Below, in pieces: positions 1-64,000 of a DNA stretch of 64,000 bases (the stretch's first letter is position 1; every line of letters begins with the position of its first letter). The notes under the pieces were generated by a model. The model was not told the origin of the DNA. It saw only the letters and a list, made by a program, of their open reading frames with translations, and ran no database searches. Source of the DNA: Tessaracoccus rhinocerotis (GTDB lineage: Bacteria; Actinomycetota; Actinomycetes; Propionibacteriales; Propionibacteriaceae); the NCBI RefSeq assembly GCF_007197885.1, contig NZ_VKKG01000005.1:1-64000 (forward strand). The letters run 5' to 3'. The position numbers and the translations under genes are program-made.

Positions 1-8
1 AGACCAGC

Positions 9-96
9 GGCCCCCAACCACGCCACCACCGGCCCCCAACGAGACAATCAGCACCGCCAGCCAGTGGCCCCCAAACACACGATCAACGGCCCCCAG
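9..96. repeat. Four short GGCCCCCA-type direct repeats at the left edge
   Basis: The sequence GGCCCCCA recurs at about 9, 31, 66 and 88 (the last copy reads GGCCCCCAG), with spacings of 22, 35 and 22 bases. Integrase homology begins just to the right, near base 108, so the repeats replace the 5' part of that gene. Repeated short motifs of this kind are known at the ends of IS21-like elements, so this may be the right end of an insertion sequence lying mostly outside the window. That assignment is inference because no transposase is visible. Confidence 0.4.
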
Positions 97-104
97 CAGC
101 GCTG

Positions 105-1004
105 ATATTCAACTGGCTCATCCCCTGCCTGGGTGACATCACCTTGAAGGCGTTGACACCCGAGAAGATCGAAATGGCGATCCGCAAGCCGTTCGACTAC
201 AAGGGCAGACCCGGTTCAGAGAACACAAGGGCGGAAATCCTTCGCGTCCTGAAGACTGCCCTCGAGTTGGCTACGCAACGCCAACGGATCGCCCGGAACC
301 CAGCCGAGACCGTGCGGTTCAAGCCGGTCGAGGAGGTGGAGATTACCCCGATGGAACGTGAGGAGGTGGCTGCATTCTTCAAAGCCGCAAGCCTCCGTCC
401 CGACGTCGCAAGGTGGCTCGTCGGGTTCACCCTGGGTCTCCGGCAAGGTGAGGTCCTGGGGCTGAAGTGGAGCGACTTCAACCTCGAGACCGGCGTGGTG
501 AAGATCCGCCGGCAGTGGGTTCGCCGGACGTACCTGCACGGCTGCAAGCAGGAGTCGAAGTGTCCGAACAAAGCCGCGAAGTGCCCAGACCGCATCCTGC
601 AGGATCGGGTGCAGCTGTTGAAGACGAAGGCCAGCAAGCGCACCGTGATGTTGGCGGCCTCAGTGCTCCCTGTGTTGAAGAAGCACCGTGCAGCGCAAGC
701 CCAGCGGCGGCTGCGGGCGTCGTACTGGGATGATGGAGACTGGGTCTTCACCAACAATGTCGGGCAGCCGATCGAGCACCGGCGGGACCTTTCCGACATC
801 AAGAAAATTTGCCGTGATGCTGGCATCCCGGAGCGTCGTGTGCACGATATGAGGCACCAGCTTGCGACGGCCTTCATGCTTGGCGGCGTTTCTGAGCGGG
901 AGTTGATGTCCTGGTTTGGGTGGACATCGACCCGTATGGCTGGCCGTTATCAGCACGTCGTCGACGAGGCCAAGCGGAACGCTGCTGAAGCGCCCCAGGT
1001 TTGA
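105..1004 (+). pseudogene. Site-specific tyrosine recombinase (phage-type integrase), 5'-truncated
   Basis: The C-terminal catalytic domain of a tyrosine recombinase is clear. It has the first arginine in LGLRQGEVLGL, a lysine in LKTKASKR, the HxxR pair in HDMRHQLA, and the nucleophile tyrosine in RYQHV. A Cys-containing insert (HGC...KCP) is typical of actinophage integrases. Core-binding-domain similarity starts at NWLIPCLGDITLKALTPE, near base 108, without a plausible start, and the frame stays open to the window edge through unrelated repeats. The arm-binding N-terminus is therefore lost. A TTG at 144 could only give a shortened 286-residue product. The stop at 1002-1004 lies where the left end of the following IS3 element should be, so the IS may also have clipped the C-terminus. 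Probably inactive remnant of a prophage or integrative element. Confidence 0.75.
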
Positions 1005-1039
1005 TGCCGCTCCTGTTTGAGTCAAGGAGAATGAGCACT

Positions 1040-1351
1040 ATGCCCAAGATCATCGATCCAGAGTTGAAAGCACGAGCTGTGCGTCTGGTCACCGAGCACC
1101 AGTCTGAGTACCCGTCGCTGACGGCCGCGGCAGCGGCCGTGGCCAAGCAGCTGGGGTTGGGGAAGGAGACCGTGCGACGCTGGGTGGTTCAGGCCCAGGT
1201 CGACACCGGCGAACGCGAAGGCACCACCACCGAGGAGCTGGCCGAGGTGAAGCGGTTGAAGGCCGAGAACCGGCGCCTGCGAGAAGACGTCGCGATCCTG
1301 AGAGCGGCAACGACTTTCTTTGCGGGGGAACTCGACCCCCGCAACCGATGA
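1040..1351 (+). CDS. IS3-family transposase OrfA (helix-turn-helix subunit)
   Basis: This 103-residue protein has an N-terminal helix-turn-helix (about residues 5-55, with LGLGKETVRRWV) and a C-terminal leucine-zipper-like helix (VKRLKAENRRLRED), the usual IS3 OrfA layout. ATG 1040 is chosen over ATG 1031 because AAGGAGA at 1024-1030 is correctly spaced only for 1040. OrfA ends ATGATG and overlaps orfB in the -1 frame, as expected when IS3 elements make OrfAB by programmed -1 frameshifting. OrfA is intact, but its partner is truncated, so the element should not transpose on its own. Confidence 0.85.
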   Translation: MPKIIDPELKARAVRLVTEHQSEYPSLTAAAAAVAKQLGLGKETVRRWVVQAQVDTGEREGTTTEELAEVKRLKAENRRLREDVAILRAATTFFAGELDPRNR

Positions 1352-1980
1352 TGGCCGGCTTCATCGACCAGATGAAGGCCGACGGGTTCGCGGTCGAGTC
1401 GATCTGCCGGGTGCTGCGTGAGCAGGGCTGCCAGATCGCCGCAAGAACCTACCGCTCCTGGAAGGCCAGGACCACCACTGTCGCGGCGCGCACCATCGGC
1501 GACGCCCACGTCCTGGACAAGGTCCGGGATCTGGCCTGGGTAACCAACCATGTTGGGCAGCGCCAGATGACACCAGAAGGCCTCTACGGACGCAGGAAGA
1601 TGACCGCGCTGGTGCGGCGCCAGCCCGGGTTCGCTGAGGCGTCGGCGGGCAGTGTGGACCGGGCCATGACGGCTCTGGGACTGTCGGGGGTGCGCCGTGG
1701 CAAGGGTATCCGCACCACCATCCCCGCCAAGGACGGCACCCGCGCCGGTGACCTGCTCGATCGGGACTTCACCGCCCCCTGGCCCGATCACACCTGGGTG
1801 ATGGACTTCACCTATGTCCGGACCTGGGCAGGGTTCGCCTATGTCGCGTTCATCCTCGACGTGTACTCACAGCGCATCGTGGCCTGGCACGCCGCAGCGA
1901 GCATGCACACCGACCTGGTGCTGACCCCGTTGCGGATGGCTGTATGGCAACGAGACCGAGAAGGTCGCCCGATCCAGCCC
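1348..1980 (+). pseudogene. IS3-family transposase OrfB, 3'-truncated (DDE integrase catalytic subunit)
   Basis: Residues 1-211 match IS3-family OrfB: a zinc-free N-terminal region, then the rve integrase core with the first catalytic Asp in HTWVMDFTYVRT and the strand YVAFILDVYSQRIV. Similarity stops after REGRPIQP at about 1980. The segment that should carry the second Asp and the Glu of the DDE triad is absent, and the frame runs on into antisense codons of the restriction-modification fragment next door until a chance stop at 2067. The right inverted repeat is missing too. A deletion has removed the right half of the IS. Confidence 0.85.
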
Positions 1981-2276
1981 TGGCGTTCCTCCGGTTTGTC
2001 GAGATCGACGCCGAGTGATTTCTGCTCGATCATCGTCTTGGCGGCGGGAATGACCACGTCGATGTAGCCGCGCTCCGACGTTGCACGCTCGAAACGGACG
2101 TTCGTCGTGACGTCCTCCATTCCGACCACGTCACGCAGCAGTTGCAGCCAGAATGTGTGCGTGTCGCCCTTTTCGGATCCGCGGCCGGCCCATTGGTCGG
2201 CGAAATGTCGCGCACGCGCGACACGACTCTTCGCAGCTGCAGTGCCTAGTCGACCCGATGTTGTGCTTGCTGCCAT
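1981..2276 (-). pseudogene. MmeI-type (type IIG) restriction-modification enzyme, N-terminal fragment
   Basis: From ATG 2276, with the Shine-Dalgarno-like AAAGGG six bases upstream, the protein reads a typical MmeI-family N-terminus: RFADQWAGRG, FWLQLLRDVVG, then the nuclease signature ID...EQK in GYIDVVIPAAKTMIEQK. The match ends at KPEERQG, about 97 residues in, exactly where truncated IS3 orfB begins on the other strand. Full-length members are around 900 residues or longer with methyltransferase and target-recognition domains, none of which remain. The fragment keeps the PD-(D/E)xK nuclease core without a methylase, so expression as an active enzyme is unlikely. I regard it as debris of a lost restriction system. 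Confidence 0.75.
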
Positions 2277-2458
2277 CGTTGCCCTTTCGTCCCCGCTGAC
2301 CTTAGCGTTCGGTCAACAGTTCGCTGTCGCGAGGAGTCAACTCGGCAGGCGACTTGCTTACATGGCTTGGCGGGAGGGGACTCATCGGCTTCAGCAAAGC
2401 GAAGGGGAGCGGTGCGGGCGAGCCCGCTCGAGAGCACCACAGACCGGTTGCCGGCAGG
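2277..2458. other. Intergenic region upstream of the R-M fragment; no gene seen
   Basis: No coding potential is convincing on either strand. It should contain the promoter of the leftward MmeI-type remnant; TTGACT and TTGACC elements occur on the minus strand, but I could not pair them with a good -10. A short palindrome (GCGGGCGAGCCCGC) lies near 2415. Confidence 0.4.
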
Positions 2459-2501
2459 GGCGTGGCCCGGAGAGGGAGCAGACACTCTCTCGGGCCACGC
2501 C
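2459..2501 (-). terminator. Strong hairpin downstream of the secreted-protein gene
   Basis: GGCGTGGCCCG (2459-2469) pairs with CGGGCCACGCC (2491-2501), and the inner AGAG/CTCT extends the stem. It sits 14 bases beyond the stop of the leftward gene ending at 2515. No U-run follows, which is common for actinobacterial terminators. Confidence 0.6.
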
Positions 2502-2514
2502 TACAGGTCACTTG

Positions 2515-2937
2515 CTACACGATTGCCACGTAGTAGGAGGTGCACCACTCCGACCGGTTGGTCGGCGTGACACACGCCTTGACGACACCGGTCTGAGCCA
2601 GGCTGTACGAGCCCGAGTTCACCGAGGTCTTGCCTGAGGGGACGCGTGCTCCACCGAGGCTTGTGCCGCCGGCGGTACGCAGGAACACGAGGTCGCCGGT
2701 GGACGCGTTGACGAGCTGGGCGTGCACGTTCGATCCGCATCGCCACAGGTAGACCGTGCGGCCGTCCTTCGAAGCGATCTTCACGCTGTTGCACGTCGCG
2801 GCTTGCGCTTCGGTCGCGCTGGCAGCCGGCACCAAGCCGACCACTGCGACGCATGCGAGCACCGCGGCTCTGAATAGTCTCTTCCTTGAGCTTTCCTTCC
2901 GGGGGATCGGGACGAGGTCGTTCTCGTCTGACCCCAA
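2515..2937 (-). CDS. Small secreted protein of unknown function
   Basis: A 140-residue protein with a basic n-region (RKESSRKRLFR), a hydrophobic core (AAVLACVAVVGLVPAA) and a likely signal-peptidase site after ATEAQA. The mature part is about 98 residues with four cysteines, enough for two disulfides, and is rich in Ser, Thr and Gly. No family is recognised. The start is a TTG at 2937, chosen because it keeps the basic n-region; a GTG within the hydrophobic stretch is a poorer alternative. The gene stands alone between a restriction remnant and a mannosyltransferase and is followed by a strong hairpin, so it is probably monocistronic. Confidence 0.55.
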   Translation of the reverse strand: MGSDENDLVPIPRKESSRKRLFRAAVLACVAVVGLVPAASATEAQAATCNSVKIASKDGRTVYLWRCGSNVHAQLVNASTGDLVFLRTAGGTSLGGARVPSGKTSVNSGSYSLAQTGVVKACVTPTNRSEWCTSYYVAIV

Positions 2938-3100
2938 ACTAGCCCGGCGCCGCTGCCAGCGAGGTCACTTCGGAGAGAATAGTCGCAGCTTCATGAGGCC
3001 GCCGCCGATGAAGGCAATGGTGCAGGCCAGAACCTAGGTCCGGTAAGCCGCCGGCTCGGGTGGGGTGGCAGGGTCGCAGCGATTACGAACTCGATGCCGC

Positions 3101-4312
3101 CTACCCGGCCTCCGCCCTCGGCTGCTCGCCGCGTCCGGGACGGAAGGCGTTGATCGCCGTCCCCAACAGGATGCCGACCGCAGGCAGAGCCGAGAGCACC
3201 ACACCGACGATGTAAAAAATCGACGTCTCGTCCACGCCCGCCAACTTCATGAGGATCTTCGGGCTGGCAACCAGCGGAAGGATCAGGAGCGCGAGCGCAA
3301 TCTTGCGGAGGGCGGCGGCACCCAAAGAACCGGAAGTGGCACGTCGGTCGGACGGTGCCCAACCGCTCGCGATGACCGGCCACCAGACGAAATGGTGGAC
3401 CCAGCTCACCGGGGAGATGAGGAGCATGCACCCGGCAGCGAAGCCGAGCGACTGCTCCGGCAGCTGATCACGGGCGCGGTAGATAGCCACGCCCGCCAAC
3501 ACGATCGCAAGGCCGACAGCAACAGCCCATGCCGGGAATCCGAAACCGGCGCGTTCCAGAATGCCGCGCAGAGACAGGTTGTCGATGTAGTCGGTGGCGC
3601 CGACACGCGTAGGGTCCCAGATGACATGTCCCCAGTACTCGACGGACTGCGCGGGAAACACGAGAAGTCCGAGCAGCTGAGTGCCCGCGAACGTTGCCCC
3701 AGCAACGAGGATGGTGCGCCACTTCCACAGAGCAAGCGGAAGTAGGAGTAACGCCAGAGGCGTGAGCTTCACCCCGGCAGTGACGCCAACAGCAACGCCG
3801 AATAGCCACGGCCAGCGAGCCTGTGACGCCGTCAAGTAGCAGGCCGCCAAGAGGATGACGTTGACTTGACCGTAGGTCAGGGTGTCCAGGAACGGAGCAG
3901 AGATCAGCAGGAACGGGGTCAGCGCCCACGCCGGGACGCGGCCGAATCGTCCTGCGGCTCGCAGCCGGTCCATGATCCGGCATGAGACGAGGTGTATCAG
4001 GGTGACGGAGAGTGCCGTCATCACTACGTAGGTCGCCTCGAAGGGCACGAGGGCGAGTGGAGCGAAGAGCAGCGCCGCGAAGGGCGGGTAGGTGAACGGT
4101 AGACCTGGATCGCCGACCGGCCCTAGATAGGGAGCGTAGAGTCCCTGCCCGCCCTGGAGGGCGATCCGTGCGCCCTCTCGGTACACCTTGAGGTCGAGGC
4201 CGACAGGCTGGGCGAGCAACAGAACAACGAGGGCCGTTGAAGCTGCGACGAGCCAGCCGACCCATGAGCGCGCCGAAGTCTTGGTGGCTGGCTCTGCAGG
4301 CTGGTCGGTCAT
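3101..4312 (-). CDS. Polytopic GT-C glycosyltransferase, DUF2029/GT87 family
   Basis: The protein has 403 residues and about ten hydrophobic segments. An Asp-containing first extracytoplasmic loop (LDLKVYREGA) and a TYPPFAALLFAPLALVP region are characteristic of the GT87 polyprenol-phosphate-mannose-dependent alpha-mannosyltransferases. Such enzymes add mannose to PIMs, lipomannan or related glycolipids on the outer face of the membrane, consistent with the PIM genes near 18.7-20.6 kb. The ATG at 4312 (MTDQPAEPATKT) is preferred because the open frame upstream to 4423 is low-complexity and overlaps the ligase fragment. The acceptor cannot be read from sequence. Confidence 0.75.
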   Translation of the reverse strand: MTDQPAEPATKTSARSWVGWLVAASTALVVLLLAQPVGLDLKVYREGARIALQGGQGLYAPYLGPVGDPGLPFTYPPFAALLFAPLALVPFEATYVVMTALSVTLIHLVSCRIMDRLRAAGRFGRVPAWALTPFLLISAPFLDTLTYGQVNVILLAACYLTASQARWPWLFGVAVGVTAGVKLTPLALLLLPLALWKWRTILVAGATFAGTQLLGLLVFPAQSVEYWGHVIWDPTRVGATDYIDNLSLRGILERAGFGFPAWAVAVGLAIVLAGVAIYRARDQLPEQSLGFAAGCMLLISPVSWVHHFVWWPVIASGWAPSDRRATSGSLGAAALRKIALALLILPLVASPKILMKLAGVDETSIFYIVGVVLSALPAVGILLGTAINAFRPGRGEQPRAEAG

Positions 4313-4415
4313 GGCTCGCGAGCCTATCGCCCCTGCGTTCCGGCCTCCGCCTGTAGCTGCGCGACCCGGCTCCACGTGCGGGGAGAGCGAGGCTTGGGGA
4401 CGCTGCCGCTGAGCG

Positions 4416-5541
4416 TCAGCCATGGAGGATGGTGAGGAACTCGGACGGGGTGACGATCCGTACCCCGAGCTGCTGCGCCTTCACGTACTTCGACGTCGAC
4501 GACGGCTCCGACACCAGCAGCGACGTGGTCGCCGACACACTGCCCGACGCCCGACCCCCGGCAGCTTCGATCGCCTCCGCGACCGTGGTGCGGGAGTAGC
4601 CGGGCACTGTGCCGGAGACGACGACGTTCATCCCCGACAGCGGCGAACCCGCGCTCGCGTCGCCAGCAGCTGTGTCCGTGTTCCCGGCCACGCCATCATC
4701 CGTGGAAGCTGTTGCGGTGGTGGTGACACCGGCCCTCTCGAGCTTCCCGATCAGGGTCTGGTAGTAGGGAGACGCCAGCTGGGCTGCGACCAGGGTCGCC
4801 TTCGCGGGGCCGAGGGTGAGCGCCTTCCCCGTTGACGAGTACGTCCCCATCGGCATTGCGGCGAGCTCGGCGGGCGTGGCGGCCTGGAGAGCGGCCAGCG
4901 ACCCGAAATGGGTGGCGAGGCGTCGGGACACGCCGCGGCCGGTGCCGCGGAGACCGAGCGCGGTGATGACGCGGTGCAGCGGAGCCTGCTTCGCTGCGTC
5001 GAGTCCGGCGACGATCTTCGCAGCGGTCACCTTCCCGAGGAGGCGAGGGTTCCCGGTCGACGTCACACCGAGCGGCAGCGTCGCGTACTGGTCGACGGTG
5101 AGGGTGAACAGGTCCGCCAGGTCGGCGGCGAGGTCGTGCTCGGCGAGCGCTTCGGCGATCTTCACGGAGAACCCGTCGACGTCGAGGGCGTCCCTCGAGA
5201 CGGCGTACGCGAGGCCGCCGGCGATCGAGCACGCCGGAGTGGAACACTTCCAGATGACGGCGGACTGGTCGAGGAGTTCACCGCAGCTGGGGCACGTGTC
5301 CGGCGCCTCGTACGGGGTCGCGTCGTCGGGGCGCAGACCGATGAGGGGTTCTTCGACGCGGGGGATGATGTCACCGGCTTTGAACACCGTCACGGTGTCA
5401 CCGATGCGGAGGTCACGCTCACCGATGAAGTCGGCGTTGTGGAGGGTGGCGCGGGCGACGACGGAGCCGTCGACACCGACGGGTTCGAGGACGGCGGTGT
5501 AGGCGATGTTGCCGGTCCGTCCGACGGTCCGGTCGAAGTGG
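4416..5541 (-). pseudogene. NAD-dependent DNA ligase LigA, C-terminal fragment
   Basis: Reading leftward from about 5541 the frame encodes part of the OB-fold (VGRTGNIAYTAVLEPV, TVTVFKAGDIIPRV), a four-cysteine zinc finger (CPSC...C...C), the helix-hairpin-helix region (ALGLRGTGRGVSRRLATHFG) and a C-terminal BRCT domain (VVVSGTVPGYSR to the end). The whole NTPase/adenylation domain, including the catalytic lysine, is missing; upstream the frame hits TGA at about 5547 and similarity is lost. A GTG at 5393 could start a 325-residue product, but it could not adenylate. Most likely a 5'-deleted, possibly phage-derived, second ligA. The essential chromosomal ligA should lie elsewhere. Confidence 0.75.
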
Positions 5542-5868
5542 TGTCTTCACCCCTCCGGGTGTGCGGCATCCCGGGCCCCCGCCCACTCCGCGTCCTCCGG
5601 TATGTCCTTCAGGCACCGCGGGGTCCGTGAAGGCGCGGCTCACCGAACCAGGTTCCCTGTGGGTTGGCGCGAAGACGTGCCGACAGGCCACAGGGCTGGA
5701 TCCCGGTCTGGGTCATAGCAGACACATGCAGCGCGTGAACGACTAGGAGAGTACGCTTAAGGTTAAGTACCAATTCTCTACGGAATGCCACGTGAACCTC
5801 CAATGGCGGAGGTCGATCGTTCAAGTGCCGATGTCCTGTCGTATGTTCTGCATCAGGAAGGTCGCAAC
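5542..5868. other. Junction region between ligA fragment and secreted protease; no gene seen
   Basis: About 330 bases without a convincing gene. The left end is the break point of the ligase fragment. The right half turns noticeably A/T-richer (for example around 5745-5780, with the imperfect direct repeat TTAAGGTTAAG), matching the lower-GC genes that follow and marking the edge of an acquired segment. Confidence 0.4.
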
Positions 5869-7050
5869 ATGTGTAACCGTACTAGTTGGAAGCGCGTGAT
5901 TTCCTCAATTTCACTGATCCTCGCGCTAGCTGTTCTCTTACCCGCCGACGGTGTAGCAACCCCGCCTGATGAGACCCACGACCTCCCCGTCGGAGGTGCG
6001 AAAGCCACGGATGCTGAAGCGATCGCGGCAGTGCATGGACTGTCCAGCGGCGAGCTTAGCCGCGCGGAGAACGTGCTCGAGAACGCGCGAGCTTTGCAGG
6101 AGTCGCTCAGCGACCGGTACCCAGGGGCCTTCGGTGGGTTGTATTTTGACTACAATCCCACCCAGATAACTGTCAATTGGTTGGCGGGGAGTGCGGTCGT
6201 GCCTCCACCTGAGGTTTTGTCGCATCCCAATGTCCGGCTCAGGAGCGTGAGCTTTGAGGAGTCGGACCTCATGGCAGCGCAGGGGAAGGTGTCAAACCTT
6301 CTGCGTGAGGAAGGCGTAGCTTTCGATAGTTGGATAGACGTCCGGAAGGGAGTAGTCGCGGTCGATGTCACGGAAGACAACTACCAGCGAGTCCTGCTTC
6401 TCGTTGAGAAACGCAAGGCCTCGGACAACTCGTGGGGCGCTGTCCACGTTAGCAAGACCGAAGCGCTGTCGGTTGAAGGCGTCAACATCTTTGCTGGACT
6501 CACGACATCGTCTTGCACATCCGGCTTCGTAGTGCGAAACACTTCCACCAATGTCCGTCGTGGCACAGTCGCAGGGCATTGCGGCAACTCCCAAGTGTTC
6601 AACGGAGTAAGTTCTACGTTTGCCGGCGAATGGTACAGCGGCAGTCGAGATGTGCAGTTCCACTCGTTCGCGAGCAACCATTCTCTGATCGCGAGAATTG
6701 ACCTAGGGTCGGGTGCGACCCGAAATGTCACCGCGTCGACAAGCATCAGCGGGACGGTGATTGGAACGACGGTCTGCAAGATGGGAAAGGTGACTGGGTA
6801 CACGTGTGGGGCTGTGGCCTCCAAGAGCCACCTGCCAAGCTATGTTCCGTCCGGAAGTGCCACTTTCGTCAAGGTGAATCGGTTCTCGGGGGTGACTTCG
6901 CCAATCGTCCAGGTCGGTGACTCTGGTGGGCCTTGGTTCAACAACTCTACAGCGTACGGCTGGACGAGTGGCGTCGGAAATGGTGGAGCGTATGGGATTT
7001 ACATGTCTCTGTCCTACCTGCCGTCCCCGTGGGTTGTAGCGCATGCGTAA
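5869..7050 (+). CDS. Secreted trypsin-like serine protease with propeptide
   Basis: A 393-residue S1-family protease. The start is ATG 5869, backed by AGGAAGG at 5855-5861; the open frame back to 5785 has no ribosome site. Residues 1-30 form a signal peptide (KRVISSISLILALAVLL). Residues 30-220 resemble a propeptide and contain no catalytic motif. The protease domain follows, with His237 in VAGHC, Asp261 in SRDVQF and Ser352 in GDSGGPW, so the triad is complete. Cys pairs suggest disulfides as in streptogrisin/alpha-lytic relatives. Codon use is less G/C-biased at third positions than in flanking genes, which suggests transfer. Its stop overlaps the next gene's start (ATGCGTAA), implying translational coupling with the lipoprotein. 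Confidence 0.85.
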   Translation: MCNRTSWKRVISSISLILALAVLLPADGVATPPDETHDLPVGGAKATDAEAIAAVHGLSSGELSRAENVLENARALQESLSDRYPGAFGGLYFDYNPTQITVNWLAGSAVVPPPEVLSHPNVRLRSVSFEESDLMAAQGKVSNLLREEGVAFDSWIDVRKGVVAVDVTEDNYQRVLLLVEKRKASDNSWGAVHVSKTEALSVEGVNIFAGLTTSSCTSGFVVRNTSTNVRRGTVAGHCGNSQVFNGVSSTFAGEWYSGSRDVQFHSFASNHSLIARIDLGSGATRNVTASTSISGTVIGTTVCKMGKVTGYTCGAVASKSHLPSYVPSGSATFVKVNRFSGVTSPIVQVGDSGGPWFNNSTAYGWTSGVGNGGAYGIYMSLSYLPSPWVVAHA

Positions 7051-7498
7051 CAATCACCTCTGGGTTCGACTCGCGCTTGCGGGCTTAGGGGCTGCCTTCA
7101 TGATCCTGCTTAGCAGTTGCACACCCTCGGGCCCCGTTGCTCAGCCATCCGCAGGCGAAACGCGACCGGGGGCTGCTGATGGATACGTGAAAACGGTGAC
7201 CACTGACCACGTTCTACCCGAGTATCCGACCGCTTCGTTGTCGGGAGCTCTTCTAGTGCAAATCGCCCCGGAAATAGCCTACTTCACAATCGAAATGGAC
7301 AGCACCTTGTACGGACTCATCTTTCCGCCAGGCTACCGGGCAGACGGATCAGGCGCATCAGTTCGCCTAGTTGATGCCGAGGGGGTCCGAGTCGCTGACT
7401 CTGGCTCGACCGTCACGTTTGGGGGCGGCGAGTACCCAGATGGGCGACAGAAGTGGGAAGGCCCGCCGGTGGATGCGTTCTGGTTGGTGTCCCCCTGA
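7043..7498 (+). CDS. Lipoprotein coupled to the serine protease
   Basis: 151 residues with a short basic start, a hydrophobic stretch and a lipobox ending in LLSSC (Cys at about residue 26), followed by a Pro/Ser/Gly linker; it should be lipidated and held on the outer membrane face. The mature domain (about 100 residues) is predicted mostly beta and is not recognised. The ATG overlaps the protease stop by eight bases. Possible roles, all inference, are an inhibitor/immunity partner, a membrane tether or a chaperone for the protease. It shares the lower-GC composition of the protease gene. Confidence 0.6.
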   Translation: MRNNHLWVRLALAGLGAAFMILLSSCTPSGPVAQPSAGETRPGAADGYVKTVTTDHVLPEYPTASLSGALLVQIAPEIAYFTIEMDSTLYGLIFPPGYRADGSGASVRLVDAEGVRVADSGSTVTFGGGEYPDGRQKWEGPPVDAFWLVSP

Positions 7499-7518
7499 AA
7501 GCACCGCAGCGGTCTATC

Positions 7519-8953
7519 GGCTCATCACAAAGCAGGGTGTAGTGGGTCCGGCGCGTCGTTGACCGGATAGGGGTCGAGGCCTCCCGATGATGGAAGTTCT
7601 CACGCTGCCCATCTGGAAGACCTCGACGTGCCCGATGTTACCGCTGCTGCCGGCTTCGCCTGTCCTGACCTGACGACCTTCTGCCGGCTCGACGAGCTTG
7701 GCCTCGAGGTCACGGGGCAGCGTCTGGAGCCCGATCGGGCCATCCTCGCCTGTCGGGTCGTGGAGCTCGACCGTTGGTGTCGACGCTGCGGCTGTGAAGG
7801 GACCGCGCGGGGAACGGTGAAGCGGCGGCTGGCCCACGAACCGTTGGGATGGCGTCCCACTGTGCTGGAGGTCACGATCCGCCGCTACAAGTGCTCCGGG
7901 TGTGGTCATGTGTGGCGCCAGGACACCAGCCGGGCAGCCGAGCCCAGAGCGAAGTTGTCACGTCGTGGGCTGCGGTGGGCGCTGCAGGGGATCGTGGTCG
8001 CTCACCTCACCATCGCCCGCGTCGCTGAAGGGCTGGGGGTTTCGTGGAACACCGCCAACGACGCGGTCTTGGCCGAGGGCAGTCGGGTCCTGATCAACGA
8101 TCCCGCCCGCTTCGACGGCGTGAGGGTGGTAGGCGTCGATGAGCACGTGTGGCGCCACACCCGCCGCGGCGACAAGTACGTCACCGTGGTCATCGACCTC
8201 ACCCCAGTGCGTGACGGGACCGGCCCGGCACGGTTGCTGGACATGGTCCCGGGCCGATCCAAGCAGGCGTTCAAACAATGGCTCGCCGACCGCGACCACG
8301 CATGGCGCCAAGCGGTGGAGGTGGTTGCGATGGACGGGTTCACCGGCTTCAAGACCGCAGCCAGCGAAGAGGTTCCCGACGCGGTCGCCGTGATGGATCC
8401 CTTCCACGTCGTCCGCCTGGCCGGCGACGCCCTCGACCGCTGTCGCCGACGGGTCCAGCAGAACCTCCACGGGCACCGCGGCCGCACCGGGGACCCGCTC
8501 TACCGCGCCAGACGCACCCTCCACACCGGAACCGATCTACTCACCGACAAACAAGCAGCGCGTCTCCGAGCCCTGTTCAGCGGCGATGATCACGGCGAGG
8601 TCGAAGCCACCTGGGGCATCTACCAGCGCATGATCGGCGCCTACAGAGAACCCGACCGCGCCAAGGGCCGGCACCTCATGGACGAGCTCATCACAGCCCT
8701 CAGCAGTGGGATTCCCGCTGCGCTGGAGGAGGTCGCAACCCTGGGCAGGACACTGAAGAAGCGAGCCGCTGATGTGCTGGCCTACTTCGACCGGCCCGGC
8801 ACCTCGAACGGTCCCACGGAGGCGATCAACGGCCGCCTAGAACACCTCCGCGGCTCCGCCCTCGGGTTCCGCAACCTCACCAACTACATCGCCAGATCCC
8901 TACTCGAGACTCGGGGCTTCAGACCCCAACTACACCCTCGATTGTGAAGAGCC
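7519..8953 (+). mobile_element. Complete ISL3-family insertion sequence
   Basis: The element is bounded by imperfect inverted repeats of about 28 bases. The left end (7519-7546) reads GGCTCATCACAAAG..., and the right end, read inward on the minus strand, reads GGCTCTTCACAATC...; both continue into a shared GGGTGTAGT block. It holds one transposase gene whose stop codon lies in the right repeat. The 8-bp flanks (GGTCTATC left, CATAAAGA right) do not match, so no target duplication is visible, suggesting a rearrangement after insertion. Confidence 0.8.
7628..8947 (+). CDS. ISL3-family transposase
   Basis: The 439-residue protein has an N-terminal zinc-finger pair (CRRCG near residue 50 and CSGCG near residue 93), a helix-turn-helix segment (VAEGLGVSWNTANDAV) and the DDE-type ISL3 core: VVGVDEHVWR, VAMDGFTGFK, VMDPFHVVRLA, and a C-terminal NGPTEAINGRLEHLRG. 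Length and domain order match intact ISL3 transposases, so it is probably functional. The start is the GTG/ATG region at 7628; no strong ribosome site is seen. It catalyses cut-and-paste movement of the element that encloses it. Confidence 0.9.
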   Translation: MPDVTAAAGFACPDLTTFCRLDELGLEVTGQRLEPDRAILACRVVELDRWCRRCGCEGTARGTVKRRLAHEPLGWRPTVLEVTIRRYKCSGCGHVWRQDTSRAAEPRAKLSRRGLRWALQGIVVAHLTIARVAEGLGVSWNTANDAVLAEGSRVLINDPARFDGVRVVGVDEHVWRHTRRGDKYVTVVIDLTPVRDGTGPARLLDMVPGRSKQAFKQWLADRDHAWRQAVEVVAMDGFTGFKTAASEEVPDAVAVMDPFHVVRLAGDALDRCRRRVQQNLHGHRGRTGDPLYRARRTLHTGTDLLTDKQAARLRALFSGDDHGEVEATWGIYQRMIGAYREPDRAKGRHLMDELITALSSGIPAALEEVATLGRTLKKRAADVLAYFDRPGTSNGPTEAINGRLEHLRGSALGFRNLTNYIARSLLETRGFRPQLHPRL

Positions 8954-8970
8954 CATAAAGACTCCGATAG

Positions 8971-10421
8971 TCACCACGTGTTGACGTGGAGGTGGTCGTA
9001 ATGGTTCGCCGAATCCGAACCCCGATCCGCCATGTGCCGCCACCCCTCCCCATCACGGGCAACGTTCCAGATGTGGCCGTCCCAGATGATGTACTGGATG
9101 CCGAGCTGAGTCGCCCGGGACCGCAGATCAGCAGCCATCCGGTCACCGAGGTCACGACCCTCCGTCGACTTGTAGTCCGGGATCATGATGTCGATCGCCC
9201 TACCGGACGGGTGATCGTTCGTCGTGTCACGCCGATGCCCACCGATCGTGGTGATCTGCTCGTAGTTCGCCTTCACGTACCGGCCGATGTTGACGGTGGC
9301 CGGTTTCAGGCCAACCTCCCACCCTTCCGCCTGCGGCCCCGCGACCGCGTAGTACAGGAACAGGCCGGGATCTTTCGCGCGCGTGTCAGCGGGCTGCCGC
9401 CAACTCGACGTGTCCTGATGCTCAACAACCCACGCGAACGCCGGCGACCCAGGATCGAGCCTCACCGCCAAGCCCCACCCGAACGCGGCATGGAATCCGC
9501 CACCAGCTTGTGTCTGGTCGATGCGGGACACCCGTTCGGGCCGGCAGCCAGACGAACCTCCCCGGCGCCGTTCCCGAACCGTTTGTACTCCTCCGCGAGG
9601 ACCTCGAGGCTCTTCGCCGCGTCGCAGCGCAGCTGGACGCTCCGGCCGGCGACGCGGGCATCACACAACCCCGACGGGATGTCGCCGCTGCTGTGTCCAC
9701 CCCACGGGCCCGGCTCCACCAACGACAGGGTCCCGGTCGTGAACTGCGCGTTCCCGCCACCCCAACACCCCGCCAGGTTCGAGCCGCCATCGACTGGCAC
9801 GACGGTCCCGTCGATCGCCGCCAACAGGGCTTGCGCGACCGGAGTCCACGCCTCCGACATCGGATACGTCCACTTCGCCGGCACCTGCACCGCCACCGAG
9901 GTGCGCCACGGCTCAGCGGTGCGCCACTCCTTCTTCGCAAACACGCCAGGGATGCGGTACCCGACCGGTCCGGCGCCACCAGACGCTTTCACCGCAACCT
10001 TGTGGCCCTCGATGAACGTCAACGTCGCATACGGGATCGACTGCAGAATCTGCACGTTTTCGGCTTGGGTGGCGCCGTCGGCGTACCAGCCGACCTTCGT
10101 GCGCTGCTGGAACGGGCCAGCGTCCTCGTTCTCGTCCGGGTTCAACGCCGAAGCGTTCGTGTAGAACGTCGACTCCTGCGCCATCGTGATGAGCGCGATC
10201 AGGGCGAGGCGGTCCTTGTCCGCCGCCGACACACCAGGCCAGTTCGCGTTCCGGATCGTGGTCACCATCACGGCGGCGTTGTACTGCGCCTCCTTCGTGA
10301 CCGTCACCGACGCACCGTTCAGTTTCTTCAACCGCAGGTCGGTTGTGATCCCCGCCGCCGCTGCAGCAGCTTCCGAGTACGGGGTGTGCCGCATGGCCGG
10401 GTCGGCGTTGATGACCGACAA
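8971..10421 (-). pseudogene. Peptidoglycan hydrolase: lysozyme-like domain plus M15-like peptidase domain, frameshifted
   Basis: Two overlapping leftward frames make one protein. The 5' part (10421 to 9462, 319 residues) carries a transglycosylase/lysozyme-like segment (LIALITMAQESTFYTN, then DAGPFQQRTKVGW). The 3' part (about 9531 to 8971) starts abruptly at FGWGLAVRLDPGSPAF and ends in a metallopeptidase domain of the M15/ARB_07466 type, with DHPSGRAIDIMI (His and Asp ligands) and HYDHLHVNTW. A single frameshift between about 9465 and 9540 would join them. Upstream of the TTG at 10421 the frame stays open but collides with a membrane-protein fragment on the other strand, so the true N-terminus is probably gone as well. 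The C-terminal domain is a paralogue of the intact enzyme at 13601-14488. Confidence 0.6.
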
Positions 10422-10459
10422 CGGATCCCCGGCCGCTGCGGCGTCTCCGCTGCCTGGGC

Positions 10460-10771
10460 CAGCAGCGGGCGCAGGTCGTCCTCGGAGTCGGGATCGGCAT
10501 CGCTTTGTGCCTGTTGTTCGAGATGACCGGCAGCATTCTCCCGGGCGTGGTGTTCCACGTCCTGCTCAACATCAGCGGCAACGTCTCGGCCGACGACCAG
10601 GGCCGGGAGCTCATCGCCGCCGGCGCCATCATGCTCGTCGCGGTCGCCTACGCGATCCACTTGTGGGTCCAGGTCCGGGCGCGAGCGGCTGGAGCAACCG
10701 AAGGCGCCTCAGCCGAACCGAGCAGGGACGGCGCCCGGGAAACAACTACTGCGACAGGCCCGTCCAACTAG
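10460..10771 (+). pseudogene. C-terminal fragment of a membrane protein, possibly a CPBP intramembrane protease
   Basis: The frame reads QVVLGVGIGIALCLLFEMTG, then SILPGVVFHVLLNISGN, then a further hydrophobic helix (ELIAAGAIMLVAVAYAIHLWV) and a polar tail. The spacing of a G-S-I-L-P-G segment before an H-x3-N-like helix resembles the last conserved motif of CPBP (Abi) proteases. There is no proper start: upstream it merges into the antisense of the hydrolase gene. Both genes appear to have lost their 5' ends at this point, as expected for a deletion join. Confidence 0.4.
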
Positions 10772-10810
10772 CGAGCGCCTCAGCAGCTCAGGCTGCGTGG
10801 GTTGCGGAAC

Positions 10811-11248
10811 TCAGCGGGGCATCCGCGTCATCGGCAGGTGCGGGATACCGAAATCCAGGAACTCGTCCCCGGAAACGCGGAACCCGAACTGCTCGTACCA
10901 GGCGGTGAGGTGCGCCTGCGCGTCGATGTCGATCCGTTCATCGGCGTGGGCCTCGACGGTGGAGCGGAGCAGCATCCGGGCGAGCCCCCGGCCTCTGCTG
11001 TCGGGGTGGGTGACGACCCGGCCGATGCGGAGGGCTTCCGAGGCGCGCAGCACCCGCAGGTACGCGATCGGTCCTGTGGCGGCATCGCCGGGGATCCACA
11101 CGTGCCGGGTGGTCGGTACCAAGTCATGGCCATCGAGTTCGGGGTAGGCGCACGCCTGCTCCACCACGAACACGTCGACGCGCAGCCGCAGGATCTCGTA
11201 CAGCTCCCGCGTGGTCAGGTCGGCGAAGGCCTTGTCGATCGTGTGCAC
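10811..11248 (-). CDS. GNAT acetyltransferase, ElaA-like
   Basis: 145 residues with the ElaA-type opening (FADLTTRELYEILRLRVDVFVVEQ) and the acetyl-CoA loop of GNATs (RVVTHPDSRGRGLARMLL). The N-terminal EQACAYPELDGHD stretch is also typical of ElaA. GTG 11248 is chosen because the protein family begins here and a -10-like TACGTT (minus strand, 11255-11260) ends 7 bases upstream, implying a leaderless message; the frame upstream to 11494 is antisense to the M14 peptidase gene. Substrate unknown. Confidence 0.8.
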   Translation of the reverse strand: MHTIDKAFADLTTRELYEILRLRVDVFVVEQACAYPELDGHDLVPTTRHVWIPGDAATGPIAYLRVLRASEALRIGRVVTHPDSRGRGLARMLLRSTVEAHADERIDIDAQAHLTAWYEQFGFRVSGDEFLDFGIPHLPMTRMPR

Positions 11249-11254
11249 GAGGCC

Positions 11255-11260
11255 AACGTA
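11255..11260 (-). promoter_or_regulatory. -10 box for leaderless elaA-like gene
   Basis: Minus-strand TACGTT ends 7 bases before the GTG at 11248, so transcription would start at the start codon. No -35 is evident. Confidence 0.45.
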
Positions 11261-11318
11261 GTCGCCGACGGGAGGTCGTCCCCACCCCGACGCCCCGGTC
11301 GTGTGACCCTCCCGCCTG

Positions 11319-11324
11319 TAGCCT
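11319..11324 (+). promoter_or_regulatory. -10 box for leaderless M14 peptidase gene
   Basis: TAGCCT ends 7 bases before GTG 11331; no Shine-Dalgarno sequence precedes that start. Confidence 0.5.
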
Positions 11325-11330
11325 GACGAC

Positions 11331-12590
11331 GTGCCAGCGCCAGCCACCATCGCCCTGCCCCTTCGTCGTCGCGCAGCCGACCGCGCCAGAATTCCGCTGA
11401 GACGGCTGCTGGTCCTCACCCTGGCAGCTTTCGTGGTCGCCTCCCTCGGCCTCGTCGCCCGGACGGCGCCACCTGCGGCGGCCGACACCAGCAACGGCGC
11501 CTGGGTCTACAGCACCCCCGGCAGCCACTCGGTCAACGGCAGGGAGTGGCGGACATCGTGCGAGCAGTACTCGACCACCGTGTTCCGCTGCCGCACCGAC
11601 ATCCTCGCGCGGACCGTCGTCGTCTCGGGTGGCCGCTATGTCGAACGCAACTCCTATGTGTTCAACAACCTGACCTACCTGGCCTCGCCCCGCAAGAACT
11701 GGGCCGGCAACCCCTTGGCGCAGAACAAGGAGTGGACCGCCGACGACGGCCGCAGGTGGCGCACCGAGTGCGACACCCCGCAGACGGGACGCGACGGCTG
11801 CCGCAGCTGGGCCATGGCCACTGTCGTGGCCAAGCGCGGGAGTGCATTCGTGCAGGAGACGAAGATGGTCTTCAACAACATCGTGCTGTTCGCCGACGGC
11901 GTGATCGCGCGCCCTGGGACGGCGCGGCAGTCCTATGTCTCCCGGGAGCTGATCGGTCACTCGGTCGAGGGCCGTGAGCTGTGGGCCTACCAGGTGGGGG
12001 ATCCCGACGCCGACAACGTGGCACTGGTCCTGGGCCAGATGCACGGCGAGGAGCCTGCCGGGACGCTCAGCGCCTGGGGAATGGTGAACGACCACCGGGA
12101 GGTCTCCGGAGTCCAGCTGTGGGTAGTCCCCAGCATGAACCCTGACGGCCACGCCAGGAATCGGCGCCAGAACTCCAACGGCGTCGACCTGAACCGCAAT
12201 TGGCCCGTCAACTACGAGCAGAACGAGAAGGGCAACCGCTACTACTCCGGCACCGGACCGCTGAGCGAGCCGGAGTCACAGGCGATGGCCGCCTTCATCG
12301 AGAAGATCCGGCCGGACCGGATGGTCTCCATCCACCAGCCGCTGACGGGTGTCGACAACTACAGGATCAAGGACCGCGGCCTCCACGACGCCCTGGTGCG
12401 GGAACTCGGGCTGCCGTCGCGCAGCCTCGACTGCGGGGGTGAGTGCCGCGGCACCATGACGCAGTGGGTCAACGCCACCACCGACGGGGCCGCCATCACG
12501 ATCGAGTACTCCGCCAACGTCAGCGACCACTACGCCGCCATCACCGCCCGAGACGGCTTGGTCCGAGCGCTGGGCGGCACCTATTCCTGA
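11331..12590 (+). CDS. Secreted M14 zinc carboxypeptidase with N-terminal CW-rich repeat module
   Basis: 419 residues. A signal peptide covers about residues 1-50 (RRLLVLTLAAFVVASLGLV, cleavage near AAA-DT). Residues 58-190 form the module shared with two other proteins in this window (GREWRTSC, RCRTDI, YVFNNLTYL; then GRRWRTEC, GCRSWA, MVFNNIVLF). The M14 domain follows, with zinc ligands His238 and Glu241 in GQMHGEE and His335 in SIHQP, the VDLNRNWP substrate-binding motif, and catalytic Glu392 in ITIEYSA. The active site is complete. Bacterial members cleave peptidoglycan peptides or other peptides outside the cell; target unknown. GTG start follows a -10 box and is probably leaderless. 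Its 3' end overlaps the convergent SDR gene by ten bases. Confidence 0.88.
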   Translation: MPAPATIALPLRRRAADRARIPLRRLLVLTLAAFVVASLGLVARTAPPAAADTSNGAWVYSTPGSHSVNGREWRTSCEQYSTTVFRCRTDILARTVVVSGGRYVERNSYVFNNLTYLASPRKNWAGNPLAQNKEWTADDGRRWRTECDTPQTGRDGCRSWAMATVVAKRGSAFVQETKMVFNNIVLFADGVIARPGTARQSYVSRELIGHSVEGRELWAYQVGDPDADNVALVLGQMHGEEPAGTLSAWGMVNDHREVSGVQLWVVPSMNPDGHARNRRQNSNGVDLNRNWPVNYEQNEKGNRYYSGTGPLSEPESQAMAAFIEKIRPDRMVSIHQPLTGVDNYRIKDRGLHDALVRELGLPSRSLDCGGECRGTMTQWVNATTDGAAITIEYSANVSDHYAAITARDGLVRALGGTYS

Positions 12591-13567
12591 CCGGTGAGCG
12601 AGCCGCCGGCGATGACGGTCAGCTCGTCCTGACGCGTGAGACCCATCGGCAGGTCCCGGCCGTCGACCCAGGCGAGCACGTCCGCCGCAGTCTCGGCCAA
12701 CGCCCTGGTGCTCAGGCCGGCGCGCTGGGCCGGCGCATGGTCGCGATCCATCATTCCCGCGTACTCAGGGAGGGGAACCCACATCGGGATCGCCCCGGGA
12801 CCCGCCCAGAACCCGACTCCCTGCTCGAGCAGCCGGTCGGGTTCTGCCCACTCGATATCGGGGTGGGCGCCGACACCGTCTCCGACCTCCGAGAGGAACT
12901 GCGAGCGGGGGACCGGCTGCCCGATCGCGTCGAAAGTGCCAGTGGTCCCGTCCTCGATGATGCGCACCGTCCAGTCCGCCAGGTCGCGGGCGTCGATCCA
13001 CTGGGCGGGATCATCCATCGGCAGCGGGGCCAGGTAGGGCTTGCCGTCCAAGGAAGACTGGCGCAGCCTCGACGGCCAGTGGGCGAACCGGCCCGAGGCG
13101 TCGCCGGGCCCGACGATCAGGCCGGGGCGCAGGATTGTCGCCCGCGTCGCACCCTCGCGCACGTGGGCCTCGCAGGCCACCTTCCTGCCGCCGTAGGTCT
13201 CGGGTGAGGCCTCGGTGTCGTCGGGCTCCGGTGCCAGGAGTGGCGTGTCGTCCGGGCCGCCCCCGGGCACGGAGAGATCTGAGTACACGCTGATTGTGGA
13301 CACGAACACCCAGTGGGCGGTCGGGAACGCCGCCACTGCCGCCCGGACGTGGGAAGGGGAACCGGATACGTCGACGACCGCGTCGAAGCCACCAGCGACC
13401 AGTCCCTCCGGCACGGGCTGGTTGCGGTCCCAGCGGACGAACGTCGCAGCCTCGGGTGGCTCGCCCGAGGTGCCCCGGGCGGCACAGGTCACGTCGTGTG
13501 TGCGCGCGGCGGAGCGGGCGATGGCGGCCGACAGGAACGCGGTACCGCCCAGGACGAGGATGCGCAT
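12581..13567 (-). CDS. NAD-dependent epimerase/dehydratase (extended SDR)
   Basis: 328 residues with an N-terminal Rossmann fold (MRILVLGGTAFLSAAIA, a GGTxFL variant of the dinucleotide loop), DAVVDVSG, the strand FVSTISVYSD, and the active-site TYGGRK (Y and K). The C-terminal half binds the substrate. The GGTxF(L/I) subgroup includes reductases acting on nucleotide sugars or small carbonyl compounds, but the substrate is not deducible. ATG 13567 is preceded at 7 bases by a minus-strand TACGCT (13574-13579), so the message is probably leaderless. It overlaps the M14 gene tail-to-tail. Confidence 0.8.
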   Translation of the reverse strand: MRILVLGGTAFLSAAIARSAARTHDVTCAARGTSGEPPEAATFVRWDRNQPVPEGLVAGGFDAVVDVSGSPSHVRAAVAAFPTAHWVFVSTISVYSDLSVPGGGPDDTPLLAPEPDDTEASPETYGGRKVACEAHVREGATRATILRPGLIVGPGDASGRFAHWPSRLRQSSLDGKPYLAPLPMDDPAQWIDARDLADWTVRIIEDGTTGTFDAIGQPVPRSQFLSEVGDGVGAHPDIEWAEPDRLLEQGVGFWAGPGAIPMWVPLPEYAGMMDRDHAPAQRAGLSTRALAETAADVLAWVDGRDLPMGLTRQDELTVIAGGSLTGQE

Positions 13568-13573
13568 GCGCCA

Positions 13574-13579
13574 AGCGTA
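13574..13579 (-). promoter_or_regulatory. -10 box for leaderless SDR gene
   Basis: Minus-strand TACGCT ends 7 bases before ATG 13567, and no ribosome-binding site is present. Confidence 0.5.
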
Positions 13580-13600
13580 GGCGCACCCCCGCCGCGGCGA

Positions 13601-14488
13601 TCAGCTGTCGTAGGTGTTGATGTGGACGTGGTCCAGGTGGTTGGAGGTGTGGCTCCCGCGGTCACCCATCGGACGCCAGCCCTCGGAGTTGCGGGAGACG
13701 GACCAGATCCGCTGGTCCCAGATGATGTAGTCGATGCCGAAGTCCGAGGCGTGGGCCTTGTAGTACAGGGCGATCTCCCAGCCCAGCAGGATGCCGCTGT
13801 CGGTGCGCCAGTTCGGGATCATGACGTCGACGGCGCGGCCGGCGGGGTGGTCCGGGGTGACGTCGCGACGCCAGCCGTACATCGTCTTGATCTGGGGGTA
13901 GTTCGCCCAGACGTGGCGGATGACCTTCTTGGTGTTCTCGTTGGTGTAGTCAAGACCGCTGGAGTTGCCACGGTTGAGTGACTCCGGCGGGTTGGTGATC
14001 TTGCCGTTGACCGTCAGCACGCCGCTGTCCTGGTCGAACGTCGAGGGGGGTAGCTGCGCGGTGCCGGGGGTGAAGTACACGATGTTGTTGAACACCCACT
14101 TGTCGCCGGCGAAGATGAACGAGCGGCAGGCGTTGGCGCCGGTCCAGGAGTCATTGCAGGAGGTCACCCACTGGCGGCGGTCGGAGGTGAAGAAGCCCGA
14201 CTTGGCGAGGTTGTTGCCGTACCAGTTGGCGTGGTCGGTGGCGAGGTAGGTGAGGTTGTTGAACACCCACTTGCCCTCGGACTTGATCTCGGCGCGGCAG
14301 CGGGTGATCCGCGCGTCGTACTTCGCGCAGGTCGTGTGCCACTCCCTGCCGTTCACCGTGTGGTAGCCGGGGGTGGTGTAGACGTTGACGTCGTCGTCGG
14401 CTGTCGCCGTGGCGGGGTTCGTGAGGATTGTGAGGCTGGCGACCAGCGCCAGCAGCAGCGCCGGTAGCGCGAACAGTTTCCTGGTCAA
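13601..14488 (-). CDS. Secreted M15-like peptidoglycan peptidase with N-terminal CW-rich repeat module
   Basis: 295 residues starting at TTG 14488, preceded by CGGAG at good spacing; upstream codons lack a signal. Signal peptide KLFALPALLLALVASL, cleavage near ATA-DDD. Residues about 35-150 are the shared module (GREWHTTC, RCRAEI, WVFNNLTYL; DRRQWVTSC, ACRSFI, WVFNNIVYF). Residues about 185-295 are an ARB_07466/M15-type domain: DHPAGRAVDVMI gives a His and an Asp ligand, and LDHVHINTYDS gives the third. It would cut cross-links or stem peptides in the wall. The same catalytic domain occurs in the frameshifted gene at 8971-10421, and the same module in the M14 peptidase about 1.7 kb away. Confidence 0.8.
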   Translation of the reverse strand: MTRKLFALPALLLALVASLTILTNPATATADDDVNVYTTPGYHTVNGREWHTTCAKYDARITRCRAEIKSEGKWVFNNLTYLATDHANWYGNNLAKSGFFTSDRRQWVTSCNDSWTGANACRSFIFAGDKWVFNNIVYFTPGTAQLPPSTFDQDSGVLTVNGKITNPPESLNRGNSSGLDYTNENTKKVIRHVWANYPQIKTMYGWRRDVTPDHPAGRAVDVMIPNWRTDSGILLGWEIALYYKAHASDFGIDYIIWDQRIWSVSRNSEGWRPMGDRGSHTSNHLDHVHINTYDS

Positions 14489-14674
14489 GGTGGTTCTCCG
14501 GGGTGAGAGGGCTGGCGCGACCGGCAGCCCGTGGGCAGGGATCACAGCCGCGGCGACTTCCCCCGTGCGCCGGGACCTGCAGTGGTACCGGCAGTGCCTG
14601 GTGACTGCGGATGCCACACACGATAGGCCAATCCTGACCACAGTGCGGGGCTGCGCCGCATTCGTCGGCGCTGG

Positions 14675-14797
14675 TCAGCGCAGTTGCGCCCGCGCGAGGA
14701 CCCTCTCGTCGAGGTGCACGACGGCGAGCTCGGGGATGTTCGGCTGTGCCATGTCGCAGTAGAAGTCGTCCCCGTCGTAGGGGCTCGTGATGGTCAT
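14675..14797 (-). pseudogene. HIT-family protein, N-terminal remnant
   Basis: A 40-residue leftward frame from ATG 14797 reads MTITSPYDGDDFYCDMAQ, then ELAVVHLDERVLA. That resembles the start of a branch of HIT proteins (DDFYCD, then an ERVLAF-type strand). It then ends in a stop with no HxHxH motif anywhere near. The region to its left up to 14488 contains no continuation in any frame. Reads best as the stub of a deleted gene, although a very small expressed protein cannot be excluded. Confidence 0.45.
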
Positions 14798-14842
14798 GGC
14801 GGCGACGCTACTCCACTCCCGCCCGGGGCTGATGCCGTGGAG

Positions 14843-14848
14843 TAGGGT
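14843..14848 (+). promoter_or_regulatory. -10 box for leaderless small GNAT
   Basis: TAGGGT ends 7 bases before ATG 14855; no Shine-Dalgarno sequence lies in between. Confidence 0.5.
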
Positions 14849-14854
14849 TGCCGC

Positions 14855-15142
14855 ATGGCTGATCCCGAACTGGTCAAGAACGAGGCAGAGCAGCGCTACG
14901 AGATCCATCTCGACGGCAAGCGCATCGGTTTCATCGACTACGTGCGCGACACGGACGTCGTCGCCCTGCCCCACACCGAGGTGGACAAGGAGTACGGCGG
15001 CAAGGGCTACGCCCAGAAGCTGGCGGACTTCGCGCTGGCCGACATCCGCGACACCGGCCTGCTCGTGCGGCCCGCGTGCTCGTTCATCAGGAAGCACATC
15101 GAGCGCAACCCTGCGTACGGCACCCTGGTGGCGGCCGACTGA
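14855..15142 (+). CDS. Small GNAT-like acetyltransferase (COG2388 type)
   Basis: 95 residues matching the short single-domain GNATs of the YidJ/COG2388 type: an N-terminal YEIHLDGKRIGFIDYV sheet, ALPHTEVDKEYGGKGYAQKLADFAL containing the acetyl-CoA loop, and a C-terminal CSFIRKHIERNPAY tail with the conserved Cys. Their substrates are unknown. A -10 box directly upstream suggests leaderless expression. Five bases separate its stop from the EamA exporter start, so the two are probably cotranscribed. Confidence 0.8.
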   Translation: MADPELVKNEAEQRYEIHLDGKRIGFIDYVRDTDVVALPHTEVDKEYGGKGYAQKLADFALADIRDTGLLVRPACSFIRKHIERNPAYGTLVAAD

Positions 15143-15147
15143 ACGCA

Positions 15148-16053
15148 GTGGTTCCGGCGGCGTCGGCGCAGGCCCGCCGTCCCCGGGTCAATCCCGTCCT
15201 GCTCGTCCTCGTCGCGATCGTCAGCGTCCAGACGGGCTCCTCCTTTGCGAAGCTCCTGTTCGACCAGACCAGCCCGTACGGCGTCACCCTGTTGCGGGCC
15301 GTGTTCGCGACTCTGGTGCTGCTGGCGATCGCACCGCCCCGCCTGCGCGGGCGTACCCGCGCTGACTGGGGCTACGTCGTCGCCTACGGCCTGTGCCTGG
15401 CGGGCATGAACCTGCTGTTCTACCTTTCGATCGCCCGCATCCCGATCGGTCTGGCCGTGACGCTCGAGTTCATCGGACCGCTGCTGCTCGCCGTCAGGGG
15501 CGCCAAGCGGGCGGTGGAGTTCGGCTGGGTGTTGCTCGCCGCCGGGGGAGTGGCGCTGCTCGGTGCCTTCCCGGCGGAGGCCGACCTGCTGGGCATGGCT
15601 CTGGCGGTTGGTGCGGGTGCCTTCTGGGCCGCCTACATCGTGCTCGCCGGCCCTGTTGGCGTGCGCTGGAGCGGCGCCACCGGGGTGACCGTGGCCAGCG
15701 GTGCCGGTGCCCTGGCGCTGGTCGTGCCGGGCCTGGCCCTGTCCGGTCCCGAGTTGCTGTCCTGGCGCGTGCTCGGCCTCGGTCTGGTGGTCGCGCTGCT
15801 GGCCACCGTGATCCCGTACGGACTGGAGATGTTCGCGCGCCGCAGCATCCGGTCACACACCTTCAGCATCCTGATGAGCCTCGAGCCCGGCGCCGCCGCC
15901 CTGCTCGCGTTCCTGATCGTGGGGGAGTTGCTCGGCTGGCAGGAGTGGCTGGCGATGCTGTGCGTGGTGGCCGCGTCCATCGGGGCCACCTGGAGCTCCA
16001 GCACCCGCCGCGGGGCCACGGGAACGCGAACCGCGCCGAGTGCGGCACAATGA
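15148..16053 (+). CDS. EamA/DMT-family exporter, RhtA-like
   Basis: 301 residues with ten predicted membrane helices in two EamA repeats ([20 protein letters not shown]; later [18 protein letters not shown]). [11 protein letters not shown] and [15 protein letters not shown] are signatures of the RhtA branch, which exports threonine/homoserine or related amino acids. GTG 15148 is the first start after the upstream stop. Substrate is inference from subfamily resemblance. A 38-base gap with AAGGAGA leads to thrS, so transport may be coexpressed with threonyl-tRNA synthetase. Confidence 0.8.
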
Positions 16054-16091
16054 GGCGTGGAACAGTCCAGAACCCTCTCGAAGGAGAAACG

Positions 16092-18128
16092 ATGAGTGGA
16101 GTCATCACCGTCCGCCGCCCAGACTACGCGGAACAGGTTGAGCTGACCACCACGACCACCGGACTGGACATCTTCGGCACCGACAGGACGGTCGTCGCAA
16201 TGCGCGTCGGCGAGGAGATCCTCGACCTGCAGCGCGAGTTGGGCGACGGCGACGTCGTCGAGCCGGTCCTCGTGGACAGCCCGGAGGGCCTGGCGATCCT
16301 GCGCCACTCCGCGGCCCACGTGACCGCGCAGGCCGTCCAGAACCTGCACGGGGAGGCGAAGCTCGGCATCGGCCCGCCCATCGTCGACGGCTTCTACTAC
16401 GACTTCGAGACCGCACCCCTCACGCCCGAGGACCTGAAGGCCATCGAGAAGCAGATGGGCCGGATCGTGAAGGAGAAGCAGCGCTTCGTGCGTCGCGCCG
16501 TCTCGGACGACGACGCGCGTGCCGAACTCGCGGCCGAGCCCTTCAAGCTCGAGCTCATCGCCGACAAGGGCAGCGCCAGCGATGACGACGGCTCCTCCGT
16601 CGAGGTCGGTGCCGGCGAGCTGACCATCTACGACAACGTCCGACGCGACGGGTCGGTGGCCTGGAAGGACCTGTGCCGCGGTCCCCACGTGCCCAACACC
16701 GGCTACCTCGGCAACGGCTGGGCCCTGACCCGGTCGTCGGCCGCCTACTGGCGCGGTGACCAGAGCAACGCCGGCCTGCAGCGCGTCTACGGCACCGCGT
16801 GGGCGACCAAGGAGGAGCTCCAGGCATACAAGACCCGCCTGGAGGAGGCCGCCAAGCGCGACCACCGCAAGCTCGGCCAAGAGCTCGACCTGTTCAGCTT
16901 CCACGAGATCGTCGGATCCGGCCTGCCGCTGTTCCACCCCCTCGGGGGCGTCATCAAGCGCGAGATGGAGGACTACGTCCGCGCCCGGCACATCGAGGAG
17001 GGTTTCGACTACGTCGGCACCCCTCACATCGCCAAGGAGGAGCTCTTCTACACCTCCGGGCATCTTCCGTACTACGCCGACGGCATGTTCCCGCCGCTGC
17101 TGGAGGACGCGGAGCGCGATGAGCAGGGCAACGTGGTCAGGGGCGGCCAGGCCTACCGGCTGAAGGCGATGAACTGCCCGATGCACAACCTGATCTTCTC
17201 CTCGCGCGGCCGCTCCTACAGGGAGCTGCCGCTGCGGTTCTTCGAGTTCGGAACCGTCTACCGCGACGAGAAGTCCGGGGTGGTGCAGGGCCTGACCCGC
17301 GTGCGCTCGATCACGCAGGACGACTCCCACAGCTACGTGGCCAAGGAGCAGGCTCCCGACGAGGTGCGCCACCTGCTGCGCTTCATCCTGTCGCTGCTCA
17401 ACGACTTCGGCATGACCGACGTCGCGCTCGAGGTCTCGACCCGTGACGAGGACGGCAAGAAGAAGGACAAGTTCATCGGCTCCGACGCCCAGTGGGACGA
17501 GGCGACCGCCATCCTGCAGCAGATCGCCGACGAGTCCGGGCTGCCCGTGGTGGCCGACCCGGGTGGCGCCGCCTACTACGGGCCGAAGATCTCGATCCAG
17601 GCCCGGGACGCCATCGGACGCACCTGGCAGATGTCCACCATCCAGTACGACTTCAACCAGCCCGAGCGGTTCCAGCTCCAGTACACCGCCAGCGACGGCT
17701 CGCACCAGCAGCCGGTCATGATCCACTCGGCCAAGTTCGGCTCGATCGAGCGGTTCATGGGCGTGCTGATCGAGCACTACGCGGGCGCGTTCCCGGCTTG
17801 GCTGGCACCCATCCAGGTGGTGGCCATCCCGGTGGCCGGCGAGTTCGACGAGTACCTGGGTGGCGTCGTCGCGCAGTTGCGCGCGGCCGGTGTCCGGGTG
17901 GAGTTCGACACCTCCGACGACCGCTTCCCCAAGAAGATCCGCAATTCGGCCAAGCTCAAGGCGCCGTTCGTGCTGATCGCCGGCGGCGAGGACCGCGACG
18001 CGGACGCGGTCTCGTTCCGGTTCCGCGACGGATCGCAGCGCAACGGTGTCCCCGTCGCCGAGGCAGTCGCGGAGATCGTCGGGTTCATCGCCTCGCGCTC
18101 CAACGAGTCCCCGACGGCGAATGCCTGA
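16092..18128 (+). CDS. thrS: Threonine-tRNA ligase
   Basis: 678 residues, normal length. It begins with a degenerate TGS-like region (1-65), then the editing domain with the HxxxH zinc-type motif in [12 protein letters not shown], the class II catalytic core with motif 2 in [13 protein letters not shown], and the C-terminal anticodon-binding domain ([16 protein letters not shown] to the end). Charges tRNA-Thr in the cytoplasm. ATG 16092 is supported by AAGGAGA at 16081-16087. It heads an operon: its last codons overlap the HIT gene start by eight bases, as in the mycobacterial thrS-HIT-pgsA-patA-pimA cluster. Confidence 0.97.
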
Positions 18129-18657
18129 CATCGAGGACAGCTCCACCCTGGCCGGGGTCCCGGACGCATTCCAGCGCCTGTGGACCCCGCACCGGATGGT
18201 CTACATCCACGGCCAGGGCAAGCCCGAGGGCGACCACGACTGTCCGTTCTGCACGTCCCCGACGAAGGATGACGCGGACGGGCTGGTCGTGGCACGGGGA
18301 GAGCACGCCTACGTCGTGATGAACCTGTTCCCGTACTCGCCGGGCCACCTGCTGGTGTGTCCCTACCGCCACGTCCCGGACTACACCGACCTCACCGCGG
18401 ACGAGACCCGGGACGTCGCGGAGCTGACGCAGCGCGCCATGCGCGTGCTGCGACGGGTCAGCGGACCCGACGGCTTCAACCTCGGCATGAACCAGGGCGA
18501 GGTGGCCGGCGCCGGGATCGCCATGCACCTCCACCAGCACGTCGTCCCGCGATGGGGCGGCGACATGAACTTCCTGCCGGTGATCGGCCGCACCCGCGCC
18601 CTTCCGCAACTGCTCGACGACGCCCGCCGCCTGCTGGCCGCGGCCTGGGACGAGTGA
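18121..18657 (+). CDS. HIT-domain AP4A phosphorylase-like protein
   Basis: 178 residues with the histidine triad [11 protein letters not shown] near residue 140, a CPFC zinc-type pair near residue 40, and [18 protein letters not shown] typical of the actinobacterial HIT protein encoded next to thrS (Rv2613c type). That protein is reported to act as a diadenosine tetraphosphate phosphorylase. ATG 18121 overlaps the thrS stop; translation is probably coupled. Followed after four bases by patA. Confidence 0.9.
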
Positions 18658-18661
18658 GGCC

Positions 18662-19510
18662 ATGACTGGGCTGAGGCGTCTGGGCGTGCATCTCGTCTGG
18701 CGGCTCGGAGGGCGGATCCCGCACCGGCTGCGCAACGTGCTGTGCGTCGTCGGTGCGGTGCTGGTGCACCGGTTGCCCCTGGGCGGCCTGAAGCAGTGGG
18801 ACAGCAACTTCCGCAAGGTGATGGGCCGCCACCCGACCCACGCCGAGCGTCGCCTCCTCGTGGAGTCCTGGCTCCGCAACAACCTGATGTCGCTGTCGCT
18901 CGCGAACTGGAGTGACGAGGACGTCCTCAGCCGTTGCATCATCTCCGAGCACCACCTCGCGCGGCTGCGGACCTCCCTTGCCGGTCCCGGACTCGTGGTG
19001 GCGCTGCCGCACATGGGCAGCTGGGACTTCGCCGGCGCCTGGTGCGCCCGTGAGGGCATCAAGGTGGTCAGCGTCGCCGAACGGCTGCCCGCGGGCCTCT
19101 ACGAGAAGTTCCGCGAAGCCCGCGAGGGCATGGGCATGGACATCCACCCGATGGGCAAGCGCGCTCTGATGGACGCACTCGCCGACGACGTCCGGGCCGG
19201 TCGGATGGTGTGCCTGCTCAGCGATCGCGACCTGTCGCGCCGCGGCGTCGACGTGCCCTGGCCGACGGACGACCACCCGCTGGTGGTCGGCGTCCCCATG
19301 GGCCCTGCTCTGCTGGCTGCCCGCACCGGGGCGGACCTGCGGGTGGTGGTCACCATCTTCCGGGGCGACAGCGTCGAGCTGCGCGTCTCGGAGCGCATCG
19401 AGGTGACCTCGGTGAAGGAGACCATGACCGACGTCGTGGCGGCCTTCGCCGAGGGCGTGGACGCCGCACCCACCAGCTGGTTGATGCTGCAGCGGCTGTT
19501 CCGGCCATGA
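18662..19510 (+). CDS. patA: Phosphatidylinositol mannoside acyltransferase
   Basis: 282 residues of the LpxL/HtrB acyltransferase superfamily. The catalytic HxxxxD occurs as HMGSWD, and SDRDLSRRGVDVPW resembles the second conserved block. In mycobacteria PatA (Rv2611c) acylates the mannose of PIM1/PIM2 on the cytoplasmic membrane face. Its place between the HIT gene and pimA supports this over a lipid A role. Unlike the mycobacterial cluster, no pgsA1 lies between the HIT gene and patA. The stop overlaps the pimA start (ATGA). Confidence 0.88.
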   Translation: MTGLRRLGVHLVWRLGGRIPHRLRNVLCVVGAVLVHRLPLGGLKQWDSNFRKVMGRHPTHAERRLLVESWLRNNLMSLSLANWSDEDVLSRCIISEHHLARLRTSLAGPGLVVALPHMGSWDFAGAWCAREGIKVVSVAERLPAGLYEKFREAREGMGMDIHPMGKRALMDALADDVRAGRMVCLLSDRDLSRRGVDVPWPTDDHPLVVGVPMGPALLAARTGADLRVVVTIFRGDSVELRVSERIEVTSVKETMTDVVAAFAEGVDAAPTSWLMLQRLFRP

Positions 19511-20568
19511 CGCTGCGGGTGGTGCTGGTGTGCCCGTACTCACTCGACGTACCGGGCGGGGTCGGCACCCACGTCCTCGGTCTTGCCGGCTGGTTGGCGG
19601 AGCAGGGCAACGCCCCGACGGTGATCGCCCCTGGCACCCGCAGGCCGGGGGCCGGGCCGGGTGTCGAGGTCGAGCTCCTGGGACCCGCCACCGGGCTGCC
19701 CTTCAACGGCTCGGTCGCCAACCTCGCACTGGCGCCGCGACAGTCCCGTCGCGCCGTCGCCCTCCTGGGCGGCGCGGACGTGGTCCACGTCCACGAGCCG
19801 CTCACCCCAGGTGTCGCGCACGCCGCCGCGCGGGCCGCGTCGCGGCTGGTGGTCACGCACCACGCGAGCTTCCAACTCCCGAGCCCCCTGCACGCCGCGC
19901 TCCGGCTGCGGGCGCGAGCGCTGGGCCCGCGGGTCAGCCTCGCCGTCTCCCCGGAGGCGGCCGAGACCGCCGTGGCCGTCACGGGGCTGCTCCCCACAAT
20001 CGTCCCCAACGGGATCGAACTGCCCCCCGCTCCGCCGCCTCGCAACCGGTGGCGCGGCGGCGCGCGACCCCGGATCGGGTTCCTGGGGCGCTCCGACGAG
20101 GCGCGCAAGGGCTTCGACGTCTTCGCCGCACTGGCGGGACTCGCGCCGCGGGCGGGCCTGGACGCGGAGTTCGTCGCGGCCGGTCCCGGTCGGGTCCGAG
20201 ACCCGGCGGTCCAGCACCTGGGAACCCTCGACCCCGAGGGCCGCGCCAGGTTCCTGGCCGGGACCGACGTCCTGGTGGCACCCAACACCTCGGGCGAGAG
20301 CTTCGGGATGGTCCTGGTGGAGGCCCTCGCCGCCGGCTGCGACGTCGTGGCGAGTGACCTGCCCGCGTTTCGCCGGGTGCTGGCAGCCGCAGGCGTGGGA
20401 GACGTGTTCGAGACCGGTTCCGCCACAGCGGCGCTGGCCGTACTTCGCGAGCGGCTGGGCTCTCCAGTCGAGCCCCTCGTGGCGCACGCGGCGGCGGCCC
20501 GCTGGAGCTGGGAGAGGGTCGGTCCCCAAGTGGCCGGCGCCTACGGCGAGGTTGTGGGGATGGCCTAG
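19507..20568 (+). CDS. pimA: Phosphatidylinositol alpha-mannosyltransferase, GT4 family
   Basis: 353 residues in a GT-B fold: N-terminal VCPYSLDVPGGVGTHVLGLA, DVVHVHEPLTPG and VVTHHASF, then the nucleotide-sugar half with GFLGRSDEARKGFD and the E-x7-E-like NTSGESFGMVLVEALAAG. These are PimA hallmarks: transfer of the first mannose from GDP-mannose to phosphatidylinositol. ATG 19507 overlaps patA by four bases. The TAG stop codon is simultaneously the first three bases of the TAGGAT -10 box of the next gene. Confidence 0.92.
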   Translation: MTLRVVLVCPYSLDVPGGVGTHVLGLAGWLAEQGNAPTVIAPGTRRPGAGPGVEVELLGPATGLPFNGSVANLALAPRQSRRAVALLGGADVVHVHEPLTPGVAHAAARAASRLVVTHHASFQLPSPLHAALRLRARALGPRVSLAVSPEAAETAVAVTGLLPTIVPNGIELPPAPPPRNRWRGGARPRIGFLGRSDEARKGFDVFAALAGLAPRAGLDAEFVAAGPGRVRDPAVQHLGTLDPEGRARFLAGTDVLVAPNTSGESFGMVLVEALAAGCDVVASDLPAFRRVLAAAGVGDVFETGSATAALAVLRERLGSPVEPLVAHAAAARWSWERVGPQVAGAYGEVVGMA

Positions 20569-20571
20569 GAT
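20566..20571 (+). promoter_or_regulatory. -10 box built on the pimA stop codon
   Basis: TAGGAT begins with the pimA TAG stop and ends 7 bases before ATG 20578, implying a leaderless transcript for the CDP-alcohol phosphatidyltransferase. There is no ribosome-binding site. Confidence 0.55.
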
Positions 20572-20577
20572 TCTGGA

Positions 20578-21189
20578 ATGAGCCAAGCGCAGCCGGCCCC
20601 TGAATGGGACACCGACAAGGTGCTCACCGTCCCAAACCTCATTTCCTTCGTCCGGCTGCTCGGCGTCCCAGTCTTCGGGTGGTTGATCATCGCCGGCCAC
20701 GACGTCTGGGCCGTGGGCATGCTCGCCCTCTTCGGCGCCACCGACTGGTTGGACGGCTGGCTCGCCCGCAAGCTCAAGCAGCGCTCGCCCCTGGGGATCC
20801 GGCTCGACCCAGCCGCGGACAGGCTCTACATCCTCATGGCAATCATCGCGCTCGTGGTGCGCGGAATCCTGCCGTGGTGGATGCTCGTGGTGCTGCTGGC
20901 CCGAGACGTGATGCTGCTGATGCTGGTCCCGCCCATCCGACGGGCCACCGGCAAGCTCGCCCTGCCCGTCCTGCGCACGGGCAAGGCCGCCACCATGTTC
21001 CTCCTGATGGCCTTCCCCCTGGTGCTGATCGGATCGGCCAAGTCGCTGGGCATCCAGGCCGCGTTCTGGGTCGGTTGGACGTTCGCCGTGGCCGGCGCGG
21101 TCCTCTACTGGACCTCCGGCATCATGTATCTGAGGCGCACCGTCGAGATGGCGCGGGAGCGCAGGGAAGCGATCGATGGCTCGCCCTGA
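20578..21189 (+). CDS. CDP-alcohol phosphatidyltransferase (Rv1822/PgsA2-like)
   Basis: 203 residues with about six membrane helices and the complete CDP-alcohol motif: D-x2-D-G-x2-A-R in DWLDGWLARKL, followed by G-x3-D-x3-D in GIRLDPAADRL. The family makes phosphatidylglycerol phosphate, cardiolipin or phosphatidylinositol phosphate. Position before the DUF881-sbp-DUF881 genes matches Rv1822, annotated PgsA2 in mycobacteria; position right after pimA would also suit an inositol lipid synthase. The exact alcohol cannot be told here. Overlaps the next gene by 14 bases. Confidence 0.82.
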   Translation: MSQAQPAPEWDTDKVLTVPNLISFVRLLGVPVFGWLIIAGHDVWAVGMLALFGATDWLDGWLARKLKQRSPLGIRLDPAADRLYILMAIIALVVRGILPWWMLVVLLARDVMLLMLVPPIRRATGKLALPVLRTGKAATMFLLMAFPLVLIGSAKSLGIQAAFWVGWTFAVAGAVLYWTSGIMYLRRTVEMARERREAIDGSP

Positions 21190-21943
21190 CCAGAGCATGA
21201 GCCTGCTGACCGACCTGCAGGAGAACGCCCTGGAACCGGAGTACCGAACCGCGCACGAGCGCGGCGAGAAGCGCTCGCCCGGACTCCGTGCAGTAACCGC
21301 CGCGCTCCTGGCCGCTCTGCTGGTGCTGGCCGGGGTCAACACCTTCCGCACGTCGGGTGAGGCGGCCTCGGAGCGGCAGGGGCTGTTGGACCAGATCGAG
21401 ACCACCGAAACAGGGCTGGCCGAGATGGAGGAGGAGATCCGCCAACTGGAGGGCGAGATCCAGGACCTGAGCGATGACCAGGTCACCGACCCCCAGCTCC
21501 GTGCCCAGCTCGACCTCCTGGCACCCCTGGCGGGCGACGTCGCCGTCAGCGGCCCGGGGATCGTGGTCCGGGTCGACGACGCAGCCACCGCCGGGGGAGA
21601 GGGTGTGGTCTTCGACTCCGACCTCACACGACTGGTCAACGGCCTGCGGCAGGCGGGTGCCGAGGCGATCGCCATAAACGGGCGGCGCCTGACGTCACTG
21701 ACGCCCATCCGGTCCGCCGGCTCGGCGATCACCGTCGACTACGTGTCCCTGAACCCGCCCTACACGGTCGAGGTGATCGGGGACCCCAACACCCTCCAGG
21801 CAAGGTTCGCGAGGACGTCTGCCATGGTGTGGTGGAAGTACATCAGTGACAATTACGGCGTAGGATTCAGCATCCGGGTGGCCGACGAGGACCTGCAGCT
21901 CGAGGCCGATCCCGGCATGGTCCTGCGGTACGCGGAGAAGTGA
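21176..21943 (+). CDS. DUF881 membrane-anchored protein (first copy)
   Basis: 255 residues: a cytoplasmic N-terminus of about 40 residues, one membrane helix (AVTAALLAALLVLAGVNTF), an extracytoplasmic coiled coil (IETTETGLAEMEEEIRQLEGEI), and the DUF881 domain (VSGPGIVVRVDD, LVNGLRQAGAEAIAINGRRL, PYTVEVIGDPNTLQARF). DUF881 pairs flanking a small basic protein are conserved in actinobacteria (Rv1823-Rv1825) and linked to division or septal processes, without a known biochemical activity. Translationally coupled to the preceding gene by overlap. Confidence 0.85.
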   Translation: MARPDQSMSLLTDLQENALEPEYRTAHERGEKRSPGLRAVTAALLAALLVLAGVNTFRTSGEAASERQGLLDQIETTETGLAEMEEEIRQLEGEIQDLSDDQVTDPQLRAQLDLLAPLAGDVAVSGPGIVVRVDDAATAGGEGVVFDSDLTRLVNGLRQAGAEAIAINGRRLTSLTPIRSAGSAITVDYVSLNPPYTVEVIGDPNTLQARFARTSAMVWWKYISDNYGVGFSIRVADEDLQLEADPGMVLRYAEK

Positions 21944-21961
21944 CGTAGGGGGAACGGGCAG

Positions 21962-22294
21962 ATGCTGGCAGTCATCGGAATCATCGTCGGGGTAGCCGTG
22001 GGGCTGCTCCTGGAGCCCACCCTGCCCGTCTTCCTGGAGCCCTACCTGCCCATCGCCATCGTCGCCGCGCTCGACGCCATCCTCGGTGCGGCGCGCTCGC
22101 ACCTCGAGGGCGTGTTCTCGGACAAGGTCTTCGCGGTCTCGTTCATCTCGAACGTCCTGATCGCGGGTCTGATCGTCTTCGTGGGCGACCAGATCGGGGT
22201 GGGAGCGCAGCTGTCCACGGGCGTCGTCGTCGTGCTCGGGATCCGGATCTTCAACAACGCGGCCGCCATCCGCAGGAAGATCTTCCATGCCTGA
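21962..22294 (+). CDS. sbp: Small basic protein, DUF1290
   Basis: 110 residues with three hydrophobic segments (MLAVIGIIVGVAVGLLLEP, LPIAIVAALDAILGAARS, SFISNVLIAGLIVFVGDQIG) and the hallmark C-terminus RIFNNAAAIRRKIF. The family is found in actinobacteria and Firmicutes beside DUF881 or division genes. Function unresolved. A GGGG-rich site precedes ATG 21962, and the 3' end overlaps the second DUF881 gene by eight bases. Confidence 0.88.
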   Translation: MLAVIGIIVGVAVGLLLEPTLPVFLEPYLPIAIVAALDAILGAARSHLEGVFSDKVFAVSFISNVLIAGLIVFVGDQIGVGAQLSTGVVVVLGIRIFNNAAAIRRKIFHA

Positions 22295-23126
22295 GGAGCC
22301 CACGCCCCGCCGCGGACTGCCCACCGAGTCGGAGGCGGACCAGACACCCGAGCCCGAGGACGTGGCGCAGCCCGAGGCGGCCCCTGCCAATCCTGTGCCG
22401 GAGCCCCCACCCGGCGCGCGAGGACGGATCATGGCGTTCCTGAGGCCCGGCAAGGGCCAGTTGGTGGTCGCGGTGGTGCTGGCGCTGACCGCCATGCTCG
22501 TCGTGCTCACGCTGCGCTCGCAGGCGGCCGCCCCCGACTACTCCAACCTGCGTCGTGCCGAACTCGTCCAGCTGCTGGACAACCTGGCGGCCGAGACGCG
22601 TCGCCTCGAGGCTGAGGTGAGGGACCTGCAGACCACGCGCGACGAGCTCGCCAGCGGCGCCGAGGGGGCGCAGGTGGCCGAGGAGGAGGCCCAGCGCCGG
22701 CTCGACCAGCTCCAGATAATCGCCGGCACCGTCCCGGTCGAGGGGCCCGGGATCCGCATCATGGTGCAGGACCCCGAGAACAAGGTCAGCCCGGAGCTGC
22801 TGCTGGACGCCCTGGAGGAGCTCCGCGACGCCGGGGCCGAAGTGGTCGAGTTCAACGACTCCGTGCGCGTCGTGGCGTCCACCTGGCTGGCGCTGGACGC
22901 CCAGGGCCGGGTGGTCGCCGACGACGTGGTCCTGGAGGCGCCCATCATGATCGAGGCGATCGGGGACCCGGCCACCCTGGAGGCGGGCGCGCGCTTCCGC
23001 GGCGGACTGGTGAGCGAGATCGAGGGGCCGCGGGTCGGCGGCACGGTCGAGATCGACCAGCTGGAGGAGATCGCGATCTCCTCCGTGGTCGTGGCGGAGG
23101 AGAACGAGTTCGCCCTTCCCAACTGA
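22287..23126 (+). CDS. DUF881 membrane-anchored protein (second copy)
   Basis: 279 residues: an acidic, Pro-rich cytoplasmic tail (about 1-48), a helix (LVVAVVLALTAMLVVLTL), a coiled coil (LLDNLAAETRRLEAEVRDL), and DUF881 (GTVPVEGPGIRIMVQDPENK, LLDALEELRDAGAEVVEFND, MIEAIGDPATLEAGARF). Same architecture as the copy at 21176 but clearly diverged, so probably an old duplication forming a heteromeric complex with Sbp. Its acidic tail could be an interaction site; this is inference. Confidence 0.85.
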   Translation: MPEEPTPRRGLPTESEADQTPEPEDVAQPEAAPANPVPEPPPGARGRIMAFLRPGKGQLVVAVVLALTAMLVVLTLRSQAAAPDYSNLRRAELVQLLDNLAAETRRLEAEVRDLQTTRDELASGAEGAQVAEEEAQRRLDQLQIIAGTVPVEGPGIRIMVQDPENKVSPELLLDALEELRDAGAEVVEFNDSVRVVASTWLALDAQGRVVADDVVLEAPIMIEAIGDPATLEAGARFRGGLVSEIEGPRVGGTVEIDQLEEIAISSVVVAEENEFALPN

Positions 23127-23142
23127 GCGTCGCTGGGTTGGG

Positions 23143-23197
23143 TATGCTCGGGCCACCGATAAGCTTGTGGCGGGTGACTATTTGCCAGGGCCCGAGC
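23143..23197 (+). promoter_or_regulatory. Promoter and inverted repeats before the FHA gene
   Basis: TATGCT (23143-23148) is a good -10. GCTCGGGCC (23146-23154) is mirrored by GGCCCGAGC (23189-23197), with an inner CCAC/GTGG pair (23153-23156, 23167-23170). This may be an operator or a 5' UTR stem ahead of the ribosome site of ATG 23217. Confidence 0.4.
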
Positions 23198-23216
23198 GAG
23201 TGAGAGGAAGACGACG

Positions 23217-23702
23217 ATGAAGTGCCGTCAGTGTGGGGCTGAGAGCCAGGTCGGGGCCAAATTCTGCAGCAACTGCGGAACCCCGTTCCACGACCCGATG
23301 GGTGACACCACCACAGTCCTCGGCGCGATCATCGACGACCAGGACAGTGAGCTCAGCCCGGAGGACCTCGAGGCGGTCCGCGGTCTGACGCAGGGTGACG
23401 CGCTCCTGATCATCAACCGCGGCAGCCCCCAGAGCTCCCGGATCCTGATCGACTCCGACGTGACCAGCGTCGGGCGCCACCCCGAGTCCGACGTGTTCCT
23501 GGACGACATCACGGTTTCGCGCCACCACGCGAAGTTCATCCGCTCCGGCGGTGCGTTGTTCCTCGAGGACCTTGGCAGCCTCAACGGCACCTACGTCAAC
23601 AAGAAGCTGGTGGAGGAGCGCGTCCAGCTCAGGCAGGGCGACGAGATCCAGATCGGCAAGTACAGGGCAACCATCAGCCTGAGCGAGCCCGGGCTGCGCT
23701 AA
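23217..23702 (+). CDS. FHA-domain regulator, GarA/OdhI-like, with zinc ribbon
   Basis: 161 residues. Residues 1-25 form a CxxC-x13-CxxC zinc ribbon (KCRQCG, FCSNCG). Residues about 33-37 hold TTTVLGAI, resembling the GarA/OdhI phosphothreonine motif targeted by Pkn kinases. An FHA domain covers about 60-155 with GRHPESDV, SRHHAKF and DLGSLNGTYVN. In mycobacteria and corynebacteria this protein switches 2-oxoglutarate dehydrogenase and glutamate dehydrogenase. The N-terminal ribbon is not in mycobacterial GarA. GAGAGGAAG supports ATG 23217. The stop overlaps the next start (TAATG). The gcvH gene found beside garA in mycobacteria is absent. Confidence 0.85.
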   Translation: MKCRQCGAESQVGAKFCSNCGTPFHDPMGDTTTVLGAIIDDQDSELSPEDLEAVRGLTQGDALLIINRGSPQSSRILIDSDVTSVGRHPESDVFLDDITVSRHHAKFIRSGGALFLEDLGSLNGTYVNKKLVEERVQLRQGDEIQIGKYRATISLSEPGLR

Positions 23703-24397
23703 TGCCGGCTGCCCCCCGCACGATCGGCCAGGTTCTGGAGCTGCTACGGCCGGAGTTCCAGGACATCTCCGTCTCGAAGCTGCGGTACCTGGAGTCGGAG
23801 GGCCTCGTGGCCCCGGAGCGCGACCAGCCGTCGGGCTACCGACGGTTCCGCCAGGAGGACGTCGACCGGCTGCTGTTCGTGCTGCGTGCCCAGCGGGACC
23901 GCTACCTGCCGCTCAAGGTGATCCGGGAACAGTTGGAGGCCCTCGACAGGGGCGAGGAGGTCACGCTGGATGGGCCCGCCCCCGCCGCGGAGCCCGCCGA
24001 CACCCCGGACGAACCCGCCAAGCCCGCCAGGCCACGGCCCCGAACCGGCTCCCGGATGGTGACCCGTCGCCAGCTGCTGTCCGAGTCAGGACTGGGGGAG
24101 GCCGCCCTCATCGAACTCGAACGCCTCCGCATCATCGAGACCCGGCGGGGTTCGAACCTCTACGGGCGCGAGGCCGTCGCGATCGCCGCGGCAGCGCGCA
24201 AGCTCGGCAACGTCGGAGTGGATCCCCGACAGCTGCGAGTGGTGCAGCAGGCCGCAGTCATGGAGGCGGCACTCGTGGAACAAGCACTCGCCCCGTACCG
24301 CCGTCGCAGCGGTATCCCGAAGGACGTGCTGGCCGACGTGTACCGCCAGGTCCTGCAGGCCCACGCCGCACTGCTCCACAGCCAGATCAACGAGTAA
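23702..24397 (+). CDS. MerR-family regulator, FtsR-like (Rv1828 type)
   Basis: 231 residues: an N-terminal MerR helix-turn-helix (IGQVLELLRPEFQDISVSKL, then YLESEGLVAPERDQPSGYRRF), a Pro/Ala linker (about 85-115), and a C-terminal winged-helix-like domain (TRRQLLSESGLGEAALIELE). This two-domain layout is that of Rv1828/FtsR, which activates ftsZ in corynebacteria. The start is coupled to the FHA stop. Expected to act as a dimer on promoter DNA; targets here are not visible. Confidence 0.85.
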   Translation: MPAAPRTIGQVLELLRPEFQDISVSKLRYLESEGLVAPERDQPSGYRRFRQEDVDRLLFVLRAQRDRYLPLKVIREQLEALDRGEEVTLDGPAPAAEPADTPDEPAKPARPRPRTGSRMVTRRQLLSESGLGEAALIELERLRIIETRRGSNLYGREAVAIAAAARKLGNVGVDPRQLRVVQQAAVMEAALVEQALAPYRRRSGIPKDVLADVYRQVLQAHAALLHSQINE

Positions 24398-24403
24398 TAG
24401 GCT
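24398..24403 (+). promoter_or_regulatory. -10 box for leaderless bifunctional nuclease gene
   Basis: TAGGCT lies directly after the TAA stop of the MerR gene and ends 8 bases before ATG 24411. Confidence 0.5.
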
Positions 24404-24410
24404 GGGTGCC

Positions 24411-24908
24411 ATGATCAAGCTCGACGTCATCGGCATCAGGCTCACCTCCCCCGAGGACTCACCGGTCCTGTTGCTGCGCGAGCGCACCGGCTCCCGGCTG
24501 CTCCCAATCTGGATCTCCTCGGTGGACGCGGCGGGGATCGCGCTGCTGCTCGACGGCGAGAAGACGTTCCACCGGCCCCTGACGCACGACCTCCTGGCGA
24601 CCCTCCTGCTGGAGGTGGCCGACACCGAGGAACCAGGCGTGCTCAAGATCACCGAGATGCGCGACGGCGTCTTCCACGCCGTGCTCGAGGTGGGGGACCG
24701 CGCCTTCGACACCCGCCCCAGCGACGGCGTGAACATCGCCCTGAGACTCGGCTGGGGGATCGAGTGCGCCGAGCAGCTGATGGACCAGGTCGGGGTGGAG
24801 ATGGACGAGGGCGGCACCGACGAGGTGGAGCGGTTCCGCGAGTTCCTCGACTCCGTCAACCCGGACGACTTCGAGAACGACGAGTCAGATGGATCAAGTG
24901 AAGGTTGA
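24411..24908 (+). CDS. Bifunctional nuclease family protein (DUF151)
   Basis: 165 residues, matching the BFN domain: VIGIRLTSPEDSPVLLLRE, LLPIWISSVDAAGIALLLDG, RPLTHDLLATLLLE, and the SDGVNIALRLG strand, then an acidic tail. The family (Rv1829-like) is credited with DNase/RNase activity in plants; the bacterial role is unclear. It sits between two MerR regulators in the same order as in mycobacteria, supporting membership of the conserved block. Confidence 0.88.
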   Translation: MIKLDVIGIRLTSPEDSPVLLLRERTGSRLLPIWISSVDAAGIALLLDGEKTFHRPLTHDLLATLLLEVADTEEPGVLKITEMRDGVFHAVLEVGDRAFDTRPSDGVNIALRLGWGIECAEQLMDQVGVEMDEGGTDEVERFREFLDSVNPDDFENDESDGSSEG

Positions 24909-24957
24909 GGGTTTCGGCAGCCGCCGGAATGGATGGCGGCGAGTCTTGGGCGTGTCG

Positions 24958-25016
24958 TTGACCGGGGGCGCGGCCGAGGGTTAGCGTCGTCTGCATCGAC
25001 ATCAGTTACGTCGATG
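24958..25016 (+). promoter_or_regulatory. Promoter with possible MerR operator
   Basis: TTGACC (24958-24963) and TTAGCG (24981-24986) are 17 bases apart. Downstream, CATCGAC (24994-25000) and GTCGATG (25010-25016) form a perfect 7-base inverted repeat with a 9-base spacer, just ahead of the MerR gene start at 25046. Autoregulation is inference. Confidence 0.45.
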
Positions 25017-25045
25017 TCATTCATGGCAAGAGCGAGGGAAACGCA

Positions 25046-25621
25046 GTGTCGAAGAACGCAGGAAGTGCAAGTGGGCAGCCGCCGCTGCAGGATCTGCTGG
25101 TCGAGGGGGACTTCTCTCCGCTTCCGAGCGACTCCGGTTACCGCGGCCCCGTGGCCCACCGCGTCGCCGGCATCACCTACCGCCAGCTCGACTACTGGGC
25201 ACGCACCGGACTGGTCGTCCCCGAGATCCGCCAGGCGGGCGGCTCCGGCACCCAGCGGCTCTACTCCTTCCGTGACATCCTGCTCCTGCGCGTCGTGAAG
25301 CGCTTCCTCGACGTCGGCATCTCCCTGCAGCAGATCCGAGTGGCCATCGACCACCTCCGCGCCCGCGGCGTCGAGGACCTGACCGAGATCACCCTCCTCA
25401 GCGACGGGTTCAGCGTCTACGAGTGCACCTCGGCGAACGAGCTCTACGACCTCTCCAAGGGTGGCCAGGGCATGTTCCTGATCTCCGTCTCCAGTGTCTG
25501 GAAGGAGATCGAGGGCACCCTCAGCGCACTGCCCACCGAGCGTCCGGAGCACGAGGTGCCGGCGGTGGAGGGCGAAGTGATGGACGAACTGGCGGCCCGC
25601 CGCCGCACGCGCGCCGTCTGA
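25046..25621 (+). CDS. MerR-family regulator (Rv1830-like)
   Basis: 191 residues with a MerR DNA-binding domain at about 35-105 (VAHRVAGITYRQLDYWARTG, RLYSFRDILLLRVVKRFLD) and a C-terminal effector region (LTEITLLSDGFSVYECTS, DLLS-like helix, VWKEIEGTLSALP). It closes the Rv1822-Rv1830-like block. GTG 25046 is preceded by GCGAGGGA. The upstream palindrome may be its own binding site. Mycobacterial homologues affect growth control and drug tolerance; I infer a similar global role. Confidence 0.85.
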   Translation: MSKNAGSASGQPPLQDLLVEGDFSPLPSDSGYRGPVAHRVAGITYRQLDYWARTGLVVPEIRQAGGSGTQRLYSFRDILLLRVVKRFLDVGISLQQIRVAIDHLRARGVEDLTEITLLSDGFSVYECTSANELYDLSKGGQGMFLISVSSVWKEIEGTLSALPTERPEHEVPAVEGEVMDELAARRRTRAV

Positions 25622-25700
25622 GACCTGACTGGCAACCATTTTCGTCACTGGCTAGGGTTGTAAATGGGACCGAACGGTTCCCGTGAGCCCCAGGAGCCAA

Positions 25701-26534
25701 GTGAACAAGCCCACAGACCGCCGCAGCCGGCCGCAGATCGTCCTCGAGGTCCTCCGTCGGGAACAGATCGCGCCACACATGGTCAGGCTCCGGCTCGGCG
25801 GCGAGGACTTCGGGCGCTTCGAGGACAACCACTTCACCGACAAGTACGTCAAGCTCACGTTCGTGAAGGCGGGCCTCGGACTCGAACCTCCCTACGACCT
25901 GCCGGCCCTCCGCGAGCGCCTCGCCCCGGAGGACCGCCCCGTCACCCGCACCTACACGGTCCGTGAGGTCAACCCGGACGAGCGCTGGATCTCCATCGAC
26001 TTCGTCGTGCACGGCGATGACGGCATCGCCGGCCCCTGGGCGGCGCGGGTGCAGCCGGGGGAGCGGGTCAGCTTCGGTGGTCCCGGAGGGGGCTACGTCC
26101 CGGACCCGGACGCAGACTGGTACCTGTTCACCGGTGATGAGAGCGCCCTGCCCGCCATCGCCGCCGCGCTCGAGGCCCTGCAGGCCGACTCGGTCGGGGA
26201 CGCGCTGCTCGAGGTCTCCGGCCCGGCCGACGAGATCGACCTCGCCGCGCCCGAGGGCGTGCGGATCCAGTGGCTCCACCGAGGGGACGCCGTCGCCGGG
26301 ACCTCGAACGTGCTGCCCGACGCCGTCGCCAACCACCCGTGGCGCCCCGGCCGGGTGCAGGTCTTCGCCCACGGCGAGCGCGGAGCCGTCAAGGCGCAGC
26401 GGGACACGCTGTTCAAGGTGCACGGGCTCGACCGGTCCCAGGTCTCCATCTCCGGCTACTGGGCGCAGGGCCGCACCGAGGACCGGTTCCAGGCCGAGAA
26501 GCGTGAGCCGGTAGGACAGATCTTCGAGCCCTGA
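25701..26534 (+). CDS. Siderophore-interacting FAD-binding reductase (SIP family)
   Basis: 277 residues. The FAD-binding barrel has RPVTRTYTVREV and VHGDDGIAGPWAARVQPGERV, and the SIP NAD(P)-binding half has YLFTGDESALPAIAAALEAL and the C-terminal SISGYWAQGRTEDRF. These enzymes reduce ferric siderophores in the cytoplasm to release iron. GTG 25701 with AGGAG at 25692-25696 is chosen over GTG 25683; a TAGGGT -10 at 25653-25658 gives a leader of about 36 bases. No DtxR/IdeR-type box was recognised upstream. Confidence 0.88.
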   Translation: MNKPTDRRSRPQIVLEVLRREQIAPHMVRLRLGGEDFGRFEDNHFTDKYVKLTFVKAGLGLEPPYDLPALRERLAPEDRPVTRTYTVREVNPDERWISIDFVVHGDDGIAGPWAARVQPGERVSFGGPGGGYVPDPDADWYLFTGDESALPAIAAALEALQADSVGDALLEVSGPADEIDLAAPEGVRIQWLHRGDAVAGTSNVLPDAVANHPWRPGRVQVFAHGERGAVKAQRDTLFKVHGLDRSQVSISGYWAQGRTEDRFQAEKREPVGQIFEP

Positions 26535-26540
26535 CACGGA

Positions 26541-26546
26541 TAGGGT
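26541..26546 (+). promoter_or_regulatory. -10 box for leaderless yihY-like gene
   Basis: TAGGGT ends 7 bases before ATG 26553. The gap from the previous stop is only 18 bases, so the box is inserted between two closely packed genes. Confidence 0.5.
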
Positions 26547-26552
26547 CGGCGC

Positions 26553-27806
26553 ATGAAGGAACGCATCGAGAAGATCATGCGGACGCCGGTGGTGGCGCAC
26601 ATCCTGGCGGCCAACGAACGCTACAACAAGCGGCTGGGGCCACAGTTCGCCGCCGCCGTCACCTACTTCTCGGTGCTGTCGATGGTCCCGATCCTGCTGT
26701 TCGCGATCGCCATGACGGGCCTGACGCTCACCGTCCTGCGGCCGGACCTGCTTCCGGTGGTGCAGGACCTGATGACCGAGCAGTTGGGCGACGACGACGC
26801 CGCTGAGTCGATCAAGGGCTTCATCAACGAGACCTTCAATCAGTGGCGCACCTACCTCGGCGTCTCGCTGCTGACCGCCGCCTATTCCGGCTCCAACTGG
26901 GTGGGGAACCTGAAGCGGGCCTTCCGCGCGATGTGGCGCGACAAGTTCGCCGACGCCAGTATCAAGCGCAACTTCTTCCTCGAGATCCTCGAGAACCTGC
27001 TCATCTTCATCGGCCTGCTGCTCAGCGTCGCGGTGGCCTTCGGCGTCACCAATGCCGGCGGCGCCTTCTCTGAATCCGTGATCGGGTGGCTGGGGCTGGA
27101 ACACGTCCCCGGCATCGGGATCCTGCTGCGGGTTGGCACCATCGTGCTGGTGCTGTTGGCGAGCTGGCTGCTGTTCGCCTTCCTGTTCCTCGTGTTCCCG
27201 GGTGAGGGGGCACCGCTCAAGGTCTGGCTGGCGGGAACGTTGATCGGCGCCGTAGCCGTCACGGCAATCCAGCAACTGGCGGGACTGTTGATCGCGGTGT
27301 TCTCGGGCAACCAGGGCGCGGGGGTCTTCGGGCCGGTGATCATCATCATGCTGCTGTTCAACGTCCTCGCCACCGTGATCCTGATGGTCGCAGCCTGGGT
27401 GGGGACGTCGAACACCTGGGAGGCGGCCCTGGCCAGGAAGGAGGCCGAGAAGGCGGCGGGCGTCGAGTCCACAGATGACACCGGCATCGACGAGGCCGAG
27501 GAGCAGGCCGAGGAGCAGGCCGAGGCGGAGGCCCCCGCGGCTGCACTGCCCCAGACACCGAAGTCGTGGGCCGACAAGCGCAGGCAGGAGCGGTGGGCGG
27601 CCCGCAAGCCGCTGGACGACCTCCGTGCCGTCAACTACGACCCCGAGGCCCCGCCCGAGCCCGCCGTCGCACCCGACGTGCCCCAGGACGTCGCCGCCCG
27701 CAGCGTGAAGGTGGGGATGGGCGTCGGCTGGGGCGTCGGAGCTGCCACCGGCGTCGGGATCGGTGCCGTGATCGCCGCACTGGTGGGGCGGCTGACCGGC
27801 CGCTGA
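26553..27806 (+). CDS. YihY/BrkB-family membrane protein with long acidic C-terminal extension
   Basis: 417 residues. Residues 1-300 hold the six-helix YihY/virulence factor BrkB core (QFAAAVTYFSVLSMVPILLF, LLTAAYSGSNWVGNLKRAFR, GAVAVTAIQQLAGLLIAVFS, VFGPVIIIMLLFNVLATVIL). About 300-370 is an Ala/Glu-rich cytoplasmic stretch with an EEQAEEQAEAEAP repeat, and the protein ends with a Gly-rich hydrophobic segment (GVGWGVGAATGVGIGAVIAA) that could be a seventh helix or glycine-zipper. The family has no settled function. The Gly-rich end is unusual and may promote oligomerisation. Confidence 0.82.
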   Translation: MKERIEKIMRTPVVAHILAANERYNKRLGPQFAAAVTYFSVLSMVPILLFAIAMTGLTLTVLRPDLLPVVQDLMTEQLGDDDAAESIKGFINETFNQWRTYLGVSLLTAAYSGSNWVGNLKRAFRAMWRDKFADASIKRNFFLEILENLLIFIGLLLSVAVAFGVTNAGGAFSESVIGWLGLEHVPGIGILLRVGTIVLVLLASWLLFAFLFLVFPGEGAPLKVWLAGTLIGAVAVTAIQQLAGLLIAVFSGNQGAGVFGPVIIIMLLFNVLATVILMVAAWVGTSNTWEAALARKEAEKAAGVESTDDTGIDEAEEQAEEQAEAEAPAAALPQTPKSWADKRRQERWAARKPLDDLRAVNYDPEAPPEPAVAPDVPQDVAARSVKVGMGVGWGVGAATGVGIGAVIAALVGRLTGR

Positions 27807-27813
27807 GGCCGGT

Positions 27814-28692
27814 TCAGCTGTGGTGGACCTCCGTGGGGTCGTTCCACACGGTGTAGCCCTCGGCGGCCTCGATCCCGTACAGCCGCGCGAGGTTCAGGAT
27901 CTTGCGCGCGCGCGCCAGCCTCGGGATGTCGGAGCCGTCGCGGATCTCACCGCCATCTGCCTCGAACTCGGCCAGGAACGAGTTCGCCCATGAGATGTCG
28001 GCCTGCGAGGGCGAGAGGATCTCGTTCACGATCGGAGCCTGCTCCGGGTTGAGGCAGATCTTGCCGGTCATGCCGAACTGGGCCGTGACTCCGGCCGCGT
28101 CAGCCAGTGCCACGCCGAGCGCGCCGACGGCGGGTCCGTCGATCGGGCCCGGGAGCCCGGCACCGCGCGAGGCGATCGTGAACTGCGACCGGGTGTAGGC
28201 CAGGATCATCGGGTCGTCGTCGAAGCCGGTGTCGCGGCGGTAGTCGCCCAACCCGAAGCCGAGCCGGAACGTGGGCCGGGCCTCGGCGATGGCCTGCAGC
28301 TGCTGCACGCCTCGGGCGGTCTCCACCAGCGCCACGATCCTGGTCCCCGGCAGCAGCTCCGCGGTCCGAAGCACCGCCTCCGGCGACTCCACCATCGCCA
28401 GCATGACGCCCTGCAGGCCGTCGCAGGTGGCGAGCTCCCGGCAGTCCTTCTCCCACCACTCGGTGCCGAACCCGTTGATCCGGACCCAGGCGCCGTGCCC
28501 GGTGGACAGCCACTCGACGGCGTTCGCGAGCGCCTCCTCCTTCCGGTTGGGGGCCACCCCGTCCTCGATGTCCAGCACGTTCGAGTCGGCTTGCGAGTTC
28601 TCCGCGATGCGGAAGCGGTTGGTGTGCGTACCATTCACCAGCAACCAGGAGCGGGCGAACTCGGGTCCGAGACTGTTCTTCGTCACAGGCAT
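27814..28692 (-). CDS. HpcH/HpaI aldolase/citrate lyase beta-like protein
   Basis: 292 residues of the CitE-like TIM barrel. LDIEDGVAPNRKEEA carries the Asp/Glu metal site, AWVRINGFGTEWWE the conserved Arg-x-Asn, then ALVETARGVQQL and FGLGDYRRDTGF with the second acidic ligand. Such proteins cleave or form C-C bonds of CoA thioesters (malyl-CoA, citramalyl-CoA) with magnesium. No CitD/CitF subunits accompany it, so it is more likely a stand-alone lyase or thioesterase than citrate lyase. AAGGAGG precedes ATG 28692. It is separated from the PFK gene by a strong terminator. Confidence 0.8.
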   Translation of the reverse strand: MPVTKNSLGPEFARSWLLVNGTHTNRFRIAENSQADSNVLDIEDGVAPNRKEEALANAVEWLSTGHGAWVRINGFGTEWWEKDCRELATCDGLQGVMLAMVESPEAVLRTAELLPGTRIVALVETARGVQQLQAIAEARPTFRLGFGLGDYRRDTGFDDDPMILAYTRSQFTIASRGAGLPGPIDGPAVGALGVALADAAGVTAQFGMTGKICLNPEQAPIVNEILSPSQADISWANSFLAEFEADGGEIRDGSDIPRLARARKILNLARLYGIEAAEGYTVWNDPTEVHHS

Positions 28693-28748
28693 CCTCCTTG
28701 ATGTGTGCTCGGGTTCAAGCTAGCCAAGAACCCGCAGACGACACAAAA

Positions 28749-28787
28749 CGACCGTCGCGTCGTCCATGACGGACGACGCGACGGTCG
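28749..28787 (-). terminator. Rho-independent terminator after PPi-phosphofructokinase gene
   Basis: A perfect 17-base stem (28749-28765 with 28771-28787) and a 5-base loop is followed on the minus strand by TTTTGTGT. It is 20 bases past the PFK stop and isolates the downstream CitE-like gene. Confidence 0.9.
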
Positions 28788-28806
28788 GGAACGAATTTCC
28801 GGTACC

Positions 28807-30027
28807 TCAGTGGGCGGGAGCCGGCTTCGGTGCGTCCTGGCCGATGCCGTCGAGCATGGCGGTGTACCAGTCGGTGCTGATGTCGAACGCCTTGCCGCCG
28901 GCGATCCGGTCGAACGCGATGGCCGAGAGCTTGTCGCCGTTCTCCTCGTCCTGGCCGACCACGCCGGCCTCCCCGCGCAGGGCGCAGTCGACGGCGAGGT
29001 CGGTGCACTCCCTGATCAGTGCCAGGTCCGCGTCGTTGGCGGCTGCGGAGCGCGAGAAGTAGCCCGACTTCTGGACCATGACCTTCTCCGCGTCGAGGCG
29101 CTTGGCGAACTTGTCGGCGAACCACTTGCCGGGGTTGACCTTGTCCAGCTTGACGTGGCCGAACGGGTCGCGCGGGACCTCCTCCCCGGCCGCCTCCAGC
29201 TCGGCGACGATGGCGTCGAGACCGGCGCCCTCGGACAGGAAGATGGTGACGTTGCCCACCTCGTCCATCACCTTGCCGAGGCGCTCGGCCTCGCGCGCGA
29301 TGTCGATTTCGGCCTCGGGGACGTAGACGGCGTGCACGTCCCACGCCTCGCGGCTCAGGCCGATCTCGGGCAGCCATTCCTGCGTGTCGAGCCACTTGCG
29401 GTACTCGGCCGCGGTGGCGGCGGTCAGCCAGCCGCAGTGGCGGCCCATGACCTCGTGGATGATCAGCATGCGCGAGCCGGAGTTGTGCTCTGCGACGACG
29501 TTGCGGGCGAAGATGGCGCCCTGCTCTGCGGCGGTCCAAGCACCCAGGGACTGCTTGATCGGGATCACGTCGTTGTCGATGGTCTTCGGCAGACCCACCA
29601 CCGTGAGGGGGTAGTCGTTGCTCGCGAGGAAGGCCGCGAGGTCCGCGGCGGTGGTGTTGGTGTCGTCGCCACCGATGGTGTGCAGGACGTCGACGCCGTC
29701 GGCGACGAGGCGGTCGGCGGCCACCTTCAGCGGGTCCTCGCCCTCCTGGACGAGCCCGCGCTTGACGAGGTCCTTGACGTTGGTGAGCTTGACCCGCGAG
29801 TTGCCGACGGGCGAGCCGCCGAACTTGTGGAGCAGTGCGGCGTTCTTGCGGACGCTGTCAGTGACCTCGAGGTAGTCACCCTTGAGCAGGCCCTGGTAGC
29901 CGTGGCGGTAGGCGATGATCTCGACCTCGGGGGCGATCTCGGTGTAGCGCTCGATCAGGCCGCCGATGGCGGACGAGAGGCAGGGCGCGAAGCCGCCGGC
30001 AGTGAGGATGGCTACCTTCTGGACCAT
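28807..30027 (-). CDS. Diphosphate-dependent 6-phosphofructokinase
   Basis: 406 residues. AILTAGGFAPCLSS opens the nucleotide/PPi loop; IGGDDTNTTAADLA has Asp where ATP enzymes have Gly in GGDGS, and LPKTIDNDVIP has the PPi-type lysine. Both substitutions mark use of pyrophosphate rather than ATP. MGRHCGWLTA is the conserved substrate site. It interconverts fructose 6-phosphate and fructose 1,6-bisphosphate reversibly in glycolysis and gluconeogenesis; propionibacteria are a classic case. ATG 30027 is chosen because AAAGGAA precedes it and the family starts at MVQKVAILT; the open frame upstream to 30123 has no homologous content. Confidence 0.93.
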   Translation of the reverse strand: MVQKVAILTAGGFAPCLSSAIGGLIERYTEIAPEVEIIAYRHGYQGLLKGDYLEVTDSVRKNAALLHKFGGSPVGNSRVKLTNVKDLVKRGLVQEGEDPLKVAADRLVADGVDVLHTIGGDDTNTTAADLAAFLASNDYPLTVVGLPKTIDNDVIPIKQSLGAWTAAEQGAIFARNVVAEHNSGSRMLIIHEVMGRHCGWLTAATAAEYRKWLDTQEWLPEIGLSREAWDVHAVYVPEAEIDIAREAERLGKVMDEVGNVTIFLSEGAGLDAIVAELEAAGEEVPRDPFGHVKLDKVNPGKWFADKFAKRLDAEKVMVQKSGYFSRSAAANDADLALIRECTDLAVDCALRGEAGVVGQDEENGDKLSAIAFDRIAGGKAFDISTDWYTAMLDGIGQDAPKPAPAH

Positions 30028-30164
30028 GGGATTCCTTTCGGAAGTGGGTTCTGACACGCCCAGCCTAGGGCACCCGACACCGGGCACGCCCACCGGGTTC
30101 CGGGCACCGGGCAAGTTGTCCACACCCCCGCCCGAAGGGTCGTCCGAGTGATCCCCCCGAGTGG

Positions 30165-30170
30165 CAGGAT
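30165..30170 (+). promoter_or_regulatory. -10-like box for TadE-like gene
   Basis: CAGGAT ends 8 bases before GTG 30178. It is a weaker match (C at position 1) than the other leaderless boxes here. Confidence 0.35.
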
Positions 30171-30177
30171 CCGGTAG

Positions 30178-30540
30178 GTGAGCAACGAGCGCGGACTCAG
30201 CGGTGGCGTCCAGGTGGCGCTGCTGTTCCCCGTCGCCTTCAGCGTGCTGCTGCTGGCCCTGCAGTGGGCGTTCGTGTCCTGGGCGGACGCGACGGCACTG
30301 GCTGCAGCCCAGGACGGCGCCCGGGTGGCTGCCGGCTTCGAGGGCAACGCGGATGCGGGGGACCGAGTCGCCTCAGAGGCGGCGGACAACGGCTCGCTGA
30401 CCGCGATGACGGTCTACGTCCAGCGCGGCGCCGTGCTGACGACTGTCACCGTCTCGGGCAGGTCCGTCTCCGTGGTGCCCGGGTGGGCCCCGCTGGTCAC
30501 CAAGTCTGCGGAGTTCCCCACCGAGAGGTTGACCCGATGA
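30178..30540 (+). CDS. TadE-like pilus assembly/secretion-associated protein (1)
   Basis: 120 residues: a short basic N-terminus with Gly before a hydrophobic helix (VQVALLFPVAFSVLLLALQW), then ALAAAQDGARVAAG, typical of TadE-type pseudopilins in Flp/Tad pili. The rest is a small beta-rich domain. Prepilin peptidase could process it at the Gly-Gly before VQVALLFP; an enzyme of that family is encoded at 54395. It overlaps the second TadE-like gene by four bases (ATGA). Confidence 0.75.
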   Translation: MSNERGLSGGVQVALLFPVAFSVLLLALQWAFVSWADATALAAAQDGARVAAGFEGNADAGDRVASEAADNGSLTAMTVYVQRGAVLTTVTVSGRSVSVVPGWAPLVTKSAEFPTERLTR

Positions 30541-30959
30541 GACGCCGTGACCAGCGCGGGATGGCCGTTTCCATCGAGGCCGCTGTGGTGATCCCGGCAT
30601 TGATCCTGTTCGTCGGGCTCGTGGTCATTCTCGCCCGTGACGCCCTGGCGCAGCAGGCCGTCGGCGCGGCCGCGGCACAGGCTGCGAGGTCCGCCTCCAT
30701 CGAGCGCACGGTGGGCGAGGCCCGGGCCGCCGCAGCCGCCACGGCCGAGGCCGCCCTCCGCGACGGGAACATCGAGTGCTCGCAGCGAGCCGTCACGCTC
30801 GACGCCCGCGCCCTGGCCGCTCCGCTTGGCGCGGCTGCGCGGGTCTCCGTCACCGTGACGTGCACCGTCGCCCACGATTTCGGATTCCCCGGGTTCCCCT
30901 CGGAGCACACCATCGTCCAGACCCGTGAGTCGCCTGTGGACACCTACCGTGGACGCTAG
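30537..30959 (+). CDS. TadE-like pilus assembly/secretion-associated protein (2)
   Basis: 140 residues: basic start (RRRDQRGMAVSIEAAVVIP), a single hydrophobic helix (AALILFVGLVVILARD-type), AAAQAARSASIERTV and two cysteines in the C-terminal domain. The E five residues into the helix region (SIEAAVVIP) is the TadE/F pilin-like signature. ATG 30537 is coupled to the preceding gene. Its TAG stop is reused as the start of a TAGGCT -10 box. Confidence 0.78.
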   Translation: MRRRDQRGMAVSIEAAVVIPALILFVGLVVILARDALAQQAVGAAAAQAARSASIERTVGEARAAAAATAEAALRDGNIECSQRAVTLDARALAAPLGAAARVSVTVTCTVAHDFGFPGFPSEHTIVQTRESPVDTYRGR

Positions 30960-30962
30960 GCT
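30957..30962 (+). promoter_or_regulatory. -10 box built on the stop codon of the TadE-like gene
   Basis: TAGGCT begins with the TAG stop (30957-30959) and ends 7 bases before ATG 30969: the same arrangement as at pimA. Confidence 0.55.
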
Positions 30963-30968
30963 GAGGTG

Positions 30969-31589
30969 ATGGCTCAGTACTACGACGTGCACCCTGACAA
31001 TCCCCAACCCAGGTCGCTCGCGCAGGTGAGCAAGATCCTCTCCGACGGAGGCCTGGTGGCCTATCCGACGGACTCCTGCTACGCGCTCGGCTGCCTGCTC
31101 GGCAACGCGGAGGGACTCGAACGGATCCGCCGCATCCGAAAGCTCGACGACAAGCACCACTTCACACTTGTGGTCGACCGCTTCGCCCAGCTCGGGCCCT
31201 GGGTGGACATGAGCAACCGAGACTTCCGCGCGGTCAAGGCCGCCACCCCCGGGAGCTACACGTTCATCCTGCACGCCACCCGGGAGGTGCCGAAGATGAT
31301 GCAGCACCCAAAGAAGAAGTCCGTGGGCGTGCGCATCCCGAACCACCGGACCACGCTCGCACTGTTGGAGACCCTCGGGGCGCCACTGATGAGCTCCACG
31401 CTCCTGCTTCCCGGACACGAGGACCCGCCCACCGACGGCTGGACCGTCAAGGAACTCCTGGACAACGAGGTGGACGCGGTACTGGACTCGGGCGACTGCG
31501 GCGTCGAGCCGACGACCGTGGTGGACCTCACCGGTGACGTGCCGGAGGTCGTCCGGGTGGGCGCAGGGGACCCGTCTCTGTTCGAGTGA
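30969..31589 (+). CDS. Sua5/YciO/YrdC-family protein (L-threonylcarbamoyladenylate synthase-like)
   Basis: 206 residues matching the YrdC fold: ILSDGGLVAYPTDSCYALGC, RKLDDKHHFTLVV, ATPGSYTFILHAT, KSVGVRIPNH and ATTVVDLTG-like PTTVVDLTGDVPEVVRVGAG. YrdC/TsaC makes threonylcarbamoyl-AMP for tRNA t6A modification; this shorter YciO-like branch without a Sua5 domain may do so or have another role. ATG 30969 is preferred to GTG 30966 because the -10 box is spaced for it. Confidence 0.82.
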   Translation: MAQYYDVHPDNPQPRSLAQVSKILSDGGLVAYPTDSCYALGCLLGNAEGLERIRRIRKLDDKHHFTLVVDRFAQLGPWVDMSNRDFRAVKAATPGSYTFILHATREVPKMMQHPKKKSVGVRIPNHRTTLALLETLGAPLMSSTLLLPGHEDPPTDGWTVKELLDNEVDAVLDSGDCGVEPTTVVDLTGDVPEVVRVGAGDPSLFE

Positions 31590-31601
31590 GCCCGACGGCG
31601 C

Positions 31602-33029
31602 TCAGGAAGCCAGATGGGTGGGGGTTCCGGCCACCAGCGTGGCCAGCACCTCTTGCACCTCGAACCGCCCGGCGTCGAACTCCTCGCGCGTCATGGGCAC
31701 GAGCACGAGGTCCGCGGGTTCCCCGACGGCCACCCTGCTCCTGGTGCTGGCGGCCAGCGCCTCGGCCGGCGTGATCGCCTGGTCGGCATGATGGGTGCGG
31801 TTCACTGCGGTGTCGATGCTCAGCCATGGGTCCAGCGGCGCCGCCGGCGCGTCTGACCCGAACCGCAGGCGGGTGCCGGAGTCGAGCATCGCGCGCAGCG
31901 GGAAGAGGTTCGAGCCGGCGTGCGGCCAGATCCGGTCCACCAGGTGCTGGTCGTCGATGAGGTGCAGGGGCTGGACGCTCGCAGTGACCCCCAACGGGGC
32001 GAAGCGCACCACGTCGGTGGGGGAGACCAGTTGCGCGTGCTCGACCGAGCCGGCGGCGCCCGTGGCCTCGAAGGCGTCCAGCACCAGCCGGGCCGCCTCG
32101 TCGCCGATCGCGTGGACCGCGGAGGTCACGCCGTTGGTGTGCGCGCGGGCCATCAGGTCGCGGAGTTCTCCAGGGGTGAAGTTTGTCCGTCCGTGCGAGA
32201 GGTTGGGCAGCGGATTGGAGTACGGCTCCGCGCAGAAGGCCGTCTTGGTGCTCATCGAGCCGTCGAAGATGATCTTCAGGGGCCCGACGCTGAGGAGCTC
32301 GCCGAGCGGGTCACCGGTGCGCAGCCCCTCGTCGATGAGCCGGTCGAGGTCCTGCCGGTAGGTGGCTGCCTCGACGTGCAGCGTGAGCGGGCGCGTGGCC
32401 GCCCGGCGTGCCCAGGCGCCGATGGCCCACTGCATCTCCATGTCCACGATCCCGACGAGTCCGCGGGCGGCTGCCCCGGCGGCCGCGCGGGCGACGGCGT
32501 CGTCGAGGAGCGGGGCCAGGGAACGCATGAGGTTGGAGATCGCAGTGAACGCGTCGTCCTCCACGAGGAAACCGGTCGAGGGTCCCTCGACGCCGGCGGC
32601 CTCGAGCGCGGCGGTGTTGAGCCACGCCGAGTGCATGTCGCGGGCCACCAGCGCGATCGGGAACGGCGCCACGGCATCGAGCGCCGCGGCCGTTGGCGGC
32701 ACCAGCCAACCCCCTGACCGGAACCCGAAGCCGAGCACCGGCTCCTCGCCCCTGCTGCTGCGAACGTGGCCGCGGACCTGGGCGACGATGTCGTCCGGGG
32801 CCGCGGTGGGGGACAGGGCCAGGCACTCGGTGATCAGTGCGTGGGTGGAGAAATGGGTGTGGTTGTCCCACAGGCCGGGCAGTAGCAACGCGCCGTCGGC
32901 GTCGATGTCGCCACCGGGACCACGGGTGGGCGTGATCGCTGCCACGCGTCCGTGTTCGACGAGCACGTCGACCGGTCCCTCGACGTCCTGGGCGAACCCC
33001 GGCAGGAGCCGGGCACGACTGATCAGCAC
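31602..33029 (-). CDS. Amidohydrolase, YtcJ-like (amidohydrolase 3)
   Basis: 475 residues. The metal-site start DNHTHFST (HxH) follows LLLPGLW; KIIFDGSMSTKTAFC, TSAVHAIGDEAARLVLDAFE, SVEHAQLVSP and FGSDAPAAPLDPWLSI are the ordered motifs of the amidohydrolase-3 (YtcJ) group, which hydrolyses amides or formylated amines of unknown identity. GTG 33029 with a perfect AAGGAGG five bases upstream decides the start; the open frame continues to 33587 only as antisense of the next gene. No membrane segment or signal peptide. Substrate unknown. Confidence 0.85.
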   Translation of the reverse strand: MLISRARLLPGFAQDVEGPVDVLVEHGRVAAITPTRGPGGDIDADGALLLPGLWDNHTHFSTHALITECLALSPTAAPDDIVAQVRGHVRSSRGEEPVLGFGFRSGGWLVPPTAAALDAVAPFPIALVARDMHSAWLNTAALEAAGVEGPSTGFLVEDDAFTAISNLMRSLAPLLDDAVARAAAGAAARGLVGIVDMEMQWAIGAWARRAATRPLTLHVEAATYRQDLDRLIDEGLRTGDPLGELLSVGPLKIIFDGSMSTKTAFCAEPYSNPLPNLSHGRTNFTPGELRDLMARAHTNGVTSAVHAIGDEAARLVLDAFEATGAAGSVEHAQLVSPTDVVRFAPLGVTASVQPLHLIDDQHLVDRIWPHAGSNLFPLRAMLDSGTRLRFGSDAPAAPLDPWLSIDTAVNRTHHADQAITPAEALAASTRSRVAVGEPADLVLVPMTREEFDAGRFEVQEVLATLVAGTPTHLAS

Positions 33030-33056
33030 TGGAACCTCCTTGCACGGCGCTCCGCC

Positions 33057-33062
33057 TACACT
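33057..33062 (+). promoter_or_regulatory. -10 box for leaderless membrane-protein gene
   Basis: TACACT ends 8 bases before ATG 33070, between divergent genes. Confidence 0.4.
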
Positions 33063-33069
33063 CACCAGA

Positions 33070-33957
33070 ATGGATTCCGAAGGCAGGCCCCGTCCAATCA
33101 TGCCCGCCTGGCCGAGCATGGTCGGGCTCGCGTCGATGGCGGGTCTCCTCGTCCTCGGAGCCAGGGCGCTGGACGAGCAGGAGTGCGGCAACCTCGGCGA
33201 GTGCCTGGGCAACGGCGTCGCCTCGCTGGCGCTGGCGAGCCTGGTCGCGCCGGTGGTGGTGCTCGTGGGGATGCTCCTGCTCAGGTTCCCGCGGCGCGAC
33301 CTGCTGGTGGTTCCGCTGCTCGTGGTTGCACCGCAGCTGCTCTGGAAGGCGGTGGAGTTCCTGGAGTCCGCAAACCCCGTGGTCGGCACCGGGTGGCTGT
33401 TGTGGGTGTTCGCCGAGGCGGCGGTGGTCCTGGCAGGCTGGGTGCTGGTCCGGCGCGCCCCGATCCCGCTCGCGTGGCGGGTCCTGCCGCTGGCACTGGT
33501 CGTCGCGCTGGTGTCCGCGCACGCCGTCGTGGAGGAACGGATCGAGCGTCGCGACGACATCGAGGCCGTGCGAGCAGTGCCGGTCACCCTGCGCCTGGTC
33601 GACCTCGGCCCCGAGTTCGAGGTGGCTCGGGTGTGGGCGGGTCGGGGGTACGTCTCCGTGGACTACCGCGGACGGGGCGCGGACAACCACGCCCAACCCG
33701 AGGTCTCGCTCGTGCCGGCGGCGGACGCAGCTGCCTGCGAGGCCGCCGAGGTGGCACGGCCGCTGGGATTCGACGCCATGTCCTGCAACGGGGACCCGTT
33801 CCTGACCACCGCACCGGGCCACACCGCCGTCGGCCTCACAAGGGGTGACACCGTGTTGGTGGCGAGCTTCAGCACGGAGTCGGGGCTGGAGGCGCAATGG
33901 GTGCGGGAGCAACTGCTGGCGGCACCGGAGGTGGACGCGGAGGAGCTCGTACCGTGA
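33070..33957 (+). CDS. Hypothetical membrane protein
   Basis: 295 residues with four hydrophobic helices in the first 165 residues (PSMVGLASMAGLLVLGARAL, VASLALASLVAPVVVLVGML, LLVVPLLVVAPQLLWKAVEF, AEAAVVLAGWVLV then VLPLALVVALVSAHAVV) and an extracytoplasmic C-terminal domain of about 120 residues with two cysteines (AACEAAE, SCNGDPF). No family recognised. Divergent from the amidohydrolase gene and followed after 33 bases by yggS, which has its own -10 box. Confidence 0.65.
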   Translation: MDSEGRPRPIMPAWPSMVGLASMAGLLVLGARALDEQECGNLGECLGNGVASLALASLVAPVVVLVGMLLLRFPRRDLLVVPLLVVAPQLLWKAVEFLESANPVVGTGWLLWVFAEAAVVLAGWVLVRRAPIPLAWRVLPLALVVALVSAHAVVEERIERRDDIEAVRAVPVTLRLVDLGPEFEVARVWAGRGYVSVDYRGRGADNHAQPEVSLVPAADAAACEAAEVARPLGFDAMSCNGDPFLTTAPGHTAVGLTRGDTVLVASFSTESGLEAQWVREQLLAAPEVDAEELVP

Positions 33958-33977
33958 CCCACGGTTGCCGTGTGGTG

Positions 33978-33983
33978 TAGGTA
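33978..33983 (+). promoter_or_regulatory. Promoter for leaderless yggS-like gene
   Basis: TAGGTA ends 8 bases before ATG 33991. GTGACC at 33954-33959, spaced 18 bases, may serve as -35. Confidence 0.45.
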
Positions 33984-33990
33984 TTGGGGC

Positions 33991-34710
33991 ATGACCAGCC
34001 AGATCGCCGCCAACCTCGCAGCCGTCGAGTCCAGGATCGCGGCCGCGGCCGCCCGCGCCGGCCGGGCGGCCGATGATGTCCGGCTGCTTCCGGTCAGCAA
34101 GACCAAGTCCCCGGCCGACGTGCTCGTGGCCCGCGCCGCCGGCTACCGGCGCTTCGGGGAGAACAAGGTCCAGGAGGCACAGGCCAAGTGGCAGGAGCTG
34201 CGCGACACGGACATCGAGTGGGCAGTCATCGGACACCTCCAGTCCAACAAGGCGCGCCAGGTGGCGCAGTTCGCAACTGAGTTCCAGGCCCTGGCGTCCC
34301 TGAAGGTGGCGCGCGAGTTGGACAAGCGGCTCCTTGCGGAGGGCCGCCGGCTGCAGGTGCTGGTGCAGGTCAATTCGTCCGGGGAGGACCAGAAGTTCGG
34401 CCTGCCGCCGGCCGAGGTACTGGCCTTCACCCGCGAGCTCGGGGCGTTCTCAGCCCTCGACGTGCGTGGCCTGATGACGCTCGCCGTGTTCTCCTCCGAC
34501 CACGGCCGGGTCCGGGCCTGCTTCGAGGTCATGCAGCAGGTCCAGCGGGAGCTGCGCGACGCCCACGGCGGCGGCTGGGACGAGCTGTCCATGGGCATGT
34601 CTGGTGACTTCGAGTTGGCCATCGAGCACGGCGCCACCTGCGTGCGCGTGGGGCAGGCCGTCTTCGGCGCGCGCCTGGACCCGAACGACTACTGGCCCGG
34701 CGCCGGCTGA
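33991..34710 (+). CDS. YggS-family pyridoxal phosphate homeostasis protein
   Basis: 239 residues, PLP-binding alanine racemase-like TIM barrel without the C-terminal domain. LLPVSKTKSPADV carries the PLP lysine; YRRFGENKVQEAQ, WAVIGHLQSNKARQ, VLVQVNSSGEDQKFG, LSMGMSGDFELAIEHGATCVRVG are family hallmarks. It buffers free PLP; it has no known catalytic activity. In actinobacteria the gene often lies near ftsZ/sepF, which are not in this window. Confidence 0.92.
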   Translation: MTSQIAANLAAVESRIAAAAARAGRAADDVRLLPVSKTKSPADVLVARAAGYRRFGENKVQEAQAKWQELRDTDIEWAVIGHLQSNKARQVAQFATEFQALASLKVARELDKRLLAEGRRLQVLVQVNSSGEDQKFGLPPAEVLAFTRELGAFSALDVRGLMTLAVFSSDHGRVRACFEVMQQVQRELRDAHGGGWDELSMGMSGDFELAIEHGATCVRVGQAVFGARLDPNDYWPGAG

Positions 34711-34813
34711 GGACCTCGGTACCTGGCGGCTGGGACCCCGGTCGTACCCGAGGATCGACCGCGCTGCGGGTAGGCTGTCCGGCGGATCACGCACCGCACC
34801 CGGAGAGTTGACA

Positions 34814-35743
34814 ATGACGACCGAAGACACCCCCGTCCACACGGACGTCGAACACCTGGACGCACCGGAGAGCCCCGGCGCCTGGCTGGTGCGGCTGCTG
34901 AAGGGGATCGCGGTCGGCGTGGGGTTCATCCTGCCGGGTCTGTCCGGCGGGGTGCTCGCGGTCATCTTCAAGATCTACGACCCGCTCATCAAGTTCCTGG
35001 CCAACCCCTTCAAGCACTTCGCGCGACAGTTCCGCTACTTCCTCCCCGTCGGGATCGGCGGCATCATCGGAGTGGTGCTGTTCTCGATCGTCGTGGCGGC
35101 CGCCTTCGGCCGGTACGAGGCCGCGTTCGTGTGCCTGTTCATCGGGTTCGTGATCGGGACGTTCCCCAGCCTCTGGCGGCAGGCGGGTGTCAAGGGGCGC
35201 GCCGGGCGGCACTGGGTGATCCTCCTGCTGTCGTCCGTGTTCATCTTCGCGGTCATGCTCGTCGGCGGCGGGATGGACCTCGACGTGCCGCCGTCGATCC
35301 CGGTGTGGCTGGGATCTGGAGCGCTCATTGGCCTGGGCGTGATCGTGCCCGGCATGAGCCCGTCCAACTTCCTCATCTACTTCGGCCTCTACGACAAGAT
35401 GGCCGAGGGCATCAAGGACTTCGACCCGGCCGTGTTCATCCCACTGTTCGTCGGGCTCGGGCTGTGCGTCGTCCTGCTGGCCAAGGCGGCCAACTGGGCC
35501 TTCGACCGGCACTACGCGGGGATGTACCACTTCATCCTGGGCATGGTCGCCGGCTCGTCGCTGGCCATCTTCCCCACCGTCGTGTTCGCACCCGGGGCCA
35601 TCGACAAGGCCGGTCTCGGCCTGGGATGGTTCATCGCGTTCTGCGCAATCATGTTGCTGCTGGGCGTGGTGGCGTCGTGGCTGTTCTCCAAGGTCGAGGA
35701 CCGCTACGCCGGCGAGCGGGAGACGATCGATTCCGATCGCTGA
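34814..35743 (+). CDS. DUF368 membrane protein, PopT-like polyprenyl-phosphate transporter
   Basis: 309 residues, about eight helices. LKGIAVGVGFILPGLSGGVLAV and ALIGLGVIVPGMSPSNFLIYFG are the repeated PG(L/M)S(G/P) motifs of DUF368. Members (PopT) recycle undecaprenyl phosphate across the membrane for wall synthesis. The N-terminal 20 residues are acidic and cytoplasmic. A TAGGCT box (34771-34776) gives a leader of about 30 bases with CGGAGAG before ATG 34814. Confidence 0.87.
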   Translation: MTTEDTPVHTDVEHLDAPESPGAWLVRLLKGIAVGVGFILPGLSGGVLAVIFKIYDPLIKFLANPFKHFARQFRYFLPVGIGGIIGVVLFSIVVAAAFGRYEAAFVCLFIGFVIGTFPSLWRQAGVKGRAGRHWVILLLSSVFIFAVMLVGGGMDLDVPPSIPVWLGSGALIGLGVIVPGMSPSNFLIYFGLYDKMAEGIKDFDPAVFIPLFVGLGLCVVLLAKAANWAFDRHYAGMYHFILGMVAGSSLAIFPTVVFAPGAIDKAGLGLGWFIAFCAIMLLLGVVASWLFSKVEDRYAGERETIDSDR

Positions 35744-35851
35744 GCGCACAAGCGCGCCGGTGGCCCGTCCGTGGCCGCCGAATCGGGCAAGATGGCAACC
35801 AGCGAAGACCCCGCGTGCCACCATGGCTGTTGACGTGTCGAAGGGAACCAG

Positions 35852-36460
35852 ATGAGCAATCCGTACCAGCCCCAGGGCGATGACCAGCAGGGTGGCTACG
35901 GCCAGCACCCCCAGGGTTACCCACAGCAGCCGCAGGGCTACGGGCAGCAGGGTGGCTACGGCCAACCCGCCCCGGGCTACCAGCAGCAGGGGTACCAGCA
36001 GCAGGACTACGGCCAGGCGGCCTACGGTGGCTACGGGGGCACCGGGATGTACCAGCAGGGTGAGCCCGAGGAGCGCCCGGCCACCCTTGGCCTGGTCGCC
36101 ATGTCAATCGTGGTGATCGCGGCAGTCGTGCTCTCGGTGGTGTCGTTCATGGTCGGCCAGGAGATCGGCGAGTTGTTCGCGTCGACCGGTCTCGATCCCG
36201 AGAACGTGGATCCCGACGTGCTCGCCAACGACCCGCAGTTCAGGGAGTGGGCCGCGCGGGCGCAGTCCCAGTGGACCATCCTGACGCTGTCGGTGCTGGC
36301 CGGTCTGGTGGGCTGGATCATGAGCATTGTCGCCGCCGCCACCCGCCGCGGCCGCGCGTTCGGGATCGTGGGCATCATCGTCGGGGTGGCGGCCCCGCTG
36401 GTCGCGTTCGCCGTCTTCTTCGGTGGGATGTGGCCGTTCCTCGCCCAGTTCGCCGGCTGA
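35852..36460 (+). CDS. Membrane protein with Gln/Gly/Tyr-rich low-complexity N-terminus
   Basis: 202 residues. Residues 1-70 are built from repeated Gln-Gln-Gly-Tyr-Gly-Gln units, predicted disordered. Residues 78-200 hold three hydrophobic helices ([60 protein letters not shown]) with a short acidic extracytoplasmic loop ([15 protein letters not shown]). Such Q/G/Y-rich tails occur on many actinobacterial membrane proteins and may mediate protein assembly; no function can be assigned. GAAGGGA supports ATG 35852. Confidence 0.7.
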
Positions 36461-36512
36461 GCAGAACCGGCCCGCGGGGAGTAGGATCCCCAGCGGCTGA
36501 AAGGTTGTGTGG

Positions 36513-38003
36513 ATGAAGCAGGCCGGTTTCGACCGCGAGAAGTACCTCGAGATGCAGTCGCGTCACATCGACGAGCGACGCAAGCAGTTCGGGGGCAAGC
36601 TCTACCTCGAGTTCGGGGGCAAGCTCTTCGACGACCACCACGCCTCTCGGGTCCTGCCCGGGTTCACCCCGGACAACAAGATCCTGATGCTGGAGCAGCT
36701 CGCCGACGAGGTGGAGGTGGTGATCGTGATCAGCGCCCTCGACCTGGCCGGCAACAAGGTCCGCGGGGACCTGGGCATCTCCTACGAGGCCGACGTCCTG
36801 CGCCACATCGACGTGTTCCGCTCCTACGGGCTGCACGTCGGGTCCGTGGTGATCTCGCACGTCACCGAGGAGAACCGGCAGGCGCGGGCCTTCAAGCGCA
36901 AGCTCGAGCGCCTCGGGATCAAGGTCTACCGCCACTACATCATCAAGGGCTACCCCAACGACGTGCCGCTGGTGATCAGCGACCAGGGCTACGGCCGCAA
37001 CGACTACATCGAGACCAGCCGCGACCTCGTCGTCGTGACCGCACCGGGCCCGGGCAGCGGAAAGATGGCGACCTGCCTGTCGCAGCTCTACCACGACCAC
37101 AGGCGGGGCATCAGCTCCGGCTACGCCAAGTACGAGACGTTCCCGATCTGGAACCTGCCCCTGGACCACCCGGTCAACGTCGCCTACGAGGCCGCCACCG
37201 CGGACCTGGACGACGTGAACATGATCGACCCGTTCCACCTCGCCGCCTACGGCGAGCAGGTTGTGAACTACAACCGCGACGTCGAGGTCTTCCCCGTGCT
37301 GAACATGCTGTTCGAGCGGCTGCTGGGGACCTCGCCCTACAAGTCGCCCACGGACATGGGCGTGAACATGGCGGGCTACTGCATCTCCGACGACGCCGTC
37401 TGCCGGGCGGCCTCCCACCAGGAGGTGATCCGGCGCTACTACAAGGCGCTCGTGCACGAGAAGCAGGAGGAGCTGGACCCCGGCGTCTCGGACCGGATCG
37501 CCCTGCTGATGAGCACCATGGGAATCACGAAGGAGGACCGCCCCGTGGTCCTGCCCGCCCTGGACGTGGCGCGGCGGACCAAGGGCCCGGCGTCGGCGAT
37601 CGAACTGCCCGACGGGCGCATCGTCACCGGAAAGACCTCACCCCTGCTGGGTGCCTGCTCCGCGATGCTGCTGAACGCGCTCAAGGAACTCGCCGGGATC
37701 GACGACTCGGTGACGTTGCTGGCGCCCGAGCTGATCGAGCCGATCCAGCACCTGAAGACCGGTCACCTGGGAAGCAGCAACCCGCGGCTGCACACCGACG
37801 AGGTCCTGATCGCGCTGTCCGTGAGCGCCAACTCCGACGAGTACGCGCGCCGAGCGCTCGACGAGCTGCAGCAACTGCGGGGCTGCGACGTCCACACCAG
37901 CGTCATCCTCGGTCCGGTGGACGAGGGCATCTTCCGGAACCTCGGGGTGCACGTCACGAGCGAGCCCGAGTACCAGACCAAGAAGCTGTACCGGCGCCGC
38001 TAG
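36513..38003 (+). CDS. DUF1846 family protein
   Basis: 496 residues covering a complete DUF1846: [15 protein letters not shown] at the start, [41 protein letters not shown] (a P-loop-like GPGSGK), [33 protein letters not shown]. Structures of this family exist, but its reaction is not established. ATG 36513 is favoured over GTG 36507 because AAAGG at 36500-36504 is better spaced; TAGGAT at 36482-36487 is a plausible -10. Confidence 0.85.
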
Positions 38004-38055
38004 GCGGCGGCGCGCTCGCGGCCCAACACGTCCAAGGCGCTGCAACTGGTCCTTC

Positions 38056-38125
38056 TTTGCAAATTGCTGCAAAACTGCAGCTCTTTCGCGAAACGCCAGC
38101 AGCGGCCCGCCGCCGTGCTTAGTAT
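38056..38125 (+). promoter_or_regulatory. Promoter and maltose-type operator-like repeats upstream of the amylopullulanase
   Basis: TTTGCAAA (38056-38063), TTGCTGCAA (38064-38072) and CTGCAG (38075-38080) form consecutive palindromic TTGCA/TGCAA units, like the LacI-family (MalR/Reg1) operators before streptomycete amylase genes. TAGTAT (38120-38125) is a good -10. AAGGAG at 38153-38158 serves the GTG start at 38165. Confidence 0.5.
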
Positions 38126-38164
38126 CTGCCTCAGTTCCGCCACACAAGGACGAAGGAGTCTCCT

Positions 38165-44413
<6,249 letters not shown>

Positions 44414-44458
44414 CCGCCCGTCGGGGGTCCAGTGGCGGGAAGTGGGTGTGGCGGCGGA

Positions 44459-44464
44459 TAGCCT
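44459..44464 (+). promoter_or_regulatory. -10 box for leaderless hydrolase gene
   Basis: TAGCCT ends 8 bases before GTG 44472. Confidence 0.45.
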
Positions 44465-44471
44465 TGCGTCC

Positions 44472-45284
44472 GTGATCGCAGCCACTGATCTCCACTGGGC
44501 CCACTCCCGGGGGTGCAACGGCACCGGAGTGTTGGTCCTGGCGGGCTCGAGCGGCCGGTTCGACGTCGCGCGGGCGGACCTCCTCGCCTCGCGAGGGGTC
44601 ACCGCGCTGGCGCTGCGTTGGTTCGGTGGCTCGGGGCAACCGCCCGTGCCCTCCGAAGTGCCGCTGGAGACGTTCACCGCCGCGCTCGACCTGCTCGCCG
44701 CCGAGTGCGACCGCGTGGTCCTGCTCGGCCTCTCCTACGGGGCCGAGGCCGCGCTGCTCACCGCGGTGAGGGATCCCCGCGTCGACGCCGTCGTTGCGCT
44801 GCAGCCGTCGGACGTCGCGTGGGAGGGGCACCGCTCGGATGAGACCGGACCGCCCAGGAGCAAGTGGACCTGTCGGGGCGCGCCGGTTCCGTTCGTCCCG
44901 ATGGATCGCGACTGGGAGCCGGACGCCGGGCCTCCGTCATTTCGGCCCTGGTACGAGGCCAGCAAGGTGGCGGCGGGTGCCGGCGTGGTCGAGGCGTCGA
45001 GGATTCCCGTCGAACGGTTCGGGGGAGAGCTCGTGCTGGTCGCAGGCGGCGACGACCAGGTCTGGCCCAGCCTCGAGCACGCGAGGGCGATCTCTGCGAG
45101 GCGCTCTTCCCACGGGATGTCGACGACCCTCGTGAGCGACCCCGGAGCCGGTCACGCGGTGGTACTGCCGGGCGAGCCGGTCGGGAACCCGGCGCGTCCC
45201 TACGCTGTGGGCGGTGACGCAGGAGGGGCGCAACGGCTGGGGGAGCGCGCCTGGCCCGCCATCCGTCAAGTACTGCGCTGCTAG
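44472..45284 (+). CDS. Alpha/beta hydrolase, acyl-CoA thioester hydrolase (BAAT C-terminal)-like
   Basis: 270 residues. VLVLAGSSGRFDVARADLLA and VTALALRWFGG open the fold, VVLLGLSYGAEAALL holds the nucleophile Ser (G-L-S-Y-G), LVLVAGGDDQVWPS the acid Asp, and DPGAGHAVVLPG the His. The order and the RWFGG segment resemble the catalytic C-terminal domain of BAAT/acyl-CoA thioesterases and dienelactone hydrolases, but the N-terminal BAAT domain is absent. Substrate unknown. GTG 44472 is chosen from the -10 box; in-frame upstream codons overlap the amylopullulanase gene. Confidence 0.75.
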   Translation: MIAATDLHWAHSRGCNGTGVLVLAGSSGRFDVARADLLASRGVTALALRWFGGSGQPPVPSEVPLETFTAALDLLAAECDRVVLLGLSYGAEAALLTAVRDPRVDAVVALQPSDVAWEGHRSDETGPPRSKWTCRGAPVPFVPMDRDWEPDAGPPSFRPWYEASKVAAGAGVVEASRIPVERFGGELVLVAGGDDQVWPSLEHARAISARRSSHGMSTTLVSDPGAGHAVVLPGEPVGNPARPYAVGGDAGGAQRLGERAWPAIRQVLRC

Positions 45285-45538
45285 CCTTCGCCCCGTTCAG
45301 CGGAACGCCGCGCCATCTCCTCCGCGATCCAACGGGCGGTCTCGCGGGTGCAGGCGCCGGGCTCGCTGAAGCTGACTGAGAAGACCCCCGTGATCTCGGT
45401 CACCTGAGGGGTGCCGCGGAGGGCGAGGATCTCGTCGGCCTCGTTCGCGTACTCGTCCCTGGGTGCGCCGGCTGCGATCAGGCCAACCGGGTCCGCCTGA
45501 GCCAGGATCTTGATCATTTCGTCCCGCGAGATAGCCAT
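45281..45538 (-). CDS. Small hypothetical protein, 85 residues
   Basis: A soluble acidic protein: MAISRDEMIKILAQADPVGL, IAAGAPRDEYANEADEIL, then a SVSFSEPG turn and a C-terminal helix (TARWIAEEMARRSAERGEG). The D-P-V-G-L and A-P-x-D-E-Y-x-x-E pattern recalls small DUF1871-like or immunity-type proteins, but I cannot assign a family firmly. ATG 45538 is preceded at 8 bases by minus-strand TAGGAT (45546-45551), suggesting leaderless expression. Overlaps the hydrolase stop by four bases, tail to tail. Confidence 0.6.
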   Translation of the reverse strand: MAISRDEMIKILAQADPVGLIAAGAPRDEYANEADEILALRGTPQVTEITGVFSVSFSEPGACTRETARWIAEEMARRSAERGEG

Positions 45539-45545
45539 GGGGACG

Positions 45546-45551
45546 ATCCTA
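45546..45551 (-). promoter_or_regulatory. -10 box for leaderless 85-residue protein
   Basis: Minus-strand TAGGAT ends 8 bases before ATG 45538. Confidence 0.45.
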
Positions 45552-45595
45552 GTCCCGCGCGAGCAGCGGGGGAGACCAGCTGGCTCGGGCACGCC

Positions 45596-45931
45596 TCAGG
45601 CCTGGCCCGGCTCAGTCTCCGGGGGGACGATTGCCGAGTCGGGGTCCGGGATCTCCTGCCGGAGGCGCTCGTCGATGGTCTCCTCACCGGCGGGCTCGAG
45701 CAGGTCGTCCTGCAGCTCGCGCCGGCCGATGGCGTCGGGCTCCACGTCCTCGGGTGGGACGCCGTCGTCGATCAGGTCGGAGGAGGACAGGTCCTCGTCG
45801 GTGACCTCGGACTCGCTGGCGAGCAGTTCCTCGTTGGCCTCTTCAATGATCTCTGTCTCGTCCTCGTGCGGGAACTCGTCGACGTGCGCCAGCTCGTCGG
45901 CGTCGGGAAGGTCGAATGCGTCATTGGTCAT
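45596..45931 (-). CDS. Acidic hypothetical protein, DUF5709-like
   Basis: 111 residues, about one third Asp/Glu, with no hydrophobic segment. The second half (GETIDERLRQEIPDPD) resembles the ESLDQRLxxExPD motif of DUF5709 proteins of actinobacteria; the N-terminus is low complexity. AAGGTGG six bases before ATG 45931 supports the start. Probably disordered and soluble; function unknown. Confidence 0.6.
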   Translation of the reverse strand: MTNDAFDLPDADELAHVDEFPHEDETEIIEEANEELLASESEVTDEDLSSSDLIDDGVPPEDVEPDAIGRRELQDDLLEPAGEETIDERLRQEIPDPDSAIVPPETEPGQA

Positions 45932-45989
45932 GGATCCACCTTGTCACGGGAGCCGTCCAGTGCGAGCCCCGCTGTGCCACTCTGGAACC

Positions 45990-46169
45990 ATGAGCACGAA
46001 CAACGACGGACAAGCTGCCGGTCACGACGAGGAACGCCAGGTCAAGGATGCGCCCCTGCGGCGCTCCGAGGAGGACGCCGACAGGCACAACCCGGATGTG
46101 GGCGGGGACAACGTGTCCGAGGAGAGCGCCGAGTCGTTCGAGAAGTGGGAGCAGGACGAGACCGAGTAA
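45990..46169 (+). CDS. Small acidic hypothetical protein, 59 residues
   Basis: A highly charged, likely disordered peptide (MSTNNDGQAAGHDEERQ, ending SFEKWEQDETE). It is divergent from the DUF5709-like gene, 58 bases away, and has similar acidic composition. No ribosome site or hydrophobic stretch is seen and no family is recognised. Length and composition fit small actinobacterial stress-type proteins, but this is only a suggestion. Confidence 0.45.
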   Translation: MSTNNDGQAAGHDEERQVKDAPLRRSEEDADRHNPDVGGDNVSEESAESFEKWEQDETE

Positions 46170-46531
46170 TGGCGCTCAGGTCCGAGTGCCCGTGGTTCGC
46201 CAGTGCCGGACGCGGTACTCCGTGGGTGCGGGGATGCCCGCCGCCGGGGGCTCGGCGTCACATCCGACGCGCCACGAGCGATTTCAGGGCCCAGCCCGAC
46301 CCACTCCGACGACCTGCTGGATGATCTCGTCCTCAGTCACTTTCCACTCCACCTGCCGTCGGCTCGCTGTCGTTGCTGCACGGGCGCCCTTGCTCTTGAG
46401 GATCCCGTTTGACGATCATCGCGATGCCAAACAGCACCGGTTTCCGCTTGCAGCAAGCCACACGATGGCAGTGTGGAGCACACGGGGCAACGACTCGAGC
46501 CAAACGGCCGGCCACGGAAGGGAGTGGAGTC
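46170..46531. other. 362-base intergenic region; no gene seen
   Basis: No convincing frame on either strand. Composition changes across it from very high GC to more mixed toward the DUF305 gene, and the right end holds that gene's ribosome site (GGAAGGGAG). It may be the left border of an acquired segment. Confidence 0.4.
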
Positions 46532-47134
46532 ATGTCTGACATGAGCAAGATGGAGGAATCGGATCAGGACGGCAAGAGCCCTGAACAGAAGTCTCACACG
46601 AAGCAGATGTACCTTCGTTTCGCGGCCATGATCCTGACGAGCATGGTGGCCATGTACTTCACCATGTTTGTTGGCTCCTGGGAGTGGAGCCACGTGCGCT
46701 GGAGTCAGAGCCGGGTGTTCATGTCGCTCACCATGGGCGGCACCATGGGTCTGATCATGCTCGCCTGGATGCTGAACATGTACAAGAGCACCATGGGAAA
46801 CGTCGTGATAGTGGTGGTCAGCCTCGCGCTACTCGTGGGCGGTGCGACCCTTGACCGCAGTCAGGCCACGGTGGACGACACCGGGTTCATGAGCGCGATG
46901 ATTCCGCACCACTCGCTTGCCATCACCCGATCGGAGCGTGCGAACATCTCAGACGTGCGCGTGTGTGAACTGGCATACGCGATCAGTGAGGCGCAGCGCA
47001 AGGAGATCTTCGAGATGGAGTGGCTGATCAAGGACATCCAGGAGAACGGGATCGCGACGACGGTTCAGGAGGCCGAGAGCCGGGCCGTGCCGGCGTACCA
47101 AGAGTCGCCCGAGCGCGTCTGTCCTCCGAATTGA
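46532..47134 (+). CDS. DUF305 membrane protein
   Basis: 200 residues. A Met-rich polar N-terminus, three hydrophobic helices (FAAMILTSMVAMYFTMFVG; FMSLTMGGTMGLIMLAWML; VVIVVVSLALLVGGATL), then a DUF305 segment containing GFMSAMIPHHSLAITRSERA with the conserved His pair, a Cys at about residue 150 and another near the end. DUF305 proteins are metal-linked and frequent on copper/heavy-metal islands. ATG 46532 has GGAAGGGAG upstream. Codon use is less GC-extreme than in neighbours, so transfer is likely. No metal transporter or sensor is adjacent. Confidence 0.8.
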   Translation: MSDMSKMEESDQDGKSPEQKSHTKQMYLRFAAMILTSMVAMYFTMFVGSWEWSHVRWSQSRVFMSLTMGGTMGLIMLAWMLNMYKSTMGNVVIVVVSLALLVGGATLDRSQATVDDTGFMSAMIPHHSLAITRSERANISDVRVCELAYAISEAQRKEIFEMEWLIKDIQENGIATTVQEAESRAVPAYQESPERVCPPN

Positions 47135-47254
47135 TCCTGTGAGGGAGGGGAGTCCCAAGTCGGCAGGGTGGTCGGTCCGGGACTGTGCGTCGTGAAGTGA
47201 CATAATGCTGCTTATCGGACTACAATCCGCAGCGGTGTCCAGAGCCGCAACGGG

Positions 47255-47593
47255 TCACCCGACCATCCGTTCACCCTCGGAGCGAAGGACGCAGAACTCG
47301 TTGCCCTCGGGGTCTGCAAGAACCACCCAGCCCGTGCCGTCGCCGCGGACCTCGCGATGGTTGGCCAGCTGTGTGGCGCCCAACTCGACGAGCCTGGCGA
47401 CCTCGGCGTCGCGGCTGCCGTCACTGGGTCGCAGGTCGAAATGCAGCCTGTTCTTGACCAACTTCTCGTCAGGCGTCTCGATGAACAGGATCTGGCGCCC
47501 GCCGTCCGGGCGCTGGATCATGCATTCCTCGTGGCCCGGTTCGTTGGGGTCGTCCTCGATGTCGACGTAGCCGAGCACCTGTTCCACCACTGC
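47255..47593 (-). pseudogene. VOC-family (glyoxalase-like) protein, N-terminally truncated
   Basis: The frame reads GYVDIEDDPNEPGHEECMI, then PDGGRQILFIETPDEKLVKN, RLHFDLRPSDGSRDAEVARL and GWVVLADPEGNEFCVLRS, a strong match to the second two-thirds of small actinobacterial VOC proteins. The expected N-terminal strand and ALARFW-type helix is missing: a TTG at 47617 leads through unrelated codons into VVEQVLGY. About 25 residues, including the first metal-ligand strand, are gone, so it is probably nonfunctional. Confidence 0.6.
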
Positions 47594-47748
47594 GAGAGTT
47601 GATAGGCGTTTCGGCAATCGAAGGTCGTGTGACTGATGAAGGAGGCCATCCCTCAGTATCGTCCGGGCCCTGGCCAGTGTCAGTCCTCGCGCTCAGAATC
47701 GGTATGGACGATCTCGATAGAGATTGCCCAAACCCCTTCCCATGGTAT

Positions 47749-47765
47749 TCGTACTGGTGTACGAT
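47749..47765 (+). promoter_or_regulatory. SOS-box-like palindrome overlapping a -10 box
   Basis: TCGTAC (47749-47754) and GTACGA (47759-47764) form a perfect palindrome with a 4-base spacer, close to the actinobacterial LexA box TCGAAC-N4-GTTCGA. TACGAT (47760-47765) inside it is a -10 ending 7 bases before ATG 47772. Confidence 0.5.
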
Positions 47766-47771
47766 TAGGGA

Positions 47772-49070
47772 ATGGACGAGGAAGTCAACCACCACCTGGA
47801 CCGCTGGGTCGCGATGACCGGCCGGGCCGGGGTGTTGGCCGCCCAACTCGCACAAACCCATGCGGACCTCGTCGACCTGGCCGCGGATCTCATCGAGACC
47901 CGCACCTGGGCCGGCGACGGCGTCCGCTCCCCCGAACACTGGCTGATGGTCTACTGCGCACTGTCGCCCGCGCGTGCAAGTGAGGTCGTTGCGCTGGGCC
48001 AACGCCGCGCTGCGATGTCAGGGCTGGTGGACCAGATGCAGGCCGGCCGGGTCAGTCTGGACCAGGCGGCCGTCGTCGCCCGCAACGTCCCGGACCACTA
48101 CGTCGGCTCGGTAACGCATGAGTTGGTGTCGATGGCAACGGTGCCGCAGCTGCGGAGGGCGTTGAACAAGCACCAGTTCACACCTCCCAAGCCGAAGGAG
48201 GACATCACCCCCTACGACGAAGCCGTCGCCGCGATGCCCGAGGACGAGCGCCCACTCAACCCTGTCGACGACGGCCCGAAGTTGACCATGCACACCACCG
48301 AGGGCCGCTTCCACCTCCGCTTCGAGGCCAACCCGGTCGACGGCGCACTCCTCGAGAGCGCCATCAAGGAGGCCAAGGACGCCCTGTTCAACGCCGGCGA
48401 CACCGACGCCACCTACGCCGATGCCCTCCTCGAGGTCGCCAACCGCTCCCTGAACACCGTCGAGTCGAAGTCCCGCCTGGAGCACTACCGCGTCCACATC
48501 AACCTCGACACCGACGGCAACGCCTGGCTCAACAAGAAGGGCGCACTCCCCCCACACCTGATGCGCCAAGTCACCTGCGACGGCACCATCCGGCCCGTGT
48601 GGTGGAGCGACGCCAAACCCGTCTCCGTCGGCCGCAGCCAACGCATCGTCCCAGACCGCACCCGCCGCCTCGTCGAGGACCGCGACGGCGGCTGCCGCTA
48701 CCCCGGCTGCACCACCACCAGCTTCCTCGAGAACCACCACATCACCCACTGGAGCAAGGGCGGCGGCACCGACATCGACTCCCTCGTCTCGCTGTGCCCC
48801 AGACACCACCGCGAACTCCACCAGGACCGCTTCAGCATCCACGGCGACCCAACCACCCCCACCGGACTCACCTTCCACAACCCACACGGCAGACCACTAC
48901 TGATCCAACTCCCCGACACAGTCCCACCCACCCAGCACCCACCACCAGGACCCACACCCCTGCGGGGCACCCCGATGGACGTCACCTGCATCCACTTCCA
49001 ACCCAACCACCCACCCTCCGCCGAGGCCGACGCTGTCGACCAGGACGACGACCTCCGCTCCACCGGCTGA
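47772..49070 (+). CDS. DUF222 domain HNH endonuclease-like protein
   Basis: 432 residues. Residues 1-280 are the helical DUF222 domain (WLMVYCALSPARASEVVALG; AGRVSLDQAAVVARNVPDHY). The HNH nuclease follows: RRLVEDRDGGCRYPGC, then ENHHITHWSKGGGTD and LCPRHHRELHQD, containing the His-Asn-His ligands and a CxxC-type zinc pair. The Pro/His-rich tail is disordered. These genes occur in many copies in actinobacteria, often thought to be mobile or SOS-linked; targets are unknown. The start is leaderless by position of the -10 box. Confidence 0.85.
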   Translation: MDEEVNHHLDRWVAMTGRAGVLAAQLAQTHADLVDLAADLIETRTWAGDGVRSPEHWLMVYCALSPARASEVVALGQRRAAMSGLVDQMQAGRVSLDQAAVVARNVPDHYVGSVTHELVSMATVPQLRRALNKHQFTPPKPKEDITPYDEAVAAMPEDERPLNPVDDGPKLTMHTTEGRFHLRFEANPVDGALLESAIKEAKDALFNAGDTDATYADALLEVANRSLNTVESKSRLEHYRVHINLDTDGNAWLNKKGALPPHLMRQVTCDGTIRPVWWSDAKPVSVGRSQRIVPDRTRRLVEDRDGGCRYPGCTTTSFLENHHITHWSKGGGTDIDSLVSLCPRHHRELHQDRFSIHGDPTTPTGLTFHNPHGRPLLIQLPDTVPPTQHPPPGPTPLRGTPMDVTCIHFQPNHPPSAEADAVDQDDDLRSTG

Positions 49071-49117
49071 CAGGCCGAGGGCTGCGGTGCTGGTTCGGAG
49101 CCCTCGGAGAGTGCGAC

Positions 49118-49123
49118 TACGCT
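49118..49123 (+). promoter_or_regulatory. -10 box for leaderless lnt
   Basis: TACGCT ends 8 bases before ATG 49131. Confidence 0.45.
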
Positions 49124-49130
49124 TGATTCC

Positions 49131-50717
49131 ATGACCACGGTGGCCGACGCTGACGTGCGGGCTGCCCCTGATCCCGCCGCATCCTCACGGACCCAAGCAG
49201 GCCCACGGCTGGGGCTTCCGCTGCTACTTGCGGTGGCCCTCGTGTCGGGCCTGGCGCTCGGAACCGGATTCGCCCCGCTCGGCTGGTGGCCGCTCGCGCC
49301 GGCAGGGGTGGCCGGTCTGGTGCTTGCGGTCCGACTCTCGGCTGGCGCGAGGGAAGCGACGGCCGTCGGCGCCGCGTTCGGGCTTTCGCTGACGAGTTTC
49401 ACCATCAACTGGATGCACGTGATCGACGTGGCCGCGACCGTCGGCCTGATCCTGGTCGTTTCGCTCTGGTACACGCTCCTCGGGCCAGCCCTGAAGCTGA
49501 CCGAGCACACCCGCTGGTGGCCCCTCCTGGCGGCTGGCACCTGGGTGGCCGTCGACTACGCCGCGTCGCGGTTTCCCTTCGGTGGGTTCGGATGGTTGCG
49601 CCTCGGGTACACCCAGGTCGACTCGCCGCTGGCGGGACTCTTCCCCCTCCTCGGCGTTGTGGGAGCCGGTCTGGCGACGGCGCTCATCGGTACCACCGTC
49701 GTGTGGCTGGGCCTGAGGTGGTCCCGCCGGCGCGCCGCCGGTGCTGCGGCATTGCTGGCCGTGATCGCTCTGACAGCGGGTCTGGGGTCGGCAGTTCCCC
49801 CTGCAACAGCGTCCGGATCGGCAGCCGTCGGTTGGGTGCAGGGCGGCGCTCCGGGCGGCGGCGTCTACGGCCTCGGACCGGCGCGGACCATCACCACCAA
49901 CCAGGCCGACGCGACTGCGGAACTCGCCGACGACGTCGCGGCGGGCGCGCTGCCGACCCCTGACTTCGTCGTCTGGCCCGAGAACTCCACCGACATGGAT
50001 CCCGACACCGACGCCACCACCGGGTTGCTCGTCAAGGATGCGGTCGACGCCGTGGGTACCCCGGTCCTCGTCGGCTCCGTGCTCGAGGGGCCCGGCCCCG
50101 ACGAGAGGCAGACGGCGAGCCGATGGACGCGACCCGACGGCACCATCGGCGCCACCTACGTCAAGCGCGGCATCGTGCCCTTCGGTGAGTGGATCCCATT
50201 CCGCGACGTGCTGCTCCCCCTCATCCCGCAGCTGCGCTACGTCGGCGCCCAGTCGGTGGCCGGGACCGAGCCCGGACTCCTCGACGTCGAACTGGCCGAC
50301 GGCACTCCCCTGCGGCTCGGCGTGCTCGTCTGCTACGACGTGATCTTCGATCCCTACGTCCACGAGGTCGCGGCAGCCGACGTCCTGTTGGTCCAGTCGA
50401 GCAACGCCATGTACCAGGGAACTGCCCAGATCGAGCAGCAGTTCGCCATCACCCGGGCCCGGGCTGCCGAGCTGCGGCGCGAGGTCCTCGTCGTCACCAC
50501 GAGCGGCGTCAGCGGTCTGATCGGCCCCGAGGGAAAGGTGCTTTGGCGCGAGACCGGTCCCGGGTCCGCGCACGGCGTCGACATCCTCCCGACAAGGACC
50601 GGAACCACCGCAGCGGCCCTGATCGCCGGTCCCTTGGAACTGGCCACCTCGGTGGGCGCGGTGGTCTGGCTACTGGTGTTGGCGGTGGCAGCAGTCAGGC
50701 GCCGACGTAGGCCTTGA
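49131..50717 (+). CDS. lnt: Apolipoprotein N-acyltransferase
   Basis: 528 residues. Six to eight N-terminal membrane helices are followed by a carbon-nitrogen hydrolase domain with the Glu-Lys-Cys triad: FVVWPENST (Glu), ATYVKRGIVPFGEW (Lys) and LGVLVCYDVIFD (Cys). It adds the third acyl chain to lipoproteins on the outer membrane face, relevant to the lipoprotein at 7043. A final helix anchors the end. No Ppm1 fusion is present, unlike in mycobacteria. The 3' end overlaps the convergent UvrA-like gene by 23 bases. Confidence 0.92.
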   Translation: MTTVADADVRAAPDPAASSRTQAGPRLGLPLLLAVALVSGLALGTGFAPLGWWPLAPAGVAGLVLAVRLSAGAREATAVGAAFGLSLTSFTINWMHVIDVAATVGLILVVSLWYTLLGPALKLTEHTRWWPLLAAGTWVAVDYAASRFPFGGFGWLRLGYTQVDSPLAGLFPLLGVVGAGLATALIGTTVVWLGLRWSRRRAAGAAALLAVIALTAGLGSAVPPATASGSAAVGWVQGGAPGGGVYGLGPARTITTNQADATAELADDVAAGALPTPDFVVWPENSTDMDPDTDATTGLLVKDAVDAVGTPVLVGSVLEGPGPDERQTASRWTRPDGTIGATYVKRGIVPFGEWIPFRDVLLPLIPQLRYVGAQSVAGTEPGLLDVELADGTPLRLGVLVCYDVIFDPYVHEVAAADVLLVQSSNAMYQGTAQIEQQFAITRARAAELRREVLVVTTSGVSGLIGPEGKVLWRETGPGSAHGVDILPTRTGTTAAALIAGPLELATSVGAVVWLLVLAVAAVRRRRRP

Positions 50718-53070
50718 GGTGCTCGCCCGTGGTGGTGGAGGCATCGGCGACGAGGGTCGCTGGTGTGCCCTCGAAGACGACCCGGCCGCCGTCGTGGCCG
50801 GCGCCGGGCCCGAGGTCGATGATCCAGTCGGCATGCGCCATGACAGCTTGGTGGTGTTCCACGACGATGACTGACTTGCCACCGTCGACGAGCCGGTCCA
50901 GCAGGGCGAGGAGATTGTCCACGTCGGCGAGGTGGAGGCCGGTGGTGGGCTCGTCGAGGACGTAGATGTCGCCCTTGTCACCCATCTGGTTGGCCAGCTT
51001 GAGGCGCTGGCGCTCACCACCGGACAGGGTGGTCAGGGGCTGTCCCACCAGTAGGTACCCGAGTCCGACGTCGGAGAGGCGAACCAGGATCTTGTGGGCC
51101 GCGGGGACCTTGGACTCGCCGGCCGCGAAGAACTCCACGGCCTCGTCCACCGACATCGCCAGGACCTCGCTGATGTCCCTGCCCGCGAGCTTGTACTCCA
51201 GCACGGCGGTGTCGTAGCGCTTGCCGCCGCAGTCCTCGCACGGGGTGGAGACGGTGGCCATGATGCCGAGCTCCATGTAGATGACGCCGGCCCCCTTGCA
51301 GGTGGGGCAGGCGCCCTCCGAGTTGGCGCTGAACAGGGCAGGCTTGACGTCGTTGGCCTTCGCGAACGCCTTGCGGATCGGGTCGAGCATGCCGGTGTAG
51401 GTGGCCGGGTTGCTGCGGCGGGATCCTCGGATGCCGGTCTGGTCGATGACCACCACGTCGTCGCGGTCGGCCACCGAGCCGTTGATGAGCGAGCTCTTGC
51501 CGGAGCCCGCCACGCCGGTGAGCACCACCAGCACGCCGAGCGGGATGTCGACGTCGACGTCCCGGAGGTTGTTCGTTCTTGCTCCCCGCACCTCCAGGGC
51601 GGACTTCGGCTCGCGAACGGACTCCTTCAGGGAGGCGCGGTCCTCGAGGTGCTTGCCCGTGAGGGTGTAGCTGCGGCGCAGTCCGGTGACGTCGCCCTCG
51701 AACATGATCTCGCCGCCCTTGGACCCGGCCCGTGGGCCGAGGTCGACGACGTGGTCGGCGATCTCGATGACCTCCGGCTTGTGCTCCACCACGAGGACCG
51801 TGTTGCCCTTGTCGCGCAGCTGCAGCAGCAGGTTGTTCATGCGCCTGATGTCGTGCGGGTGGAGACCGATCGTCGGTTCGTCGAAGACGTAGGTGACGTC
51901 CGTCAGGGAGGAGCCGAGGTGGCGGATCAGCTTGGTCCGCTGCGCCTCTCCGCCGGAGAGGGTGCCGGCGGGACGGTTGAGGCTGAGATAGCCCAGACCG
52001 ACCTCGACGAAGTGGTCGAGCGTCTCCCCCAGGGTGCGCAGCAATGGCACCACCGAGGGCTCGTCGAGTTCCGCCACCCAGGCTGCGAGATCAGTGATCT
52101 GCATGGCACAGGCGTCGGCGATGTTGATGCCCCGGATCTTCGACGAGCGGGCCTCGGGAGCCAACCGGGTGCCGTCGCACTCGGGGCAGGTCCCGAACAC
52201 CACGGCCTGGTCCACGAACCGGCGGATGTGGGGCTGCATCGCCTCGACGTCCTTGGAGAGGTAGGACTTCTGGATCTGCGGGATCAGGCCGAGGTAGGTG
52301 ATGTTGATTCCGCTGGCCTTGACCTTGGTGGCCTCCTTGTAGAGGAAGTCGTGCATCTCTCGTTTGTTGTACTTCTTGATCGGCTTGTCCGGGTCGAAGA
52401 AACCGGACTCGCGGTAGATGCGTCCGTACCAACCGTCCATGCTGTAGCCGGGGACCGTGATGGCGCCCTCGTTGAGGGACTTCTCCTCGTCGTAGAGGGC
52501 GGCGAGGTTGAAGTCGCTGACCTCTCCCCTGCCCTCGCAGTGCGGGCACATTCCGCCCAGCCGGTGAAACGACGCTTTCTCCGCGATGGTCTTGCCGCCG
52601 CGTTCGACGGTGATCGCGCCCGACGCGCTGACCGAGGGCACATTGAACGAGTACGCATTGGGTGGGCCGATGTGCGGGTCGCCCAGCTTGCTGAAGAGAA
52701 TCCGCAGCAGGGCATTGGCGTCGGTGGCGGTGCCGACGGTCGAGCGTGGGTTCGCCCCCATGCGCTCCTGGTCGACGATGATCGCGGTGGTCAGCCCCTC
52801 GAGCCGGTCCACGTCGGGACGAGCGACGTTGGGCATGAAGACCTGCAGGAAAGCCGAATAGGTCTCGTTGATGAGCCGCTGCGAGTCGGCCGCGATGGTG
52901 TTGAACACCAGCGAACTCTTCCCTGAGCCCGACACTCCGGTGAAGACCGTGAGTCTCCGCTTGGGGATCTCGACGGATACGTCCTTGAGGTTGTTCTCCC
53001 GTGCACCCGTGACGCGGATCAGGTCGTGGGAATCGGCTGGGTGGCTCGCCTTGCTCTGGGTAGAACTCAC
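50695..53070 (-). CDS. UvrA-like ABC-class ATPase, class without UvrB-binding insert
   Basis: 791 residues, shorter than the roughly 940-1000 of UvrA. Two ABC cassettes: Walker A FTGVSGSGKSS (near residue 44) and LTGVAGSGKSS (near 480), signatures TLSGGEAQRTKL and TLSGGERQRLKL, Walker B YVFDEPTIGLHPHD and YVLDEPTTGLHLAD. Zinc knuckles are CPHCEG/CPEC and CPTCKG/CEDCGG. It matches the UvrA2/DrrC-like group in which self-resistance to DNA-binding drugs is reported. GTG 53070 with GGGAG nine bases upstream gives MSSTQSKASHPADSHDLIRV, the usual start. It abuts a truncated tadB. Confidence 0.85.
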   Translation of the reverse strand: MSSTQSKASHPADSHDLIRVTGARENNLKDVSVEIPKRRLTVFTGVSGSGKSSLVFNTIAADSQRLINETYSAFLQVFMPNVARPDVDRLEGLTTAIIVDQERMGANPRSTVGTATDANALLRILFSKLGDPHIGPPNAYSFNVPSVSASGAITVERGGKTIAEKASFHRLGGMCPHCEGRGEVSDFNLAALYDEEKSLNEGAITVPGYSMDGWYGRIYRESGFFDPDKPIKKYNKREMHDFLYKEATKVKASGINITYLGLIPQIQKSYLSKDVEAMQPHIRRFVDQAVVFGTCPECDGTRLAPEARSSKIRGINIADACAMQITDLAAWVAELDEPSVVPLLRTLGETLDHFVEVGLGYLSLNRPAGTLSGGEAQRTKLIRHLGSSLTDVTYVFDEPTIGLHPHDIRRMNNLLLQLRDKGNTVLVVEHKPEVIEIADHVVDLGPRAGSKGGEIMFEGDVTGLRRSYTLTGKHLEDRASLKESVREPKSALEVRGARTNNLRDVDVDIPLGVLVVLTGVAGSGKSSLINGSVADRDDVVVIDQTGIRGSRRSNPATYTGMLDPIRKAFAKANDVKPALFSANSEGACPTCKGAGVIYMELGIMATVSTPCEDCGGKRYDTAVLEYKLAGRDISEVLAMSVDEAVEFFAAGESKVPAAHKILVRLSDVGLGYLLVGQPLTTLSGGERQRLKLANQMGDKGDIYVLDEPTTGLHLADVDNLLALLDRLVDGGKSVIVVEHHQAVMAHADWIIDLGPGAGHDGGRVVFEGTPATLVADASTTTGEHLKAYVGA

Positions 53071-53109
53071 CCGGACATGCTCCCACGTGGTCCCGATCGG
53101 CGTGTCCAA

Positions 53110-53482
53110 TTTGGCTGGATTGAGCAGAGAAGCCGCCCGCATGGAGAGCGAGGACTTCGTCTGGGTGGCCCAGGCCATCGCGATCAACCACCAGGTGGGC
53201 GGAAACCTCGCCGAGGTGCTGGACCAGGTCGCCAACACCATCCGGGAACGCAACGAGATCCGTCGCATGGTCAGCGCGCTGTCCGCCGAGGGCCGCCTGT
53301 CCGCAGTGATCCTGATGGCCCTGCCATTCGTCGTCATGGCCTTCCTGCTCCTGACCAACCCCACCTACCTCGCCCCGCTGGTCTCCGGCGGCCTGCTCGG
53401 ATTCGCGATCCTCGGAGCCGGCGTCGTGATGCTGGTCATCGGCGGGATCTGGCTCTCCAAGACCGTGACGATCAAGTTCTGA
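53110..53482 (+). pseudogene. TadB (GspF-domain) pilus inner-membrane protein, 3' fragment
   Basis: The frame encodes only the end of TadB: LSREAARMESEDFVWVAQAI, NHQVGGNLAEVLDQVANTI, IRRMVSALSAEGRLSAVILM, and two C-terminal helices (LPFVVMAFLLLTNPTYLAPL; GFAILGAGVVMLVIGGIWLS). The N-terminal two-thirds with the first GspF helices are missing; upstream of about 53110 the sequence is the 5' region of the divergent UvrA-like gene. An ATG at 53140 would give a 114-residue peptide. It is followed after four bases by tadC. Confidence 0.75.
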
Positions 53483-53486
53483 TGCC

Positions 53487-54395
53487 ATGACCGAGATCAC
53501 GCTCATCGCCGCCGGCCTCGCCGCCACCGCAGCCGCCCTGATCGGGTGGGGACTGGCCGAACTGGTCGACCCCAGCCGACGCCAGGTGTTGGCCAACCTG
53601 AACCGGGGCCGCAACGTCGTGGCCGCCCCCAGGGGCGACGACATTCGACCCGCCCCCGAGAGCACCAGCGCCATCGCGGCGTTCGCGCGCCGGGTCACCC
53701 CGCCCCCTGTGTTGCGGATGCTGCACCGCCAACACCTGTTGGCAGGGCGTCCCCCCCAGGGTTGGGCCATCGACAAGCTGCTGGTCATGAAGATGCTGTG
53801 GGTACCGGTCGCGGCCCTCGTCGTGTTCGGCGTCCTGCGATCCGAACTTCCTCCCCTGTTCGCGCTGGTCATCGTGGTGATGGCGATCGCGTTGTACTTC
53901 TACCCGGAGATCAAGCTCAACAGCGACGGCGCCACCCGAAACGAGAAGATCCAGTACGAGCTGGCCGATACCCTTGACCAGATGACTATCTCCGTGGAGG
54001 CCGGCCTCGGCTTCGACGCCGCCATGCAGCAGGCTGCCCGCAACGGGAAGGGCCCGCTTGCGGAGGAGTTGCGCCGCACCCTCCAGGACATCCAGATCGG
54101 CCGCTCGCGCCGTCAGGCCTTCGAGTCGCTGACCCAGCGCACGTCCGTGCCGGACCTGCGCCGGTTCGTGCGGGCCGTGGTGCAGGCGGACGCCTACGGC
54201 ATCTCCATCGCTGACGTGCTGCGCACCCAGGCCAAGGAGATGCGGCTCAAGCGCCGGCAGCGCGCCGAGGAGGCCGCACAGAAGATCCCGGTGAAGGTGC
54301 TCATGCCCCTGATGCTGTTCATCCTGCCCGTGCTCTTCATCGTCGTCCTCGGACCAGCCGTCATCAACATGGTCGCCGCGTTCAGCGGAATGTGA
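53487..54395 (+). CDS. tadC: TadC-like type II secretion F-domain protein
   Basis: 302 residues with helices near residues 5-25, 100-125 and 270-298 and a cytoplasmic GspF domain: YELADTLDQMTISVEAGLGF, MQQAARNGKGPLAEELRRTL, AFESLTQRTSVPDLRRFVRA, VLRTQAKEMRLKRRQRAEE. It forms part of the inner-membrane platform of Flp/Tad pili with TadB. Since TadB is truncated, the platform is probably not functional unless another tadB exists. Stop overlaps the prepilin peptidase start. Confidence 0.88.
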   Translation: MTEITLIAAGLAATAAALIGWGLAELVDPSRRQVLANLNRGRNVVAAPRGDDIRPAPESTSAIAAFARRVTPPPVLRMLHRQHLLAGRPPQGWAIDKLLVMKMLWVPVAALVVFGVLRSELPPLFALVIVVMAIALYFYPEIKLNSDGATRNEKIQYELADTLDQMTISVEAGLGFDAAMQQAARNGKGPLAEELRRTLQDIQIGRSRRQAFESLTQRTSVPDLRRFVRAVVQADAYGISIADVLRTQAKEMRLKRRQRAEEAAQKIPVKVLMPLMLFILPVLFIVVLGPAVINMVAAFSGM

Positions 54396-54883
54396 TGCCG
54401 ATCCCGCTCGTCCTGGCCGTGGCAGCACTGTGCGCGCTGCTTGCCGCCCTGCTGACTCCCTGGTTGCGCAGGGAACTCGGCGAGGAGGCCGCCCGGCTGC
54501 CGGACAGGATGGTTGTTGCGGCCGCCGGGCTGCTGTTCGTGGGGCTCGCGGTCAGTTCCGCGGTCGAGGGTGACTGGTCGCGGCTGGGCCGCGCCGCACT
54601 GGCGGCGCTGGCGCTGGTTGTGGGCTACTTCGTGCTCGCGTTCATCAATCCCGCGGGTCTGGGCCTCGGGGACGTGAAGTTCGCGGGCGTGGTGGGTGGC
54701 TTCCTGGGCTGGTTCGGTTGGGCCCACCTCGGAGCCGGGACACTTGCCGCGTTCGTGCTCAACGCCGTCGTGGCGCTCGTGGTCCTCCTGGCCCGCAGCG
54801 GTGGGAAGGACACCGACATCCCGTTCGGGCCGTGGATGGTTGCGGGCGCCGTGGCGGCGGTTGCGCTGCTACCGACCCAGTAG
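54395..54883 (+). CDS. Prepilin peptidase, A24 family, without methylase domain
   Basis: 162 residues, about five helices. The catalytic GxGD occurs in GLGLGDVKFAGVVGGF, and an earlier Asp in LPDRMVVAAAGL can be the partner aspartate. This matches short TadV/CpaA-type peptidases that trim Flp and TadE-like prepilins at the membrane. ATG 54395 overlaps the tadC stop (TGATG). The ATGTGATG context also offers GTG 54392. The last 15 bases overlap the convergent flavoprotein gene. Confidence 0.85.
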   Translation: MPIPLVLAVAALCALLAALLTPWLRRELGEEAARLPDRMVVAAAGLLFVGLAVSSAVEGDWSRLGRAALAALALVVGYFVLAFINPAGLGLGDVKFAGVVGGFLGWFGWAHLGAGTLAAFVLNAVVALVVLLARSGGKDTDIPFGPWMVAGAVAAVALLPTQ

Positions 54884-55921
54884 GCGCATCACATTTCGGG
54901 CGGCCACCCGTCCGGCGCGGTTGGCTCCGATCGTGCTCGACGATGGCCCGTACCCCACCAGCTGGACCCGAGGGTCCACCACGGACTCGGTCCCCTCGAG
55001 CTGGATCCCACCGGCGGGCGAGGTGAGACCGAGTGGGGCGAGGTGGGCGACGTCGGGGCGGAAGCCGGTGGCCCAGATGATCGCGTCGGCGTGCTGTCGC
55101 CTGCCGTCGGCCCAGACGACGTCGCCGCCGTCGATGCGCTCGAACATCGGCTGCCGCTGGTAGACGCCGCGGTCCCAGGCTGGTTGTTCCTGTTCCCGCA
55201 GCATCAGGCCCGTGACGCTCACGACGCTCTGCGCGGGCAGGCCCTGTCGGACCCGGTCCTCCACCAGTGCGACGGCGGCCCGACCGGCCTCCGGCGTGAA
55301 CGGTTCGCTGCGCCAGATCGGCGCGCGGCGCGTCACCCAGGTGGTCCCGGACGCGTACTCGCTGACCTCGGCCAGCAGCTGCACCGCGGAGGCCCCTCCG
55401 CCGACCACGACGACGTGCTGGCCGGCGAACTCACCGGGGTGCCGGTAGCCGTGGGTGTGGAGGTGGCGTCCGGTGAAGGTCCCCACGCCCGGGTAGTGCG
55501 GCAAGAACGGCCGGTTCCAGGTGCCGGTGGCGTTCACCAGGGTGCGGGTGAGCCAGCTCCGCTCCCCCGCCTGCACGCGCAGCAGTTCACCCTCGGAGGC
55601 CACCCGGTCCACCCGCACCGGTCGCTCCACGGGAATGCCGAAACGCCGCTCGTAGCCGTCGAAGTAGGCGGGCACCGCCTCGTTCGCCCGCTCCTCCGGG
55701 GAGGTGGACGGCGGCTCCTCGCCGGGCAGCGCCGCCACCCCGTGCACGTCGTGCATGGTGAGGGTGCGCCAGCGGTGCTGCCACGCGCCGCCGGCGGCGT
55801 CATTGGCGTCCAGGACCAGGAGTTCGTGCCATGGCTCGAGCCCGAGCCGCAGCAGGTGGTGGGCAGCCGACAAACCGGCCTGCCCGGCCCCGACCACGAC
55901 TGCTGAAAGCGCTTGTCCCAC
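54869..55921 (-). CDS. FAD-dependent flavoprotein monooxygenase-like (CzcO/YHS-type)
   Basis: 350 residues with two dinucleotide loops: VVVGAGQAGLSAAHHLL at the N-terminus for FAD and VVVVGGGASAVQLLAEV near residue 170 for NAD(P)H. NATGTWNRPFLPHYPG and ATGFRPDVAHL are the ATG motifs of flavin monooxygenases and related putative reductases (CzcO family). The substrate is unknown. GTG 55921 is used. A minus-strand TTTGACC lies just upstream but no -10 is clear. Confidence 0.82.
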   Translation of the reverse strand: MGQALSAVVVGAGQAGLSAAHHLLRLGLEPWHELLVLDANDAAGGAWQHRWRTLTMHDVHGVAALPGEEPPSTSPEERANEAVPAYFDGYERRFGIPVERPVRVDRVASEGELLRVQAGERSWLTRTLVNATGTWNRPFLPHYPGVGTFTGRHLHTHGYRHPGEFAGQHVVVVGGGASAVQLLAEVSEYASGTTWVTRRAPIWRSEPFTPEAGRAAVALVEDRVRQGLPAQSVVSVTGLMLREQEQPAWDRGVYQRQPMFERIDGGDVVWADGRRQHADAIIWATGFRPDVAHLAPLGLTSPAGGIQLEGTESVVDPRVQLVGYGPSSSTIGANRAGRVAARNVMRLLGR

Positions 55922-56043
55922 GCCCGGTCAAACGCCTCCCGGCGCGCGGAAATTCCCCCATTTGGCAGCCGGGCCATCATGGCCTGATACTGATCCGCGT
56001 GAGTCACAACTTCCTGTGCCGCCGGCCTTCCGGCGAGTCGCTG

Positions 56044-56682
56044 ATGGGCGACATCGTGTCCCTCGATCCGATCGTCGAGCGCGACCTTCCCGACCTGCAC
56101 TCGGTCATGTCCGATCCCAGCGCCTGCGGTGGCGGCTACCCCTTCGAGAGGCCCCATGCGGACCTCTCGGAAACCGCGGCCTGGATCAACGGTCGCCTCG
56201 CCCGGGAGTGCGCCGTCTACGTGATTCGCCTGGCCAACCCCGCCTTCGGCAGGCCGGGGACGGTCGTCGGCACCACGTCGCTGAGCGAGATGGACCTGGT
56301 CAACGAGAAGCTGCACCTCGGTGGCACGTTCATCGGGCGCGAGTTCTGGGGCATGGGCATCAATGTCGAGACCAAGCTCCTGACGCTCAAACACACGTTC
56401 GAGGACTGCGGGTTCGGTCGCGTCAAGATCCAGGCCGACATCAACAACACCCGTTCTCGCGGGGCCATCACCCGGCTGGGGGCGCAGTTCGAGGGCATCG
56501 TGCGCCGAGACATCCGCCGCCTCGACGGGACCTGGCGCGACACCGTCGTCTACTCCATCCTCGCGCAGGACTGGCCGGGGGTGAAGGTGGGGCTGCAGGA
56601 GCGCGTCGCCATCGCACTCAAGCGCGTGCAGACCCCGTCGCTTGCCGTTGAACTGCAGTCGTTGGCAGTGCCGATCACCTGA
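56044..56682 (+). CDS. GNAT acetyltransferase, RimJ/RimL-like
   Basis: 212 residues: IVERDLPDLHSVMSDP, then GTTSLSEMDLVNEKLHLG, the acetyl-CoA loop FIGREFWGMGINVETKLLTL, and QADINNTRSRGAITRLGAQF with the N-x3-S-R-x-A-I segment of RimJ/RimL proteins. A C-terminal extension of about 40 residues is not part of the fold. ATG 56044 fits the domain start; GTG 55999 behind a GATACT box is a leaderless alternative adding 15 residues. Substrate unknown, possibly a protein N-terminus or small amine. Confidence 0.78.
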   Translation: MGDIVSLDPIVERDLPDLHSVMSDPSACGGGYPFERPHADLSETAAWINGRLARECAVYVIRLANPAFGRPGTVVGTTSLSEMDLVNEKLHLGGTFIGREFWGMGINVETKLLTLKHTFEDCGFGRVKIQADINNTRSRGAITRLGAQFEGIVRRDIRRLDGTWRDTVVYSILAQDWPGVKVGLQERVAIALKRVQTPSLAVELQSLAVPIT

Positions 56683-56683
56683 T

Positions 56684-56727
56684 GTTCAGCCGGCGTTAAC
56701 CCGCCGGTGGCCGGCAGTTCGTGTTCT
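56684..56727 (+). promoter_or_regulatory. PHO-box-like 11-base direct repeats before phoX
   Basis: GTTCAGCCGGC (56684-56694) is directly followed by GTTAACCCGCC (56695-56705), then degenerate units GGTGGCCGGCA (56706-56716) and GTTCGTGTTCT (56717-56727). The 11-base tandem arrangement with GTTCA/GTTAA cores matches actinobacterial PhoP boxes. Confidence 0.7.
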
Positions 56728-56777
56728 CCCGGTTGGCTGACACCCGTTGTCATCCCACCCCGAGAGGAACATCCACG

Positions 56778-58910
56778 ATGCACCTTCGCAAACTCCTGCC
56801 GATCCTCGGCGCACCCGTCCACGGGAACCGCTCGTCCATGACCTGCAGGATGCGCTGCGGCGACGCCTGCTTCCACGAGGTCCCCAACACCACGGGCAAC
56901 GAGTACTTCGCCGACGTCGTGGCCACCGTCGTCTCCCGGCGTGGGTTCCTCAAGGCCGGTGCCGTCGTCGGTGCCGTGGCCGTCGCGGGGTCCGTGATCA
57001 CCGCCGGGTCCACCCCGTCCGCGTTCGCCGCCGAACCGGTGCTGGACTTCGAGGCGATCGCGCCGCAGGCCACCGACTCCGTGTTCATCCCGGAGGGCTG
57101 GGAGCAGGACATCGTGATGCGCTGGGGTGACAAGCTCTTCTCGACGGCACCCGACTTCGACGTGATGGCCCAGACCGCCGCCGCCCAGGCGCAGCAGTTC
57201 GGCTACAACTGCGACTTCCTCGGATTCTTCGAGCTCGACGCCGAGACCGAGCTCATGATGGTGAACCACGAGTACACCGACGAGTACATCATGTTCCCCG
57301 ACTACGTCGCCGGCGCCCCCACCGAGGAGCAGGTCAACATCGGGCTCGCCGCCCACGGCCTGTCCGTGGTGGCCGTGTCGAAGGAGGCCGGCAGCGGCCG
57401 GCTGACCCCGGTGCTCGACCACGAGCTCAACCGTCGCTTCACCGCCACCAGCAAGTTCGAGCTCACCGGTCACGCGGCGGGACACGAGCTCCTGCGCACC
57501 ACCGAGGATCCCTCCGGCACCGTCGTGCGCGGGACCCTCAACAACTGTGCGGGCGGCCTGACGCCGTGGGGCACCTGGCTGACCGCCGAGGAGAACTTCA
57601 ACCAGTACTTCGCCAACGCCGAGCAGGTGACCGACGAGCCCGCAGCGACCCGTCTGGCACGCTACGGCCTGCGCGGCGGCCAGACCGAGCGCGGTTGGGA
57701 ACTGTTCCACGACCGCTTCGACCTCACCCTCGAGCCCAACGAGGCCAACCGCTTCGGCTGGATCGTTGAGGTCGACCCGTTCGACCCGGACTCCACCCCG
57801 AAGAAGCGCACGGCCCTCGGCCGGTTCAAGCACGAGGCCGGCACCGTGGCGATCGCCGCCGACGGCCGGGCCGTCGTCTACTCCGGTGACGACGAGCGCT
57901 TCGACTACGTCTACAAGTTCGTCTCCGACGACGTCGCCGACCTGGACGGCGGCGCCGCCGCCAACGCCGACCTGCTGGACCGGGGCACCCTCTACGTGGC
58001 CCGCTTCGACGGCAACTCGGGCACCATCGCCGACGGCGGCCAGCTCCCGGCCTACGGCGCCTTCGACGGCACCGGCGAGTGGATCCCGCTCGTGCACAAC
58101 GACGAGTCCTTCGTCGACGGCTTCACCGCGGCCGAGGTGCTGCTGTTCACCCGCCTGGCCGCCGACACCGTCGGCGCCACGAAGATGGACCGGCCCGAGG
58201 ACGTCGAGACCAACCCCGTCAACGGCCGCGTGTACCTGGCGCTGACCAACAACACCAACCGCACCGTCGAGCAGGTGGACGAGGCCAACCCGCGCTCGTC
58301 GAACAAGCACGGCCACGTCATCGAACTGGTTCCCGGCGGCGAGGACCACGCCTCGACCACCTTCGGCTGGAACGTGCTGCTCCTGGCCGGTGACCCGGCG
58401 GACCCGAGCACCTACTTCGCGGGCTACGACAAGTCGCAGGTCTCCCCCATCTCCTGCCCGGACAACGTCGCCTTCGACTCGAACGGCAACCTGTGGATCT
58501 CCACCGACGGCAACAAGCTCGGCGCCCATGACGGCCTCTACGAGGTCATCGTCGACGGCGAGAACCGTGGCCGGGTGCGCCAGTTCCTGTCCGTGCCCAA
58601 CGACGCCGAGTGCTGCGGCCCCTGGGTCGGCGACGACCGCGTCAACATCGCGGTCCAGCACCCGGGAGAGGGGGACGAGGCCTCCTTCGACGCGCAGACG
58701 TCCCACTGGCCCGACGGTGGCGACTCCGTGCCGCGCCCGTCGATCGTCAGCATCTGGCCGACCGTGACGCCCTCGCCATCGCCCTCCCCGTCGCCGTCGG
58801 CCACGCAGTCGCCGACGCAGGCCCCGTCGGTCTCGCCCTCGCCCAGCAGCACGCCCGGTGACGACGACGGCGGCACCGCACGGCCCGGGCTGCCCAGCAC
58901 GGGCAACTGA
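56778..58910 (+). CDS. phoX: PhoX-family alkaline phosphatase (DUF839), Tat-exported
   Basis: 710 residues. The N-terminal 60 residues (SMTCRMRCGDACFHEVPNTT) precede a Tat signal (SRRGFLKAGAVVGAVAVAGS) cut near AFA-AEP. The DUF839 beta-propeller covers about 100-660: HEYTDEYIMFPDY, GGLTPWGTWLTAEENFNQYF, GRFKHEAGTVAIAADGRAVV, TKMDRPEDVETNPVNGRVY, PDNVAFDSNGNLWISTDGN. PhoX uses Ca and Fe to release phosphate from organic esters outside the cell. A Pro/Ser repeat linker (TPSPSPSP) and LPSTGN end the protein, a sortase-type motif without a following membrane tail. ATG 56778 has GAGAGGAA. The upstream direct repeats predict phosphate-starvation control. Confidence 0.9.
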   Translation: MHLRKLLPILGAPVHGNRSSMTCRMRCGDACFHEVPNTTGNEYFADVVATVVSRRGFLKAGAVVGAVAVAGSVITAGSTPSAFAAEPVLDFEAIAPQATDSVFIPEGWEQDIVMRWGDKLFSTAPDFDVMAQTAAAQAQQFGYNCDFLGFFELDAETELMMVNHEYTDEYIMFPDYVAGAPTEEQVNIGLAAHGLSVVAVSKEAGSGRLTPVLDHELNRRFTATSKFELTGHAAGHELLRTTEDPSGTVVRGTLNNCAGGLTPWGTWLTAEENFNQYFANAEQVTDEPAATRLARYGLRGGQTERGWELFHDRFDLTLEPNEANRFGWIVEVDPFDPDSTPKKRTALGRFKHEAGTVAIAADGRAVVYSGDDERFDYVYKFVSDDVADLDGGAAANADLLDRGTLYVARFDGNSGTIADGGQLPAYGAFDGTGEWIPLVHNDESFVDGFTAAEVLLFTRLAADTVGATKMDRPEDVETNPVNGRVYLALTNNTNRTVEQVDEANPRSSNKHGHVIELVPGGEDHASTTFGWNVLLLAGDPADPSTYFAGYDKSQVSPISCPDNVAFDSNGNLWISTDGNKLGAHDGLYEVIVDGENRGRVRQFLSVPNDAECCGPWVGDDRVNIAVQHPGEGDEASFDAQTSHWPDGGDSVPRPSIVSIWPTVTPSPSPSPSPSATQSPTQAPSVSPSPSSTPGDDDGGTARPGLPSTGN

Positions 58911-58912
58911 GG

Positions 58913-61324
58913 TCAGGTATCGCGGACCACGTCCTCGACGTGGGTCTCGGGCAGCCAGCCCCGCCACACGGGGTGCCGCATCCGGCCCGACGGCGTCCAC
59001 TCGGTGAAGCTCACCTCACACACCATGAGGGGCTCCACCCAGTGGGCGCCGCGGGCGTCCAGGCTGGGGACGTCCGCCAGCGGCGGGTCGGGGCGCTCGA
59101 TCTCGCCCAGGACCTGTTGGGCCACCCGCAACGCCTCGTCGCTGAAGCCGGAGCCGGCCTTGCCGATGTAGGTCAGGTGGTCCCCCTCGTTGACGGCCAG
59201 CAGCAGCGACCCGAGGCTCCCCGCCCGCGAGTTCTGGCCCGGCGCCCAGCCCACGACGATGGCGTCCTGGCTGAGGACGTGCTTGACCTTCAGCCAAGTC
59301 CTGGCGCGCTTGCCGCCCTGGTAGACGCTGCTGATCTTCTTGGCGATCACTCCTTCGAGCCCGAGGTCCCGGCTGACGGCGAGCGCCACGCCGGAGTCGG
59401 TGCCGAGCGTGTCTGGCACGTGGACGTGTCGCCCGCCCTTGCCGACGAGCGCCTCGAGCCGCTCCCGACGCTCCTTCCACGGCTTACGCAGGAGGGACTC
59501 GCCGTCGAGGTGCAGCAGGTCGAAGACCATGTAGTGGGCGGTCCCCGGTGAGGCGCTGTGCTTCTGGAGCAGCTCGAAGTGGGACACCCCGTGCTCGTCG
59601 AGGGCGACGATCTCCCCGTCGAGCACCACCTCGTGGCCCTGCAGCAGGGTGGCGACCTCGGCGAGTTCGGGGAACTGCGCAGTGAGGTCCTGGCCGTTGC
59701 GACTCTTGAGGCTGAACGCGCCCCGTGCTGCCCGCGCGATGCCGCGGTACCCGTCCCACTTGATCTCGTAGTGCCATCCCGGGCCGTCCAGCTCGGTCTC
59801 CCTGGCCGGGGTGGCGAGCATCGGTTCGGGTTCGGGCAGTCCGCGCAGCTCGGCACCGGGCTCCCGCGCCGCGCGCTCGTCCTCGAGCTCCACCACCGGG
59901 GCTGCGGTCCCAACCTCGTCCGAGTGGCCCGAGCCGTCGTCGGCCATGAGGTGGATCAGCCAGTTCTTCTGGTCGCCGCCCAGCTTGGTGGCGAGCAGCG
60001 CGTAGCGGCGGGGCACGCCACCGAGGCCTCCGGTGGGCTGGCCGGTGAGGGTGGCGATCACCTCCTTGCCGTCGCGCCACTTCTCGAGCGAGTAGGTGCC
60101 GTGGTCCCAGATCGTCACGACGCCGCCGCCGTACTCCCCCTTGGGGATCCGCCCCTCGAAGGTGGCGTACGACAGTGGGTGGTCCTCGGTCTGTACGGCG
60201 AGGTGGTTCTTGTCCCCGTCCAGCGGCGGGCCCTTGGGGACTGCCCAGGACACGAGCACGCCGTCGCGCTCGAGGCGGAAGTCGTAGTGGAGGCGGCGGG
60301 CGTGGTGCTCCTGGATCACGAAGGTGTTGCCCGGGCCGGGCTCTGGTGGCTCATCCGGGACGGGCTCGGGCGTCTTCCCGGCGTCGCGCATCGAGCGGTA
60401 CGTGCGCAGCCGGTCCCCGGAGCGACCGACGTTGTCAGGCAGCAGCCTCGCCAGTGGGTCGCCGCCGGAGCTGAGCCGCTCCAGCACCTCGGTGAACTCG
60501 AGCTGGCGCAGGTCCTCGTCGAGCTCGTCCCACTCCCTCGGGGCCGCCACGGTGGGGTGCGAGCGTCCCCTCAGGGAGTACGGCGAGACCGTGGTCTTGT
60601 TGCCGTTGTTCTGGCTCCAGTCGAGCAGGATCTTCTTCTCGCGCAGCGCCTTCTTCATGTCGCTGACCACGAGGTCGGGGCGCAGCTTCTCCAGCTGTCG
60701 GGCGAGCTCGTGCGCGAAGTCCGAGGCACCGCGGGTGGTCATGGAGCCGTCGAGGCAGGTGTAGACGTGGATGCCCTTGCTGCCGCTGGTCACCGGCACG
60801 GAGTCGAATCCGACCCCGTGGAGGACCTCGCGGACCAGCAGCGCGAGCTCCACCAGTTGCGCGGTGGTCGAGCCGGGTCCCGGGTCCAGGTCCAGCACGA
60901 GCCGGTCCGGGTTCTGTGGCTTGAGGGCGTCGTCGTAGCGCCACTGCGGGACGTGCAGCTCGAGCGCCGCCAGCTGGCCCAGCCAGGTCAGCGTGGCGGC
61001 GTCGTCGATGAGCGGGTACGTGTTGGGGCCCGAGCTGTGCTCGATCGTGGCCGTCGTCACCCAGTCCGGAGTGGACCTGGCCTGCAGGTTCTTCTCGAAG
61101 AACGACCCTCCGGGGTTGTCGTCGGTCCCCACTCCGTTGGGCCAGCGCTTGCGGGTGGCCGGGCGGCGGCGGGCGTGCGGGACGAACCACGGGGCCACCT
61201 GCCGGTAGTAGGCGATGACCTCGCCCTTGGTGGTGCCCGTGGCCGGATAGATGACCTTGTCGACGTTGGTGACTCGCAGCCGTCTGCCGTCCACCTCAAC
61301 CTGTGTCGCGCCGCTGGATGCCAA
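58913..61324 (-). CDS. ligD: ATP-dependent DNA ligase D (polymerase-nuclease-ligase) for NHEJ
   Basis: 803 residues in the order POL-PE-LIG. POL (about 1-320): LDLDPGPG with catalytic aspartates, SGSKGIHVYT. PE 3'-phosphoesterase (about 345-480): IQEHHARRLHYDFRLERDG, SWAVPKGPPL, EYGGGVVTIWDHG. LIG (about 500-803): YEIKWDGYRGIA with the AMP-accepting Lys, VLDGEIVALDEHG, LEGVIAKKISSVYQGGKR, TWLKVK. Repairs double-strand breaks with Ku; no ku gene is in the window. The TTG start at 61324 has AGAGGGG upstream. The gene ends three bases from the phoX stop, tail to tail. Confidence 0.93.
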   Translation of the reverse strand: MASSGATQVEVDGRRLRVTNVDKVIYPATGTTKGEVIAYYRQVAPWFVPHARRRPATRKRWPNGVGTDDNPGGSFFEKNLQARSTPDWVTTATIEHSSGPNTYPLIDDAATLTWLGQLAALELHVPQWRYDDALKPQNPDRLVLDLDPGPGSTTAQLVELALLVREVLHGVGFDSVPVTSGSKGIHVYTCLDGSMTTRGASDFAHELARQLEKLRPDLVVSDMKKALREKKILLDWSQNNGNKTTVSPYSLRGRSHPTVAAPREWDELDEDLRQLEFTEVLERLSSGGDPLARLLPDNVGRSGDRLRTYRSMRDAGKTPEPVPDEPPEPGPGNTFVIQEHHARRLHYDFRLERDGVLVSWAVPKGPPLDGDKNHLAVQTEDHPLSYATFEGRIPKGEYGGGVVTIWDHGTYSLEKWRDGKEVIATLTGQPTGGLGGVPRRYALLATKLGGDQKNWLIHLMADDGSGHSDEVGTAAPVVELEDERAAREPGAELRGLPEPEPMLATPARETELDGPGWHYEIKWDGYRGIARAARGAFSLKSRNGQDLTAQFPELAEVATLLQGHEVVLDGEIVALDEHGVSHFELLQKHSASPGTAHYMVFDLLHLDGESLLRKPWKERRERLEALVGKGGRHVHVPDTLGTDSGVALAVSRDLGLEGVIAKKISSVYQGGKRARTWLKVKHVLSQDAIVVGWAPGQNSRAGSLGSLLLAVNEGDHLTYIGKAGSGFSDEALRVAQQVLGEIERPDPPLADVPSLDARGAHWVEPLMVCEVSFTEWTPSGRMRHPVWRGWLPETHVEDVVRDT

Positions 61325-61399
61325 TGCGATCCCCTCTTCCCCAGTGAATCTTGCCTGCTCGACCCGGCCTTGTCAGTGAGTTCGTGACACTCGCGGCGG

Positions 61400-61405
61400 T
61401 AGGCT
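61400..61405 (+). promoter_or_regulatory. -10 box for leaderless Eis-like gene
   Basis: TAGGCT ends 9 bases before GTG 61414. Confidence 0.4.
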
Positions 61406-61413
61406 CGTGGATC

Positions 61414-62682
61414 GTGCAAGAGCCATACCGCTACGAGACACTGCCGCTCGACACCCCGGACGAGGACCCGCGCTGGGCGGAGTACCTGGACATCTTCAGG
61501 CTCGGGTTCCTCGACAAGCGCGCCAGCGCCGAGGGCCTCGGGATCTACCGCCGGTCGCGCCGCGCCGACCGGTCCACCCTGGGCATGGTCACCACCGAGG
61601 GTCCCGGTCTGGAGGGCCGACGGCCGGTGGGTGCGTTCGTGAGTGCCCCCTTCACCCTCAACGACGGCGCAGGTCTTGTCGACGCGCTGGTGATCAACAC
61701 CATCGCCGTGCGGCCCAGCCACCGCCGCCGCGGCATCCTGTCCGCGATGATGCGCGCCCACCTCGACGCGGCGATCGACGACGGCACGGCGCTGGCCGTC
61801 CTCACCGCGAGTGAGGCCACCATCTACGGCCGCTTCGGTTTCGGAGTCGCCACCCGCACCCCCACCATCGAGGTGGACACCGCCAGGATGAGGTTCCGCG
61901 ACGACGTCGCCGTCGCCCCCGGCTCCGTCGAGTTCGTCGACCCCTCGTTCCTGCTGCCTCACCACGAGCGGATCAGGCTCGCACACCAGGCCCGCTACCG
62001 CGGCGCCGGCGGCATCCAGGAGGCGCACCGCCTCGTCGACACCGGCGCCTGGGACACTGAGGAGGAGTCCGCGTCGCGGGCACTGCGGGCCGTCGTCCAC
62101 TTCGACTCCGGCGGCGTGCCCGACGGGTTCGCCACCTTCAAGCACGACGGCTGGGACAACTCGCCCATCAACACCACCGTGCGGATGCTGTGCTCCCCCG
62201 ACCCCGCCATCGACCGCGCGCTCTGGCAGGCACTGGCCGCGACAGACCTCGTCGAGCGCCTCACCTACGGGATGTCCCACCCGGCCGAGCCGCTGCGCGC
62301 AGCACTGGCCGACCCGTGGGCGGTGAAGCAGAAGGACGCCGGGGACGCGGTCTGGCTCCGGGTACTCGACCTGCCGCGCGCCGTCGCCGGCCGCGGGTTC
62401 GAGGGCGACGGCGAGGTGTTGGTGTCGCTGACCGACGCCCTGGGCTACTGCGCCGGCACTTGGCGGCTCAGCGTCCAGCGTGGGCACGGCACCGCCGTGC
62501 CCAGCACGTCCGACGCCGAGGTGTCCCTGGACGTCAGTACCCTGGCCCGCATCTGGCTGGGCGACCGCAGCGCCGCCGAACTGGCCTGGGCCGGTCTGGT
62601 GCGCGGGTCGTCCGAGGACGTGGCGCGGCTGTCGCGGATCTTCGCGACGGTCGAGCCGCCCGTGAACCTCGCCAAGTTCTGA
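61414..62682 (+). CDS. GNAT acetyltransferase, Eis-like
   Basis: 422 residues, near the usual length of Eis proteins (about 400). The first GNAT domain has TIAVRPSHRRRGILSAMMRA as the acetyl-CoA loop and SEATIYGRFGFGVAT; a second, inactive GNAT-like region follows, and the sterol carrier-type C-terminal domain has WRLSVQRGHG and LGDRSAAELAWAGLVRG. The carboxylate ends in NLAKF, as in Eis where the terminal Phe is catalytic. Eis acetylates aminoglycosides and peptides. GTG 61414 is chosen from the -10 position; the frame is open back to 61351. Host function unknown. Confidence 0.85.
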   Translation: MQEPYRYETLPLDTPDEDPRWAEYLDIFRLGFLDKRASAEGLGIYRRSRRADRSTLGMVTTEGPGLEGRRPVGAFVSAPFTLNDGAGLVDALVINTIAVRPSHRRRGILSAMMRAHLDAAIDDGTALAVLTASEATIYGRFGFGVATRTPTIEVDTARMRFRDDVAVAPGSVEFVDPSFLLPHHERIRLAHQARYRGAGGIQEAHRLVDTGAWDTEEESASRALRAVVHFDSGGVPDGFATFKHDGWDNSPINTTVRMLCSPDPAIDRALWQALAATDLVERLTYGMSHPAEPLRAALADPWAVKQKDAGDAVWLRVLDLPRAVAGRGFEGDGEVLVSLTDALGYCAGTWRLSVQRGHGTAVPSTSDAEVSLDVSTLARIWLGDRSAAELAWAGLVRGSSEDVARLSRIFATVEPPVNLAKF

Positions 62683-62704
62683 CCCACGGGGCTTTGCTGG
62701 CACC

Positions 62705-62710
62705 TAGGCT
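62705..62710 (+). promoter_or_regulatory. -10 box for leaderless ilvD
   Basis: TAGGCT ends 7 bases before ATG 62717; no ribosome-binding site is present. CTGACC at 62680-62685 is a weak -35 candidate. Confidence 0.5.
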
Positions 62711-62716
62711 CGGGGC

Positions 62717-64000
62717 ATGAGCCAGACACCAGACATGAAGCCCCGCTCCCGCGACGTCACCGACGGACTCGAGAAGACAGCCGCCCGCGGCATGCTCCGC
62801 GCGGTGGGCATGGGCGACGATGACTGGGACAAGCCCCAGATCGGGGTGGCTTCTTCCTGGAACGAGATCACGCCCTGCAACCTCTCCCTCGACCGGTTGG
62901 CCAAGGCCTCAAAGGAGGGGGTGCGCGCAGGCGGCGGGTACCCGCTCGAGTTCGGCACCATCTCGGTCTCCGACGGCATCTCCATGGGCCACGAGGGAAT
63001 GCACTTCTCCCTCGTCTCGCGCGAGGTGATCGCCGACTCGGTGGAGACCGTGATGATGGCCGAACGCCTCGACGGCGCAGTGCTGCTCGCCGGCTGCGAC
63101 AAGTCGTTGCCCGGGATGCTGATGGCGGCCGCACGCCTGGACCTGGCGGCGGTGTTCCTGTACGCCGGCTCCACGCTGCCCGGCAGGCTCGACGGCGAGG
63201 ACGTCACCATCATCGACGCCTTCGAGGCGGTGGGCGCCTGCCTGGCGGGCCGGATGACCCGGGAACAGGTGGACCGGGTCGAGCGCGCCATCTGCCCGGG
63301 CGAGGGCGCCTGCGGCGGCATGTACACGGCCAACACCATGGCCTCGGTGGGCGAGGCGCTCGGGATGTCGCTGCCCGGCTCCGCGGCTCCCCCGGCACCG
63401 GACCGTCGCCGCGACAAGTACGCCATCGCCTCCGGCGAGGCCGTCGTGGAAATGATCCGCAAGGGCATCACCGCCCGCGACATCATGACCATGGACGCCT
63501 TCGAGAACGCCATCGCCGTCGTCATGGCGCTGGGCGGGTCCACCAACGCGGTGCTCCACCTCCTCGCCATCGCCCGCGAGGCGGACGTCCCACTGAGCAT
63601 CGACGACTTCAACCGCATCGGGGAGAAGGTCCCGCATCTGGGAGACCTCAAGCCCTTCGGCAAGTACGTCATGACCGACGTCGACCGCGTCGGTGGCATC
63701 CCCATGGTCATGAAGGCGCTGCTGGAGGCGGGCCTGATGCACGGCGACGCGCTGACCGTCACCGGCAGGACGCTCGCCGAGAACCTCGCCGACATCGCCC
63801 CGCCCGAGATCGACGGCGACGTGATCCACACCCTCGACAACGCCATCCACCGCACGGGCGGGATCACGATCCTGAAGGGCTCGCTGGCCCCCGAGGGCGC
63901 CGTGGTGAAGTCCGCCGGCTTCGACAACGACGTCTTCGCGGGCACGGCCAGGGTCTTCGACGGCGAACGCGCCGCCCTGGACGCACTGGCCGAGGGCCGC
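62717..64000 (+). CDS. ilvD: Dihydroxy-acid dehydratase, partial at right edge
   Basis: 428 residues are visible of a protein usually near 560-615. [57 protein letters not shown] with the cluster Cys, [18 protein letters not shown] with the second and third, and [17 protein letters not shown] are diagnostic. It converts dihydroxy-acids to 2-keto acids for valine, leucine and isoleucine using an iron-sulfur cluster. No other ilv gene is visible. The reading frame continues past base 64000. Confidence 0.96.

Follow-up and report, generated by a model that had tools for sequence, protein, structure and literature searches.

The C-terminal domain of type IX secretion belongs to Bacteroidota and, as far as is known, is always placed at the C-terminus. 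Two-blade lectins such as RSL from Ralstonia trimerise into a beta-propeller. To our knowledge, how actinobacteria that export dozens of enzymes keep these enzymes on the cell is poorly known. In Firmicutes, the WxL domain is reported to attach to peptidoglycan, to possess conserved Trp motifs and to occur in many surface proteins, with a C-terminal place in the large WxL proteins (PMC9772566, PMC10599100). In this study, we analyzed a stretch of 64,000 nucleotides from Tessaracoccus rhinocerotis (hereafter, the window), in which three carrier proteins possess related modules (Table 1).

A preliminary description of the window had proposed that an M14 peptidase, an M15-like peptidase and an amylopullulanase share one module. 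When the M14 module was used as a query, the other two window copies were found with E values of 2.4e-37 (56% identity) and 9.3e-20 (52% identity). Therefore, chance likeness is excluded and the three proteins do have one module in common. The segments encoding the described module are 11502-11891 (plus strand), 14108-14383 (minus strand) and 44006-44407 (plus strand), and the limits in Table 1 agree with these to within one codon. The module is approximately 94 to 135 residues long across the three proteins, and the M15-like copy is shortened, the seed alignment showing gaps in each of its two halves. Against the murein tripeptide amidase MpaA, the M14 carrier scored 74 of 157 bits, which is under the NCBIfam cut-off. 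The label "M15-like" is our reading of an HPAGRAVDVM...DHVHIN motif, and the Pfam scan gave no family for this carrier. In addition, two overlapping open reading frames are present at window positions 8971-10421 on the minus strand, for which a Pfam scan gave no family. One of them (8971-9531) encodes a module-free M15-like protein with 52% identity to the catalytic part of the window M15-like carrier; the second contains a TMAQESTFY...GPFQQR stretch and reads as transglycosylase-like. These two frames are possibly one gene split by a frameshift.

Table 1. Module copies, linker and carrier proteins in the window
Feature	Position	Strand	Remarks
Secreted Zn carboxypeptidase (carrier)	11331..12590	+	Peptidase_M14 PF00246, E 2.5e-21
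Module copy of the M14 peptidase	11502..11891	+	Directly behind signal peptide; 183 bits against own-genome profile
M15-like (D-Ala-D-Ala carboxypeptidase-like) secreted protein (carrier)	13601..14641	-	Named by motif
Short-form module copy of the M15-like peptidase	14105..14386	-	Behind signal peptide; 98 bits
Amylopullulanase (carrier)	38165..44413	+	Alpha-amylase PF00128, three X25 PF22058 stretches, pullulanase TIGR02103
Ser/Pro/Glu-rich linker ahead of the C-terminal module of the amylopullulanase	43880..44002	+	Read from sequence
Module copy at the extreme C-terminus of the amylopullulanase	44003..44407	+	One residue ahead of stop

The majority sequence of the module starts with D-x-Y-x-T-P-G-x-H-x-V-N-G-R-x-W-x-T-x-C-E-P-Y-S-Q-T-x-R-C-x-T-x-I-W-A-T, continues with W-x-F-N-N-L-T-Y ... 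W-x-x-N-P-L-G and ends with D-G-R-x-W-R-T-E-C-D-T ... T-G-x-N-G-C-R-S ... W-V-F-N-N-x-V-R-F. The motif strings given in the preliminary description hold, except for "RCR", which in the wider family is more often RC-x. The two halves, each of about 60 residues, are homologous to each other (hhalign probability 98.8, E 7e-17, 52 columns). We predicted the structure of the window stretch 43997-44410, which is the amylopullulanase copy, with AlphaFold2 and a 91-row alignment. The resulting model is all-beta, with eight strands, four per half (mean pLDDT 93.8, pTM 0.82). A conserved Cys pair in each half (residues 22/31 and 92/102 of the model) flanks the turn between strands 2 and 3; therefore, the natural inference from the model is one hairpin disulfide per half. 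Exactly four Cys residues are present in 61 of 64 module rows, two rows being cut duplicates. Strand 2 of either half shows an alternating R-x-W-x-T-x-C pattern, whose residues do not vary among the 91 rows and form a candidate binding or core face. Weak structural matches were obtained on about residues 7-63 of the model, and several of these are what we take to be beta-propellers (levansucrase, inulinase, GH43 enzymes, NirN and CyRPA).

No Pfam or PDB-sequence family covers the module. When 60 module copies were compared with Pfam-A by hmmscan, 13 families were matched at E<=1 by any copy, and CBM, WxL and SH3 families were not among them; a WxL model exists in Pfam. No NCBIfam family lay on the module in protein P0001 or in P0002 (the window M15-like carrier); for P0003, the matches considered are the best 25 of 38. 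A search of the open-access literature found no publication on the module. In the preliminary description no named family had been recognised, and here too there was no confident match to a described domain in Pfam or among PDB sequences.

Three copies, the number first given, proved far too low: the 3.55-Mb genome contains 66 module matches. The own-genome profile gave 62 strong modules (>=95 bits) in 61 frames. The module ends 1-3 residues ahead of the stop codon in 42 of the 62, and the other 20 are not C-terminal. Judged by the preceding sequence, most of these 20 follow a signal peptide. They also include the second module of a tandem, a module that ends 68 residues ahead of the stop (C23:25669) and a module in a seemingly broken frame (C46:260873). 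In 32 of 43 C-terminal rows (one a cut duplicate), Pro, Ser, Thr and Glu together make up at least half of a 40-residue stretch ahead of the module, and the share of these four residues is 57% ahead of C-terminal modules versus 27% in protein bodies. As a crude sign of a signal peptide, counted without a control, a strongly hydrophobic 12-mer (mean >=1.8) is present within the first 300 residues in 50 of 64 carrier frames. When "not C-terminal" was mapped as a label onto a tree of these modules, it required 8 changes, at least 6 of them forced, and none of 500 shuffles was as low; two of the 20 labelled rows, namely C46:260873 and C23:25669, contribute part of this number. Therefore, copies have switched ends several times while keeping some clustering. 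One deep group of 12 contains 10 non-C-terminal modules and includes those of M14, NlpC/P60, YkuD (two), DPBB_1 and M15-like proteins.

Partial copies also occur. Three frames (C1:212341-212946, C46:259536-260633 and C12:611313-612566; L060, L043 and L031) end in the second half-module only, covering profile positions from 61-72 to 133; these are either modules of one repeat or remnants. Two further frames of 66 and 74 residues (C23:276098-276295 and C1:975361-975582; L061 and L050) contain short pieces of the module and are apparent remnants of decayed carriers. Carrier genes can lie in clusters: at L038 6388-15662, two GH43 carriers lie side by side, next to a diverging third carrier that has a 5'-nucleotidase C-terminal domain, and all three possess C-terminal modules.

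The search outside the three genes found the pattern in the own genome and in relatives within the genus. The module is present in 15 of 39 Tessaracoccus/Arachnia genomes (66, 63, 58, 48, 48, 46, 42, 40, 37, 34, 29, 16, 15, 11 and 1 copies), and 24 genomes have none. The names in this genus set are Tessaracoccus bendigoensis, T. antarcticus, T. coleopterorum, T. massiliensis, T. lapidicaptus, sp. OS52 and uncultured Arachnia. Presence in the genus is thus near all-or-none, which suggests dependence on one ligand or receptor. We constructed an rpoB tree of 32 of the 39 genomes, in which 13 of the 15 module-bearing genomes were kept; G748, G348, G013, G297 and G006 had no rpoB match, and in G225 and G014 the gene is in pieces. 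The module label changes 8 times on this tree, where well-supported branches force at least 5 of the changes and 46 of 500 shuffles were as good; therefore, the module is patchy in the genus. For example, G022 (11 copies) stands beside G023 (none) at full support, and a well-supported clade of four close relatives has 34-48 copies or none. These counts led us to reject a single origin in the genus by vertical descent. The rpoB tree shows a patchy trait and fits gain and loss alike. ThrS was dropped as a tree marker after a first trial because the genus holds two divergent types. The 37 full-length or nearly full-length genus matches to the window ThrS (16887-18089) are 88-100% or 65-67% identical to it. 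Both types include module-bearing and module-free genomes, and this looks like replacement or transfer.

The spread of the module was also followed in wider samples. It was found in 9 of 41 genomes of relatives and in 14 of 391 genomes of the order sample; the latter belong to one of 40 genera, and the other 39 genera gave no match at E<=1e-5. In the class sample, 7 of 394 genomes matched at E<=0.01, including the own genome and a weak match in G112 (E 0.008). This sample contained a small family (f31, the family of G453) and a fragment at a contig end in family f24. In the phylum sample, the combined profile matched 2 of 396 genomes, the own genome and G1071. We took the G1071 match as chance (E 6e-4, three stops inside). 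Alignment queries of the order, class and phylum samples scored 10 candidates per genome. The module on a phage endolysin would have strengthened the case for wall binding, but no such protein was found. Among viral contigs, 80 pattern matches were obtained and none was confirmed, and phages and plasmids gave no module match. An origin from phages or plasmids was therefore rejected.

The strict C-terminal end of the 42 modules is a point against wall binding, because it also suits a sorting or attachment signal. By analogy with type IX secretion, the module would then be read by a dedicated export, processing or transpeptidase machine, and the near all-or-none counts (none in 24 of 39 genomes, one in one genome and 11-66 in 14) fit one trans factor of this kind. 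However, the 20 other modules, most of them behind a signal peptide and one in a tandem pair, speak against such a signal. Moreover, the conservation is that seen in a folded domain (pLDDT 93.8), which only 1-3 residues follow, and sortases occur regardless of modules. We consider this explanation improbable. A sortase family is present in 39 of 39 genus genomes, and the idea of the module as a sortase replacement was rejected on this ground. Furthermore, none of the 61 carrier frames has a sortase-type tail (LPXTG-like motif, hydrophobic stretch and positive tail); two loose LPXTG-like matches in the last 60 residues both lie inside an enzyme domain without a membrane stretch.

The carriers were then compared with Pfam (52 of 64 own carrier frames, >=50 bits). 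Eighteen of the 52 are glycoside hydrolases, every one with its module at the C-terminus: GH43 (six), GH10 and GH20 (two each), GH53, GH59, GH101, GH127, GH30, GH35, GHL10 and GH13, the last being the window pullulanase. Further carriers are subtilase (S8), GDSL lipase, 5'-nucleotidase C-terminal, metallophosphatase, endo/exonuclease-phosphatase, CAP, glucose/sorbosone dehydrogenase-like (GSDH), C5-epimerase, LRR, PKD/VWA and DUF4185 proteins, and several scanned frames have no Pfam family. At least seven carriers of the own genome act, or are likely to act, on peptidoglycan (M14, M15-like, M15_4, YkuD, DPBB_1, NlpC/P60 and M23). Beyond the own genome, we read one frame of G019 and ten of G022. 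In G022 (Tessaracoccus lapidicaptus), five of eight scanned carriers are peptidoglycan enzymes, namely M23, glucosaminidase, DPBB_1, M15_4 and YkuD proteins. Non-covalent wall-binding domains are expected both on peptidoglycan enzymes and on exported proteins of other kinds within one cell, and the module shows this distribution. Its occurrence at either end of proteins with only export in common supports the earlier view of a portable, non-catalytic part. The 18 glycoside hydrolases, together with the conserved Trp, Arg and Asn positions, might also point to a carbohydrate-binding role, in which the module would direct its carriers to external substrates, for example starch or xylan. The substrates of the carriers differ, however, and include protein, nucleotides and peptidoglycan. 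In addition, among the 18 glycoside hydrolases there are at least 10 with a different domain of a carbohydrate-binding type above the Pfam cut-off (CBM_4_9, CBM_6, CBM9_1, F5/8, NPCBM, ricin-B or laminin-G); therefore, a module for substrate binding would duplicate this function. Since no CBM was among the 13 matched Pfam families either, we regard this explanation as very unlikely.

Orthologues of the M14 carrier (E<=1e-20) are present in 8 of the 39 genus genomes. The module stands ahead of the catalytic domain in all four orthologues from module-bearing genomes (G000, G153, G185 and G101) and in none of the four from module-free genomes. In G079, G021 and G012, all module-free, one or two repeats in that place match N-terminal repeats of M15-like proteins (best E values 2e-13, 4e-14 and 2e-11, respectively, against ten M15-like proteins). 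Pfam recognised three SH3_3 stretches in each of two M15-like proteins of module-free genomes (E 2.6e-27 and 2.7e-29), but did not recognise the M14 repeat itself. We presume that these SH3-like repeats bind the wall. The fourth module-free orthologue (G017) has other repeats, which do not match the SH3 regions, and the rpoB tree places G021 and G079 as very close sisters. Therefore, the domain swap rests on about two independent cases. In seven M15-like proteins without the module, one to four SH3-type repeats were seen by eye. The best M15-like hit bears the module in 4 of 30 genomes with the locus read (G000, G153, G196 and G013). Because the best hit in 11 other module-bearing genomes has no module, this difference may be one between paralogues. 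The gene order M14, M15-like, ThrS is common to the own genome and G153 (window 14641 side; G153:C1:1156354-1161389).

In the distant family f31, each of four of the five genomes has a single gene cluster with three module copies. By our reading, the carriers in all four are an amidase, a SpoIID protein and an M15-like protein, each with its module at the C-terminus or close to it. A Pfam comparison of one protein per type confirmed Amidase_2 and SpoIID and gave no family for the M15-like protein. In a 20-row alignment of genus and f31 modules, four Cys and two Gly are invariant; most G-R-x-W cores are kept in f31. The FNN motifs are not kept, so the genus and f31 modules may bind different things. 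A divergent gene adjoins the f31 cluster in the two genomes examined (L281 12895-14484 and L282 13151-14629). It reads as a LytR-CpsA-Psr glycopolymer ligase, and the two products are 55% identical to each other.

These data also bear on protein docking, in which a surface scaffold or S-layer-like receptor would gather the tagged proteins much as dockerins are gathered. Such a receptor would account for the near all-or-none distribution and the large number of clients, 18 of 52 of which are glycoside hydrolases. On the other hand, a non-systematic search found no candidate scaffold, the clients include peptidoglycan enzymes and f31 showed nothing else, and the SH3-like repeats in the same place on M14 orthologues suggest a wall ligand. 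We think docking of this type doubtful, with only a small chance of being right.

We propose, with a probability of roughly 70%, that the module is an all-beta two-half domain that binds the producer's own wall non-covalently and has been co-opted as a general surface tag. Wall binding is the simplest account because the carriers are exported and have little else in common, the module frequently follows a flexible linker, SH3-like repeats replace it in three of the four M14 orthologues from module-free genomes and its most distant relatives stand on peptidoglycan enzymes. We infer that the module binds at all and that its ligand is a wall polymer, which would be peptidoglycan or a glycopolymer attached to it. 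Its first job would have been the targeting of peptidoglycan enzymes; in the Tessaracoccus/Arachnia lineage, it may later have been copied onto dozens of exoenzymes for retention. These would thereby stay on the cell without sortase attachment, held off the wall by the Pro/Ser/Thr/Glu linkers. The computed evidence supports the putative binding or surface-retention role suggested in the preliminary description, and the carriers and the domain swap favor a wall ligand over an external substrate.

A wider reading joins these points and is tentative, since we would sooner expect some part of it to fail than the whole to hold. The module may be an address label for one wall polymer or receptor in some lineages, with the display system gained or lost as a unit and carriers able to switch anchors to SH3-like repeats. 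It would represent a new fold family of two disulfide-stapled blade-like repeats. Its first use would have been on peptidoglycan enzymes encoded next to the gene of a wall-glycopolymer ligase, and general exoenzyme retention would have come later. One module labels about sixty exported proteins in one genome and has no Pfam family; with its profile, about 550 matches could be annotated across the 15 module-bearing genomes of the genus. The rpoB clade of four close relatives is a natural experiment for finding the ligand, and the module could serve as a surface-display tag.

As a functional kind, a wall-binding or surface-retention domain is known; for the module family itself, no name was found. 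Like the WxL domain, the module has conserved Trp residues and sits on many exported proteins, often at the C-terminus. In contrast to WxL, its motifs differ, it consists of two homologous halves with two Cys residues each, it is also used at the N-terminus and it belongs to another phylum. Bacterial SH3 repeats (SH3_3) resemble it in position: SH3-like repeats take the same place on M14 orthologues in three of four module-free genomes, and SH3_3 repeats are N-terminal to the same catalytic domain in M15-like proteins. In sequence the two are unlike, the best BLAST match of any module to ten M15-like N-terminal regions being E 0.004 over 25 residues. The module resembles the type IX C-terminal domain in that dozens of unrelated exported proteins of one genome carry such a domain at their C-termini; however, the module is also N-terminal and tandem (20 of 62 not C-terminal), and its host is an actinobacterium. 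Finally, like two-blade lectins such as Ralstonia RSL, the module has two homologous four-stranded halves.
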